Positions 1-64,000 of a stretch of DNA of 64,000 bases are shown here, piece after piece. The stretch covers positions 29,190,001 to 29,254,000 of the forward strand of contig NC_092674.1 of assembly GCF_964355755.1 (NCBI RefSeq), written 5' to 3'. The notes below the pieces were generated by a model. The model was not told the origin of the DNA, did not search any database, and saw only the letters and a list, made by a program, of their open reading frames with translations. This DNA comes from Antedon mediterranea. Taxonomy: Eukaryota > Echinodermata > Crinoidea > Comatulida > Antedonidae. Position numbers and translations under genes: made by a program. Position 1 is the first letter of the stretch. Each line of letters opens with the position of its first letter.

Positions 1-851
1 CTCACCAATTACTACAGGATGGTATGAACTCATTTCATCGTGCATTTGAGACTTAAGACTTAATGAGTTACAATTATGGCACTAGGTCACGATTGAACCA
101 GAAAACGAAACCACATCTCCACTACGAGTTCCAGCCAACCACAACCCATACAATAATTCAACACGTTCGTTCATTTATAACTGCAGAGTGCATCTTGTTT
201 TTCATGACGTCATGACTTATATTATTTTGACGAATTTTCACCAATAATAATAATAATATCCTGGATTTTTTTATTTTTTTTATACTATAAATACAATTTA
301 GCCAAGTTTCAAGTTTATTGTTTCACCTCTAAGCGCTGAACATCATAACCCTAGTCATTTTGTGGATCAAACATGTATGGAAACATACTCCCATAATGCA
401 GCTAGTAATCAGTGCAAAGTTGTGTCTTGATCTAACCGGGTTCCCAATGATACTCAAGAAGTAAAGGTGGATAGAAACATCAATTGCCCTGATATATAAA
501 ACCACTTATTGTACCACAATAATTATCATCATAATATTGGGTACATTTAACTTCTGTTTAACATACTTTCTTTTTATTGCAAGACAAAACAAACAGAAAA
601 CTTTAATAATTCAGGGACACAAAGTCAACTAAATCTATTAGTATTTTTGTTACATAATAAATATGATACAATTTTCAAGGTTAGCATCCAATATTCTATC
701 TGGATGAATTAATTAAACACCATGAAAGAAAAATGATGAGAAGAAGCTTTTATAAAATAAGAGGAACCAGCAATTACTATAAAATATATGACTATCCATA
801 TAAAGACAAGATGATGATAAACTGTACATATTTTGTAATTCATTTTCAAAT
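1..851. other. 3' flank and 3' UTR side of the SLC6 gene
   Basis: No coding exon is visible here. Positions 573-578 read tttatt, which is AATAAA on the minus strand about 275 bases after the SLC6 stop codon, so this is a plausible poly(A) signal for that gene. The rest is AT-rich with short ATA/ATT runs and shows no other structure I can support. Confidence 0.5.
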
Positions 852-3800
852 TTACACTTTGCTGTCTGTTGTTAATACAGGTGTGTATACAGGTGAACTA
901 TATGAGTTAACCTCTGGTACAAAGTCTGGGTTTAGTGGGGGGTAACCAGCACGCACACGGTCTTCATCCTTGGCAGGACCCCAGTCATGTGCAGGTTTCG
1001 ATGCCATTACAACACGCTAAAAATAAAACCATTTTTTAGTAAAAAAATAGTTTGATAGAGCATATAGTCAATTCCTAGAGGTCTGCTTTAGAGGTCACAT
1101 GATTTCTTAAAGCTTGTTTCCCACTTGGCTGTAATGCAATGTTGGTAAACTCACTTACATTGCGCCTATGTTATTGTGTCCTGTCAAAGTTTGTATCAAT
1201 TAGCTTATGAATGTGTAATCTATGGTTGTGTTTAGACGTATTTACCTCATGAATATTCATGAACCAAGAGATTGCACACTAGTCATTTTGTAAAATGACA
1301 AGGGAACTTATATCCACCAGCTTAGAGGGCTAGGCAATGTAAAGCTCTGTCTACACTATCAGATGTGATGTGCCCATATATGGACATGATGATGTCATAT
1401 CCCACCATATTTGGGCACTTTTTTGTCAAACTGGTTTGATAGTGTAGACCAAACCTAATGCTGTGTACTGTACTGTATGTGATGCATTGTTTTTAGTGTG
1501 TAGATGAGATATTGAGATGGTTGGCTTTCAGTTTGTTGTGAAAATTTAACAAAATATTAGGCAAGCAAGTATTAAGAAACAAGTGTTATTTTACCTCCCA
1601 GAAACTGTTTCCTTTTTGTTGATATGCAACTATGACGCCAACAACTGGGATGACAGCTACCGATACCAAAGCCAAGAACCATCCAAGGCCCTCAGCCCAT
1701 GGAGGGAATGTATAGTCTCCATATACAGCAGGCGAGTAGAACACAAAGCTTAAGATTAAAATACCCTGAAAGAAATAATATATATATATATATAAACTTT
1801 ATTTATTCATGAGACTGATGTACAGTACAACTCGTTCAATCAACATTGATTCAGTTCATGATATTACAAAATAATCCAACACCATATAAATATGAAAAAA
1901 TGAAAGAAAACATATTGAAATTGAAAAGAAAAATTACAGCAGAATCCAAAACGAAACAGTGCACAGCAATTCACTTAATATTGGAGGACTGCTTGACAGA
2001 ACTATAATTTACTCAGGTAGGCCTAGAATAATAATTTTGTTATAGCATACCATGGTTATTAGTGGAGTAACGAATTTCCAACAAATTTGCAGAGGCATCC
2101 ATGGCATGTAACCGATCATAGCTGCTACATCATTTTTAAATCTATCCATTCCTGCAAACAAGAATTTGTACATAATTTAGATGGGTAACGTTTTATGAGC
2201 AATCCTTGGCATTTTTCTTCCATAACAGGAGAGGATATGTTATCACTGTATGAATGACGGCCAATATATTATGTTTCTGGTAATTCTGAAAACATCTGTA
2301 GGTGTCCCTTAATAGGAGTTCTATGGGAATAAAACAAATTATGAAATATAAACTTACCATAAAGCCAACAGATAATGTAGCACTCAAAGACACCAAGAAC
2401 CATGGGAGAAACACCGGCTGAGTACCAGTCAAAGAGCGTCATTAGGTACACTCCACCCTAGAATTAGTTACAGAGAGATCAAAGTGTATTTATTTACAAA
2501 CATATTTAACATGGATAACATTGTTCCTAAAACAAATGGTCCATGGACTATACAAATACTGGAAACCCAACACCGGACTTTCATTTTGTTGTTATCCATA
2601 TATTAACCACACATTCAGAATATCACATTTCCGGAAAACCTATAGACATAATATTCGGGTGCATATGGTAGAGTAGTAATAATAAATAGTAATCAAGTAA
2701 TTTACAAATATTATTTATTTATTTTAACTCTCCCCCATTAACCAAAAATAAAAGCACAAATATTACAAATATAAAAATAACTGAAATGGTGCTGTACTTA
2801 TTTTTTTTTATACCATATTTTAATGAGGGTGATCCATCCAGCAATTGCTGATCATTAGGGACTCTCAGAGGTTCACAAGACAAACATATACACAAGATGC
2901 TCAACATAAACAAAGTCTTATTACAAGTCTTTGGGAGTGGAGTTGTAATTTTGTCCTTAGAAAAAATCCTAACATGTGACGGGACTCGAACCCAGGACCC
3001 TTGGAATGGTAGCCAAGCATCATAACCACCAAGCCACAACTCAACGTCTGAGTCAAATGTTGTACAAAATTTGCAAAATTACCTCCATAATGAACGGTAT
3101 GCCAAGGAAAAACGAGATGACACAGGTTGCGAACGTGATCCTGTCTTTGTACCTCATAAATCTTCCGGGATAATGATATTCTAACTCATCAACAACTGAC
3201 GTTATCACTGTCTCGAACATTACAAACTAGTAAGCACAAAAAGTAATCATTTCAATCTACAGTTTCTTACAAACTTCAATATAACTGATCTCTAAAATGT
3301 GTTTAATAAAGATGTCAATGAAAAGCAAAAAAACAAATTAAAAAAAACTTGATCAATGATCAAAAACATTACATGTTATAATATGTACTACTCTTAAATT
3401 TAAAAATATTCATTTATCATTTATTCTATATGGTCTTGTCTATAGATTGGGTACCATTTTGAAATTCGATTTTTCATCTTAATTGGCAATTTCAAATACA
3501 GTAGAACACTTCTTTTATGACACCCCTACTAAGGGCACACTTTATAAGAGTTAAAGAAATGAGGATAACCCCTATTTACAGGACACCCAATTAATAAGAC
3601 ACTTTGTTGGGTCTTGAAGGTGTCCTCTTATAGACAGTTCTACTGTATGCAGTTTATTTAATATTTTACACATTTATTTCTTAGCCAGAAAATTTGATTT
3701 GAAGCATCATTAATTTTAAGAATACGCAATACAATATATTTCATCTAAATATATTCCATGCTTTGAGGAAACCTTATAATTTAAAAGGATTTCCGCATCA

Positions 3801-6800
3801 TTAGATGCTGTAATTCACAACATTCATAATAATCATGTCATATTCATGATTTTGAATATTGGTACATTTGGACTCATTCCAACAGACAAGACCATACTTT
3901 ACACTTGTGTTTACTTTATTCTTGTTTACAATAAACCTATTTATATTTGTTATTAATTAACAGTCAACTTTGCCATCTGTCATAAACAGTAACAGTTTTA
4001 ATGGAAAATTCTATTCTAAGAATTTTATGAGAAATATATCATCTATTAAAATTGGTAGTGTCATGAATATTTTTTTAATATTTTTTGTTATAACAATTAC
4101 TGAAAATGACAGATTTTGCAGAAGACTGATTCAGCACACCAACATTTTCTCTTCATTCTTTTCTTTCTTCATCATTTCTTCCCTTTTCATTTACCCCTCC
4201 CTCTCTCTTCAACAGCAGATTCACTTTCTTACAACTAAAATTAGTTGAATTAATATTGTAAAAATAATATGTATATATGTTATATGTAGTATAACCATAA
4301 TCTGGTATAAATTCGAGCTGATAAAATAAGTACTGTACATGGTATATGTATATTTCTGGTCTTCTCCTATTTTAATATTTTAATTGAATCAATGCCTAAA
4401 ATCAAATCCGGTGAATTTTAAGATACACTGCCAACAAATTCCCTGAAAACAATTTGAATTTCTCACACAAAAGACCACCAGAAGTCCATTTTCAACCAAA
4501 CTAGATATAAAAATATCTGATTTGGTTGATTTTACAGATAATTCAAGACTTCAATTTAGGGATAATGTCAAATTATTCTAGTACTGCAGTTACTGCAGTA
4601 ACTATTGAAATCACTGAAACAATGATTTTAGTTTATTTAAATGTAGAAGTAATATATGAGGAAAAGTCACTGTAATAGTGATTACAGAAAAATCTTGCTG
4701 AACAATTGCATAAACAGACAGGTTAGAGTAGAATTAGGTAAAGAAAATGTATATACTGCAGTAACAGCAGTATAATAATTTTGACATGTTCCCTTACTGT
4801 ATATATGATGAATTCAAATTGTATCAGGTCAAATTTTAGGCTTAAAATAAGGTGCAACAAAAGGGTAAAATTGTCAGAAAAACAAATAGGATATATTTTC
4901 CAAATGACCAGAAAAATAATATGCATGTTAATGAAATTTAAAAACAGCTTTTCATGCCTTAAAAAACAATGAAAACAAACACTATTAATACTAATTTACT
5001 GTTGATAAGTACCGTCACCTGTTAGGGTGTTAGACTGCGAGAAACGTTCAGTACACATGCCTCGTTGTTTGCACCCGCAGAGTCTTGTAGAAGAAAACAA
5101 AGTTAAAGAAAAAACAATAGTATCCTAAAACAATCAATAACATACTTAAACTATGGAAAAAATATCCATTTTATTTGTTTGATGAAGAAAAACAAAAGCA
5201 AGCTAGAAACATGCAGTTTTAATTAATGATATACACTTTGACAGAGTCTGGTTATATTATATATTTTATTCAAAGTACTAATACCATGTATTATAGAATA
5301 TCCATCCATAGGATGAAAAAAATCACAAAGATCTTTGACAAAAGATACATTGTCCCCATAAAAAACATTGTTGTTGAATAGGCCATTTTAATTATTCACT
5401 TTTACCGATATTGGAAGAAAAAAAATTTACCCAATAAAACATAATTTAAGGAGACAAATTGAAGCCCATAGTTGTTCTAAACATCTTTTTTTTTATAAAT
5501 TTATTTTATAAAATCATTATTTTGGGTATTTTTTTTTATAAAAGTGAATAAAATAAATAAAACTAAAAAATGCCCAATTCATCTTAATTGTTCATGTTTT
5601 TGGGGACAATATATCTTTGAAAACAGATAACATGACACTTTCTTATTGCCAACAGACATAATGATGGTCATACGCTTCAGTGATTTCATAATCCGCAAGA
5701 AAAAAAAAATTTACCGGAACAAAAACAATGATTTTTATCTTAATTAAATTTTAATGTTATTTGGTAAACATTGCAAAAATTACGTTGGAAATCACTTTAG
5801 TCGACTACAACGCATTATTGGTAATGGAACAGTATCATGTGATGTCATAGCCTTTATTAACTCTATTTGTACTTTTGATGAAAGTTAAGTATTAATTCTA
5901 TGAGTTTAATAACATGCGCTAAAACCAGGTTAGAAAATGTCTTGCCTTTAAGACGTAATGATGATTTTATAGAAACAGGAATTACCCAATAACGATTAAT
6001 GAGAAGAATAAATTCATTTTGTATTTATTTACACAATATAAACCTTTTCTAGTTATATGTTTATATTGAATAATCAATATGGTATTACTACATTGACATT
6101 TTGAAATATAATACAGTAGTAGAAAGCTCTTGTTTAAGAATTTTTGTCCGAAAAGAAAACTTTTCTTAATATATACAATCTTTTTTATTTTGTCTAAATG
6201 TGACCTGATCTCAAACAGTAAAAAAGTATTGTATTCATAAGCATTTTTTTGACCTGGTTAATTCTTCAAGCGTTCTCTACTGTATAATACTTTTATAGAT
6301 ATCTAATTTCGATACAATCAAAAACACCGTCAAATCTTAAAACTGCATATTCTAGCTTTCATTTTCCATTTGTGTTTCTTCATTATTTGTTATAAATGGA
6401 AAATACATTCACATATTATTTACATCTTTAATGAAACAGATATATTTAAAGTATCCATATTATTATGTAAAAGCACGCAATAGTACCAAAATGATACAAA
6501 GGGGAAATACCCATCTTTTTACCAACTAGATCGTATTTTTTTCTTTTAGGAATCATGTCAAATTATTACACTGCAGTTACTGTAGTGACAACATTATTTT
6601 ACTGCAGAAAAGTGTGATTTTTATTTGCATCAATGGATATTAGTTTATGAGGAAGTTAAACAGTGTGTACGATTAACCCAAACAAGTTGCCAATTGCATT
6701 AAAAGGGTAAAGAGTAAAGAAAAATTAGTTACTGCAGTAACTGCAGTAGAACATTTTTGACATGGTTCCTTTAACCTTTTACCACAAACATATCACATGG

Positions 6801-9800
6801 TGTCATCAACAACATCATTCCAATACTCATTCACATTTTTCAAATTCATCAAAATAAAAAAACCGCTATCTCTCCACATGCCATCCACATGAAGTCTTGT
6901 GATTAGGTTTTCATCTTTGCATTATTAAGTAGTTGAATGTTTAGATGTCTGATGTCATGTATGTATAGAAACTATTAAATGTTCTATTTATTTATTTATT
7001 CATTCATCAATATAAATTCAATTTCAATGAAATGATTAATGTCAAAAGGGTGAAATAACACTAAAAGAAGAATCTTAAATATTTATTTAAAAGTATTGTC
7101 AACATTTTATTTTTGTGCTCAAAATGGATTGCACTTTTAGTAAGATTAGAATTAAATGAATTGGAAAATATTTTTAGGTCAACACAATCAATGAATTAAG
7201 TTCCAAATTGTTTTGACAAAACAGGATGTCACAGGCTTCAATTCCTATTGGGGACAGTCTTAAGGAAACAAACCTCAAATTTAGCCTGAAGTAAAAATAT
7301 CGGACCTACTGGCCTAAAATTAATCATATCTGGACTTGTGCACATACAGTACTGTATTTATATTACTGTATTTTACAGTCTAGAACTAAAGTAATTGTAT
7401 TTGGTTATTGACCAAGAGGAATTATAAAATCACTCAATATAAGTAATGCGAGTGAGTGGCCGAGCGGTTAAGACAGTGGAACCGTAATTACATAGCCATA
7501 ACATCAGCAGGGGTTCGAGGCTCACTCACTCCATGGTTCTGGTGGTAGAACGAGTCTTCTCGGATAAGGACTATAAAAAGTAGGTCCAGTGTACACATCT
7601 AGCTCGTGTGCACTTTAAAGAACCTAGTACATCTTTCGAGAAGAGTAGGGGGTTACCCCGGTGTATTAGTACATCACAACCACTGATCACCAACTGGGCC
7701 CTCTGGGAGACCAGTCTTTGACTGAAGAGGTTACCCAGTATAAATATAAATTTCAATTCAATTCAAATGCGCACAGCCAGGAATTGAATTGGTCTATAGA
7801 AATTTTGCAAGAATATCTGTGAGGAGCAATTAAATATAATTATTGTTATATATACATTTTATATTATAACTATTATATTGTAGGTTTTTAGTCTTTAAGA
7901 TTACCAGATATCGAAATAATCTATTTACATTTGAGTGGTTCACATTAATAATGTATGTGCACAGGAATTATTTTGCAAGACCATCAGAGTGTGACTGACA
8001 TCTTGAATTGAATGAATACAGCTGTATATCAAGAACCATCAGACTTTCAGAAACATGATTGAAATGATGTGTTCAAATGTTTGTCATGACAAAGGGGTCA
8101 AGCAAAGATGACCTTGAATGACTTGATTATGATTTATGTGATAATAATAATAATAATTCAATGAGTTTCCTTTTCAACCATAACCTTCACAATAAAATTA
8201 AATTCTCACAACTTTTAAAAAGCGATCTTCGTTGTAAACTTCAACCAACATTTCACCATCATTTAATACAGTATTAACTCTCTATATTTATTATCAGTGT
8301 TTGTGATAAAATCATTTGATTACATTTTATTTTCAAATAATTTTCAAATAGAAATATTAAGATTACCGTGAAATTGATCAGTGGACAATCTGGCGCAAAT
8401 AAAATCTCTTGATTATACAAAGTACAATAAGGTTACTTTCACATCACAGACTATACCATGATTAATTTAAAACATTTTTTGGCAGCATAATAGTACAGTA
8501 TTTATATAGATTTATGCCACTGTAAATCAAATTTTCAATCCAATAATGTCACTACAGTACTTTAGTTTTCAATAAAATGTCAAATTTTCAATCCAATAAT
8601 GTCACTACTTTAGTTTTCAATCAAATGTCAAATTTTCAATGAAATGTCACTATAATTTTCAATTAAATTTGACTAATTTTCAATCAAGTGGCAATAAATT
8701 TCAATCAAATGGCAATAAATTTCAATCAAATGTCACTATAATTTTCAATCAAATTTGACTAATTTTCAATCAAATGCCAAAATTTAATTTATGATGTTAA
8801 TCATCAACTCAATCTACTTTCCATTTTAATTGAATAAGATTCAAGAGATTAAAAACCACAACTTACCTCACTATCAAGACCAACAATGAAAAGCATGAAG
8901 AAAAATAAAAATGCCCACAACTGAGGGCAAGGCATCAATGAAACTGCCTCCGGGTAGACGATAAAAGCGAGGCCAGGTCCTATTACAATGCAAGAAATAA
9001 CAACAGAAATCAACTAAAATACAGTATGTCTAAAAAGCACAATGTATTAGAAAATCTAGAAAACAGTGTATAAAAATAAAATCTACTCGAGGCCAAACAG
9101 ACAATGGTAAATAAAAGTAAAGATATTGCAAAACTTTACCAGTTTAGTTTGATGTAAATTATTTAGATTAAAATAGGTGTCTAAGTAGGGTACAGGTACT
9201 TTATCACACAAATTCATAATCCAATCTACATGGTAAATGGATGGGTACAGGTACTTTATGGTTATAATAACTTCATCCATTTACCATGTAGATTGGATTA
9301 TGAATTTGTGTGATAAAGTTATTATAACCATGTGACTATGTGGCGTCGGTTTATTTAAATTTTTTTTTTTTTTTAAATACTAATAATTTATTTATACACT
9401 TGTAATTTGTTCTTGACCTATGGAGAAATTTGTACTCTGTATTCTTTTTTCCGAAATGAAAGATGAAATGAAATTATACATTATTTGTTTACAAATTTCA
9501 TTGCTAAATGCCCAGGTTGTACTAATAAAACTAAAAGTTTTCATAAAATCCAGTATGATCTTGAATTTATTCAAAAAATTATTAACATCTTCATTTTTGG
9601 CAATGAATTATAAAACCTAATAATAAATGTCAAAATTAATATTATAAATTGGATGATATTTTAACCTTAATGTTCGAGAATATTGGCACAGAAATTATGA
9701 TTTTTTTTTTCTGGTTTACTGTTTACTGTGGGCCGAGCATGGAGGTATTAATTTTATACTCTGGACAAGTGAAATTGGGTTTTATTTTTCACATTTTTTT

Positions 9801-12800
9801 TTACTGTAGGCACACAAATTGTATGTTGTGATAAAGTTTAGAAAAAGCATAAATTGAATTTCTTTTTTTTTTCTTTGAACAAATAAAATCCTTATAACTA
9901 TCATTTTATATACCCATATTAATCAAATATTTTGTTGTTAAAGATGTACAGTATTGTCCCCACAAACCAAAAAAAAATGAAGGTTATTAAAATCAGACTT
10001 TGAATAGGCCACATTGCAGTTTTAATAGTTTAAAAGTTATTTACTTCCGTAGAAAAAAAGACAGAACTAAAATAATGATTTCATCAATATTCAAACATCA
10101 ATAGGATCGTTCAAAAATATTGGCAAGATCGCATGTTATCAGTAATGATTCGACATAGACTACCAACAGCTTGTCTATCAATTTATTATAACAGTAGGCC
10201 TACCTACCATGGCAATTATGCAAATGTTATGCAAATGATAAGTCATAAGAACAAGTTAAGGGTAGTGTCGACAACTTGAATGTTTTGGTACTTAGTTAAA
10301 TAGGTTTATAATTATGTATGTCAAGATTGATTTATTTGTAATCTAACATGTGAAAGTTCTGTTAATATTGCACAAAGCCTGAATACCATGTTTTTTATTA
10401 TTTTATTGCATTTTAATCAAAGCACATGCTGATAATTTCCTCCTTTTCCTCATACAACAATTGAACAATTTATAACGACACACACTTTACATCTTGCATG
10501 GGTAAAAACAATTTTGGTCGGGTTTTATAAATTTTGTTTTTAATTTTATGTTGTTAAAATTAAAGATGTATTGAAATATGAAGATTATTTAAATTGTTTA
10601 GATCCAATTCTTAGTTAAAATGGCATATGCAACAAAAACAATTTTAACAATTACTTTTCAAGGAGACAATACATCTTTATCTTTCATTTCAGTTTCTACT
10701 AAATAATTCATAGTTAGAAAAGAGGTGAGTGGGGCTTAGCTATGTTTTGAATTTATGAGAGCATAAGAAATATATACCTGATTCAACTACTTTCTCAACT
10801 GGTACCCCAGCGTCCTGAGCCATGAAACCTAGAATTGAGAATACGACAAAGCCTGAGAAGAGACTAGTACAGCATCCACTAATAACAATGTTGATTCCGC
10901 TCCTAAAAAAAGAATGAAAACAGATAATAACAATGATTAATCAGATTAATTAATGATTGGTCAGAATGTAGCTTGAAAAAGAGAATCACATGTATAATAC
11001 AATGGTAAATATGGTTGTTTTATATGAAACTGGAGAAAAAATGACAATTAGACTGTTTAACAACTCAACAGTTCTTTAGTGGCGGATCCAGCATTATAGA
11101 CTAGGGGGGCTAAATATTTATTAAAAGATAAAAACGATCTGTCAGGTTGCAGAAAAATAAAAATAGTAATTATTTTGTTTTAAAAAGTTAAATTTTAGGG
11201 GGGTGGGGAGGGGGTGGTTGGTATAATGCCTGTTTGGTATAATGCAAACTTTGGTAATGGTAATTAATACTGAGGCATAATATTGAAATTTCATAGTTTG
11301 CAAAAAAAGACTGTTAAAAGATAACTTACCTAAGGATGTCTTTGTTAAACTTATTGTAACTTGCCAAAGTCAACATTCCACCCCACGCCGCGGCAAAAGA
11401 ATAAAATACTTGGTTAGCAGCGGCGCGCCATACCTACAGTACAAGAAAAAAATCATTATTCAAATTAATATTTTTGTTTTTTTTGTACTTATTTTACAAG
11501 ATTAAATTATAGTCTTAAACATATAAATGGTAATTTTTCTGGCTGTTTTACTTTGTTTTGATTTAGCTTTTCGCTTTTTTTTTGTTTCTCTATTGAGATC
11601 CAGCCACTGATACCCACAGCATTGTCATTTTCCAGTAATTTGCCTTTGAATTTATATATAAATTAAATATGGCCACAAAAGTTTTAAAAAAATACTTAAT
11701 ATAATAAAATTAATAATAAAATAATTGAAATTATTGTTGTTGTTTACCTTTAAATCTCCGAGTTTAGCAAAATCAGGTTTGATGAAGAAAATGATTCCAT
11801 CAATAGCGCCTGGAAGTGTAACACCGCGGATGAACAGGATGAAAAGCAACACAAATGGAAAAGTAGCAGTGAAATAAACAACCTTTAAAATAAATATCAT
11901 TAAATTTAATTGAATACACACTTCGACAGTAAAGTGACAATGCCTTTAATAAAAAATACTTTAAAAAACAGGGGCAGATCCAGGATTTTAAAACAAATAA
12001 ATAATATTAATAGTATAGATATATATTTCTATAATATTGATATCAAAATTAGTTATGAAGTGAATTTTAACTGTCAAAAAGAGGGAGGAGGGCAACCACA
12101 TGGATCCACCAATAAAAAATATGCATAAATACTACATTTTTCCCTTTTTTAGATTTTAGTATCTGTATTGTTTACACAATTTTCATTTAAAAAAAAAATA
12201 ATCTGTATTCAATTAGTTTTACAATTCTCATTTCATGAATTGATTGAATAGGCATACTATTACTACATTTAAAAAAAGACAAAGAACTTTAAATATTGTA
12301 AATAGCCAATCAATACATTTTAACACCAGATATACACAATCCTGTAATCAAATTAAACTAAATCATATTCAAAAAAATCATCTGCTTTTGTTCACACTAT
12401 TTCAATGAATACTTGATACAATGGTTATTATTCTGTTCAGTGTGATCACAAATCCACTATGTCCATATCATAAACAACAACTATAAAACCATTATTTCAT
12501 TCTGTGTCGATGGAAAACCACACCACAGCTATTGTGCTGTAAATTACAATTTTCACATAATTTTAGATTATTTAATTAATTAATTAATTCTTAATTTTCA
12601 CAACAATAATTGAAATTGGATAATAATTAAATTATTGCATAATTTTGTTGTGAACAATATTTTTAAGAAAAATTAGCAGATGATGTTTTATATGTTGGAT
12701 TGACAATGCAACTGTTTGGTGTCATTTTTAATTCAATTTTTTGTACTCAATCTCAGCATATTTATAATGTTCAGAACAAATTCATTAGATTCCTTACTCG

Positions 12801-15800
12801 CACTTGTCCTAATTATAATGTTTCTCTTATTTCTCTTGAAAATCGTAGAGTTGTTTTTGATATGGTTTTTTTATACAACTCATTCAATTCTGTTTATGAT
12901 TGTCCTCTTGTTGCTTTGTTTAAGTTCAATATACCAACTCGCAGCAAGTGTTTGCTTCACGTTCCTTGTGGTCGTGTTGAATGCACAAAACAAGGTATTT
13001 TTCAGCGGTTACCTAACACTTAATAGGTTACTTGTTTGGATATTGATTTATTTTATGATAGTTTAAATGTATTTAAGGGTAAAATTGTTAAATCTCTTTA
13101 ATGTTGTCTTCTTTGTTTATGTTTTTGTTGTTTATTTGAATACATTTTATAGTTTATTAAGTTTAGATTCAACCTGTTAGTGGCGGTTTCATCGCTGTTG
13201 GTTGACAACTGAATAAAATAAATAAATGGACATATTTTTTTTACAGAATCCTTTATTCGAGTGTGAATAAAAACTTGATTAATTTCTTTAGATAGGAATT
13301 AGTTGCTGATTCTGTGTACATAAATGAAATGTAACAACTATAAACCAAAGGAATACTATTCTACAATAAGAGACATCAAGGATTTCAAAAGACAACCATT
13401 TACAGTTATTTGGCATTATTTCTACATAGCTACTAGATTAACATATAAAACCCAGATTACTACTCTATTGAGTATTCTCAAAGAATTAGGTTCACAATTA
13501 TTTGTATTTGAATTGAATGACTCGGTGGTATTACCTTTCCAGAAGAATGAATTCCTCTGATCAAGCAGAGATAGACAACAACCCAAGCGATAAAGAGACA
13601 AAGCAACAGTTCCAATCGTACACTACCAAGATCATGTAGTCCGTCGCTGATTCCCAACACTTTATGCCTATAAAGAAAACAAATCTTGAATTATTTTTTT
13701 TTACACTGTACACAGTTTTACTAATGTAGCTGACATGCAATTACTTAATAATGCTTTGAAATATTTTATATTGAAAGGACGGAATGCTTTACAATGATAT
13801 GTTTTACATTGGCTTGCAGCCAATTCCATTTTGGCGCCAACCAGACAATTCATTCCCAGGCAAGTATAAAATACCTTTTTTAAAAGTATTATTATTATTA
13901 AATATCCTAAATAAATCTCATACAATCAAACTATAATAACCACAGCAAAGCTCTGTTTACACTATCAAACTTATGTGATAAAAAAATGTGATGTGCCCAT
14001 GGACACGATGATGTCATATCACTACCATAATGTGGGCATCACTACCATATTTAGGCATCAAACGTACGAAAAAAATTCTTCACTCGCTCGGACAACTTTC
14101 GGTGCCATTGTTGTTGCTTCGGTTATCGGAGCATCGGTGACGTTCGTTACATTTGCTAGCAATTCTTTAATAGAACCACATTGATCCGTATTCCATGTGT
14201 TATTGCATCCAATCCACGGCAGCGTTTTCCACATTGACGCGTACATGTAGTAGATAGTCCACGTTATGATGAGGATGTAATAGAGGGAACAGAGCGCACA
14301 AATCAGCGTGATTGCGTAACCAACACCTAAAATTAAATTATCGTTTATTTACTGTAGTAGATCATAGACATTTAGACAACATATTTAAATATTCCCTTAG
14401 TTAGTTAGTTGGATTCATATATCATTCATTTTTTATTTTTTTATTTTTTAATATTTTTGGGTTTTTAAGAGATCATTAGTGAGATTTTAAATTTAACTGA
14501 CTTTTTATTATTACAGTATTATAATTTTACATTTTTAAATATAGGTTGTTACTTATTATAATCAAATCCAACACAAATCCATAATTAACACACATAGGAT
14601 TATCTGATATTTTCAAATATTATTACAAAAACAGACAAGATTCGTACCATCACTTTTTAAAATTTTCTCTACTTTATTCATAAATATACATTTTGTTTAT
14701 ACTTGGTCCATGTATACACAGTATATGTAAATCATTAATTTCATACTTTAAATATTTTTCTTTGTTGTAAATAATTTTCTGATACTTGTAATTTCCCAAC
14801 AATCTATAAAGTACGTACTGTAAACACAAAGCATTTTGCATGTGGAGAATATAAGTCATTGACCTTTTAATATGCTTGCACAAACCAACACATTACGATG
14901 ATTGGCAAATAAAATCAGAATTTTAAACTGGGTCAGCGTTGGGGGTTAACAATCTAGATTGAAGATGGCCACAAACTACAGACAGTACATTAATAAAGGA
15001 AATAATAAGTAATAACAATAAACGTGGGTCCAGGATTTTGAAACCTTTTAAAACAGATGGGAATGAATTAAAAGCAAACCCTTTGTATTAACAAATTTGT
15101 CAGGAATAACGCCACCAGATGTTTGTTGTTCTCATAAGAATTTACCTCCCAATTAAGTATCATTATTTAAAGACAATCAAAATCTTAGAAAGGCAATGTG
15201 CTTAATGTTTCCAAACAATCTGCTCTTTGATAGCTTCCTGAAAATCATTTAAACACCCAATAGATATACACTTGACAACATGTGTTTAAACCATCAATGA
15301 TAAGTATCGAGATGATAACATTATTAACATTAATGTAATTCATTCTCAGTGCACACAGGTCAAATGTCAAATATGTGAACATACCTTTAAATAGAGGACT
15401 AATCTTCCAGGCAGATATAATACCCAGGCTTGTGAACTGTCCCAGCGACAATTCTAATTGGACCAGTGGCAAGCCTGCGAGGATTACCATGGTTACATAA
15501 GGAATTAAGAAGGCACCTAAATAAAAAAAAAAACAATAGAAAGTTTAACAAATAAAATAACCTACATTGTGAATTTCACATTCAAATAACAAAACCTCTT
15601 TTTTTTAAATTTCATCTTCAATATAGGCCATTCAGTCTTCTTTTCCAGTAAATAACTCAATCATTATCAGTAAGTAGCTCATCTCTAGTAGGCCTATGTG
15701 TAAGCATCATCAGTATATTATTGCACAGTTTAACATACCTCCTCCATTGATGTAACAAAGGTATGGAAATCTCCACACATTTCCGAGCCCAATGAAATAA

Positions 15801-15865
15801 CCAAGAGCTGATAAGAAAAAGTCCAACTTCCCTGACCAGGATTGTCGTTCACTATCATTACCCAT
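852..15865 (-). CDS. SLC6-family Na+/Cl--coupled amino-acid transporter (glycine/GABA-like), 602 aa
   Basis: This is a plasma-membrane neurotransmitter:sodium symporter. The coding exons, from the 5' end, are 15865-15739, 15516-15385, 14326-14068, 13667-13535, 11882-11748, 11433-11330, 10902-10778, 8979-8867, 3226-3083, 2457-2358, 2151-2051, 1765-1595 and 1016-852. All borders are GT/AG and all phases agree. Exon 1 carries TM1 with [18 protein letters not shown] after an N-terminus of only about 11 residues. Exon 3 holds the extracellular loop 2 cysteine pair ([12 protein letters not shown]) and two NVT glycosylation sequons. Exon 6 has [14 protein letters not shown] (TM6). The residue matching the amine-binding Asp of SERT/DAT is Gly, which fits an amino-acid rather than a monoamine carrier. 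TM6 and the loop 2 motif most resemble glycine transporters, while other stretches resemble GAT1, so the exact substrate is open. The protein ends in DSKV, a class I PDZ-ligand pattern. Confidence 0.93.
1339..1458 (+). mobile_element. TWA-MITE copy 1
   Basis: Both ends match the terminal repeat (aaagctctgtctacactatc and its complement). The internal unit is present once. It lies in the last SLC6 intron. Confidence 0.8.
2710..3045 (-). mobile_element. tRNA-headed SINE (family 2)
   Basis: Read on the minus strand, the head (about 3045-2975) has A-box-like TGGCTTGGTGGTT and B-box GGTTCGAGTCC. The body ends in a tail (about 2810-2860) also seen beside the LINE at 27.3 kb. The copy near 59.4-59.6 kb is colinear with it. 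It sits between SLC6 exons 9 and 10. It is a retroposed tRNA-like sequence, not a working tRNA gene. Confidence 0.7.
3497..3647. mobile_element. Small mariner-type MITE
   Basis: The ends TACAGTAGAAC...GTTCTACTGTA form inverted repeats of about 25 bp, including ataagaGGACACC-like subterminal matches. They are flanked by TA. The length is 151 bp with no coding content. TA-flanked ACAGTAGAAC ends are typical of Tc1/mariner-derived MITEs. Confidence 0.65.
4559..4793. mobile_element. Inverted-repeat element, CTGCAG family, copy 1
   Basis: The left end (ggataatgtcaaattattct, then actgcagttactgcagta) is mirrored by the right end, which closes with ttttgacatgttccc. The element is about 235 bp and non-coding. 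A second copy lies 2 kb downstream in the same intron. Confidence 0.7.
5341..5618. mobile_element. Inverted-repeat element with AAAGATACATTGTCCCC ends
   Basis: The 17-bp ends match with one mismatch (AAAGATACATTGTCCCC against AAAGATATATTGTCCCC on the other strand). The interior is AT-rich and non-coding. A longer relative with similar ends lies at 9940-10678. Confidence 0.65.
6549..6769. mobile_element. Inverted-repeat element, CTGCAG family, copy 2
   Basis: It has the same ends as the copy at 4559-4793: ggaatcatgtcaaattatta and ctgcagttactg at the left, ctgcagtaactgcagtag and gacatggttcc at the right. Confidence 0.7.
7445..7765 (+). mobile_element. tRNA-headed SINE (family 1), most complete copy
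   Basis: The head has A box TGGCCGAGCGGTTAAG and B box GGTTCGAGGCTC, spaced as in a long-variable-arm (Leu/Ser-like) tRNA. A body with aaggactataaa, gtaggtccagtgtacac and ctttaaagaacc follows, then a tail of caattcaattcaa. Relatives are at 43.77 kb (+) and 48.4 kb (-). The SINE body and further copies argue against a functional tRNA gene. Confidence 0.8.
8525..8785 (+). repeat. Short AT-rich tandem repeat (TTTTCAATCAAATG type)
   Basis: Repeated, slightly varied units built on ttttcaatcaaatgtca and ttcaatcaaatggcaataaa run for about 260 bases, just inside intron 8 next to exon 8. Confidence 0.75.
9199..9318. repeat. Perfect 45-bp inverted repeat with 30-bp spacer
   Basis: Positions 9199-9243 and 9274-9318 are exact reverse complements. 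The spacer and flanks hold a second, overlapping inverted pair (9258-9273 with 9316-9331) and a direct repeat gggtacaggtactttat (9188 and 9243). The pattern looks like a template switch rather than a transposon. Confidence 0.9.
9940..10678. mobile_element. Longer relative of the AAAGAT...TTGTCCCC element
   Basis: The left end is aaagatgtacagtattgtcc and the right end is ggagacaatacatcttt, resembling the ends of the 5341-5618 element. The span is 739 bp, non-coding, in SLC6 intron 7. The boundaries are less certain because a further aaagatgtattg occurs inside at about 10563. Confidence 0.45.
11971..12110. mobile_element. Possible hAT-like MITE (CAGGGG...GGATCCA ends)
   Basis: The left end caggggcagatccaggattt is mirrored loosely by catggatccacc near the right. 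A similar pair (caggggagaac ... cccctggatccacccctgta) lies at 52109-52245, and single ends are near 11078 and 15025. CAGGGGYGGATCCAG-type ends are seen in hAT elements. I could not confirm an 8-bp target duplication. Confidence 0.4.
12680..13230 (+). mobile_element. 5'-truncated non-LTR retrotransposon (LINE) 3' end
   Basis: A reading frame of 107 codons (12700-13020) resembles the C-terminal tail of LINE reverse-transcriptase polyproteins, with [19 protein letters not shown], a following [15 protein letters not shown] motif and FQRLPNT at the end. A non-coding 3' part finishes in aaataaataaatgg. There is no upstream catalytic domain, so it is a dead 5'-truncated copy in SLC6 intron 4. Confidence 0.7.
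13947..14060 (+). mobile_element. TWA-MITE copy 2, truncated at the SLC6 exon 3 donor
   Basis: The left end is intact (aaagctctgtttacactatc). The right half is missing and the element stops about 7 bases from the exon 3 splice donor (14067). Confidence 0.75.
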
Positions 15866-18120
15866 GTTTGTTTAAAAATTACCTTACAAATATAAAAAAA
15901 CAATTATTAAGATTAATTGTCCCACCAGAATATGAGTTTCTTCTTTTTTTTTACAATTTTTTAAATGCTATACCTACTGTTGCATTTCATTTTGACCAAA
16001 ACATTTATGATAAAAAAGCCAAATAACTGAAAAGTTAATCGGAAGCCCATAAACCACTTATTTTGTCTCTTTGAAAAATTGTAAAATTAAGTGCTAGTAT
16101 CTTAACTTTTGCGTTGTATTTATTTTTTCAGTTCTACCAATAGAATATAATTTTTTAAATATAATAATACATAAATTATAAACATCATTATAATTAAATA
16201 GCTTTTTACTAAATGCCGAAAAGGTCAGGTTTAAACGTTTTATTTATTTATTTTATTTATTTTATTTTATTCAATTTTCAGGCACAACAATACATGACAA
16301 TACAGCGGTGCAGCACCCTGGGGATTGCCATGAGTGCAAAGCCTTCTGGACGTTAATATATTTAATTTTTTGGAAGAATATTGTGTACCGCAAACCCGAC
16401 TAATTATTATGATAATGTACACAAATGGTGGCCTGCCTAAAAGTTGCAGGTAGACTTGACGATAAACTGTAGGCAGAATAAACACAAAAACGGGTTTTAA
16501 CGTTTCTGTTTTGTGGTATAACCGCCTTCTGCCATATTCCCTTTAATTGGAAATGCTGCATTGTGTGTACCGCGGACCAGTGAGAATGAACACTACACAC
16601 GGCTATGGCTTGCCTAAAAGTTGCTGGTATAGCAAGACCTGTTTAATAAATGTCTATATAAAACCATAAGAGTGATTGCCGCAACTGTTATTTAAAACAA
16701 AAAATAGTCTGGGTTTTTGGTTGAATTTAACCATTTATTTTGTCTTTTTCTAAGTGAAAACATCACTTTTTTCCTTGTTCTTTTTTCTAAGGAAAGTGAT
16801 TAACTTTATTAAAACTACAAAATAACCTATTCAAAGTCTAATATAATTAATAGCAAATGAAGTTGTGATAGAATAAATGGGCAGACATATATAGTAGGCT
16901 TCATTGAACGTCAATACGGGTCTTTCACATAATACAATCTGCACAATTGAAACATTCCAACACTATTCAGAATTGGATTTGGTACTTTTACGTTATGTTT
17001 GATAAAAAGGGCTTTCTTTGTTCTTTGTTTGTCTTTTAATGCCCTTAGATTTTATGTTAAAAGAAAATAGCTATGTATAGTTTTTCAAAATTATAAGCAG
17101 CTATTTTCTTTTAACATAAAAGCTAAAGCCATCCAAATACAATAAAAAGTACAAGCCCTTTTTTTTGATCAAACAAAAGTACCAAATCCATTTCTAAATT
17201 TGGTATGGAATTATTTTCAAAGAGAAAAAGAGGCCTTTCTTATTTTGTTCACTATGGTTTACTGATTTCCAAAACAGTAGGCGGCTATTTTATTTTTGTG
17301 ACTTTGAAAAGGCCAACCACAAAGCATGCTGATGGAAATTTCCAGTATCATATAAAGTATTTAAAGAGCACAAATCATAATGGCAATATCATAATATTCA
17401 ACATAATAAAACATTATTATTATTATTAGTGTAGGAGGTTGTTGTTCACTATTTACTGGTAGGCCTTATTACTAGTATAAAAACAAACTTTATGGTTTAT
17501 GATTAATATATTGTTGCCAATAACTGTATATATTACAAAACCTCTATAATTGAAAATTAATTCATTGGGAAATACATCAAAATAAATCTAGCTCAGATAT
17601 TTGAACATTTTATGAACATTGGGTCAGCAATTCCCTGTTTATGTTCCATCTGTCAACAATCAGCACAGTAAATGTTTAGTCGCCATGCAAATGGGTTTTT
17701 CCATGACGCTGCAGGTCATTAAATATTCTCAACATACATTAAATAAACACAGACGTGTGTAATGCATCATAAAAACATAATAAATACATGTATTTACATT
17801 TAATAGGTTAGGTCTACAGAGCATGTCATGTAAGCTAACATGTTAAAACCAAAAGTAAACGTGCGTCATCCACACCCATACCAGCCATTCATTGTATAAG
17901 GCCTCCCTATCTACGCTTAATTACGGCCAAAATGTGAAAAGGCAAACTACTTCGCCTGCTTTATGATCATATCATATTGGATATGGGGTTTTATCTGATG
18001 ATAATCCATAAGAACAACAATAGTGTACTCACCCTGTAAAATGTACGGCACTCGACTGTTTTGGTTTTTCTTTCTGAAGGACCTGCCAAATGAATGAATA
18101 CAATCTCAGATAAGATCAAA
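15866..18120 (-). other. 5' UTR exons and intron 1 of the SLC6 gene
   Basis: A non-coding first exon is predicted at about 18120-18033. It ends in CAGG followed by GTGAGT (donor at 18032). It joins an acceptor at 15883/15882, 17 bases upstream of the ATG at 15865. The intron contains an imperfect 218-bp palindrome (16973-17190) and two diverged direct repeats around 16373-16640. The transcription start is not determined. Confidence 0.55.
16973..17190. mobile_element. 218-bp imperfect palindrome
   Basis: The outer arms ggatttggtacttttacg and its counterpart caaaagtaccaaatcc pair, as do aaaagggctt and aagccctttt. The inner arms tatgttaaaagaaaatagct and agctattttcttttaacata are nearly perfect. 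It is probably a fold-back MITE in SLC6 intron 1. Confidence 0.65.
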
Positions 18121-18490
18121 GTGCATACGCTACTACTAATACTATAGTACCCGCCCTCAATTGGTAAAACGTGATTGGCTGAAGCTATTTAAGTCAAGGA
18201 TATGCACCGCCTTTTCCTCACTTCAATCAGTGACATAATCCTCGATGATTTGCTCCGCCCAGCAGGGTTGATAATCAGCTGGGGGCCACGACGTACAAAT
18301 TATCAGAGAGCGCGGTAGATAGAAAATACTTTGTACGTAGACGCGCGTATATTACCCGCACATTAAGAGGCGCGCGCGTACTTACGTGGCGGTTACTAGC
18401 GGCGACTATCTCTCTATGGTAATTACGCACGCTCTTGTGTTACGGGCAACGAACGTTATCATGACAACATGTCTCCTAACAAAACTTAAC
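18121..18490. promoter_or_regulatory. Divergent promoter interval, SLC6 (-) / CNBD2-like (+)
   Basis: This gap of about 370 bp separates the two head-to-head genes. It is clearly richer in G+C and CpG than the surroundings (gcgcggtag, acgcgcg, ggcgcgcgcg). A shared CpG-rich bidirectional promoter is inferred; no transcription start can be read from the sequence. Confidence 0.5.
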
Positions 18491-18534
18491 TCTTATCATT
18501 GTTTGAGAGGGGGTGGCGGCATTATCAATGTGAG

Positions 18535-21500
18535 ATGGACCGGTTTACATCAATATCAGACGTAAATGAAGGATCCTCTTCCACTGCAAGAAATTACAGT
18601 CGCACCGATACACCACCTCCTGATATTCTGGATGAAGAAAATGTTGTATTAGCGAAGCGACGTGGTGGCCAGTTACTGACTACTGATGGACCACTTCTAC
18701 TAACGAAGGTGGCACTTCCTCCAGTTAACTGCGGTGAAGACGACGACGATGATAATAACAGCGAATACGATTACAATGATGATGATATAACTAGGTTGCA
18801 GGAAGAGACTAAAGTTGAGCAAGAGGCACCCGTATCTGCTGCTACAAGTGATGTCAAGGAGGAAGTTTCTGAAACACGTCCACTTCAAAATACAGGTCTA
18901 GGTCTACTAGCAGAACCAATATCCGTCACGGTGGTATGTGGTATTTTCCCATCGCTTATCACCCTCACTCATAAGTTTGGTAAAAAAAAAATAGCATTAA
19001 ACTAATGTCATTACACAGAGTAAAGAACAGTGTAAGAAGAGAGCACAACGCGAGTAATTTGATCTTCTTATGATTGGTGCGTTGCGCACTACGTCATTGT
19101 GTTGCGTCCAAATGGCAACAAGCAGCTTAATGGTTACGTTGATATAATAACCCAGTTTTTATTAATTAATGTTTTGTCTAGCCGAAAACTGGCATCGACA
19201 GATTCCGTGCGTTGGTGAATATGGTAAAAAATAACTTGAAATGGGCAAACGCGTTAGGTAGCCAAGACGACGACGCTAACGAAGTCCATCATGTTGAAGG
19301 CGAGGAAATGCTTACGTTTAACGTGGATGCATTTAAAGGTACTATTGTTCTCTATTTTATTGTCTATTGTCAGAGATTTTGCTTGGTAAGTCTACATAAA
19401 TCTGAATCGCAATTGATTCAAAATTTGGGAAACATTATGTAACTTATGCCATTGTTGGTCAATAGTTTATTTGACTAAATTCTAGGGATCGACCCGTCGA
19501 TAGTTTCCCCTTGCGTTGCGTCTTATCTGAATATAGGTTCAACGCAACACAGGAACGTAACGCAACGATTTGAGCAATCACAAGCGATGGATTATTCGAA
19601 CTGTCGCTTGTGGTGATTGGTCAACTCCTCAACATTGTGTGTAGCGTGTTCGTGGAAATTTGATTTTATGTTCAATGTACATTCGAAATTTCAGCCAACG
19701 TCCAAGCAGTGAACCCACTGACGCCAGAAATCAAGATGATACTGTGCACACACTCATGGAATCGTAGTACCAGTAATATCAAAACAGTTTTTAAATTCCT
19801 CAACAAGGTAACCCACATGTTTTGCCCAAACTCTGATGTTAATTCCATTTATCTAATTGTATACTACTGAAACAATGTGTTATAACGCTTAAAGCTCTGT
19901 CTATCTCACATTCAAACTTTATGTGATGTGCCCATATAGACATGATGATGTCATATCACTACCATACTTGTGCATATCACTACCATATTTGGGCAGATCA
20001 CACTTTTTTTTGTCAAACTAGTTTGATAGTGTAGACAGAACTTAAAGAAAATGTATTTTGATAAACATATTTGGGGCAAATGATTCATTTGTACATTTTT
20101 TTCCTAAAGCTGACGTTCTTTGATAAATATTCTCATACGGTAAAAATGGAGCTTGCTTCAGTGCTGTACTACGAGAAATTCGAGGAAGGCAGAGTTCTAG
20201 TGAAACAGGGACATCCTGGCCGGTCGTTCTACTACATCCTGTCTGGAAGCGTCATTATTGAAGTCACTGAAGAAGATGCTCGCACTGGTCAGTAAAGCTT
20301 TCTGTCTAGACTATCAAACTAAAAAAGTGAGATTTGCCAAAATATGGTAGTGATATCACCGTGTCCATTATGGGCTACAGAGTGTAGACAAAGCTTTAAG
20401 TTGATTTTCTTTGTAGGCCTATTTATATGGATTTATAACAAAATACTGTAGTATTTTTTCGGAGTCGTTCAAGTTTTGGTAATGTCCTCCTAATCACACT
20501 TCACACACTTTGGTTTGGCGTTTCTTATCACTCGATACGGATACTAGAACACTGACAATACATTTATTCTATAATCCCATGGGTTACTGTATAATGTCTC
20601 CTGACACAATAACCTCTTTAAAAATAAGCGCGTTATTATAATACATTATAATTTTCCTCTTTTTTTTAACGCACAGGTGAGAAAAAGACGCAGGTTGTAG
20701 GAGAGACGCCAGCCGGATCCGCCTTCGGAGAATTAGCGTTACTTCACGAAACCAAAAGAACAGCTACTATAGTGTGTAAAGGTATATAAAAACAGTTTAT
20801 GAATGATTCGAACTGCGCATTAGATAATAGCGACATTTTCACGACTGGTCACGTGACTCGACTACGCAGCTACCGAGTCAAAGTCACTTGCGCATGCTCA
20901 GAAACATGCACAACATGACTATTAGACTCAATAGCGTCTTGATTCATGAGCACACATTTTATTTTGTTTTATGCAGGCGATTCTGAATTTCTCCGAGTTG
21001 ATAAACCAGACTTCGATATGGTGCTAAGGAGGAGTTACCAACAAGAATGGGATAACGGTATGACAGCCTTGAAGTCGCTAATAACCTTCGAAGATTGGAC
21101 TGAGGAAGAATTACAATCAGCCATAGACCGCTGCACATTTGAAGAATATCCTCCAAATACAGTAAGTGTAAGGAGAGTAGGCCTACGACACCTTGATTTG
21201 CATGGTAATTCCACAATAGGGCCTACGTGCAGACGCACTAGCCGATTCTCAAAAGCTTGTACGGGCGAATCATCGTAAACGTCAGCTAAAATAAGCATGC
21301 GTGTATCAATGTTTCCATCTTCCAAGCTCCTCTCTATGCCTGCGTATAAGCTTGAGCTTTTGATTCGCGCGAACAAATAATTGGCTTAATGCATGATTGA
21401 ATTGTACGATACAGCATGCGAAGCACACGTGCATAGAACCTAACCTTTTTCCTTCCTTCCATGATACAGTATCATACGTCCAGTAATGGAACACATGAGT

Positions 21501-22538
21501 TTCTGTGTACGGAATCTTTCTGGAAAAATGTTTAGATGTTGAGACACGGTGCTGAAAATCGTGCTAAAACGTACCGCAAATGTAGGAATTGATCAACTAT
21601 TGGTATTTTTAATTGTTAGGTGATTCTGAGCGACCCAGAACAGGCTCCTGATCACGTCTACTTCATCAAGTCCGGGGAGTGCAAGATAGTCCGAGATGTG
21701 ACGTTAATAAAAAGTAATCTACCGTTTGGTCACGTCAAACTATCGCTTCCTCCGTATACGCCAGAAATGGACGTGGAACCCGAGTTTCTAAGTAAATATC
21801 AAGGCAATTTACACAATGCAACCCTACACATATGCACATTTGGAAAAGGACGATTCTTTGGCGTAGGTAATGTGATCAAGTGTGTTTTTATGTGATAAGA
21901 ATGAATGAACAAACTATCGCAACGCAACGACGTACTGTGGCACAACGCAAGTGAGTTTACCATTCACAAGCGATAGTTCCGAAGATCCATCGTGATTGGT
22001 CAAATTACGTCATTGCGTTTCGTCTACGTGTGCAAAAACGATGGCCTGTGGCACAACGCAACTGAGTTGACCAATCACAAGCAATAGTTCGGAAGATCCA
22101 TCGTGATTGGTCAAATTACGTCATTGCGTTTCGTCCACGTAGGAGCCAGACTTAAAGAAATAAATACCAATAATATGTTACTTAGTTGTTAAACATTATC
22201 TTGTTAGTTTAAGATTTTAATTTAAAAATGATTTTGGTTTTTAAGGCGAGGATCTTCGAAAAACCCACATCATTTCCATCGGTAAAGTTGAGTGTATTTT
22301 GGTAGCGCGAGTTGCGTTTCTTTTTCACAACCACGGAAGGTGTATCGCACCGATGAAACAGAGTGTCGAGGAGCTGATACCATCACGAGAAGACGCTTTT
22401 AATAGCTACATAGAAGGTATTAAATGGAGAAATTATAAACGTGGACTTGTTAAGGAGTTGGTAAACAGACGACACATACCAAATAACACGACGATGGCGG
22501 AAGTTCCGCTGGTATTACGGCGGGAAACTCAGCGGTGA
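18535..22538 (+). CDS. CNBD2: Cyclic-nucleotide-binding-domain protein, CNBD2-like, 558 aa
   Basis: The exons are 18535-18933, 19182-19338, 19695-19807, 20110-20287, 20677-20781, 20977-21161, 21620-21866 and 22246-22538. All are GT/AG with matching phases. The ATG at 18535 is the first in frame after an out-of-frame ATG at 18528. Residues 1-133 are acidic and probably disordered (CGEDDDDDNNSEYDYNDDD). The first CNB domain is at about 235-345, with phosphate-binding cassette FGELALLHETKRTATIVC. The Glu and Arg that bind cyclic nucleotide in PKA-type domains are both present. A second, less typical CNB fold is at about 370-465 (KGRFFGVGEDL). Human CNBD2 has a similar length (about 576 aa) and is linked to spermatogenesis; that role is inferred here. 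AATAAA signals follow near 22555 and 22597. Confidence 0.87.
19508..19660. repeat. Foldback repeat, AACGCAA/TGATTGG type
   Basis: The segment has inverted matches caacgcaac...gttgcgt and caatcacaagcga...tcgcttgtggtgattgg. Related pieces lie at 19040-19110 and 21935-22143, all in introns of the CNBD2-like gene. Confidence 0.6.
19889..20045 (+). mobile_element. TWA-MITE copy 3
   Basis: Both ends are present, flanked by TAA on each side (gctTAA|agctctg and gaact|TAAag). It has two internal units and lies in CNBD2-like intron 3. Confidence 0.85.
20293..20398 (-). mobile_element. TWA-MITE copy 4, starting 5 bases inside intron 4
   Basis: It has diverged ends (taaagctttctgtctagact ... gtgtagacaaagcttta). 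The left end begins 5 bases after the exon 4 splice donor at 20288. Confidence 0.75.
21935..22143 (+). repeat. Tandem pair of 111-bp AACGCAA/TGATTGG repeats
   Basis: Two near-identical units start with ctgtggcacaacgcaa at 21935 and 22046. Each holds tgattggtcaaattacgtca and an inverted caatcacaagc. They are in the last intron of the CNBD2-like gene. Confidence 0.85.
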
Positions 22539-22954
22539 CATAAAAAAAACAACAACAAAATAAAACTACTTAATATACACCTATTGAAAAGAGTAAATAA
22601 AGTGTTTAAGTTGAAATCTGTAAATGGTTCTTTTTAGTATAACTTATAATTAAGAAAGTACTGGTAACATTTCAGATTGTGCTGGGTTTGTAACGTTGCA
22701 AAAAAGGTCATAGGTCAGTCACCATACAAAAAGTATCAAATATACAAAAGTATCAAACATTTTAAGATTCGGTCAAACATTAAATAATATCATACGGTTG
22801 TCTGTACTATTACTAAAATTAAGGAAATAGTTCAATAGGGGTTTAGGACAAATATAGGGATTGTACTTTTTGATGATGCATAAGATATAAAAGGAATTAG
22901 TTTAAAAGTACCTGCATCCTGTATCCTCGCCATGCCTTAACATCCTTGACTACT

Positions 22955-22967
22955 ATGGTATATAAAA
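22955..22967 (+). promoter_or_regulatory. TATA box of LamG copy 1
   Basis: ATGGTATATAAAA lies 33 bases or more upstream of the exon-1 ATG at 23000. The preceding block (catgccttaacatccttgac) is shared with the promoters of copies 2 and 3. Confidence 0.75.
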
Positions 22968-22999
22968 TGAGGCCTTAGGTAACATTCAATTCAGTGAAG

Positions 23000-24339
23000 A
23001 TGAAATCTGGAAGGTATATAGAGCTGTTGCTCCTGGCCGCTATCTATTTCAGCAGTGTACATGTAAACGCTTGCCAAGATTCACAATGCTATCGTCCACG
23101 TAAGTGTATTTTAATATAAATAATTTAATATTTTGCAATCTTACCGAAAAAAAAAATTATAGATCTCTAAAATATTTCTCGAAGGAAGATGAAAGTGAAA
23201 ACTCATAGCGTTGAAAACAAATCGGCGTCGTTTGTGAATATAATATTTTGGTATTTATTTGCATCAGTAACTGTATAACACTTGTATATCTTTAAGTAAA
23301 CCAGAGAATGGTGAGATTAGTGTCACTTATTTCTGAGTAAATTTGACTTTCACATATAGACCTACTTATCTTTTTCTTATCCAATTTACACAGACGAGCG
23401 GTAACGGTAAGCACAAAACCGCGTAGCTTGTCCCACGTTGAATCTGTATCTATCCTGAGCGGAACCGTCCGTCCGCTCCAAATTTTGTGTAGGTGGTCAT
23501 AAGGAATAACATCGAGTCTATGTTTTTATTACCGTTACCGCTTGTCTGTGTAAATCAGCCTTTAGAGGGCAGTTCTGTTAATAATCTTTCGTCTTGCAGA
23601 AATTCTCCCTGACCATCACTGGAAACTTGATGGATGTCCAAGAGACAGGACTATTTGTAGTAGTAGCTGCAGCCAAGAAGAGCTTCCAGAAACAGTTGTC
23701 AGTCCAACTGGTATCAAGTCAAGATCTTTGCCAACAGTATACGGTCCAAATGGCAACTGCGCCGTGTACCTAGACCGAGCTCATTCAGATGCACTTGACT
23801 TCGGGGAATTCGGCAACACTTGATTGACCCGCTTAGAACTTTTCAAGAGAGGTTTAACCGTCAGTGTATGGCTCAAGATTGATACGAGCCTCAATGGCCG
23901 GATGTACTACGTCAGTTCTGGCGTGAAATCGACAGCAAGTCACGGTATATCCATTTTCGGAAGCAGGAATTTCGAATCGGTTCGTGATAGATTCGTTCTC
24001 ACAGTACGTCTTAAAGATCTAAACCACAATTGGGAAGCAAATACTTCCGAACTCAAACGAAATGGTCGGTGGACACATGTAGCTTTTACATGGAGTCATC
24101 GCCATGGTCTCCGAGTCTTTATCGACGGACAAGCACTAGCGCTGGATAAATTCGGAACTGAAACACCAAATAATGATATCAACCAATACACAAGACTAAC
24201 GATTGGTCGACCGAACAGTGAGAAGAATTATTTTGGAACCTCTGGCTTTTCAGATTTGAAAATATATTACCAACGCCTAGAGGATCATGAGATTGCAGAA
24301 GCCTTCACCAATGAAAGCCTTCTTAAAACTGTCGCCTAA
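23000..24339 (+). pseudogene. LamG/jelly-roll secreted protein, copy 1, with in-frame TGA
   Basis: Exon 1 is 23000-23099 (signal peptide MKSGRYIELLLLAAIYFSS) and exon 2 is 23600-24339. The reading frame matches copies 2 and 3 throughout, except that codon 108 (23821-23823) is TGA where the others have TGT (Cys). The second Cys seven residues later is Phe. The frame stays open for 171 more codons with no other defect, so the stop looks young, polymorphic or a sequencing error. As read, it would give a 107-aa product lacking most of the LamG fold. The promoter and poly(A) signal (AATAAA at 24523) are intact. A DNA transposon lies in its intron at 23381-23560. Confidence 0.75.
23381..23560. mobile_element. 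MITE with TTTACACAGACGAGCGG ends, copy 1
   Basis: The ends ccaatttacacagacgagcg and cgcttgtctgtgtaaatcag are inverted repeats. The interior holds ggtaacgg and a gataga block. The copy at 41424-41606 is in the opposite orientation. Confidence 0.8.
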
Positions 24340-25905
24340 ACCAAGATGTTGTGGTTGATGGTCAATTTTGACCTTTTTATAAATCATGAATTAATTAAAT
24401 AACAAATCAATAGTAACCATTATAACATATTATTCTTGGTTGATTTAAAACCTTTTCTTCTTGATAAAATAGTTTAAAGGTTTCTACGTTTCCACGTACT
24501 TTTTTGTTACATTTTCTCCTGTAATAAATTGATCTAATACAAAAGACAGAAGCAACCATGTTTGTTGTTTGATCTAATTAACGGAGATACTAGGCTAATG
24601 TAGTATGGAACAGACTGTAGGCTTATACAACATCTCCTTCGTCATGGTTAAATGAGAGAGGATTTGTATATGAGATCAATGTATCTTGCCGCCAAAGCCA
24701 GTGGTGTCACAGATATGAGCGCTCACTGGCTAAACCAAGGGGCCTCAGACTGAACAGTCCAAATGCAATGCAGCATTGGAGGTCCCCCAAGGAGTGCTAA
24801 ACCAGGGGCCTTTTCCACGGCAGGAACCGCGGTTTGAGTTCGATTAGGTTCAGTGATTGACTTGACGTAGATATCCTAAGCACCACAACAATAAATCTAT
24901 AAAAATCCGAGTCCGCGGTCTAGCCACACATATTATTATTAAAAACAACATGTTTGGATTACGTAACTTTAATTAGCTTTAAGCATTTCTAGAACAACAT
25001 AAGAGTCCAAAATAAACAAAATACATATCTAATAATAATTAAAACTACGGTCGAAAAAATTACTTTTCCGTCATCCAATTGTGATGAAATAAAAAACATT
25101 TTTCATCCACATTTTTTTTCTGCTAAATTTATACTGGGTACATATAGGCTACATTTCAATAGAGCACTCACTAGTGTGCACACAAGATATACAGGATACC
25201 TTTCGTTATTGATATTTATTTACAGAATGTCCCATTTTTATAAAATTAATTAAAATTAATATTTATAATGGCAATAAGATACGGTAAATCTCGCAACGAA
25301 ATCATTATTATGGGATATTTTCGAAAAACGCATGCGTAGAGTGAGGTGTGACTTAGCTAAGGAGTGACTTTAAATAGGCGTATGATAGCCGATTGATGTA
25401 TAGTAGTCATATTCGATAGTCCATCGCTATGTTCACATTTAAATATTTAAAGCTCTATGGATATTATTAGTTTATTTTAATAATGAAATAAAACTACATT
25501 TACACAGTATTAACTTTGCATAATATTATTGTTTTTGTTATATTTACGTGTTTAATGCTATACTTTGTAATGTTTATATTTTTTATTTTAGATTGTAAAA
25601 GGATCCCAATGGAAATAAGCTGATAAGCTTTTTGGGCTATCCTGGAAAATCTTTTATAAATGTATTATTTGTAATGTCCGTAATTTATGTTATCACTTTG
25701 TATGTATTTTTTATGATGATTTTCCAAATAAATTCAAATCAAATCAAATCATATTCCGGATTACGAAAATACAGTTAACCTTATCGTTAAAAGGAACTGT
25801 ACAGTCAGTCTATCCACTAATATATTAGAAAGGAAATAGCTACTACTTCCACTAAATAAACTCATTTCCATGTCACACCATAACATCCTTGATGCTATGG
25901 TATAT
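24340..25905. other. Spacer between LamG copies 1 and 2
   Basis: It holds the 3' UTR of copy 1, a possible SINE remnant at about 24690-24920 (B-box-like gagttcgatta) and a LINE 3' end at 25590-25750. There is no coding exon. Confidence 0.5.
25590..25750 (+). mobile_element. LINE 3'-end fragment with AAATC tail
   Basis: The block aggatcccaatggaaataag...tgggctatcctgg is followed by an AT-rich stretch and a tail of caaatcaaatcaaatc. This is the usual form of a 5'-truncated CR1/L2-like retrotransposon 3' end; the family is inferred. Confidence 0.5.
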
Positions 25906-25906
25906 A

Positions 25907-25919
25907 AAAGGTCATGCTT
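25907..25919 (+). promoter_or_regulatory. TATA box of LamG copy 2
   Basis: ATGGTATATAAAA follows cataacatccttgatgct, the same block as in the other copies. The ATG is at 25990. A further 5' stretch (cgttaaaa, cttccactaaataaa) is shared with copy 3. Confidence 0.8.
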
Positions 25920-25989
25920 GAGAACCTTCATCTAGTGTGAATATTGACTATTGTTCCTACTGTAGGCCTGTACTATAACGTACGGCAAG

Positions 25990-26937
25990 ATGAAATCTGG
26001 AAGATATATAGTGCTATTGCTCCTTGCCGCTGTCTATTTCAGCAGTGTGAACGGTTGCCAAGATTCACAATGCTATCGTCCACGTAAGTACGTGTTAAGG
26101 TTATCTCATAATGTAAGACTGAATTTTTCAATCATTATTAGCAAATAAGCAAATCCTGATGAACTTAAAGTTCCTGATTAAATCGTGTGTTGTTTTACAG
26201 AAATTCTTCCTTACCATCATTGGAAACTTGATGGGTGTCCAGAGGACGAGACTATCTGCGGCGGCAGCTGCAGCCAAGAAGAGCTTCCAGAAACAGACGT
26301 CAGTCCAACTGGTATCAAGTCAAGATCTTTGCCAACTGTAGACGGTCCAAATGGCAACTGCGCCGTGTACCTAGACCGAGCTCACTCAGATAGCATAGAC
26401 TTTGGAGAATTCGCCAACACTTGTTTGACCCGTTTAGAACTTTGCAAAAGAGGTTTAACCGTCAGTGTTTGGCTCAAGATTGATACTAGCCTCAATGGGC
26501 GAACTTACTACGTCAGTTCTGGTGGACAGACGACAGTCAGCCGCGGTATCTCCATTTTGGGAAGCAGGAATGTTGAATCGTATGGTGATACGTTTGTACT
26601 CACAGTACATCTTAGGGATCTAAACCACATCTGGGAAGCAGATACATCGGCACTTCCATCAAATGGTCGATGGGCACATATAGCTTTTACATGGAGTGAG
26701 TACCATGGTCTCCGAGTTTTTATAGACGGCCAACTGCAAGCGCAGCATAAATTTGGAACTCCGCTAACAACTAATCTTTACCAATACACAAGACTAATGA
26801 TTGGTCGACCTAACAGCGTGAGCAATTATTTTGGAAGCTCTGGCTTTTCAGATTTGAAAATATATTACCAACGCCTAGAGGATCATGAGATTGCAGAAGC
26901 CTTCACCAATGAAAGGTTTCCAAAAAAATTGGCCTAA
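25990..26937 (+). CDS. Secreted LamG/jelly-roll domain protein, copy 2, 276 aa
   Basis: Exon 1 is 25990-26083 and exon 2 is 26201-26937 (phase 1 intron, GT/AG). Residues 1-22 are a signal peptide (RYIVLLLLAAVYFSSVNG, then Cys23). A Cys-rich linker follows (Cys23, 28, 44, 51, 55), then a concanavalin-A-like LamG domain from about residue 82 to 270. The landmarks are CAVYLDRAHSDSIDFG, RGLTVSVWLKI, GRWAHIAFTW and GLRVFIDG. These strand motifs are those of the LamG/pentraxin jelly-roll superfamily. Cys106 and Cys113 flank a short loop and could bond with each other. The ligand is unknown; a lectin, defence or matrix role is inference. It is the same size as copy 3, with which it shares its 3' flank. 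Confidence 0.85.
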
Positions 26938-27282
26938 AACAAGTTGTTATTGCTTAATTTCAAATTTTGTAGAAATAGTAAACATTAATAGTGATAATTA
27001 CTGAAAATTATCAATAAAACAATAATATCTTTATAGTAATAACTTGAGAAATAATATAAAATATAATTTTGCAGTAATTTTCTGTTTCTTCTGATTTTGA
27101 GTTGTTTAGAAAAAGAATAAATCGATCTATATCATAAAGACATGATGTAATTATTATTGTGTTATTGTTTTTCTATTTAAAAAAATCAATCGCACCCACA
27201 AATCTGAAGGTACTTACAAACACATTTAAACTTAAATAAAGTAAATGTTATTAATCAATTCTTAATTTAGTTAATAATATTG

Positions 27283-27925
27283 ATTGATTTATTTATTTAT
27301 TTATTACCATCTTTACTGAGGGTAGCCTATCCAGTTCCTAATGGAACTGATCATTTAGGGCCCTCAATAAAACATACATACAGTAAAACACATAAAATAT
27401 TGAATATTCAAATGACATAAAATAGGCCTAAAAATTTACAATGGTTATAAAATTCATATAAAAGTTAAAATCGTTGACAGATAAAATATATATATATAAA
27501 ATACGAACAATATTAGCTGGAAATAAATTCTTTAAGTTCACGTTTAAAGGAAATAATATTTTCAGATTGTCGAATGATTTTAGGAATCATATTAAAATAC
27601 ATAGGCGCTTTATAACTGAAACATTGTTTAAAAATCTCTAATGAAGGTCGAGGAACAATATAATTACAATTAGAGATGGATCTGGTAGTTGGTCGACCTC
27701 CGGGCTGAGTCCTGGTTAACATGCGACTGATGTAATCCGGAATGGTATTGATGGAAGCCCGATAGGCGAGACAACCAAGTTGAAACTGATAACGTTGAGA
27801 AACGGATGAGATGGAAAGGGTGTTATCAATAAGGTGGGATGGGGTATGAGGGTGAACTTTCAAAATAACTCTTTTAGCTCTATTTTGAAGTTTCTGGACT
27901 TTAGCAATGAGTGGTGCTCGTGATG
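27283..27925 (-). mobile_element. 5'-truncated LINE inserted in the duplicated NAXE fragment
   Basis: The minus-strand frame 27863-27513 ends in a LINE-type tail (YKAPMYFNMIPKIIR, then SENIISFKRELKEFI). The 3' side ends in taataaataaataaataaat on the minus strand. The flanks are aatattgat and gatgcaac, which are contiguous in the parent NAXE gene, so the insertion point is exact. Confidence 0.75.
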
Positions 27926-28040
27926 CAACATTCAGTCCCTGGGTAATCTGGTAGATTCAGCAGTGACACATACCAAATAACACGACGATGGCGGGAAACT
28001 CAGCGGTAATACAACAAGGATAAATAAATAAAACTAAGAG
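27921..28040. pseudogene. Duplication joint: NAXE 3' fragment fused to CNBD2 3' fragment
   Basis: Positions 27921-27960 match the last NAXE exon (gatgcaacattc, gtaatctggtagatt; compare 30444-30484). Immediately after, 27962-28025 match the last CNBD2-like exon (gacacataccaaataacacg, gcgggaaactcagcgg; compare 22469-22536), with a 20-25 bp deletion. Neither piece can be coding here. Confidence 0.85.
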
Positions 28041-28400
28041 TGAAAACTCATAGCGTTGAAAAAAAGAATCAGCGTCGTTTGTGAATATAATATTTTGGTA
28101 TTTTATTGTTAATATAACATTATCCTTTTAAGTAAACCAGGAAATTAGTTTGACTTTGTTCCCCAGTAAACTATCACTGTTCATATCTCATCCTGATTCA
28201 GTTCCGTTAGTATACTCTCTTGTGTTACAGATAAGAGTCTTCCCCACGAACACTAGAAACTTGATGGGCGTGTCAAAGAGACGTGACTATTTGTGGAGAC
28301 AGCTGCAGTTAAGAAGAAATTTCAGTTGGTATCAAATCAGCATATCTTTGCCAAAAATAACAATTACGCCGTGTACATAGACCAATCTCATTCTATTTGT
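28040..28400 (+). pseudogene. LamG remnant (decayed copy-1-type gene)
   Basis: Positions 28042-28105 match the intron of copy 1 at 23196-23260 (aaaactcatagcgttgaaaa). Positions 28230-28400 match the start of its exon 2, with substitutions and indels (cactagaaacttgatgg, ctttgcca, acgccgtgtac). The promoter, exon 1 and most of the LamG domain are gone; the copy is broken off at about 28400. Confidence 0.8.
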
Positions 28401-28406
28401 CTTTTT

Positions 28407-28772
28407 AGTCTCGTGCAACGCGACTCTACAGCTTACGATGTCGGTCGGTTAGTCGGTTGGTCGGTAAACACCAACTTGAGTTGATTAAGGAATAGAATGA
28501 TAGAAGGAATTCAGAAATAGAAGGATATGAATCGACGGTGACATCAAACGATAAGAGCGCGCGAAAGCTTAACAAACATAAAGGTTGTTGAGCATGAGCA
28601 GTAAACAATTATTAGGCACGCGACTTGTATATTAACGACGGTTAATTAAACTGTGTTTATTTTGTAACATTGTGGACGGTCCGCGGTCTCTCGGTTAGAG
28701 TCATGGAAGCTTTGATCTCGAACTGATGCATATCCTTCCATTCCTTAATCCATGCTTTAGCACGAGACTACT
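28407..28772. mobile_element. Possible fold-back insertion in the LamG remnant
   Basis: The ends agtctcgtgc and gcacgagact are exact inverted repeats, and aaggaatagaatgatagaagg at the left is loosely mirrored by ccttccattcctta at the right. It sits where the remnant breaks off. The repeats are short, so this is tentative. Confidence 0.4.
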
Positions 28773-28981
28773 GCAGCCATGCATGGCCTTGTTTATTAAG
28801 GAAATAAAACTATAATATATAATTATATAACTTTACATATTCCTGATTAGGCCAATAGCGACATATATCACCATCGTTAAAACGAACTGTTTATTCAATA
28901 GATTAGAGATACATTAGTTAACGTTAAATACTTCCAGTAAATAAAACCCTTTCCATGCCACGCCTTAACATTATTGATGCT

Positions 28982-28994
28982 ATGCTATATAAAG
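28982..28994 (+). promoter_or_regulatory. TATA box of LamG copy 3
   Basis: ATGCTATATAAAG follows cgccttaacattattgatgc, matching the promoters of copies 1 and 2. The ATG is at 29059. Confidence 0.75.
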
Positions 28995-29058
28995 TATCAT
29001 GATTGGAAACGTTCAACCATTGCTTTCCGTGACTGCTGTTCCTACGGTGTAAAACAAA

Positions 29059-30072
29059 ATGATACCTGGGTATGTGTTGCTCCTCGCCGCTGTCTATTTC
29101 AGTAGTGCCCATGTAAACGGTTGTCAAGTTTCACAGGGCTATCGACCACGTAAGTCTGAAGTTTATTTCAATTAATTTATTATTGTCTTAAAACCGAAAG
29201 GCCACATTGTTTCCATCATTTTAGAGCACGTGCTGTGTAGTGAAAAAAAACGCCAATTCTAGAGATCTCATGATAAGCTTATACGTTTTAAAACTGCTTT
29301 TTACAAGCGAAGTTCCTTGATAATTTTCTGTTTTACAGAAATCCTTCCTTACCATCACTGGAAACTTGGGTGTCCAGAGGACGACACTATCTGCGGCGGC
29401 AGCTGCAGCCAAGAAGAGCTCCCAGAAACAGACGTTAGTCCAACTGGTATCAAATCAAGATCTTTGCCAACTGTAGACGGTCCCAATGGCAACTGCGCCG
29501 TGTACCTAGACCGAGCTCACTCAGATAGCATAGACTTTGGAGAATTCGCCAACACTTGTTTGACCCGTTTAGAATTTTGCAAAAGAGGTTTAACAGTCAG
29601 TGTTTGGCTCAAGATTGATACAAGCCTCAATGGCCGAACGTTCTACGTCAGTTCTGGGGGACAGACGGGATCCAGCCGCGGTATATCCATTTTGGGAAGC
29701 AGGAATTTTGAATCGTATGGTGATACGTTCGTACTCACAGTATATCTTAAAGATCTAAACCACAGCTGGAAAGCAGAAACCTCGGCACTTCCACCAAACG
29801 GCCGATGGGCACATTTAGCTTTTACATGGAGTGAGTACCATGGTCTCCGAGTTTTTATAGATGGCCAACTGCAAGCACAGCATAAATTTGGAACTCCGCA
29901 ATCAACTAATCTTTACCAATACACAAGACTAATGATTGGTCGACCTAACAACGTGAACAATTATTTTGGAACCTCTGGCTTTTCAGATTTGAAAATATAT
30001 TACCAACGCCTAGAGGATCATGAGATTGCAGAAGCCTTCACCAATGAAAGGTTTCCAAAACAAATGGCCTAA
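29059..30072 (+). CDS. Secreted LamG/jelly-roll domain protein, copy 3, 274 aa
   Basis: Exon 1 is 29059-29149 and exon 2 is 29339-30072. It differs from copy 2 by a changed N-terminus (MIPGYVLLLAAVYFSS, giving a shorter signal peptide), loss of the linker Cys (SQGYRP against SQCYRP) and a one-codon deletion (KLGCPED against KLDGCPED). The LamG landmarks and the Cys pair (NTCLTRLEFCKR) are kept. The 3' flank is nearly identical to that of copy 2 for about 350 bases, so the two arose by a recent block duplication. The function is unknown, as for copy 2. Confidence 0.85.
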
Positions 30073-30428
30073 AACAAGTTGTTACTGATTAATTTCGAAT
30101 TTTGTAGAAATAGTAAACATTAATAGTAAATAATTACTGAAAATTATCAAATATTTGTAATCAATGAAAACAACAATATCTTGATAGTAATTAACTTGAG
30201 AAATAATATAAAATGTAATTTCTACATATTTGTAGGAATTTTCTGTTTCTTCTGATTTTGAGTTGTTTAGAAAAAGAAATAAATCGATCTATATCATAAA
30301 GACATGATGTAATTATTATTGTGTTATTGTTTTTCTATTTAAAAAAATCAATCGCACCCACAAATCTGGAGGTACTTACAACAACATTTAAACTTAAATA
30401 AAGTAAATATTATTAAATAATTCTAAAT

Positions 30429-32481
30429 TTAGTTAGTAATATTGATGCAACATTCGGTCCCTGTGTAATCTGGTAGATTGAGCTGATACCTGTTTGCAAG
30501 AGAATCCGGTACAAATCGTCCACCAAGGTAGTGATGTCTTCCTTTAAATAACTCGGCACACTTTTTCGGAGCGGTTAAAGAGATGAGAAATTCTGGTTGG
30601 AGACCATCTGGATTTCCATTCTCAACATCCCAACCTAAAAAAAGGAATGAGGTAATTATTTTTTGAATGCATGAATTTGAAATAAGGGAAAAACGAATTA
30701 ATTGTAATTGTTTGTATGGGGGTGGGTTCAGCAAATCATATTTCCAGACTGCACTGTTTCAACACCTCCCTCCTCCCTTCTCACAATCCCATGACACAAT
30801 GCTGAGACAAGACGACACATAGGCCCAGCTTTTTTTTTTACAATCTTACCTGATGGTACATCAATGCTACATATTGGTATCGTCACCGTCTTCAAGGTAT
30901 CTAAAACATCCTTAAAGGGCGCCCTCACTTCACCTTTGAAACTGAACCCGAAAATTGCATCTACTATGAACATGTAGGTCTTATTCATGTCATCTGACTG
31001 TGGAAGGCTGGATACAAATGGGATGTCCATCATAGAGCACTGTGTGGTCAGGTTTTGGAAAAGCTCTCTTGATGGTCGTTTGGGGTAAAATATTGTCGGA
31101 CGATAACCCTACAAAACAACAATAGATTTTCCAAGCAATTAAAATGTTTTCAAAAGTAACTTACCTGTCTACACTACTCTATAAAACTAGTTTGACAAAA
31201 AAAATGATATGCCTAAATATTATAGTGATATGCTTAAATATGGTAGTGACATCATCTCCATATCGGCACATATCATTTTTTGTCACATAAAGTAACATTA
31301 AAGAGATAGCTTTAGTCATTAATACTGTTTTTTGACTGTGACATTTATAATTCTCTCCCAGGGTCCCAGTGGAGACCAGTGTTTTTGTTGACTGATTGGG
31401 CCACCTGGTAATTTAGAATATATAAATGATAAATAAATAATTGTTTGGAGTAAATTAAAGTAATTATCTTATAAGTAACTTACAAATAGTTTTAAATGGC
31501 GTGCACACACTAGTCCGTCACCACCATTATTTCCGGGTCCACAGCAAATCAAAACGTTGCGACCATTTGTAATTGACGTGTTTAGGGGATATGCTTGGGC
31601 GATTGCTGTTGCGCAACTCAATCCAGCTAGTTCCATCAGCTGATCAACACTGAATTTGTATTCGTTAAACAGTAGCTGGTCAATTTCAGTCGCTTCATCT
31701 TGACTAAATAAATAAAATAAATTATAATACAATATTATCGTAAAACAATCTAGTGTAATTAAGTCACTAGTAAACTAAAATGAGATGGCTCACAATTAAT
31801 TATTAAATATTTATAAAACTTTATGATTTTTTGATCAAGCAGGTTTGATAAATTTGACCAAAAAAAGTTACATACCTCAGAAGTTTTAAAGTCTTAGATG
31901 TTGCCATAGTGGTGGATGAAGTATTTAAAAATTGTTGCTGACAAACTATCTTTGGAAAAATTCTTCTAAATGTTGTCAATGAATTTCTGAAATATTTTCT
32001 GGAGACAAGAGTCTGAAAAAGATGTTTTAGTGATTAGCTAAATTGATAATGCAGTTAAACTACATGTGGGTTTATTATAATTATTTCTCTTTTGGCGTCC
32101 CATATACTACATAGGCCGAACCGACTCGGTTGCAATATCAAAGTAAAATGGCAGCGATAGCCACAGCCTCATAGATTTCCCTATCATACCAGCCTTCGTA
32201 CTATTATATCTACTACCAGGCCTACGTGTTTGATTATTAAGGCATTTCAATTAAACTGTAATAGGTGTAAACCAACCAAACTAGGCCTATATAGTTTCGT
32301 CAGAAAAGCAGCCATAAAATTAAATAAAAATCATTATTTTTCGACTTTAAAACCCAATAGACTTTAGCGACCACGACGAATTATTACTCTTATCGAAGTA
32401 TGTATGGCACGCATTAACCGCATAAATTTATAAACGACTTTATATGTCTCTACTAACCATGGACCTCCAAGTACTAACCAT
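30429..32481 (-). CDS. NAXE: NAD(P)H-hydrate epimerase (YjeF_N domain), 281 aa
   Basis: It epimerises damaged NAD(P)HX so that the dehydratase NAXD can repair it; the human enzyme is also called AIBP. The exons are 32481-32458 (predicted start), 32012-31876, 31703-31484, 31108-30850 and 30634-30429, all GT/AG and in phase. Signature stretches include [64 protein letters not shown] and [20 protein letters not shown]. The length fits the family (human 288 aa). The first 50 residues are basic, have no acidic residue ([20 protein letters not shown]) and look like a mitochondrial presequence. An in-frame ATG at 31909 could give a shorter cytosolic form. The first exon is the least certain part. 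Confidence 0.92.
31165..31314 (-). mobile_element. TWA-MITE copy 5
   Basis: Degenerate copy in NAXE intron 3: ctgtctacactactctataa at the left, gagatagcttta at the right, with internal gatatgc/taaatatggtagtgaca units. Confidence 0.65.
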
Positions 32482-32489
32482 GCAAAAGT

Positions 32490-33271
32490 GATATCTAAAA
32501 TTAATTAAAAATTGATCACAAAATTTCTTAACTTTCCTTCATTTAAATGTATAGATACTGGTGGATACTAAATAGGCCTATTATACTTCTTATAAAAGGC
32601 CTATATTTACACTGTAGCTATTCTAAACCGTGTACTATACTGTACATTCTTTAAACTTTATGTTGATTTAGCTGTTGCTATGGAGATTATGCAATCAACG
32701 TGTGTGACCGTGTCGCGGCTAAAAACAGTGCAAACGACTTAAAGTTTGATTCAGCCAGGTTTTCATGTGTTTTAGTAAGTATTCTAAAAAGAACAAATTT
32801 AAACTAGTGTGCAGATAAACTAAAGAACAGATAGATTGTGAATTTAGCCTACGAAAGAGCTGTAGTCCTATAGCGACCGTTTGTTTGTTATAGCAACTGT
32901 CTTAGGTAGGCTAATAAGTTTCTCTTACACAAAAGTCTGAACTTACTCAGATTCAACGCTTTGTAAGTTTGTAGTTTCCCAGGGATAGCCAGGCCTGAAC
33001 CATTAGCCACGTGTCCAACCAAATTTGGATTGAATTTGGATTTTGAAGTTATTTCGTTATTTAGAGCTCTACAATGAATTCCTAACAATATTTGATTTAG
33101 TATATTAATAAAATTAAATACTGGTATATTCTTAGGTGATAATGTGTAATGTAAACTTTTTTTTTCAAGGAATCAACACTATCAAGAGATTTGATAAAAA
33201 ATGGAAAATTTGAACTTTAGAAATCAGCTACAAATTAAAGATAAGAAAATTCAGATCACTGAAAAATAATA
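32490..33271. promoter_or_regulatory. Divergent promoter interval and 5' UTR, NAXE (-) / unknown gene (+)
   Basis: The two genes face away from each other. A non-coding first exon of the right-hand gene is predicted to end at 32774 (cattgtgtttta-type exon end followed by gtaagt). It joins an acceptor at 33170 (ttttttttcaag), giving a UTR exon that leads to the ATG at 33272. Shared promoter use is inferred. Confidence 0.4.
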
Positions 33272-35912
33272 ATGGAAGAACAAACATGTAAAGCTGATGA
33301 CAAGTATGAGGTAGAATCAAGAGTATCTGATGAGGATGACAGAATACGAATAAGCATACCCTCAGTAATGGTGGATTACAAGAAAGAAGAAACGGCACCA
33401 ACGTCGAAGGAAAAAGGTGATCCAACAATTGAAAAGGAACAGAGGGCTGGTGGTGGCAATATTAGTATTAATGTCGACGATATTAAACAATTTAATGATG
33501 TTAATCAAAGTGTAAAAAGTAGTGATTCAAGGAGGCAAGAATTAGACAACTCAGAAACTGGTGGTGGACAACTACATTCAGAAGGCAGTTGCATCAACGT
33601 CCCAAAAACATTAGCAGGAGGAGACAGAGAGACGTTGATGTCCGCCGCCAAGGGTGTGGATTTTGCGATTGAGCCTGCCAACGTTTACTTGGATGAGGTC
33701 GATGAAGAAATCAATCAGGTGATCAACTCTAGTACAGACGATCAGATGCAGTTTGGTTTTAGCGAACAAGTTAATCATTCATGTGGTCTTACTGTAAATA
33801 CACCTGCTACAGAAATGACTGATAGGTATGTGACAAAACAATGTGATGTGCCCATATATGGACATGATGATGTCATATCACTACCATATTTGGGCATATC
33901 ACTACCATATTTGGGTCACATCACTTTTTTTGTCCAACTAGTTTGATAGTGTATATAGAGCTTTAGTTTGCTGTAAGTCCTATACTGAAATACAAATGAA
34001 TGCCATTACACCTCTTGTATTCAAATTCATATGGACATTCAGTATGTTGCTCTTAATAAAAAATATGTTTTTTTCTTTTAATTTTGCTGTAAGAATGACC
34101 AAAGTAGTTAATTTTAAATATTTTAAGCCATATTTAGTCATAAGTTAAAATACAACTTTAAACATTTTGCCTATATGCTTAGAAACAAAATTACTCAACC
34201 AAAATGATATAGTGGTTTAAATTATATATCCATCTAACAAAAGATATTGTTTGTTGTTAAGAACTTTATATTCCCTGTCATGCATGAATGACAGGGAATA
34301 ATGTTTTGCAACAACCTGCTTGGCAGGGAAGAAACTGAAGAAAGGGAAGAAAGTATATACAATCTTTTGTTATGTATATATTTATACCAATTGTGGTGTC
34401 TCATTCAATGGATTTTTGCTTTAAAAAATAAACTGTTGCTATTGTCAAATTCTTCGGTTTGCCTGCACCATGGTAACCTTACCACACACACCAAACAAAC
34501 ATATTTTTTTCTTTTTTGCAGTCATTTTCAAATACACAGTATCAGAACACCAATGAAAGAAAGATATTATGAAGATGCAGTTATGTTAATGAATTGCCGG
34601 TGTAAAAGTGGATCAACCTATCTCACCTCCGCCACAATGAAGACAACCCCAAAATGCATGCGGACAACCAGTGGTCGTCAAGTGCCTGTGTTTACGCTGC
34701 CAAGTTTGGTGGCGCACATCAATAAACCACCTTTCTCGTGTAATCCAAACAGCTATTTTTATGTTCGTCAACAGATTAAGCAAGAGCCAAACTTTTTGAA
34801 GGTAATTTTATCAGTTTCATAGACATCCCACAACAAGTAACTCGCTAATTACAGGATGGATAATCTATATTAATGCTTACTAAGGGGGGTGGGGAGGACG
34901 TGGAGCAGGACCTTGGGATTGGAAGGCAGGCATTAACCACCATCAAGCTACAGCTCCACTACAATCTGTATGGAAACTTCACTTATATTATTGCCCTAGT
35001 TGCCTAATGGAAGAGTCCAAGTTTAAATCCCGTTCACTGTCACTTCATCTTCACCATTTATAGTATATTGCTTGAACACTTTTTAGTGTTTTTCTGAAAA
35101 AAAAATGTATAATACTTTTGTACTCATAGGCTTGGAAAGGTTACCATGGAAATGTCTATTTTGAACCTATGACCTGTAAACAGTTAGCAAGTGGGGGTGA
35201 TAAAGAGCATCATATCGCAAGATCAAGCAACAAATCAAGCAAAACTGGACGTTTTAGTTTACCAAACCTTGACGGTCGTTCACAGAGTCGTGTCTCATTT
35301 GCCAGTGACACAAAAACGGACCAATCAAATAGGGTAAAAACACGTAGCAGATCTGTTCGAAGTTCTGTAAGCAGAAGTAATAAATCGACATCACAGAACG
35401 CATCAATTTCGCAAAAAATGAGACAAATGTCTATTCTTGATAGACAGTCTGTAATGAAGCGTAGCAATTCTAGGCTTAGCGAAGACATGAATTGGATATC
35501 AGGCCAAGAGTCTACAGGCTCTCTGTGCATTGGTCAGCCACAACAACGTACAAAATCTCAGGCCTACTCCGATTCTGACAAACATTACAAATTGAAAATA
35601 TGTCGAGGTATAGCAAGCCGAAGTAAAGATTATATTGACCAGTCGCCAGTGTTTAGTTTAAATGGCGGGAAACTTAACGAATCATGGTTGGAGAAGAAGT
35701 TTCAACCAAGCTCCAGGTTGGTTACTGCCACCCCCGAGGACTCCACAGAATTCTATCGGTACTCCAGTAATCGGACATCGGTAGTAGATGGTAGTCAGGG
35801 AAATATCGACCAATCAAATGATCTTGTTCATGTAGTTCCATCGCCGAGTCAGGGAAACCCTAGGAAGTTAAACATAAAGGATACAAGTTTACGATTAACT
35901 TTTTCACATTAG
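33272..35912 (+). CDS. Unrecognised 538-aa protein
   Basis: The exons are 33272-33825, 34522-34801 and 35130-35912, GT/AG with phases 2 and 0 agreeing. I do not recognise the family. Residues 1-184 are acidic and Ser/Thr-rich, probably disordered. The middle exon is compact and likely the conserved core: RYYEDAVMLMNCRCKSGSTY, then VFTLPSLVAHINKPPF, NPNSYFYVRQQIKQEPNFLK and, across the next intron, AWKGYHGNVYFEPMTCKQL. The C-terminal third is basic and Ser-rich (KTRSRSVRSSVSRSNKSTSQ), typical of disordered cytoskeletal or ciliary proteins, but that is only a guess. No signal peptide or membrane segment is seen. The first splice donor lies at the edge of a MITE. An AATAAA occurs near 36569. Confidence 0.75.
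33826..33965 (+). mobile_element. TWA-MITE copy 6, abutting the splice donor
   Basis: The element lacks its left end and begins gtatgtgacaaaacaatgtg exactly at the exon 1 border. The consensus at this point reads ttatgtgacaaaa, so the donor GTATGTG matches MITE sequence at all but its first base. The right end gtttgatagtgtatatagag is present. Confidence 0.8.
34880..34970 (-). mobile_element. SINE head fragment (family 2)
   Basis: The minus strand reads a tRNA-like head with TGGTGGTTAATGCCTGCC and CCAATCCCAAGG, as in the copies at 41.95 and 50.84 kb. It is in intron 2 of the unknown gene. Confidence 0.55.
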
Positions 35913-36821
35913 GCAAAATGGAAGCTTGCATTCACACTGCTAAAACGCAAGCTTGCATTCACACTGCTGAAATGGAAGCCTGCATTCACACAGCTGAAAC
36001 GCAACAATGGACACATTCAATTATGCAGTATCTTGCTACACATGGTGGGTTTTCCCATACACACGTACAGTAAATTAAATCGGCATACGACAATCTACCT
36101 TATAATTTAATCAGCATTACACAGTTCAGCAAAACTATTATTTCAGGATAAAATATTTATTTGTGTGTAGCGTATTTTTTATTGCAAATTTATTACAAAA
36201 ATGACAATGCTGTGGTTGGTGCCAGTGGCTGGATCTCAATGGAGGATTAGGAGATACAACTAAAACGGATAGAAAGAAGCATCAAGCCTTTGGAAAACAC
36301 TCCTCTTGAGTCCTGGTACTGGTTCAAATAACCGTCTCATAGAGACATCTGGTAGCCATTGACTTAAAGTTGGCATTTGCATGTGTTACTTTTAAATGTA
36401 CAGTATGAGAGTGACTACTACCAAATTACACAGTTACAAAACAACTTGGAGAAATAAGAAATATAGAATTTGTTATACATAGGGAGGGATTTAGAAATGT
36501 TGGCAACTACCATACAAGTATTAGTAACAATATATATTTATATAACCATGGTATTTTTATATTCAGAAATAAATTTTTCTTAAGAGTTTTTGTTTGTATT
36601 ATATTGCCTACAGGTTTTTTTAAATTACTAATTTCGATTTAACAAAAACAAATACAATTGTTCTATTTCAGGTAGAACACTTTAATTCCAACATAAATGT
36701 ACATTTTAATGCAGAAAAGTTAATACAGAATTCCTTATTGAAATTGAAGCGTGTATTGTCACATGTTATTGGTGGCGTTTTTATTTGATGCCTCCTTTAG
36801 CGACCTTTTATTTTAACTTGA

Positions 36822-37045
36822 AAAAACAGGGGACACCTTTGGGCTGTAATACATAAAGTCTAACCAGAAAACAGGGACACCTTTGGGCTGTAATACATAC
36901 AGTCTAACTTAAAAAACAGAGACACTTTTGGGCTGTAATATATCAAGTATAACCTGAAAAACAAGGACACCTTTGGGCTGTAATACATACAGTCTAACCT
37001 GAAAAACAGGGGACACCTTTGGGCTGTAATACATATAGTCTAACT
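36822..37045 (+). repeat. Tandem array, about 47-bp unit, five copies
   Basis: Each unit holds acacctttgggctgtaatac followed by atacagtctaacctgaaaaa with small changes. It lies between the unknown gene and PCM1. Confidence 0.9.
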
Positions 37046-38384
37046 GTAACCTAACCTTTGGACTGAAATAATGTATACAAAAGCAACGAATAATATAACA
37101 CAAAGCTAATTACTTCTTACTGTATGTGGAGACACGGAAATGAAAAACAATTAATACATTCATTATTTCATTTCTTTTTAGAAAATTTAAGAAATTCTTA
37201 AATTCCTATTCTGAAAAAAAAAAGAAGAGGAACATTGCTAAGAAATGCATATATGCTGTAATCTTAAAACTATGGAATGTATCGTTTAACAAACACTTTA
37301 CAGTCTAGTCAACAATGTAAATTCTAATATTTCTAACACTGCATAACCACCCACCGTTCAAAATCAACATTTCTAAAGATATACACACAATATGATTATT
37401 GGGTTCTAATTTCTTTTTACAGTTTTTTGTACCAAATCAGTATCAAAATTGTGAATATGTATAATATAAGATTAATTTGTGAATATGAGAATTAGTTATT
37501 AAACACATTAGCATCTTCAATAGGAATATAAAACAAACAATTGTGGATTTTTCAAACTGGTATTTGATTCTCAGTTTTCAGCTTTGTACACATGTTCAGA
37601 TAAATAAACCTTTCAGATTTTAATACTGTATCAAAAACTTTACAACCGTGAAATTATACAAAAGAAAATAGATACAGTATTCATTGAGTATGAAAAACGT
37701 TGAATGCCAATAACACAAGTAAATATAATGATTAAATAATCAGTATACACACACATGTATAGAAATATACTATAAAAGTGTAAGACTTTGAATTGTTCTA
37801 TGATGTGGCTGTAACCATTTATCATTATCATATATACACCATAAAAATACGATGTATTTAAAGATTAACTGGATGGGACGTCCCATCGAAAGTAATTGAG
37901 TTGGTTCGGTCTAGCATGTGTGATGAATGTGTTATTGTTTGTGTTTTGTAAAATCTGGAATAAATTAAATTGACTTTACAGCTAATCACAAGAAAATCAG
38001 CAACAGTGAAAAAGCTTTGTTTCACAACAAAATCCACAAAAGCAGAATAACTAATTCTATATTTTCATTCAAGGTATTTATAAGTTGAATAGCGGAACAT
38101 TTACACATTAAATTCAATCTACAACATAGCAAATTATACAAATTACTTTGAATTTTGGCCCTTATAACAAGAAAACACTAGTGTATTATATATGCTACGA
38201 TTATACAGTCAAATTGCATTTGATAGATTATTCTATAAAAATGATCAATATTTTTGGTAAGAATCAATTCATAAATCATGGACGAATAACAACAGCTTTC
38301 ATGGAATGTTCTACAAAACATTTACATATATAGATTTATATTTACATTTGTAAGGCACAAATCACTGTACGTGTTAGTACAATG
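37046..38384. other. AT-rich spacer
   Basis: No exon, RNA gene or recognisable transposon is seen on either strand. Short frames present here have no protein-like composition. Confidence 0.5.
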
Positions 38385-38965
38385 ACTGCTAGTGATGGGA
38401 TTTCTCCAAATAACTGTACAATCAAAGTACTGCCAGATGGAATTTTCCCAAATAACTACAATACAAGTACTGCCAGATGGAATTTTCCCAATCATTGTAT
38501 AATGCTAATGCAATGACTGCTAGTGATGGGATTTTCCCAAATAACTGTACAATACAAGTACTGCCAGATGGAATTTTCGCAATGATTGCTAGTGATGGGA
38601 TTTTCCCAAATAACTGTACAATCAAAGTACTGCCAGATGGAATTTTCCCAATCATTGTATAATGCTAATGCAATGACTGCTAGTGATGGGATTTTCCCAA
38701 ATAACCGTACAATACAAGTACTGCCAGATGGAATTTTCCCAATCATTGTATAATACAAGTGCAATGACTGCTAGTGATGGGATTTTCCCAAATAACTGTA
38801 CAATACAAGTACTGCCAGATGGAATTTCCCCAATCATTGTATAATGCAAGTGCAATGACTGCTAGTGATGGGATTTCCCCAAATAAATGTACAATACAAG
38901 TACTGTCAGATGGAATTTACCCAATCATTGTATAATGCAAGTGCAATGACTGCTAGTGACAGGAT
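38385..38965 (+). repeat. Tandem array, 91-bp unit, about six copies
   Basis: The motif ctgctagtgatgggattt recurs at 38387, 38517, 38587, 38677, 38768, 38859 and 38950. The last four intervals are 90-91 bp and the first two are a length variant (130 and 70). Each unit also holds gtactgccagatggaatttt. It ends about 160 bases from the PCM1 stop codon and creates false open frames on both strands. Confidence 0.9.
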
Positions 38966-39033
38966 TTACTTTACTATAAAATTCCTGGCTATATCTGTGT
39001 ATGCATAATTTAAATAAATTAAAGAATACCTTA

Positions 39034-39039
39034 TTTATT
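39034..39039 (-). promoter_or_regulatory. Likely PCM1 poly(A) signal
   Basis: The minus strand reads AATAAA 82 bases downstream of the stop codon. Other AT-rich variants are nearby, so it is one of a few candidates. Confidence 0.45.
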
Positions 39040-39120
39040 TGAATAAAATAAAAGTTTTCTACTCAAACAAATGTAAGACAATGTACCCTTAATATTTCAA
39101 CACTACTCTATAATGATCCT

Positions 39121-42100
39121 TTATTCGGATTTGATGTCACCTCCGGCATGAACCATTCCATTAGGAATGGGAGCTGATGCTGGCTCCGGTATGGCGTCTG
39201 CATCCCCCACAAGTTCAGTGGTCATTCCTACCATATTCTGTAAGATAGCCTGACTGGAATTGTTGTTTGTCTGTTCTTTTGACATCTTTGTCTCTAGTTC
39301 ATCCTGTTAAGAATTGTAATAATGTTGAATCAATTAAAAATCAACTTATAAAGCTCTGTCTACACTATCAAACTTGATGTGACAAAACAAAAAAATGTGA
39401 TGTGCCCATATATGGGCATGATGATGTCATACCACTACCATGTTTGGGCACATCACTACCATATTTGGGCACATCAAATTTTTTTGTCAATCTAGTTTGA
39501 TAATGCAGAGAAATCTTTAAAGTATGTGAGAAAGACAATCTAGAATGTGGTCAAAGAACATTCCACTGAAATGAAAAATGTTATAGGTAGAGAAAAGGTA
39601 ATGCACAGGAATCTGCTGAAAGGATGCAAATAAGGAAAGGTGTTGTCTAGCTCACCTGTGAAAGACTCGTCAGTTTAGGAGGCAAGTCTTCAATGCCAAT
39701 TTCCTGATTGATGTCTCCATTGGGCAGACTAGATTCAGTAGCTGTGTCTTGACCAGTCTCTTTTGGTTGTTCTTCAGCCTCTTCCTCTGATGGAGGTTCC
39801 TTAACGTCTGATAGAGGTTCCTTAACGTTTGTCGGCAGTTCTTTAATTTCTGATGATGGTTCCTTAACCTCTGATGGCAGTTCCTTAACATCAATGACAT
39901 TAGCTTCTGCAACAGCCTCATTTCCAGTCTGCAAGAGTTGGAAAAAACTTTACATAAATGATCAGGTCAGCAGTAGTGATTATTACATTGTCTGACGATT
40001 CTATTTAAATTTGAAATGTTTAAAATGAAAACCAATAATCAATAATCAATAAATTATTCAATATAATTGATACCTGTTGCTGTTCATCCTCAGTGTCATG
40101 GTATGTGCCGATACTTGTTATCGTTTCTTCAGCCTTCAAACTCACAGAGTCAACATCATTATCATCCTCTTCTCCACTACCAAAGCTGAAAAACCATTAA
40201 AATAAAAAATGTTAAATTTAAATTAAAAATAACATCATTGACTTTAAAATGTGCTCACAACAGAGTATCACCTTGAATTTAACAGTCACCGGAAGACTAC
40301 TGAATGATTAAAATATATATAAATATAACACAAAGCATAATTTGGTTGGCATTCAATGCATTTTTGGCAATATTGTTATGGATTTCCCAATTGATAAATA
40401 AAATCAAATAAAATAAACTTACTATGCAACCGCTTTGCTTTCACTCATCGACAACTCTATCTTTACTCTCTCTTTAAGGTATGGCTCCTCACTGTCCCTG
40501 AAAATAAAGCTGAATTATTTAACAACACTAGCATAGAGCAGAATCACAAGATACCTTATTTTGGAAATGTTATAGATAACTATTATAAAAAGCAAAAGAA
40601 ACTCACTCATCTTTATCACTGATGCCGAGGTCAGCAGCCATTGCATCGTCTCTTGCCTAAAATAAAAAGCAAAGCAAGTTTGTTATAAAGGCTATATTCA
40701 AGAGCTTTCAAAACCTTTAAAGCTCTGTCTACACTATCAAACTTTGTGACAAAATATTGTGATGTGCCCATATATGGACATGGTGATGTCATATCACTAC
40801 CATATTTGGCCACATAAAGTTTGATTCTGTAGACAGAGCTTTAGAAACACCTCCACGAAAGACGATCTAATACTACCTTTCCAAGTTCTTCCTCTTCTAT
40901 CTTCGAAGCTGATGCCATTGCAGTCTCCAATGCTTCCTTTGTGATACCACCTCCCACATCTTCTTCTTCCCCTGCTTCTGTGTCTTCTTCATCAGAGGAC
41001 TCCTCAGAGGAGCTGTCACCTTCCTCATCCACTCCTGTGTCAGTTCCTGTTTCGCTTACTTCATCAGCTACGCTCACTTCCTCAGCCTCACTTGCTTCTT
41101 CAACTCCGCTAACTTCCTCGGCACCACTCACCTCTTCTGCGCCACTTACTTCTACAGCGTTCATGCGAAGGTTACTGCCGCTTGTGTCCAAGTCTTGCAT
41201 AAGACGGAAGAAGGCTAATTCATTGAATAGTATTTCTGATATATCCACAAGAAGGTCTTCGCCGCATTCTCTCATTCTTAAGAAAAAAAGAAAATATTAA
41301 GCATTATCTTTCATTAAATGAATCAACAGAGCTTCATTCCATGACAAGATCAGATACTGCGAGATCTTATCGGTAGAGAGTGCCACATAAATATTCTCAA
41401 AATACGTTCTCTTTATTTGGAATTAAGGCCAATTTACACAGACGAGCGGCAACGGTAATAAAAAAATAGAATCTATTTTATTCGTTATGACCGTATACAC
41501 ACAACACAGAATAGACGGGCGGTTTTCACTCAGGATAGATACAGAATTTTGTGGGACAAGCTACACGGTTTTCCGCTAACCGCTCATCTGTGTAAATTGG
41601 TCTTTACACTTTTTCATCTGCAATTATTCATAGTGAATCTTTTGGTAGTACTTACTTTCTTCCAGCAAACTTAGACAGCGAATCCTGGAGAATGGAGCCA
41701 AGTTGCTTGTTAAAGAAGCGAACGAACTCTTGACTGTCATCACGCTGCCGGGTTAGTGTCAATACAAGACGTCGCAGATACGCCAGTAACTCAGAAGAAC
41801 ACACCTCATCAATGTGCTCCTTCAGGCATGGGATGACCTCTTGCATAATACTCTTGATCTGGTGATCCAGTTGTCTTGTGTCAATTCTTGGGTACTGGAA
41901 AAAAAAATATATTAAGAATCTTAAAATACAATTGGTAATTCATAGTGGAGCTGAAGTTTGGTGGTTAACATGCTTGCTTTCCAATCCCAAGGCCCGGAGT
42001 TCAATCCTGACTTAGTGCCAGGGTTGTAACTCACGACTGTTTCAACTCAACTTTATAAGCCTCAAATGAGACTTTAAAGCACGATAAATAATATTTTATC

Positions 42101-45100
42101 TAGGAATTGGAGAGTTTGTGCTCGCTGTTGCGTATGAAATTTACATTTTAACATCTTTCAAACAAAATTAGACAGTACAACTTATATTCTAAACTATAAT
42201 TTCTTGATGTAATACATACCGGAAGGCTACAAAAGGAGCTTTCGCTGCCAACATCCTGGGCAGAGCTGTTACTTGTCACATCTGTGCTGGTTTGTGGTTG
42301 ATCATTCTTTGTCAGGTCAGAGGTCATATTGCTGCTTGCAGCAGATGCTGCCTCCTGTTCAGCCTTTATTCGTTCATATTCACGCATTCTCTGAATAGAA
42401 TTAAAACAGAAAAGTAAAAAATGCTTCTTTTCTTCATTATTATTATATAGTAGTTAAAAAAAGCCAAAAATATGTTTGTCATTTATTTATTGTATTATTT
42501 CTTTTCCCAACCAACAGTGAATAACTCAAGGTTCACCACTTACAGGTGGGAACACAGACAAACATCATGCAATGATAAAACACATAAACAATTCACTACA
42601 GTAAGCTACTTATAATATTACATTATATATAAAAATTACTCCGGATTTCTTAAAGCAAAAAAAAAAAGAAAAATAAACCGTTTTTTTTACTACATCAGCT
42701 CTGCTAAAAGAAATAGGGAATGTAGGGTTTCTTCTAAGACGACAAAACATGATTACTTATAACAGAAACTGAAATAGGCAATGTACATACACGCAAAGCT
42801 TTATCCAAGTGAATGACAGTATCGCCAAGATCATCATTAGCAAATCCAAAATCATGTGTTGAATTAGGAGTAGACATAGTGCTGGCAGAGTCTACGTGTT
42901 CCATGTAATCATACTCTTTAGATTTGATTGAACTGCCGTCTTTTCTTGAAGGACGTTCTGAATAAATTCTTGCCTGAAAATAGTAATGAGGTTAGAAGTC
43001 AAAATTTGGTAAAATTACTCTCAAACAAAGGCCTAAGCAAAATGACTTATTGATCCAAATTTTAAAGAAATAAATCAAAATTGATAACATTGATTTACAA
43101 TTAAATACAATAAATCATAGGACCTTCTAAAACTCTTTCTTTACTATCAAAAATTTGACCAAAAAAAGGTGTGATTTGCTCAAATATGGTAGTGATATGT
43201 CATCGTGTCCGTAATTTTTTTTTTTACATTTTTTGTCACGTAAAGACAAAGTTTAACAGAAAAACATGTTAATTTCTTCAATTTCTACTCAAAATAATAC
43301 AAATTGACATGTCTTCTATACATATTAAACCAAGCTTCAGAAAATAATTTTCCCAAATCATTCAGTTGCTCCTAATGTTTTAAACCAGTACCGTACCTTC
43401 ATTTCATCATCTTCAGATGTCAAGAGACTTTCACTTGGGGTGTGCTCAGAAGCTGTTGGAACTTGCCACGGAGGAACACCACGACTCATTGCGGCGGTGG
43501 CAGCATTCATAGAAGGAGCACCAATGGCTTCATCAGTAAGGTACTTTGACACCAAGTCTTGCAAAGCATACAATGACCTCTGTCGTAGGTAATCGCTATT
43601 TAGCATCTGCAGCTCACGGAAGAGTTCGATGAGGTAATGTGGACGAGATTCGTTTTGAGAGATCAAAGTAGCAACTTCAGAGTATATGGTCTCTCGAAGT
43701 GCTTCAAACAATGAGAACTCACTGCCAGCTTCTGATTCTCTGAAGATCATTAAAAAAAATGTATTCACATTTAGTGAATCAAATGGCAGAGCGGTTAAGG
43801 CAGGGGCACCGTACGTACCTAAAGAGTCAACAATATTGGCATGGGTTCGAGACCGACTCGCTCCTAGTTCTAGTGGTTGAACAAGCATTCTCGTATAAGG
43901 ACTATAAACCGTAGGTCCAGTGTACACAGTTATAACCTGTGTACACAGTTATAACCCGTGTGAACTTTAAAGATCCCGGTTTACAAAATAGCCCCTGTAT
44001 AAGGGGGATTACCACCTATCTTATATGACAGTGATTAATTTACTATTGGTAATCCTTGGCCACATGTACCTAAAGACATAAAATAACAATTTTAAAATAA
44101 AATAATACTGAACATTTGTCTCAATTTCAACTTACAGTTCACTCTGTGTTTTAACCTCTCTTCTACGTCTCTCAGCAGGCATAAAGAACTCTCCATTCAC
44201 AAGTTCACCAGGCATGCTAGAAGCAGACACAGTGCTGGCGACGCTAGCTGCATCAAAGAATGCGGTGCCGCTTAGTGAGCTACTTAGTCCAGGCCTAGGT
44301 CCTGTTGAACGTTTCCTTGATTGATCTTTATTGGCCATCTCACGAGCCTTTGCCATTATCCCCCCACTGGTTTGCTTTGATGCACCTACGATAACATGGA
44401 AATACATTTATAATCAAGACAAGTGTTAAGTATACTAATGTTATCCTCATTCATAAATCTTTATCTTTCTTAAGCTGTTTAAACTATCAAGCAAGCGTGA
44501 CAAAAAAGTGTGATGTGCCCAAATATGGTAGTGATATTCCCAAATATGGTAGTAATATTACGTCATCATGTCCATATTAGGCACATCACATTTTTTTGCC
44601 ACATGAAAGTTTAGACAGAGCTTTAGAGCTGAAAAAATTAAACAACAAACCTTTACTTGAAGTGCTGGTCATAGTATCAGACGCTGGTTTCCGTTGCCTA
44701 TCCCTATAATAACAATTGTCAAAAATTCAAAACAATGGCCAATTATATCTTATATTATGGGTCACATAAAAATTGACGTCACAATTTATTTATTCAACTT
44801 TGTTTTACAATGTTAGCACTAACAATACAGAACTATACAAATGACATAAAGATAGAAGAGGATTCATAAAAGTTAAAATTCTCAAACAGATTAAAAAAAG
44901 TTAAAATTCATACATGTACAATAAATTAGAAAAATGTTTTCATAAAAAAAAAGTATTTTATAGTATAGTACAATATTTTTAAATAACTTACATTTTTCTT
45001 AACAGGCTATCAATGTTAAGAGGAGGAACCTCCGTAGACACTGGTCTTTTGTTAGACGTTGCAAGTGGTGTTGCCATCAGATCATCGTTGTCTGTGAATA

Positions 45101-48100
45101 GCATATTCCTTTTAGGCTTTGTAGATGGCTGGATGTTCAAATTAAAGCTAGGCCCTCGATTACTGATGCTCGGGCCAAGTAGTTCATCTTCTAGTTCAGA
45201 GTTAGGGGGAACCTCGTCGTGCTCTTGGGGGTTGAGTACAGGGTGAAATCGTGGTCTAGTTTCATGTGCTTGTTGACTTGCAGTGCTGCTCATTGGTTCG
45301 TATCTCGCGTTTCTTTCGTATGGGTTGAATGCAATATTTTCATATGGTGGTGCAATGGGGTATGTTGTATTCAAACCATATCCTGTTTTACAAAATAAGT
45401 GAAAAATGTATATTCAGGAATTGATTGTTTTAAATTCAGCTATTAGGTAAAAAACATTATTTATGTTTGCCTCTACTGCCAGGCATAAATGAGTACCTGG
45501 TAGGGTCAAACACAATTGCGCCAATTACTAGCTGCATCATTATGCGAATTGTTTGATTCAATGACTGGGGTAATATAGTCATGCGCTTACAAGCCCTGAG
45601 CATTAAGTGCTAGGTTAAGATTTATTATTACTATACCTGGTGGGTAGCTGTTTAAACCATAAGGTGGATACGACATGCCTTGATATGGAGGCTGCATATA
45701 ATGTGATTGCATAGATCCTAGGCTACCAAACAATGGACCTTGAGCCCCATATGGGTAGTTACCACTACCAGGGTAAGTTCCCTCTGCAATGCTTTCATTA
45801 TCTTGCTGTTGCTGGGCTAGGTCCTCAAAGGTACGGATATCCTGCTGCAGGTTGTACAGCTGACTGTACGTCTGATTTAAGTTCAGCATCAGCTGCTGAT
45901 GTTGTAAGCGCAGGTTGTAATTAGACCGCATATCATTCATTGGGTTCGATGGCGAGTTCATGTATGGGTTTCTTTGCATCGGACTTTGCGACGGATATGT
46001 CCAGTTTCCTGAATACGTAAAATGAAATGGAAAATTCATAACAAAGAACATATGCCATGTACTTCCAACTAATTGCAATACACTCCCCAAAAGCCTCATA
46101 ATGTACATAATCTGTATCTAATTATTTTTATTTGATTTCAATACAGAGGGTAACCATTACAGCTGGACAAATTAATGCCAGTTGATATTTATTGGACAAT
46201 TGACAGCATAAAAACAAAAACATTAATATGTGAAAAATAATATTTACCTGACATTGATGTTTGTAACAGGTTACTCATGTTGTGCTGATCTCGTATCAAG
46301 TCTTGGCACATGTTCACACTTGAAGACAGCTGTCGTTCCAGGTTTTGCGCCTTCCAGCTCAAATACTCTAGATCCTCTGCGGCACTGGCTCTTTCGTCCG
46401 TCATAAGATCTTCAGCAGAGCGTATGTTCTAATTGCAACAGATACAATGTTAATGTTGTTGAATTTGTACATCACTTTTAAGAATCAGCAGATCATCCCA
46501 AAGTGCATAAGCTCTGTCTACACTATCATATTTGGGCACATCACTACCATATTTGGGCGCGTCACACTTTTTTTTGTCAAACTAATTTGATAGTGTAGAC
46601 AGAGCTTTAGAAATTGAAAAAGATTAAAAAGATTGGATTACAAAGAACTAAAAAATGAAATCACTAAAACGTAGCCAGAGCATGGGTTTTCAACAAAATA
46701 GGTAAAAAAATAATATAATATTTTTTATATTCTATACTACCTCTTGTCTTTTGCGTGCACTCTGTGTAAGCCCTCGGTAATTTGGTCTTCTGTTACCATG
46801 GTAGGCTGGACTTTGAGGGTAGCGGATGCCGTGGCGAGCTGCCTCAGAATCACCTGGAAACATAATATAAATTTATATTTATAAGAAAAAGTATATAAGA
46901 GTATATAACATTGGCTGCTTTTTATTTCATTAATCAAAAAATGATGAATCTCCTCGATAAAACTCTGACTACACTTTATGTGAAAACAAAAATGTGATGT
47001 GCCTATATATGGACACTATATCATACCACTACCATGGGCAGGTCACAATTTGTTTGTCAAACTAGTTTGTTAGTGTAGACAGAGCTTTAGACTTCACATT
47101 TAAAGAGTAGACACTACCTGTTATGATCAAATAAAATACAATGTTATGAATTACTTACTATCACGTGGAAAGGCCCATCGTGGTTGTTGAAACGCTTCTT
47201 CATATCCAGGTAGGTGTCTTTGTCTGTGACGATACTGCGCCTCTACCGTGTATGTGTCTGAAGACCTCGCTTCACTCTTGACCTAAATACAAAGGAAAAA
47301 TGACCAATTAAAACATAGCATGTTTAAATTTTACTACTGTAGCTTGACTTAAGCTCCGTCTACACTATTAAACTCATGTGACAACAAAATGTGATGTGCC
47401 CATATATAGACATGATGATGTCATATCACTACCATATTTGAGCATATCACTACCATATTTGAGCATATCACTACTATATTTCAGCATATCATACTTGTTT
47501 TGGTCAAATTAGTTTGATAGTGTGGACAGAGCTTTAGGTTCAGCAATATGTACAAATGACTGTATTCATCAATCATATTTATAGTGAGTTATTGCTTTTA
47601 AACACTAAGTATTTTACTTAAGTTATTAGTTATTCACTTAGATTTTAAAATTTTAAGAATTTCCCTAACACTAATAGTGAATACTGCAAAAGAATTTTTT
47701 TAATACAAAATTATTCTATTATTATAATTCTATGAATGAAGAATGTTTAAATGAAAATGATATGCTTGCAATTTATCCCAATCAAATAAATGACTATTTC
47801 TACAAGAAAATAATTAAGATAATGTTGCCAACCAACCTCCTCCTCCTCTTCTTCCACTTGAACGATTCCATCACTTGGATAGTCCTCATCTTCTGCATTG
47901 CCATCCTGTAGAGAACTGTCTTGAGTAGAGCTGCCCCAAGTAGCAGCAGCTGTAATATCTGCACTACGCATGCTCACTCTACTAAGATCAACCAAAGAGA
48001 AAATGAGTTTAAAAAGTGTCCCAGCAAGAATATGATCACAATGATCGTATGGTTGTCACTTGGCCTGATATGTCCATTTGTCATATACAATTAATACTCT

Positions 48101-51100
48101 TTGCCTCCTGATTTCACTTCAATGACCTCTTCAGTCAAAGACTGGTCTCCCATACAGCACAGTTGTAATCAGTGGTTGTGAGTGACAGTGACTGTGTGTG
48201 TATAGTACACCAGGGTACCCCCCTACTCGTCTCGAAAGTTGTACTAGGTTCTTTAATGTGTACACTGAACCTATAGTTTATAGTCCTTTTTCGAGAAGAC
48301 TTGTTTTACGACCAGAACCATGAATTGAGTGAGCCTCGAAACCTTGCCATTGTTATGGCGAATTACGGTTCTACTGTCTTAACCGCTCGACCACTCACTC
48401 GCATCACTTAAGTTAAGCACTTGGGTAGTGAAAAATCACTGTTTCAATAGACCAGTTTATCAGATGTATTACTTACCCAACAATAATAATTAAAGCCTAC
48501 CTAAATAAATCATTGTCATTCTCACTCTGCATGGAATATGTTGCTCTTCTTATATCGTCAGTGTTTATCTAAAATAAAATAAATTCAAAAAATAAATTAA
48601 ATGTTTTTGGATAGAAGGGAAATGCTTGTGTCCTATAGTTTCTCAGACAATCAGGAACCCTCAATAACAGATATACAAAATTCTGCAACCCAGATATTGT
48701 GAACCAGTTCAGAAGTCTGGTAAAAAAGATCTATTACTCACCCTAGCTGATCTTGAAGATGTCAGGAGCTCTTCCAACTCCTGCCTCTTCTGCCGTAGTT
48801 CTTCTTGTAAGATCTTGTGTCTCCTCATCTCAGCATAAATTTCATCTCTTGTCGGAGTTGCCAATCCTAACAAAATAAATAAAAGGACCCATTAGTTAAT
48901 AGGAAATGAAATCCTACCCTACCAAAAGATTATATTTAATTTTTTTTACAGAGCTTCTTTCCATAAACTACTGAAATACTTCTGAAAAAAATGTATTAAT
49001 TCCTACTCTAGTACTTCTTTTCCAAACAGCGAATATTCTAAAATGAACTTACTGTTTTCTTCCATTAGCCTAGCAGCTTGAAGAAGAGGATTGCCTGCCT
49101 GTACAGCAGTTGTCTTTTTAACAGGAATTGGTTTCTAAAACACATAAAAACATCGGCATCAAAATGTGTGTATGCATAAACTTCACAAAAAGTGATTTTA
49201 TAAACAATTTTTTTTTGTAAATAATAAATGTGGGAGAGAAAAGGAGAAAAAAAGAGAGTGAAAAAAATTAACCTAAAAACGATTGATACAATACAAGTAT
49301 TATAGAAGAAATGTCTTTAGTAAAAACTAGACTTAAATGTAGACTTACTGTTTTTGGTGCAGGCTTATCATTAAGATCTTTCAGTTGGTTCTGAACTTGT
49401 AGTAAACGCTGTCTTTCCTGCATCAGATTCTCCAACTCTTTCTTTTGCTGTTTCATTTTCACTTCATAGTATGCTTCCCTGAATAATTAGATAAAAACAC
49501 ACATATTAATATAACTCTTTCACATCGCTTAACAAAACACATGCGAGTTCTATTTTAACTTCTCACTAAAATGCATGTACAGAAAACATCAGTGAAGGAT
49601 ATTTGGCCTATGTAGCATTTAAAAGAAATAAGTGATCTTTAAAAATAAACTATGATCTTTACATACATCGGAATTTAAATACATCAGAGTGTGTGTAAAC
49701 TCAAGATTTTTGAAAAGGGAATAAATATGCTAACTGGTGTAAGGAACTATAACAATCCTAAGCTCTGTCTACTTTATACATTCACAACGCATGTTAATAC
49801 CTTGTTTGTTCAGTGAATGCACGCAAGCCCTCTGAACCACCAGCTACACTACTTTGCTGGTCAGACATTGCATCGTCATTGATACTCATGGATAGCTCAG
49901 CGAGGTCATCAGGTAGAGCACCAGCAAACTCAGGTGTGTGCTGCACCATGGCTACAAGATCTTGTAGTTGACGCAGTTTAGCTTTAGCAGTTTGAAGTTT
50001 TCTACAGTGATATAACAAAATATGTAATCAATTAATCTTTTACTGGTCTAATTTATAAAAAAAGAAATCACAAAATCTTTGTTAAGACTACACTGCAGTT
50101 TAAAATACATAAACAATGTTTAAAACAATAGAAAAGTACAGGAATATATAAAAGTTATAAAAATAATTTGTATACATAATGAACAAAATCTTGAATACAG
50201 TATATGCTTTATACAATGACTAATGGCTAATATAATATATATTATTTTATTTGACTTTGACTTGCACTGACAAAAGTTAGTGCTACCCAGAAGCTCCACA
50301 ATTTGTTACGACTGCTTTCCTTTATTGTTTTTATTTATTTTATTTTGCATCTCCATTGAGATAAAGTCACTGATACCCACAGCATTATCATTTTTTCAAT
50401 CCTTATTTTATTTGTATCTCCATTGAGATCCAGCCACTGATACCCACAACATTATCATTTTTTCAGTGCTTATTTTATCTACATCTTCATTGAGATCCAG
50501 CAACTGATAACCACAGCATTATCATTTTTTAAGTAATTACCTTTTGATTTATATATTATAATTTTTTTAATATTTTCATTGAACCTTACCTAACTTTTTC
50601 CCTTATTTCAGGGTCATCACCCCATCTTGCCATGATAGAGCTCTGGTTGCTCTCTGTCTCATCCTCTGTTGTAGTCTCACCCGTAGCCTCATTGTTCTCT
50701 GATGTCTCAGTATTTCCACTCTCACTCACATTATCCTGATCTTCATTATTATCATCTTCTTCCTCCTCATCCTCCTGTATTATTCAAATTATGAAATAAA
50801 GTTTTAATTAAATATATCAATATAAAATAAATCATAGTGGTGGTTAATATGCTTGCCTTCCAATCCCAAGATCCGGGGTTCAATCCTGACTTAATGCCAG
50901 GGTTGTAACTCACAGCTCTTTCAACTCCACTCCCTAAGCCCCAAATGAGATTATGCACTATAAATTACAAAATAGTTGATCTATCCTGTAATTGGCTAGT
51001 ATGATATAAAAATATAACATAAAAGGGTGTCTACTATTGGGAAAGCTAACAGCAGAACAATAATTATTGAATTTGAATTAAGTTATTTATGAGTTGAATG

Positions 51101-54100
51101 TACACAAATTAAACTTACAGCATTTATTTCACTGGAATTATGAGCTAGAATATTCTCACCACGTTGCAACCTCCTAAAAGATACAAGACAATTGATTATA
51201 CACATTTTAAATGTGATTTTCACTTCTACCACACTATCAAACTTTATGTAACAAAAAAATGTGATGTAACTCTATATGGACACAATGATTTTATCCAACT
51301 ACCATATTGGGGCACATCACTACCATATTTGGGCACATCACTACCCTATTGGGGCACATCACTACCCTTATTGGGGCACATCACTACCCTATTGGGGCAC
51401 ATCACTATCATATTTGAGCACATCACACTTTTTTATCAAACTAGTTTTATAAGTGTAGACAGAGATTAAGATGTCCATACCGTAAGTTAGACATCAACCT
51501 CTGGTCTTCAAAGTTGACAGAGGAGGCAGAAGGTTCCTGTTCAAGCATACTAGTAGCAGCATCTCCTGCCCCTGCTACGTCATCTTCTTGGGTAGCCTGG
51601 TAGTACTGCACCAGCTCACGTAGCTGGTTCAGTCTCTCACGCATTTCTTCAAGTCGCCTTTCAAAAAACAAAATAAATATAGTAAAATTAATGTTAGAGC
51701 TCAAATGTGTCAATGCTAAAAAGTAAAATAAATGTATTTATTGGACAAATAAATATATATCTTATCTTATCTATATCAAATATAGACCTATCTATATCAT
51801 ATTATGCTACAATTAATTAAATATAGTCTTATTCAATAAATGATCAAGGTTATTCAACAGTAGGTTGCATTGCAGCCCACTTGGCACGGTGTCCAAATCA
51901 CTAACTAACCTAAGTTTGTCTTCTGAGACTGCTTGCTGTGAGGTTTCAGATCTCGCATCTTCTGTTATTGACGTAGCTTGCGACACAACATCCAGAATAT
52001 TCATAGAACTTGTACTCATTGTATCGCCATCTGAAATAAAAACAGAAATAATAATATATTTTGCAAAAACTATTTATCAATTGACATCATTTGACAAGGT
52101 TTTTTAAACAGGGGAGAACTAACATAATAATAATATTAATAGTCTGCAAAAATGGATATCAACGATTTGTTGATAATTTAATTTTAGCAGTCAAAATGGG
52201 GGGAGCATACTCTCCTATCAATACCCCCTGGATCCACCCCTGTAGTCCTTTATTTCATTTCTAAGTACCAATGTCTTCATATTTACCATTGTTAAGTGTT
52301 TGAGGTCGGAGTCGCTTAAGCTGCACCAGTAAGTCATCCATTTGATCTTTCTTCTCTTGCAAGTCTTGCAGCTTATTTTGTAACTGCTCATGCTCAGAAG
52401 CCATAGCTAGCAGCTGCGACTATAAAGTGGAAAAAAACACAGATAAATTATTTTCTGACCAAAATGTGTTCTAGAAACTATCATTTAACATAAAGCTCTG
52501 TCTACACTATCAAACTTGTTTCCCAAATTTGGTAGAGATATGCCCAAATATGGTAGTGATATGACATCATCATGTCCATATATGAACACAACACATTTTT
52601 TTGTCGCGTAAAGTTTGATAGTGTAAACAGAGCTTTGACTTGCATAAACGAAGCAATGGAAATAAAAAATATCTATAAATATGTTACCTCTTGGGTTGAA
52701 ATCTTGGAAGCCATACCCTGCTGTTCATTTTCTGAAGCATTTTCACTTTCTTCACCAAATATTCTTTTTAAAGCTTCCTTGCGTCTTCGTGCCAATTCAG
52801 CGCTGGAAATAACTGTCTCTTCCAACTCACTGGCCGTCGCTTCAGTAGTAGTTTCTGAAACTTTACAAAAACAAGACACTTTTATTTTAAATATAGAATA
52901 TAGAAATCTTATATTTATAAACGGTATCATCCACATAAAGTTAGAAATTTCAATTTGACATCGAATACATTTTTGCATTTTTTTGTATTAAACTTTGTTT
53001 AATTCAATGAGAACAGCATAGACCAACATTCATAGGCCGTCAAAATGGCACATAATGTATTTTCCACAAAAAAAAAAAAATTGTTTCTGAATTTACCATC
53101 ATCATTGTCTTGATTTTCTTGCTCAGTCTTTAATAGCTTGCCCTCGATCTGGGCCTGGAATCTCAGTAAGGTTTGTTGTCGACTTTGAAGCGCCCTCAAC
53201 TAAATAAAAAAAGACATACAATGTTTACAATGGGGGAGAGAACAAGAGAATAGCAAATGAAGTTTTAAAATTATAGATTTAGAAGGCAGAATAAAATTAT
53301 TGATAAAACGGAATGTAATACATATGTGGACATGATGATAATATCACTACCATATTTGAGCATATCACTACCATATTTGAACACATCATACTTTTGTTTA
53401 TCAAACTAGTTTGATAGTGTAGACAGAGCTTTAAGCTTACCTCTTCCTGTTGCTGTAGCATTTTTTTTAGAAGATCATGTTGCTGCTTCAAACTAGCTAG
53501 TTCTTCCATTTGACCCATGTTTCCTTGACCCTGTAAATAACATCAATATAAAATAATAATATCAATTAATATCAATCCTCTTCCCACTAATATCGATAGT
53601 ATAAAGCTCGGTCTACACTATCAAACTAGTTTGACTAAGAAGTGTGATGTGCCCAAATATGGTAGTGATATACCCAAATATGGTAGTGATATGACATCAT
53701 CATGTCTATGGGCACATCAGTTGGATAGTGTAGACAGAGCTTAATACAATTCTGCATAAGCAATGCAATCATAATGTAATCAATCATTCATCCTGCTTAT
53801 GCATACAGAATACTTAATAGTGGAATATATTATTTTGACATAAAGAAAAAGCAGTATTCAAACGCATTGTGACATTTGACAAATAAATGCCTTCACAGTG
53901 TCACTCTCTCTTGGGAAATTTTGTGATTGATTTAGTGAGCATAAAACAGAAAGGTTATATATTTGTTGCCTCAAAGATATGGTACAATAAAGACAATTTC
54001 TAGCTAACTTGCTAAACATGAATTCTCTCAGTAGATCCTAAAATACTGTACTGTAATAATGAATAAAAATGTATTATGAATAACCTTTAACTCTAAACAA

Positions 54101-57100
54101 AACTTTAATTAAACCGAAAATAGATTTTTTTTTTAAATGGATATTTTGATTATAAAATGATAGGCTTCAATGTATATTCGATCTCACTAACAATTATATT
54201 TAAATCTCTCAAATCTCCAAGCATTAATAAAATAGCGAGAGGTGTATGATGAATCAAAAGCCAGATCAAATACAAAAATATGTATGCTAAAATATTAAGC
54301 ATGATAATAAAAAATCTCATCCTATATCATCATATGTTACAATTTTTATTTTTTTTTGTCTTTTGGATGTTAATAAATGTTCTTTGAATTTCAAAACTTA
54401 TTATTTCTTTAATTTACAATATATTTATGCCATGAGAATTCTCCTAAAAAAATTCTTATTGCATCCACAAACTAGTAACTATCCATGCATTAAACAGTTG
54501 TTAGGTTAAGCAATTCATGCAGAGTGAGCATGAATTAACTGATATTAAGATAATAATTAACTGACAAGTTGGCATCCAGGGGTGAGATTCACTTCAAATA
54601 TTTCCTTTCAATTAATGTATCAACAAAATATATAGCGGTATATCTTAAGCTCTGTCTACACTATCAAACTAGTTTACAAAAAAGTGTGATATGCCCAAAT
54701 ATAGTACTGATATGACATCATGTCTATATATAGGCACATCACTTTTTTTTGTCACATAAAGTTTGATAGTGTAGACAGAGCTTTATACTTAAAATACTAT
54801 TACAATCCTTATTCTTAGATTTTTTTCTTGAAATAAAGTAATTCAGTGCCATGCTATTGTGTTGCCATATACCTACTGTAGTGTACATTAGATGTTAGAT
54901 ATTAATATTAAATGTATGACACGGCAAGCATTATGAAATGTTAGTTTAGAAGATAAAATATTTGTTTATAAATTATTTATTAGTAAACAATATGCGAAAA
55001 ATATTTCAATTTGGAAATATTATGTACAAAATGCTGGCCAGGGTGTCTTTATCCAAGAAAGTAAGGAAGATGTTAAGCTCAGGCACACGATTTCATATTC
55101 TTTTTTTTAAATGTTACTCTATTTACAACATTTGTGTACAAAAGAATAGGGATTTCACTGTGTAATTTAAACTACCCCCCCCCCCCCAACTGCTGATAAG
55201 AAAGTGCTTATTTACACAAATATAATCCTAAAAACTATGAAACTGAGGGAAAACTATAGATCGATAATTATTTTGATTTCAACTAGCCTACATACAGAAC
55301 GGTAAATGAAGTACTGTACACCAATTCGGATGTCTAAAATCAGTAATTGTCATATAATAATAAAACAAAGAATGAAATGTTAACAACAAGCAACAAGCAA
55401 GTATTGTACAACCAAAATTAGTAACTTAAATTTCACCTAATATAATAAATTAAAGGTATAAGAAGAATTTTAGAAACATATTTCTTTGAAAAAAATTTCT
55501 TTTATGGTGAAAAAACATTCAACAATTAGAAACAAACACAAATGTATAACAATCATGGCTTAACCAGTTTCAAAATAAACTTTAAATAATACTTATAAAG
55601 CATGATCAATTTAATAATATTACTAAATGATGATAAAAGATGCATGCATGATTGAGCTACAGTAGGCTATCATTGTGTAAATCATCATAAAGGAAACATT
55701 GTCATCAGTAAATATAACCCCTGGATGGAACCACTCTGTCTGGAGCACTCTACCTCATCAATAATGCCATCTTCTAGAAAATATTCACCCTCACTCTCCG
55801 TCTGAGATCCGGCATGCCTCGACGAGTCACCATTAACAGCACCATGTTTATCGAGCACCTTTGCGGAATCATTTTTCTCGGAGGGAACATCTTCGTAACT
55901 TTTCAGCATTGCACTGAACTGACGGTGTAACTCCATCGTGTCCATACTCATGTACGAATCCGACAAGTTGCTATCGCCGGCATTTGAAGCACCAGAAAAA
56001 CTGCTGTGAGAACTACAGCCAGAGCGGGCGGACAAGTTCTGCTCCGATTCTGACTCGTACTCGATATCAGAAGAAGCATTGCCCAGAGTACTTTCTATTT
56101 GTGGTCTTGTGCGGGCTGTAAATGTCCCCTCCTTTGGCAACAATATTTAGCACAAAGTACAACACACATTTATAAATAAAAAAAAAACAAAGAATGTGCA
56201 ATAAAAACTTATGGAACTACTACTTGAAACTCTGTCTAATGGCCAAATATGGTAGTGATATTATACCCAAATATGGTAGTGATATGACATCATCATGTCC
56301 ATATATGGGCACATCACATTTTTTTGTCACAAAAAGTTTGATGGTGTAGACAGAGCTTAAAACAACAACATAATAAACTTCTTGATACAAATCACTTCTA
56401 TAACTATGTTAAGAATATAAATAAAATGTAACACTGTGCACAATTTTATTTGACTTTCATATTGCTAAAAAAAGTTCAAAGGTCAGACCAACAATTGTTT
56501 ACTACATGATTCTAATGGTCTAAAAAATATTTTACAAAAATATGTAAATATTTAAATCACAAAACCATCAACTATTCTTTAAATGGAGTTATTAATTGTA
56601 TTATGCTAATGAGGAAAGGAAAAGGCATTGTTTTTAATAAGATTACAAAGCAGGGTTTGATATACACACAGGCTATGGTAACAACAGGTGCTGTAGTACT
56701 TACCGTCGTAGCTTCAGAGATATCAGACTGGCCATCGATATTCAAAGACATGCTTTCTGCGGCCGAAGTCGCGAACGATTCACCAGAATTATTACTACTG
56801 CGGCCTTCATTGGTTGAGTCCTCGGCCAACATTCGTTGAAGAAGATCCATGTAGCCCTTCTCTTGGTCCCTCAAGTGGTCTTGGAGGCGCTTCAGTTTAT
56901 CTATGTTCTCATCTTTACCTCCGTCGGTGACACGTTGTAAGTTTGCCATCATAGACGTAGCCTGGCGCATGTAATCCTGAATAAAAGAGTGTGCAAAGAA
57001 ACTCACAAAAATACTTGGATATATGGAAGGTAGAACATAAATCGCTTACTAAAATAATAAAGTACTTACCCTTATTTGCATAAGCCTGCCAACAATCTGA

Positions 57101-60100
57101 TTTCTGTCTGGTTGCTGAAAAAACAAAATGTATTATTAAGTATATTAGAGAAAAACTAAAACATGGTGAAAGCTCTGTCTACACTATAAAACTATGTGAC
57201 AACAAAATGTGATGTGGCCATATACAGTACTGACTACATATCATATACCAAGCCCACACATTTTACACGGGTGTGAAAAACGCGCGACTCGCGTGTAATT
57301 AGGTACTAACAATACTGTCCATATTCACTCATGCATTACTGCATTGAGTAATTCAACTGCAGCGAACTGTATTTATAATTTGTTGATGTTTTGTACATAT
57401 ATATTATTATCACCAAACAGTCAATAACTGGAATTATAGTACAGGATAACAGCATTTTATATAACAAAATATAGGCCTGTTTGAAATTAAAAAAATCGAT
57501 TTATTTATCATAGTGCCATCATGGAGGTAAAAACCTCCATGATGCAATTATGTCTGTGATTGAAAATACTATTACTAGGCCTAGGAGGCCTAGTTTAGTC
57601 GGGAGTTTAGTATAGTAGGCTTACTACCGGGAGTACAGTACTACTATTCTAGGCCTAGTTTGCTTTCAGGGTTTGTTTATATATATTTTTAAGTCATATT
57701 TATTAAGTATTTGAGAAAACTCATTAAAAAAAACAAGGTAGAAAAGACCCAACAATATCTTTCAAAACACGATCGTCGCTGGTGGTACGCACCACGTTGT
57801 AGAGTTCATCCATTGAGTACACACAGTTTGCTAGGCCAAATAATAACATAAAGGTTTTACCATTCCCCGTCGGGGAGGAAAACATTTATATAGTATTACA
57901 ACACCAGTATTGACATGCATGTATTTAGCGCGGTAACTAATGTACACCCCTGTTACGGACTGGACCATTAATCGCTGAACGAAACCACGTTGGAGCGATC
58001 CTCCGCACACAGCCAGAGCGAGAGAGAAGCGAGGTCGAATAAATACAAGTTTTTACCATTTCCCGTCCAGGGGAAATCAGTTCTCTTATAATTACAGCCC
58101 TAATACCGTGCGCATATGTTTACGTTGATATTATTTAATTGCACACCTCATTTTGGACTGTACCATTTTCGGAACCTTGTTTTGTTTTCATTATAAACAT
58201 GGGCTGATGTCAGACAAATATCTGTTTTAAACGTCAATTTAGCAACTTATTAAGTCGTTTCATAAGCAGAGAATTTATAAAGCAAGTATACAATGCAGAC
58301 ATGTTAGATAGAAATATACTAAAAGACATTTAATAAACGTGTTAGAAGAATGTAATAATTTGACTTTCTACACCGAGCGGCGGAAAACCCATTCACAGTC
58401 ACAGTTATTTGAGCAAATACTGTACTTGGCCTAAAACACTAGCTCTGTATTTTAATTAATAAATAATAATACGACGTGAACTCTAAACAAAAACCCGATG
58501 AAAAACAATTTACATGAATTCTATAAACTTATTATTGTTGGCCTAACAATAGCGAAAAAATAAACTTTGTTACATACAGTAACGGGCGGGTTCAGATTAC
58601 ATATATGATGGTAGGCCTAAACAATAGAAACAAAACAAACTGATACCCACGTTTGTGTTGTCGCGGGCGTCGTACCGGGAGTTCCATATTTTACCAGTAA
58701 AAAGCTACAAAGTGATGACGTCATGGTCCACACGGCAAATACAGGCACGCGGCAATTACACATATTTTACACGCGCGACAAACGCGGGTTATGGTACATG
58801 ATTTGTAGTCAGTACTGTATGGACATGATGATGTCATATAACTACCATATTTAAGCATATCACTAACCTGTTTTGGGCACATAACATTTGTTTGTCACAT
58901 AAAGTTTGATAGTGTAGACAAAGCTTTAGATTATAAATTCTTTATACTCAATTGGTTAAATTTATACGCATTTTAAAAAGTTCTCATTAGTAAAATATCA
59001 TCTAATAATCAACCTGTACTTTTTCAAATACAAACATCATTTTGCAATTTGAGGAGGGCAATTTGAGATTTTACATAGATTATGAATTGTCTAATTTTTA
59101 TATGATTTATAAATAAATCTTCAGTTAGATTTCTTACCAAATCATTATTAACATTACTTTCAGCCCCAGAAGATTTCAAGCTGTCATGTCTAAGAGTGTT
59201 GGGTGAATTCAACAGCTCTTCATGTTGGGTTACATCAGTCATCCTCACACTTAGCTGCTGCCTTGCGTTGTTGATAGCAGTTGGTTCGTTCCTATCATGA
59301 TCTGGAATCTGTAAAATCAAGTAATTAAATCTATCAGTTGATCAATTAGATGACTCTTGACTCAAAAACAAAGGATAACCACAAGCGAATTCATTCACTA
59401 TCCTTCAGGGCGGCAATCACCATTCACAGGACAAACATATACACAAGATACTCTACATAAACAAAGTCTTATTAAAAGTCTTTGGGAGTGGAGTTGTAAT
59501 TTGTCATTAGTAAAAAATCATGACATATGACAGGACTTTAACCCAGGACTCTTGGATTGGTAGTCAAGCATCATAACCACCAAGAAACAACTCCACTACA
59601 AGCCACAACTCCAAGACAATTTATCTTTAATCAACTAACCTCCTCCATGTCACTAAAGCTAAGCTGTTGACGTAAAGTCTCCAGTACAGCTCGTTCTTTA
59701 GCTGATGTTGTGTACTTTGTACGTGGGAACGTGGCTGGTGTGTGTCGTTTAGCATCGTTATCACTCGTTGATGGCGATTGAAGGCCTGGTTGTTGACCCA
59801 ATTTGCCTTTCTCTTTGTTCTTTGATTTCTTGGGTTTATCGAATGGCCCATCAGCAAACATTGAACTTGGTTGCCACTAAAAAAAATAAAATCACAAATC
59901 ATCAGATTCTAAAAAACAGAATTCTTATTTATTAGTTAATTAATCTGTCCACCTAAAATGAACATTAGATTACTTTAGTTTATTTAGTGTTTTTCATTCA
60001 TTCATATTTGTTTAATGTTAAGATTAATGGAGTCAAACATAATTGCAGGACAGCTATAAAAATAAAACATTTAATTAAAATGACAATGAACTTTATTTAG

Positions 60101-60224
60101 TAGGTACATGATTTAAACGGAAGTTGACATCCATTGCTGTACGAGTACGATTTGATCTTGGTCCTCCTTGAAGTCTAGGCTCTGAAGATTGTCCCCGCTG
60201 CATGGGGAGACCCCCAGTCGCCAT
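39121..60224 (-). CDS. PCM1: Pericentriolar material 1 (PCM1), 2,171 aa, 37 coding exons
   Basis: This is the scaffold of centriolar satellites. Exons: 60224-60108, 59876-59640, 59308-59138, 57114-57070, 56976-56704, 56131-55754, 53530-53441, 53199-53097, 52854-52688, 52419-52287, 52030-51910, 51657-51481, 51173-51119, 50774-50590, 50001-49801, 49478-49349, 49134-49053, 48866-48742, 48568-48501, 47981-47837, 47282-47159, 46853-46741, 46428-46248, 46008-45637, 45382-44992, 44703-44651, 44385-44136, 43739-43397, 42973-42791, 42390-42220, 41894-41656, 41276-40877, 40656-40607, 40497-40423, 40185-40074, 39928-39656, 39303-39121. All phases agree. The N-terminus MATGG is as in vertebrates. Coiled coils cover about 180-930 (LKQQHDLLKKMLQQQEE, ERLNQLRELVQYYQ, AKLRQLQDLVAMVQ). 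The C-terminal domain is at about 1497-1850 (FEALRETIYSEVATLISQNE, KQLGSILQDSLSKFAGRK, LFNELAFFRLMQDLD). Human PCM1 is 2,024 aa. The weakest junction is the first donor, GTACCT at 60107. Confidence 0.96.
39348..39520 (+). mobile_element. TWA-MITE copy 7
   Basis: Left end aaagctctgtctacactatc, two internal units, decayed right end. It is in the last PCM1 intron. Confidence 0.8.
40718..40844 (+). mobile_element. TWA-MITE copy 8
   Basis: Both ends are present (ttaaagctctgtctacacta ... ctgtagacagagctttag). It fills most of a 220-bp PCM1 intron and ends 32 bases from the splice donor at 40876. Confidence 0.85.
41424..41606. mobile_element. MITE with TTTACACAGACGAGCGG ends, copy 2
   Basis: The ends aaggccaatttacacagacg and ctgtgtaaattggtcttta are inverted repeats, matching the element at 23381-23560. 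It is in a PCM1 intron. Confidence 0.85.
41945..42100 (+). mobile_element. tRNA-headed SINE (family 2)
   Basis: The head has tttggtggttaacatgcttg and gagttcaatcctgac as A- and B-box-like parts, followed by agggttgtaactcacgac. A colinear copy is at 50.84 kb. Confidence 0.65.
43128..43256 (-). mobile_element. TWA-MITE copy 9
   Basis: A diverged copy: aaactctttctttactatca at the left, caaatatggtagtgatatgt inside, decayed right end. It is in a PCM1 intron. Confidence 0.65.
43775..44040 (+). mobile_element. tRNA-headed SINE (family 1)
   Basis: The head has aatggcagagcggttaaggc (A box) and gggttcgagaccgac (B box), then the same body as the 7445 copy (ataaggactataaac, gtaggtccagtgtacac, ctttaaagatccc). 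A 20-bp piece (tgtacacagttataacc) is duplicated in tandem near 43920-43965. Confidence 0.75.
44469..44624 (-). mobile_element. TWA-MITE copy 10
   Basis: It is flanked by TTA on both sides. Two internal units are present. It occupies most of a 265-bp PCM1 intron. Confidence 0.8.
46507..46610 (+). mobile_element. TWA-MITE copy 11
   Basis: Both ends are present; the central part is shortened so that the first unit follows the left end directly. It is in a PCM1 intron. Confidence 0.85.
46959..47090 (+). mobile_element. TWA-MITE copy 12
   Basis: The left end has diverged (aactctgactacactttatg) and the right end is intact (gtgtagacagagctttag). It is in a PCM1 intron. Confidence 0.8.
47349..47536 (+). 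mobile_element. TWA-MITE copy 13
   Basis: It is flanked by TTA on both sides (cTTA|agctccg, gagct|TTAgg). Three or more internal units are present. It is in a PCM1 intron. Confidence 0.85.
48110..48405 (-). mobile_element. tRNA-headed SINE (family 1)
   Basis: The minus strand reads gcgagtgagtggtcgagcgg at the head and ggttcgaggctcactcaa-type sequence after it, then the shared body. It is a close relative of the 7445 copy in the opposite orientation, in a PCM1 intron. Confidence 0.75.
50330..50535 (+). repeat. Tandem triplication of a 65-70 bp repeat
   Basis: Three units hold tccattgagat, actgatacccacagcatta and tcattttttca. A single unit occurs at 11590-11640. It may be the 3' tail of a retroelement multiplied in place. 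Confidence 0.8.
50838..50985 (+). mobile_element. tRNA-headed SINE (family 2)
   Basis: Read as ggtggttaatatgcttgcct, ccaatcccaagatccgg and ggttcaatcctgac, followed by the shared body ccagggttgtaactcac. It is in a PCM1 intron. Confidence 0.65.
51223..51470 (+). mobile_element. TWA-MITE copy 15, internal unit expanded
   Basis: It has six internal units of about 22 bp (gggcacatcactaccatatt and variants) where most copies have one or two. The right end stops 10 bases from the PCM1 splice donor at 51480. Confidence 0.85.
52109..52245. mobile_element. Possible hAT-like MITE
   Basis: The left end caggggagaac and the right end cccctggatccacccctgta resemble the element at 11971-12110. It is in a PCM1 intron. 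Confidence 0.4.
52489..52637 (-). mobile_element. TWA-MITE copy 16
   Basis: Both ends are present (taaagctctgtctacactat ... gtgtaaacagagcttt). It is in a PCM1 intron. Confidence 0.85.
53314..53434 (+). mobile_element. TWA-MITE copy 17, ending 6 bases from a splice donor
   Basis: The left end is missing. The right end (gtgtagacagagctttaa) stops about 6 bases from the donor of the QQHDLLKKMLQQQEE exon (53440). Confidence 0.85.
53601..53744 (-). mobile_element. TWA-MITE copy 18
   Basis: It is flanked by TAA on both sides (aTAA|agctcgg, gagct|TAAtac). Two internal units are present. Confidence 0.85.
54645..54784 (-). mobile_element. TWA-MITE copy 19
   Basis: It is flanked by TTA on both sides (tcTTA|agctctg, gagct|TTAtac). 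Both ends are near-perfect inverted repeats. Confidence 0.88.
56226..56360 (-). mobile_element. TWA-MITE copy 20
   Basis: The left end is decayed (gaaactctgtcta) and the right end is intact (ggtgtagacagagcttaa). Two internal units are present. It is in a PCM1 intron. Confidence 0.8.
57169..58928 (+). mobile_element. TWA-MITE copy 21, split by a nested transposon
   Basis: The left part is 57169-57224 and the right part 58818-58928. Joined conceptually they match other copies, with the host break in ccatatatggac. Confidence 0.85.
57225..58817. mobile_element. 1,593-bp non-autonomous transposon with 25-bp inverted ends and TA duplication
   Basis: It starts CAGTACTGACTACA and ends TGTAGTCAGTACTG. 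The 25-bp termini (57225-57249 and 58793-58817) differ at two positions. TA flanks both sides and the empty site is known from the other MITE copies. The interior is non-coding and more CpG-rich than the intron. It has two diverged repeats of about 200 bp (from tttttaccatttcccgtc-type starts near 57857 and 58054) and a hairpin at 57510-57540 (atcatggaggt and acctccatgat). TA duplication suggests the Tc1/mariner type, but the ends are not diagnostic. Confidence 0.85.
59410..59612 (-). mobile_element. tRNA-headed SINE (family 2)
   Basis: It is colinear with the 2710-3045 copy: acaaacatatacacaagata, aaagtcttattaaaagtctt, tgggagtggagttgtaattt, then a decayed head with a tggtggttatgatgcttga-like part on the minus strand. 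Confidence 0.7.
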
Positions 60225-60890
60225 ACCTGCTAAAATAAAATAATACAACGTAATACTAGCATTAGAGGTCTAGCTCAATTATAATACTTCTACTAATTTT
60301 AACTTAACTATAAAATAAACTAGGCCTAGGCCCTGCTAGGCCTAATCATTATTATTAAAATTTAAGGTTAAAAAAAGATATTATTAATATTATTTTTATT
60401 TAATTATTAATCTCATCCTAAATCATTCTTAAATATAATTATCATACATATTTGCATAGCCATATGTAGTCTAGCCTACAGTCTTTACTGTATTATTAGT
60501 ATACTATTGCAGCCGTCTAACGAAGGTCTGTATGTTGTAGCCCCTGTGAGTTTGACTGAACTGCTGTGAGTATATAGCAGCAGTACAGCCATTCGCGGCG
60601 GCAACAGTGCCATCAATCAAAATGTCGTCGGGCCGAGAGAGGGAAGGATAGCTTCACTAAACCATGACAACCAAGAAGAAGGAAACATGACTTCTTGCAA
60701 ACATGCACAAGTTAGCACTAAATAAAATAAAGATTAAAAGCATTCAATAACTAAACTCACCTTTAAGCTATAAAATTTAGTATTAAAAACAATGCTTTGC
60801 ACTGAAAAAACTGAAAATGTGAAAATCAATATTTTGCGAGAAGACACCGACGAACGACGGAACGAACGACAGCCATCTTTCCGTGAACAG
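60225..60890 (-). other. PCM1 5' UTR exon and first intron
   Basis: A non-coding exon is predicted from about 60890 to 60762, ending in TTAAAG followed by GTGAGT. It joins an acceptor just upstream of the ATG at 60224. The exon start region is CpG-rich with GCGCCTGCGC and AAGATGGC, resembling NRF1-like and YY1-like core promoter elements. Confidence 0.55.
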
Positions 60891-61250
60891 CGCAGGCGCA
60901 AGAAAAACGTACCTGAAAATTGGCGCATGTATATTTTGTTTTATAAATGTCTTTACTGCATCATTCCTTACACAAGTTAAACTAATCTCTTAAATGCATT
61001 ATAATAGCTTTAACTAAGATATTATTATATTCAATAAAGTGACAGATAGTACTTAAACCATGTATTATAGTTTAGAACTTCATTATTTAGCGGAGTACAT
61101 CAATGAGCAAATAATGATGGCGCGGAATAAATTATTAATCCTGATTGGTCAGAATTTGTGACCTGGAGACAGGTCATCGAAAAAGGATCAATTCATCTTT
61201 TCTTTTCGTACTTTGCCTGCCAAAACGATTCGTTTCTGCCTTCTTGGAGA
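60890..61250. promoter_or_regulatory. Divergent promoter interval, PCM1 (-) / TRAPPC2 (+)
   Basis: The two housekeeping-type genes stand head to head. An inverted CCAAT box (gattggtcag) lies at about 61143-61152. Exact start sites cannot be read from the sequence. Confidence 0.45.
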
Positions 61251-61837
61251 AATTTAGGATCTCGCTTACTAGGCCTAGGTAGCTACAAATAATTCGTTGC
61301 GCAATAGCTTTGTTTCAATTATATTATTTAGTTTAATGCCAGGTCTAACCTATTTAATTTATTATTATTTTTAGGCTACTTTAGGCCAGTTTTAAGCTAG
61401 AAACTAAAGAGGGCGACGTGTAGTAGGCTAGCCTTAGACTAGTTAGTAAAGGTACGATAGGAACCGGTATTCTCCAGTGGGGATCAGGGGATGTGTTTTG
61501 AATTTGGAAGAGGTCACTTCGCCCCTGTTTTACTAAACAAGAATTTCAAAGCATAGAGATATGAAATATTCTATGATCAAAGTTACCAAATAGCCTAGCT
61601 AAGCCTATGGTGTAGATAATTAATATTTTGATATTTTTTTTGTACTTCAATTATTATTATATTAGGGCGTAGCTAGAAATTAAATAAAATAATATATTAA
61701 TATATACACTACACCTGTACTACAATTGGATCCTGCAATTCTAGCTAGTTAGATATTTAAATATAATCTACATTTAGGCCTAATGATTGGTAATCGATAA
61801 TCAATACTAACAAATATTGTTTTTCCAGATTGTTATA

Positions 61838-63199
61838 ATGGCCGGTAACTACTACTTTGTGATTGTTGGGCATCAAGACAACCCTGTGTTTGAATTAGAT
61901 TTTAGTTCACAGGCCAAAGGAGGTGATATTAAGGTGCAAGCATTTCTCATACCATACTAGAACTACTTCTATACATGTTTTGATACAGAGAAATATTTTG
62001 ATATCTCACACTCACACATGTTAATTTATTGAATGTGTCACAAGCACATACATAACCAGTAAAACCTTTTTAATTTTAGCCCTGTCAGTTATCAAGACAA
62101 TTCAACCAATTTATGGAAACCATAAGAGTTTAAATAGACTTATTTCCAGCTATACTTACTTAATTTTGTTTTAACTTATTTATACAATATATCTTCTTTT
62201 TTTTTGTAGAAAGATGACCACAGACACTTGAACCAATTCATCGCCCATGCTGCCCTTGACCTTGTTGATGAACAAATGTGGAATACAAATAATATGTAAA
62301 TACAACAAAAATAAAGTTAATCTTAAAAGTAATGAATGAATGAAATGCTTTTATTAATTGTTAATGAAAATTGTTTTTCATAATTCTTATATGTGGATGT
62401 CCAATCGCGAGCAACAATTTAAAATGTATTCTTGTTTTTATTCTTTTCAGGTATTTAAAAATTGTTGATAAATTTAATGAATGGTTTGTCTCTGCTTTTG
62501 TCACAGCTGGAGGTAATTTTTTTAATTTCATTTATATGGCGCTTTTTACCAAGCGCCTGACAGTACAAAACAAACATCAAACATCTTAAATAAAAAATGC
62601 AAGAAACACACGATACACAACATCAAAAACCTTGAATAATAAAAAAAAAAGATACACAAAAGGAAAGGTAATCAGGCCTGCCTGACGTCATCGGGCAAGT
62701 CAATTATTGCTGTTTACTTATTATAACTGTGTTGTGCATACTAGTCTATACAGAAGGCACCTTTGTCTTGAATTATTATACTGTCAAACCTCGAAAAGAA
62801 GCTTTGGGCCTCTTCTTTTTAGGACTCTTAGGTGGGCTTCTTTTCAAGATTACTTCTGCAAGCCAAGTGGTTGGCACTTCTTTTCGAGTTTTGAAGTGTT
62901 TTAATCGTAACAAACTGTGTTTGTTTCCTCCAGGCATCCGCTTTCTGATGTTACATGACGTAAAAAATGAAGATGGAATTAAGAATTTCTTTTCTGAAGT
63001 CTATGAGATTTTTATAAAGGTAAACAAAATTTATAGTACAATATTTTATAAATATGAATATTTTTCATCTTTCTATACAAAATTTTTTTTTTCTTTTCAG
63101 TATTCTATGAACCCATTTCATGATCCTGGGTCGCCAATAAAATCATCAGCTTTTGAGAAGAAATCGCAATATTTGGCCAAAAAGTTCCTCACCAGCTGA
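61838..63199 (+). CDS. TRAPPC2: TRAPP complex subunit 2 (sedlin), 142 aa
   Basis: This small adaptor subunit of the TRAPP tethering complexes acts in ER-to-Golgi transport. The exons are 61838-61933, 62210-62295, 62451-62512, 62934-63019 and 63101-63199, GT/AG with agreeing phases. The sequence is very close to human sedlin (140 aa): [76 protein letters not shown] and [18 protein letters not shown]. It has the longin-like fold of the family. Asp47 of human sedlin, the residue changed in a skeletal dysplasia allele, corresponds to the conserved Asp of AALDLVD here. The ATG lies 10 bases into an exon that begins after ttttccag, so at least one 5' UTR exon lies upstream. Confidence 0.96.
62784..62893. 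mobile_element. 110-bp MITE with CAAACCTCGAAAAGAAG ends
   Basis: The termini caaacctcgaaaagaag and cttcttttcgagttttg are inverted repeats with one mismatch. It is in TRAPPC2 intron 3 and creates a false open frame running into exon 4. Confidence 0.7.
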
Positions 63200-64000
63200 C
63201 AATCAGCGATCGCAATCTAACCCACCGAGAGATATATATTATATAATATTCTATGTTGTTTTGTATGCTTATTTAAATGTATTATTATTATTGTGTACTA
63301 CTTAATTTGGCCTGAATATTGAATGATAATCATTTTAAACTGACCGTTTTGAAAGGCAAGGCTTAAGGCTCTGTCTACACTATCAAACTAGTTTGACAAT
63401 AAAGTGTGATGTACCCAAATATGGTAGTGATACACAATTTGTGGCCACATAAAGTTTGATAGATCTGAACAAACATTAATTGATTTAAAAATAATAGTAA
63501 TAGTTATCATTAACAGGCAAATCTATATCCAGTATTTCATTAAGTTTCAATAAATGAATGTCATCACTGGGGCGAGGTATTCTTTTTTTACTGTATATTT
63601 TAATGTTTAAAGTTTAGTATTACTGTACTAGTCTATATTTAAATAATTTTTTTTAATTTGTTATTTTGAATATATGAAAATTTTTAAACTGATTTACACA
63701 AGCAATGAAATTCTATAAATGAATGAATTTTAGTTGAATGCTATATAAACTAAAAAAGACAGAAAATCCTGGCCTTTCTAAGAAGAATCATCGTGGTGGT
63801 GTAAATTGGTGTTTTTTTGTTTGTACAGTATATATTTTTTCCTTAATTTTTTTTTTGGTAACTGAATTATAAGGCCTATTAGTCAATATTGTATAAAATA
63901 ATATGGTAATGGGTTAAACTTAAAACAATTAGAATTTTGGTTGTTTATTTACATTTCAATAATTGTTTGTTTTATATAATATAACGCTTAGAACTAGTAA
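63200..64000. other. TRAPPC2 3' UTR and downstream flank
   Basis: It contains TWA-MITE copy 22 and an AATAAA near 63549 that may be a poly(A) signal. The rest is AT-rich with no other exon. Confidence 0.5.
63364..63480 (-). mobile_element. TWA-MITE copy 22
   Basis: The left end is intact (aaggctctgtctacactatc). The right end is decayed after gtttgatag. One internal unit is present. Confidence 0.8.

Follow-up and report, generated by a model that had tools for sequence, protein, structure and literature searches.

In the yeast CUP1 arrays, a tandemly repeated block lies between genes and has one of its ends inside a neighbouring gene; the joint unites an RSC30 fragment with other flanking sequence and shows no more than 3 bp of homology, and non-homologous recombination has been inferred (Zhao et al. 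2014, PMC4232551). A standard class comprises partial and chimeric gene duplicates, in which a small-scale duplication cuts genes and leaves truncated duplicates beside their intact parents (reviewed in PMC3449122). The cluster of LamG genes in Antedon mediterranea described here can be set beside both. By analogy, the CUP1 arrays may be regarded as a close precedent, with an intergenic block repeated and a fragment of a neighbouring gene fused internally in both cases. However, the CUP1 arrays consist of near-identical repeats that are polymorphic among strains, whereas the LamG copies are 5–27% diverged, mosaic and known from one assembly, and the LamG block has both of its ends in the last exons of two genes, whereas in CUP1 one end falls in a gene. 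The partial duplicates share with the LamG locus the truncated tails located near intact parents, but at this locus the tails are short scars (approximately 37 and 42 bp) rather than new genes. Gene conversion between tandem paralogues, in turn, leaves a sharp step in identity at the edge of alignable sequence, and the step at the start of exon 2 in the LamG genes (see below) resembles this pattern, although in the single haplotype of the locus conversion looks the same as a hybrid-forming deletion. Our search of the literature on tandem-gene conversion and Laminin_G_3 arrays returned no direct match.

The window, by which we mean the whole analysed stretch of 64,000 nucleotides (C5:29,190,001–29,254,000 of the 354-Mb assembly), contains a convergent gene pair: a plus-strand CNBD2-like gene, which ends at 22538, and the minus-strand NAXE, which ends at approximately 30431. 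The last two exons of NAXE match YjeF_N (PF03853) with 71.5 bits (E = 1.1e-19; Pfam cut-off 24.9). The joined exons of the other gene match Pfam cNMP_binding with 45.6 bits (E = 6.9e-12; cut-off 27.5); the designation “CNBD2-like” comes from an earlier note on this DNA, and our assignment rests on this domain, which is shared with other cNMP-binding proteins. The interval between the two genes is occupied by LamG copies 1, 2 and 3 (A, B and C), all on the plus strand, and by one remnant (psi, or A′), and an assembly-wide DNA search found LamG copies at these four places only. Each LamG gene consists of a signal-peptide-like exon 1, from which the products are predicted to be secreted, and a single large Laminin_G_3 exon (copy 2 scores 57.7 bits against PF13385, above the Pfam cut-off of 27.6). 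Exon ends and introns of the genes at the locus were set from splice signals and homology rather than from transcripts. Copy 1 spans positions 22999–24339, with exon 1 at approximately 23000–23099 and exon 2 at approximately 23597–24339, and has one in-frame TGA. The 5′ flank and exon 1 of copy 2 lie at 25480–26083, and its exon 2, 3′ UTR and 3′ flank, followed by the final NAXE codons, at 26190–27283; copy 3 (28797–30072) has an open frame. Both outer genes are intact, just as the earlier note stated, with the CNBD2-like last exon (22245–22538) open to a TGA at 22536–22538 and the NAXE last exon (30429–30758, minus strand) open to a TAA at approximately 30431.

In the middle of the cluster, the tails of these two genes are found a second time, and this internal joint is real. 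A fragment of the NAXE last exon at 27921–27957, possibly extending to 27961 (minus strand), is identical to its source at 30443–30479 in 35 of 37 positions, and a fragment of the CNBD2-like last exon at 27965–28008 (plus strand) matches its source at 22471–22535 in all 42 aligned bases (27965–28006), apart from a 23-bp deletion that sits between GGCGG repeats. Self-BLAST recovers both sides (27921–27961 versus 30443–30483, 92.7%, E = 4e-10; 27965–27994 versus 22471–22500, 100%, E = 1.5e-8). Seven bases, CAGCAGT (27958–27964), lie between the two pieces; the CNBD2 piece, said to reach position 28025, can be followed to the stop codon at 28006–28008, beyond which an A-rich stretch (28009–28038) matches the CNBD2 3′ UTR in 21 of 30 positions, which is no better than shuffled sequence (0.69). 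Elsewhere in the window, the 116-bp joint finds an exact match of at most 30 bp (in the CNBD2-like gene), whereas 1000 shuffles gave no more than 16 bp. The combination is absent from the rest of the 354-Mb assembly, the exon pieces matching only the flanking exons, once each, and the right-hand part of the joint having the copy 1 intron as its sole additional match. The joint is thus far above chance and unique in the assembly, in agreement with the proposal of a duplicated block that ends inside the last exon of each flanking gene, and the NAXE tail is followed by the CNBD2 tail in the parental orientation, as in a tandem (direct) duplication. Since the extreme last codons of NAXE (27265–27283) lie to its left, a 5′-truncated LINE at 27284–27923 (minus strand; 3′ end at 27284–27288, TTTA tail) divides the NAXE fragment, which bears out the suggested later insertion; approximately 40 dispersed copies of this LINE were scored, the best relatives being 96–97% identical, and copies elsewhere in the assembly extend beyond the position corresponding to 27923.

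The two breakpoint exons offer no long homology to each other (best local match 11 bp, score 22, versus 21 for the 95th percentile of the null), and long direct homology, the hallmark of homologous unequal crossover (NAHR), was thus not found at the block ends. Joining by a non-homologous or microhomology-mediated route therefore fits better, and the “unequal exchange” proposed earlier finds no support in the homologous sense at these ends. The exons share no exact match longer than the 11-bp word GAGCTGATACC, which begins a few bases at most from the NAXE breakpoint, at approximately 30480–30490, and recurs at approximately 22371–22381; random loci reach an 11-bp exact match in 0.84% of draws. 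An involvement of this word in the joining is suggestive only, as its second occurrence is separated from the CNBD2 breakpoint by approximately 90 bp and its use would require a further deletion. At the joint itself stand the seven bases of CAGCAGT.

The divergence between copies 2 and 3 is strikingly uneven. Identities were computed with strict gap costs and shuffled controls, because alignment with cheap gaps overfitted them (introns seemed to be 88% alike). Along the two copies, the 5′ flank is identical in 150 of 206 positions (0.73) and exon 1 in 73 of 84 (0.87), the introns are unalignable and near-random (z = 2.1), exon 2 is identical in 703 of 744 positions (0.945) and the 3′ flank, as far as the NAXE tail, in 324 of 342 (0.947). 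The whole tract of copy 2 from 26190 to 27283 is thus 94.5–95% identical to 29328–30442, and the two noncoding flanks differ from each other with p = 1.5e-12. A change-point scan places an abrupt step inside the gene pair at 26190/29328, i.e. at the start of exon 2, and it was reached in none of 500 permutations (p < 0.002), as is seen in gene conversion or in paralogue hybrids. Ks is 0.127 between copies 2 and 3, versus 0.37 between copies 1 and 2 and 0.43 between copies 1 and 3, from which it follows that the 3′ tract is young, while the 5′ flank, at 73%, is about as old as the whole family. The region 26190–28104, minus the LINE, is thus young, and the 5′ halves are of about the age of the family. 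The last part of exon 2 (24240–24318, 26838–26916 and 29973–30051) is near-identical across all three LamG copies, synonymous sites included, and is perhaps another conversion tract.

A comparable step occurs in the remnant A′. Its first part, 28039–28104, is identical to the copy 1 intron (23194–23257) in 61 of 64 positions (95%), whereas beyond 28104 the identity to copy 1 falls to 93 of 120 in the rest of the intron (0.775) and 126 of 159 in the first part of exon 2 (0.79); the step at 28104 is significant with the choice of boundary allowed for (p = 0.001), the boundary itself depending on 64 bp. The remnant had been taken as a match to the copy 1 intron over 28040–28400; a close match is seen only as far as 28104, and 28105–28393 is a much older LamG remnant with several frameshifts. 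Its intron is alignable to that of copy 1 only (z = 10.6, versus 2.6 for copy 2 and −0.6 for copy 3), and in its exon 2 part the affinity is undecided, with six sites each way. Informative sites group copies 2 and 3 in exon 2 (95 versus 21 and 12), in the 3′ UTR (86 versus 2 and 5) and, weakly, in the upstream flank (20 versus 9 and 10), but in exon 1 the closest pair is copies 1 and 2 (9 versus 2 and 3). The order A, B, A′, B′ put forward in the earlier note is therefore upheld by the affinity of the A′ intron to that of copy 1 and of copy 3 to copy 2, and the shared 3′ flank of copies 2 and 3 is confirmed, the two copies being close to each other only from exon 2 onward. Exon 2 and the 3′ flank do not place copy 3 nearer copy 1 than copy 2, a result that would have spoken against that order; the pairing in exon 1 is that of copies 1 and 2. 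Judged from these comparisons, copy 3 is no simple duplicate of copy 2. Comparison of the A–B spacer with the psi–C spacer detected homology only in the immediate 5′ flanks of copies 2 and 3 (from approximately 25480 and 28797), much of the remaining spacer DNA being dispersed repeats, among them those at 28400–28757, which fill the space between psi and copy 3. At 25523–25754 a very young dispersed repeat interrupts the copy 2 5′ flank; approximately 40 of its copies, 94–99% identical, were scored across the assembly. A search for further LamG copies as outgroups yielded only two distant protein matches (L008 and L009, C8 at approximately 10.78 Mb), possible outgroups which, at 28% and 38% protein identity, are too distant for a DNA phylogeny.

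We consider it probable that a block duplication with its ends in both last exons was followed by homologous exchange between the LamG paralogues. The interval between the CNBD2-like gene and NAXE, already carrying tandem LamG genes, would have been duplicated head to tail by a non-homologous or microhomology-mediated join, and its ends inside the two last exons would have left the outer genes whole, with a scar of NAXE tail and CNBD2 tail in the middle of the block. The chromosomal order A, B, joint, A-like, B-like supports this step. The mosaic divergence in copies 2 and 3 and between A′ and A requires a later homologous exchange, which would have replaced or homogenized part of the block and made copy 2 (or 3) a mosaic in which exon 2, the 3′ flank and the NAXE tail are young, and the 5′ flank, exon 1 and the intron are old. 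This may have been gene conversion from copy 3 to copy 2, or the reverse, running from exon 2 to the joint; alternatively, an older array of four genes may have been duplicated recently, with deletions between paralogues leaving the hybrids B/C and A/psi. The high identity of the fragments leans towards a joint that is young rather than as old as the 5′ halves, since in an old one neither the CNBD2 fragment (42/42) nor the opening stretch of A′ (61/64) would be expected to be so well preserved (binomial probabilities of approximately 4e-4 and 1e-4, on assumed old identities of 0.83 and 0.78, respectively). Parsimony and the order A, B, A′, B′ favour an old joint, and with a young one the old remainder of A′ requires an extra hybrid-forming deletion.

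The simpler history of the earlier note, a single block duplication by unequal exchange followed by nothing but point mutation, deletions and the LINE, would also account for the gene order, the pairwise affinities of A with A′ and B with B′ and the integrity of both outer genes. It predicts, however, even neutral divergence, whereas the noncoding flanks of copies 2 and 3 are 73% and 95% identical (p = 1.5e-12), A′ changes from 95% to 78% identity with A (p = 0.001), and the introns of copies 2 and 3 are unalignable while those of A and A′ can be aligned; with the order kept but the ages mosaic, one uniform event without later exchange is very improbable. An assembly artefact, in which one haplotype of the locus was appended head to tail to the other, seems just as remote. 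The divergence of the 3′ tract, 5%, is attainable between haplotypes of very polymorphic invertebrates, but alleles should agree over the whole block, and here the 5′ halves differ by 27%, the introns are unalignable, A′ has decayed, and some deletions and a LINE are private to the fragments. Somewhat less remote, though still unlikely, is a recent patchwork in which no full block was duplicated and one template-switching repair event mimics a duplication: a break in copy 2 would have been repaired from copy 3 (exon 2 through to the NAXE tail), then from the CNBD2 tail and the intron of copy 1, the repair tract rejoining at an old LamG pseudogene, with an old LamG gene on its other side. Such an event would explain why the young tract, 26190–28104, is contiguous save for the LINE, all of its parts being approximately 95–100% identical to their sources and both sides being old. 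It needs several template switches, though, reduces the order A, B, A-like, B-like to a coincidence of an older array, and meets an A-rich stretch at 28009–28038 that is not clearly CNBD2 UTR.

On the favoured reading of duplication followed by exchange, the LamG block exemplifies tandem duplication of an ordinary sort, well preserved and later blurred by exchange between copies, and shows no new mechanism. Its scar is an unusually clear record of a small cluster growing between unrelated genes with neither of them harmed. Exchange can make a duplication seem younger at one end, which calls for caution when dating from part of a gene.

Copy 1 is probably a pseudogene, judging by its coding sequence. 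A TGA at 23821–23823 stands in place of the cysteine codon of copies 2 and 3, and at 23842–23844 the next conserved cysteine has given way to phenylalanine; with the frame otherwise open over 245 codons, this suggests that its function was lost recently. The intron of copy 1 contains a palindromic element at 23381–23562 with inverted ends CAGACGAGCGGTAACGGTAA...TTACCGTTACCGCTTGTCTG, probably a MITE, and a relative of it is found at 41425–41600. The last intron of the CNBD2-like gene carries two tandem copies of a 104-bp unit (21926–22140), which are 91% identical, and a short repeat at 31174–31293 has more than 10 relatives across the window on both strands (e.g. 33827–33953 and 53322–53422).
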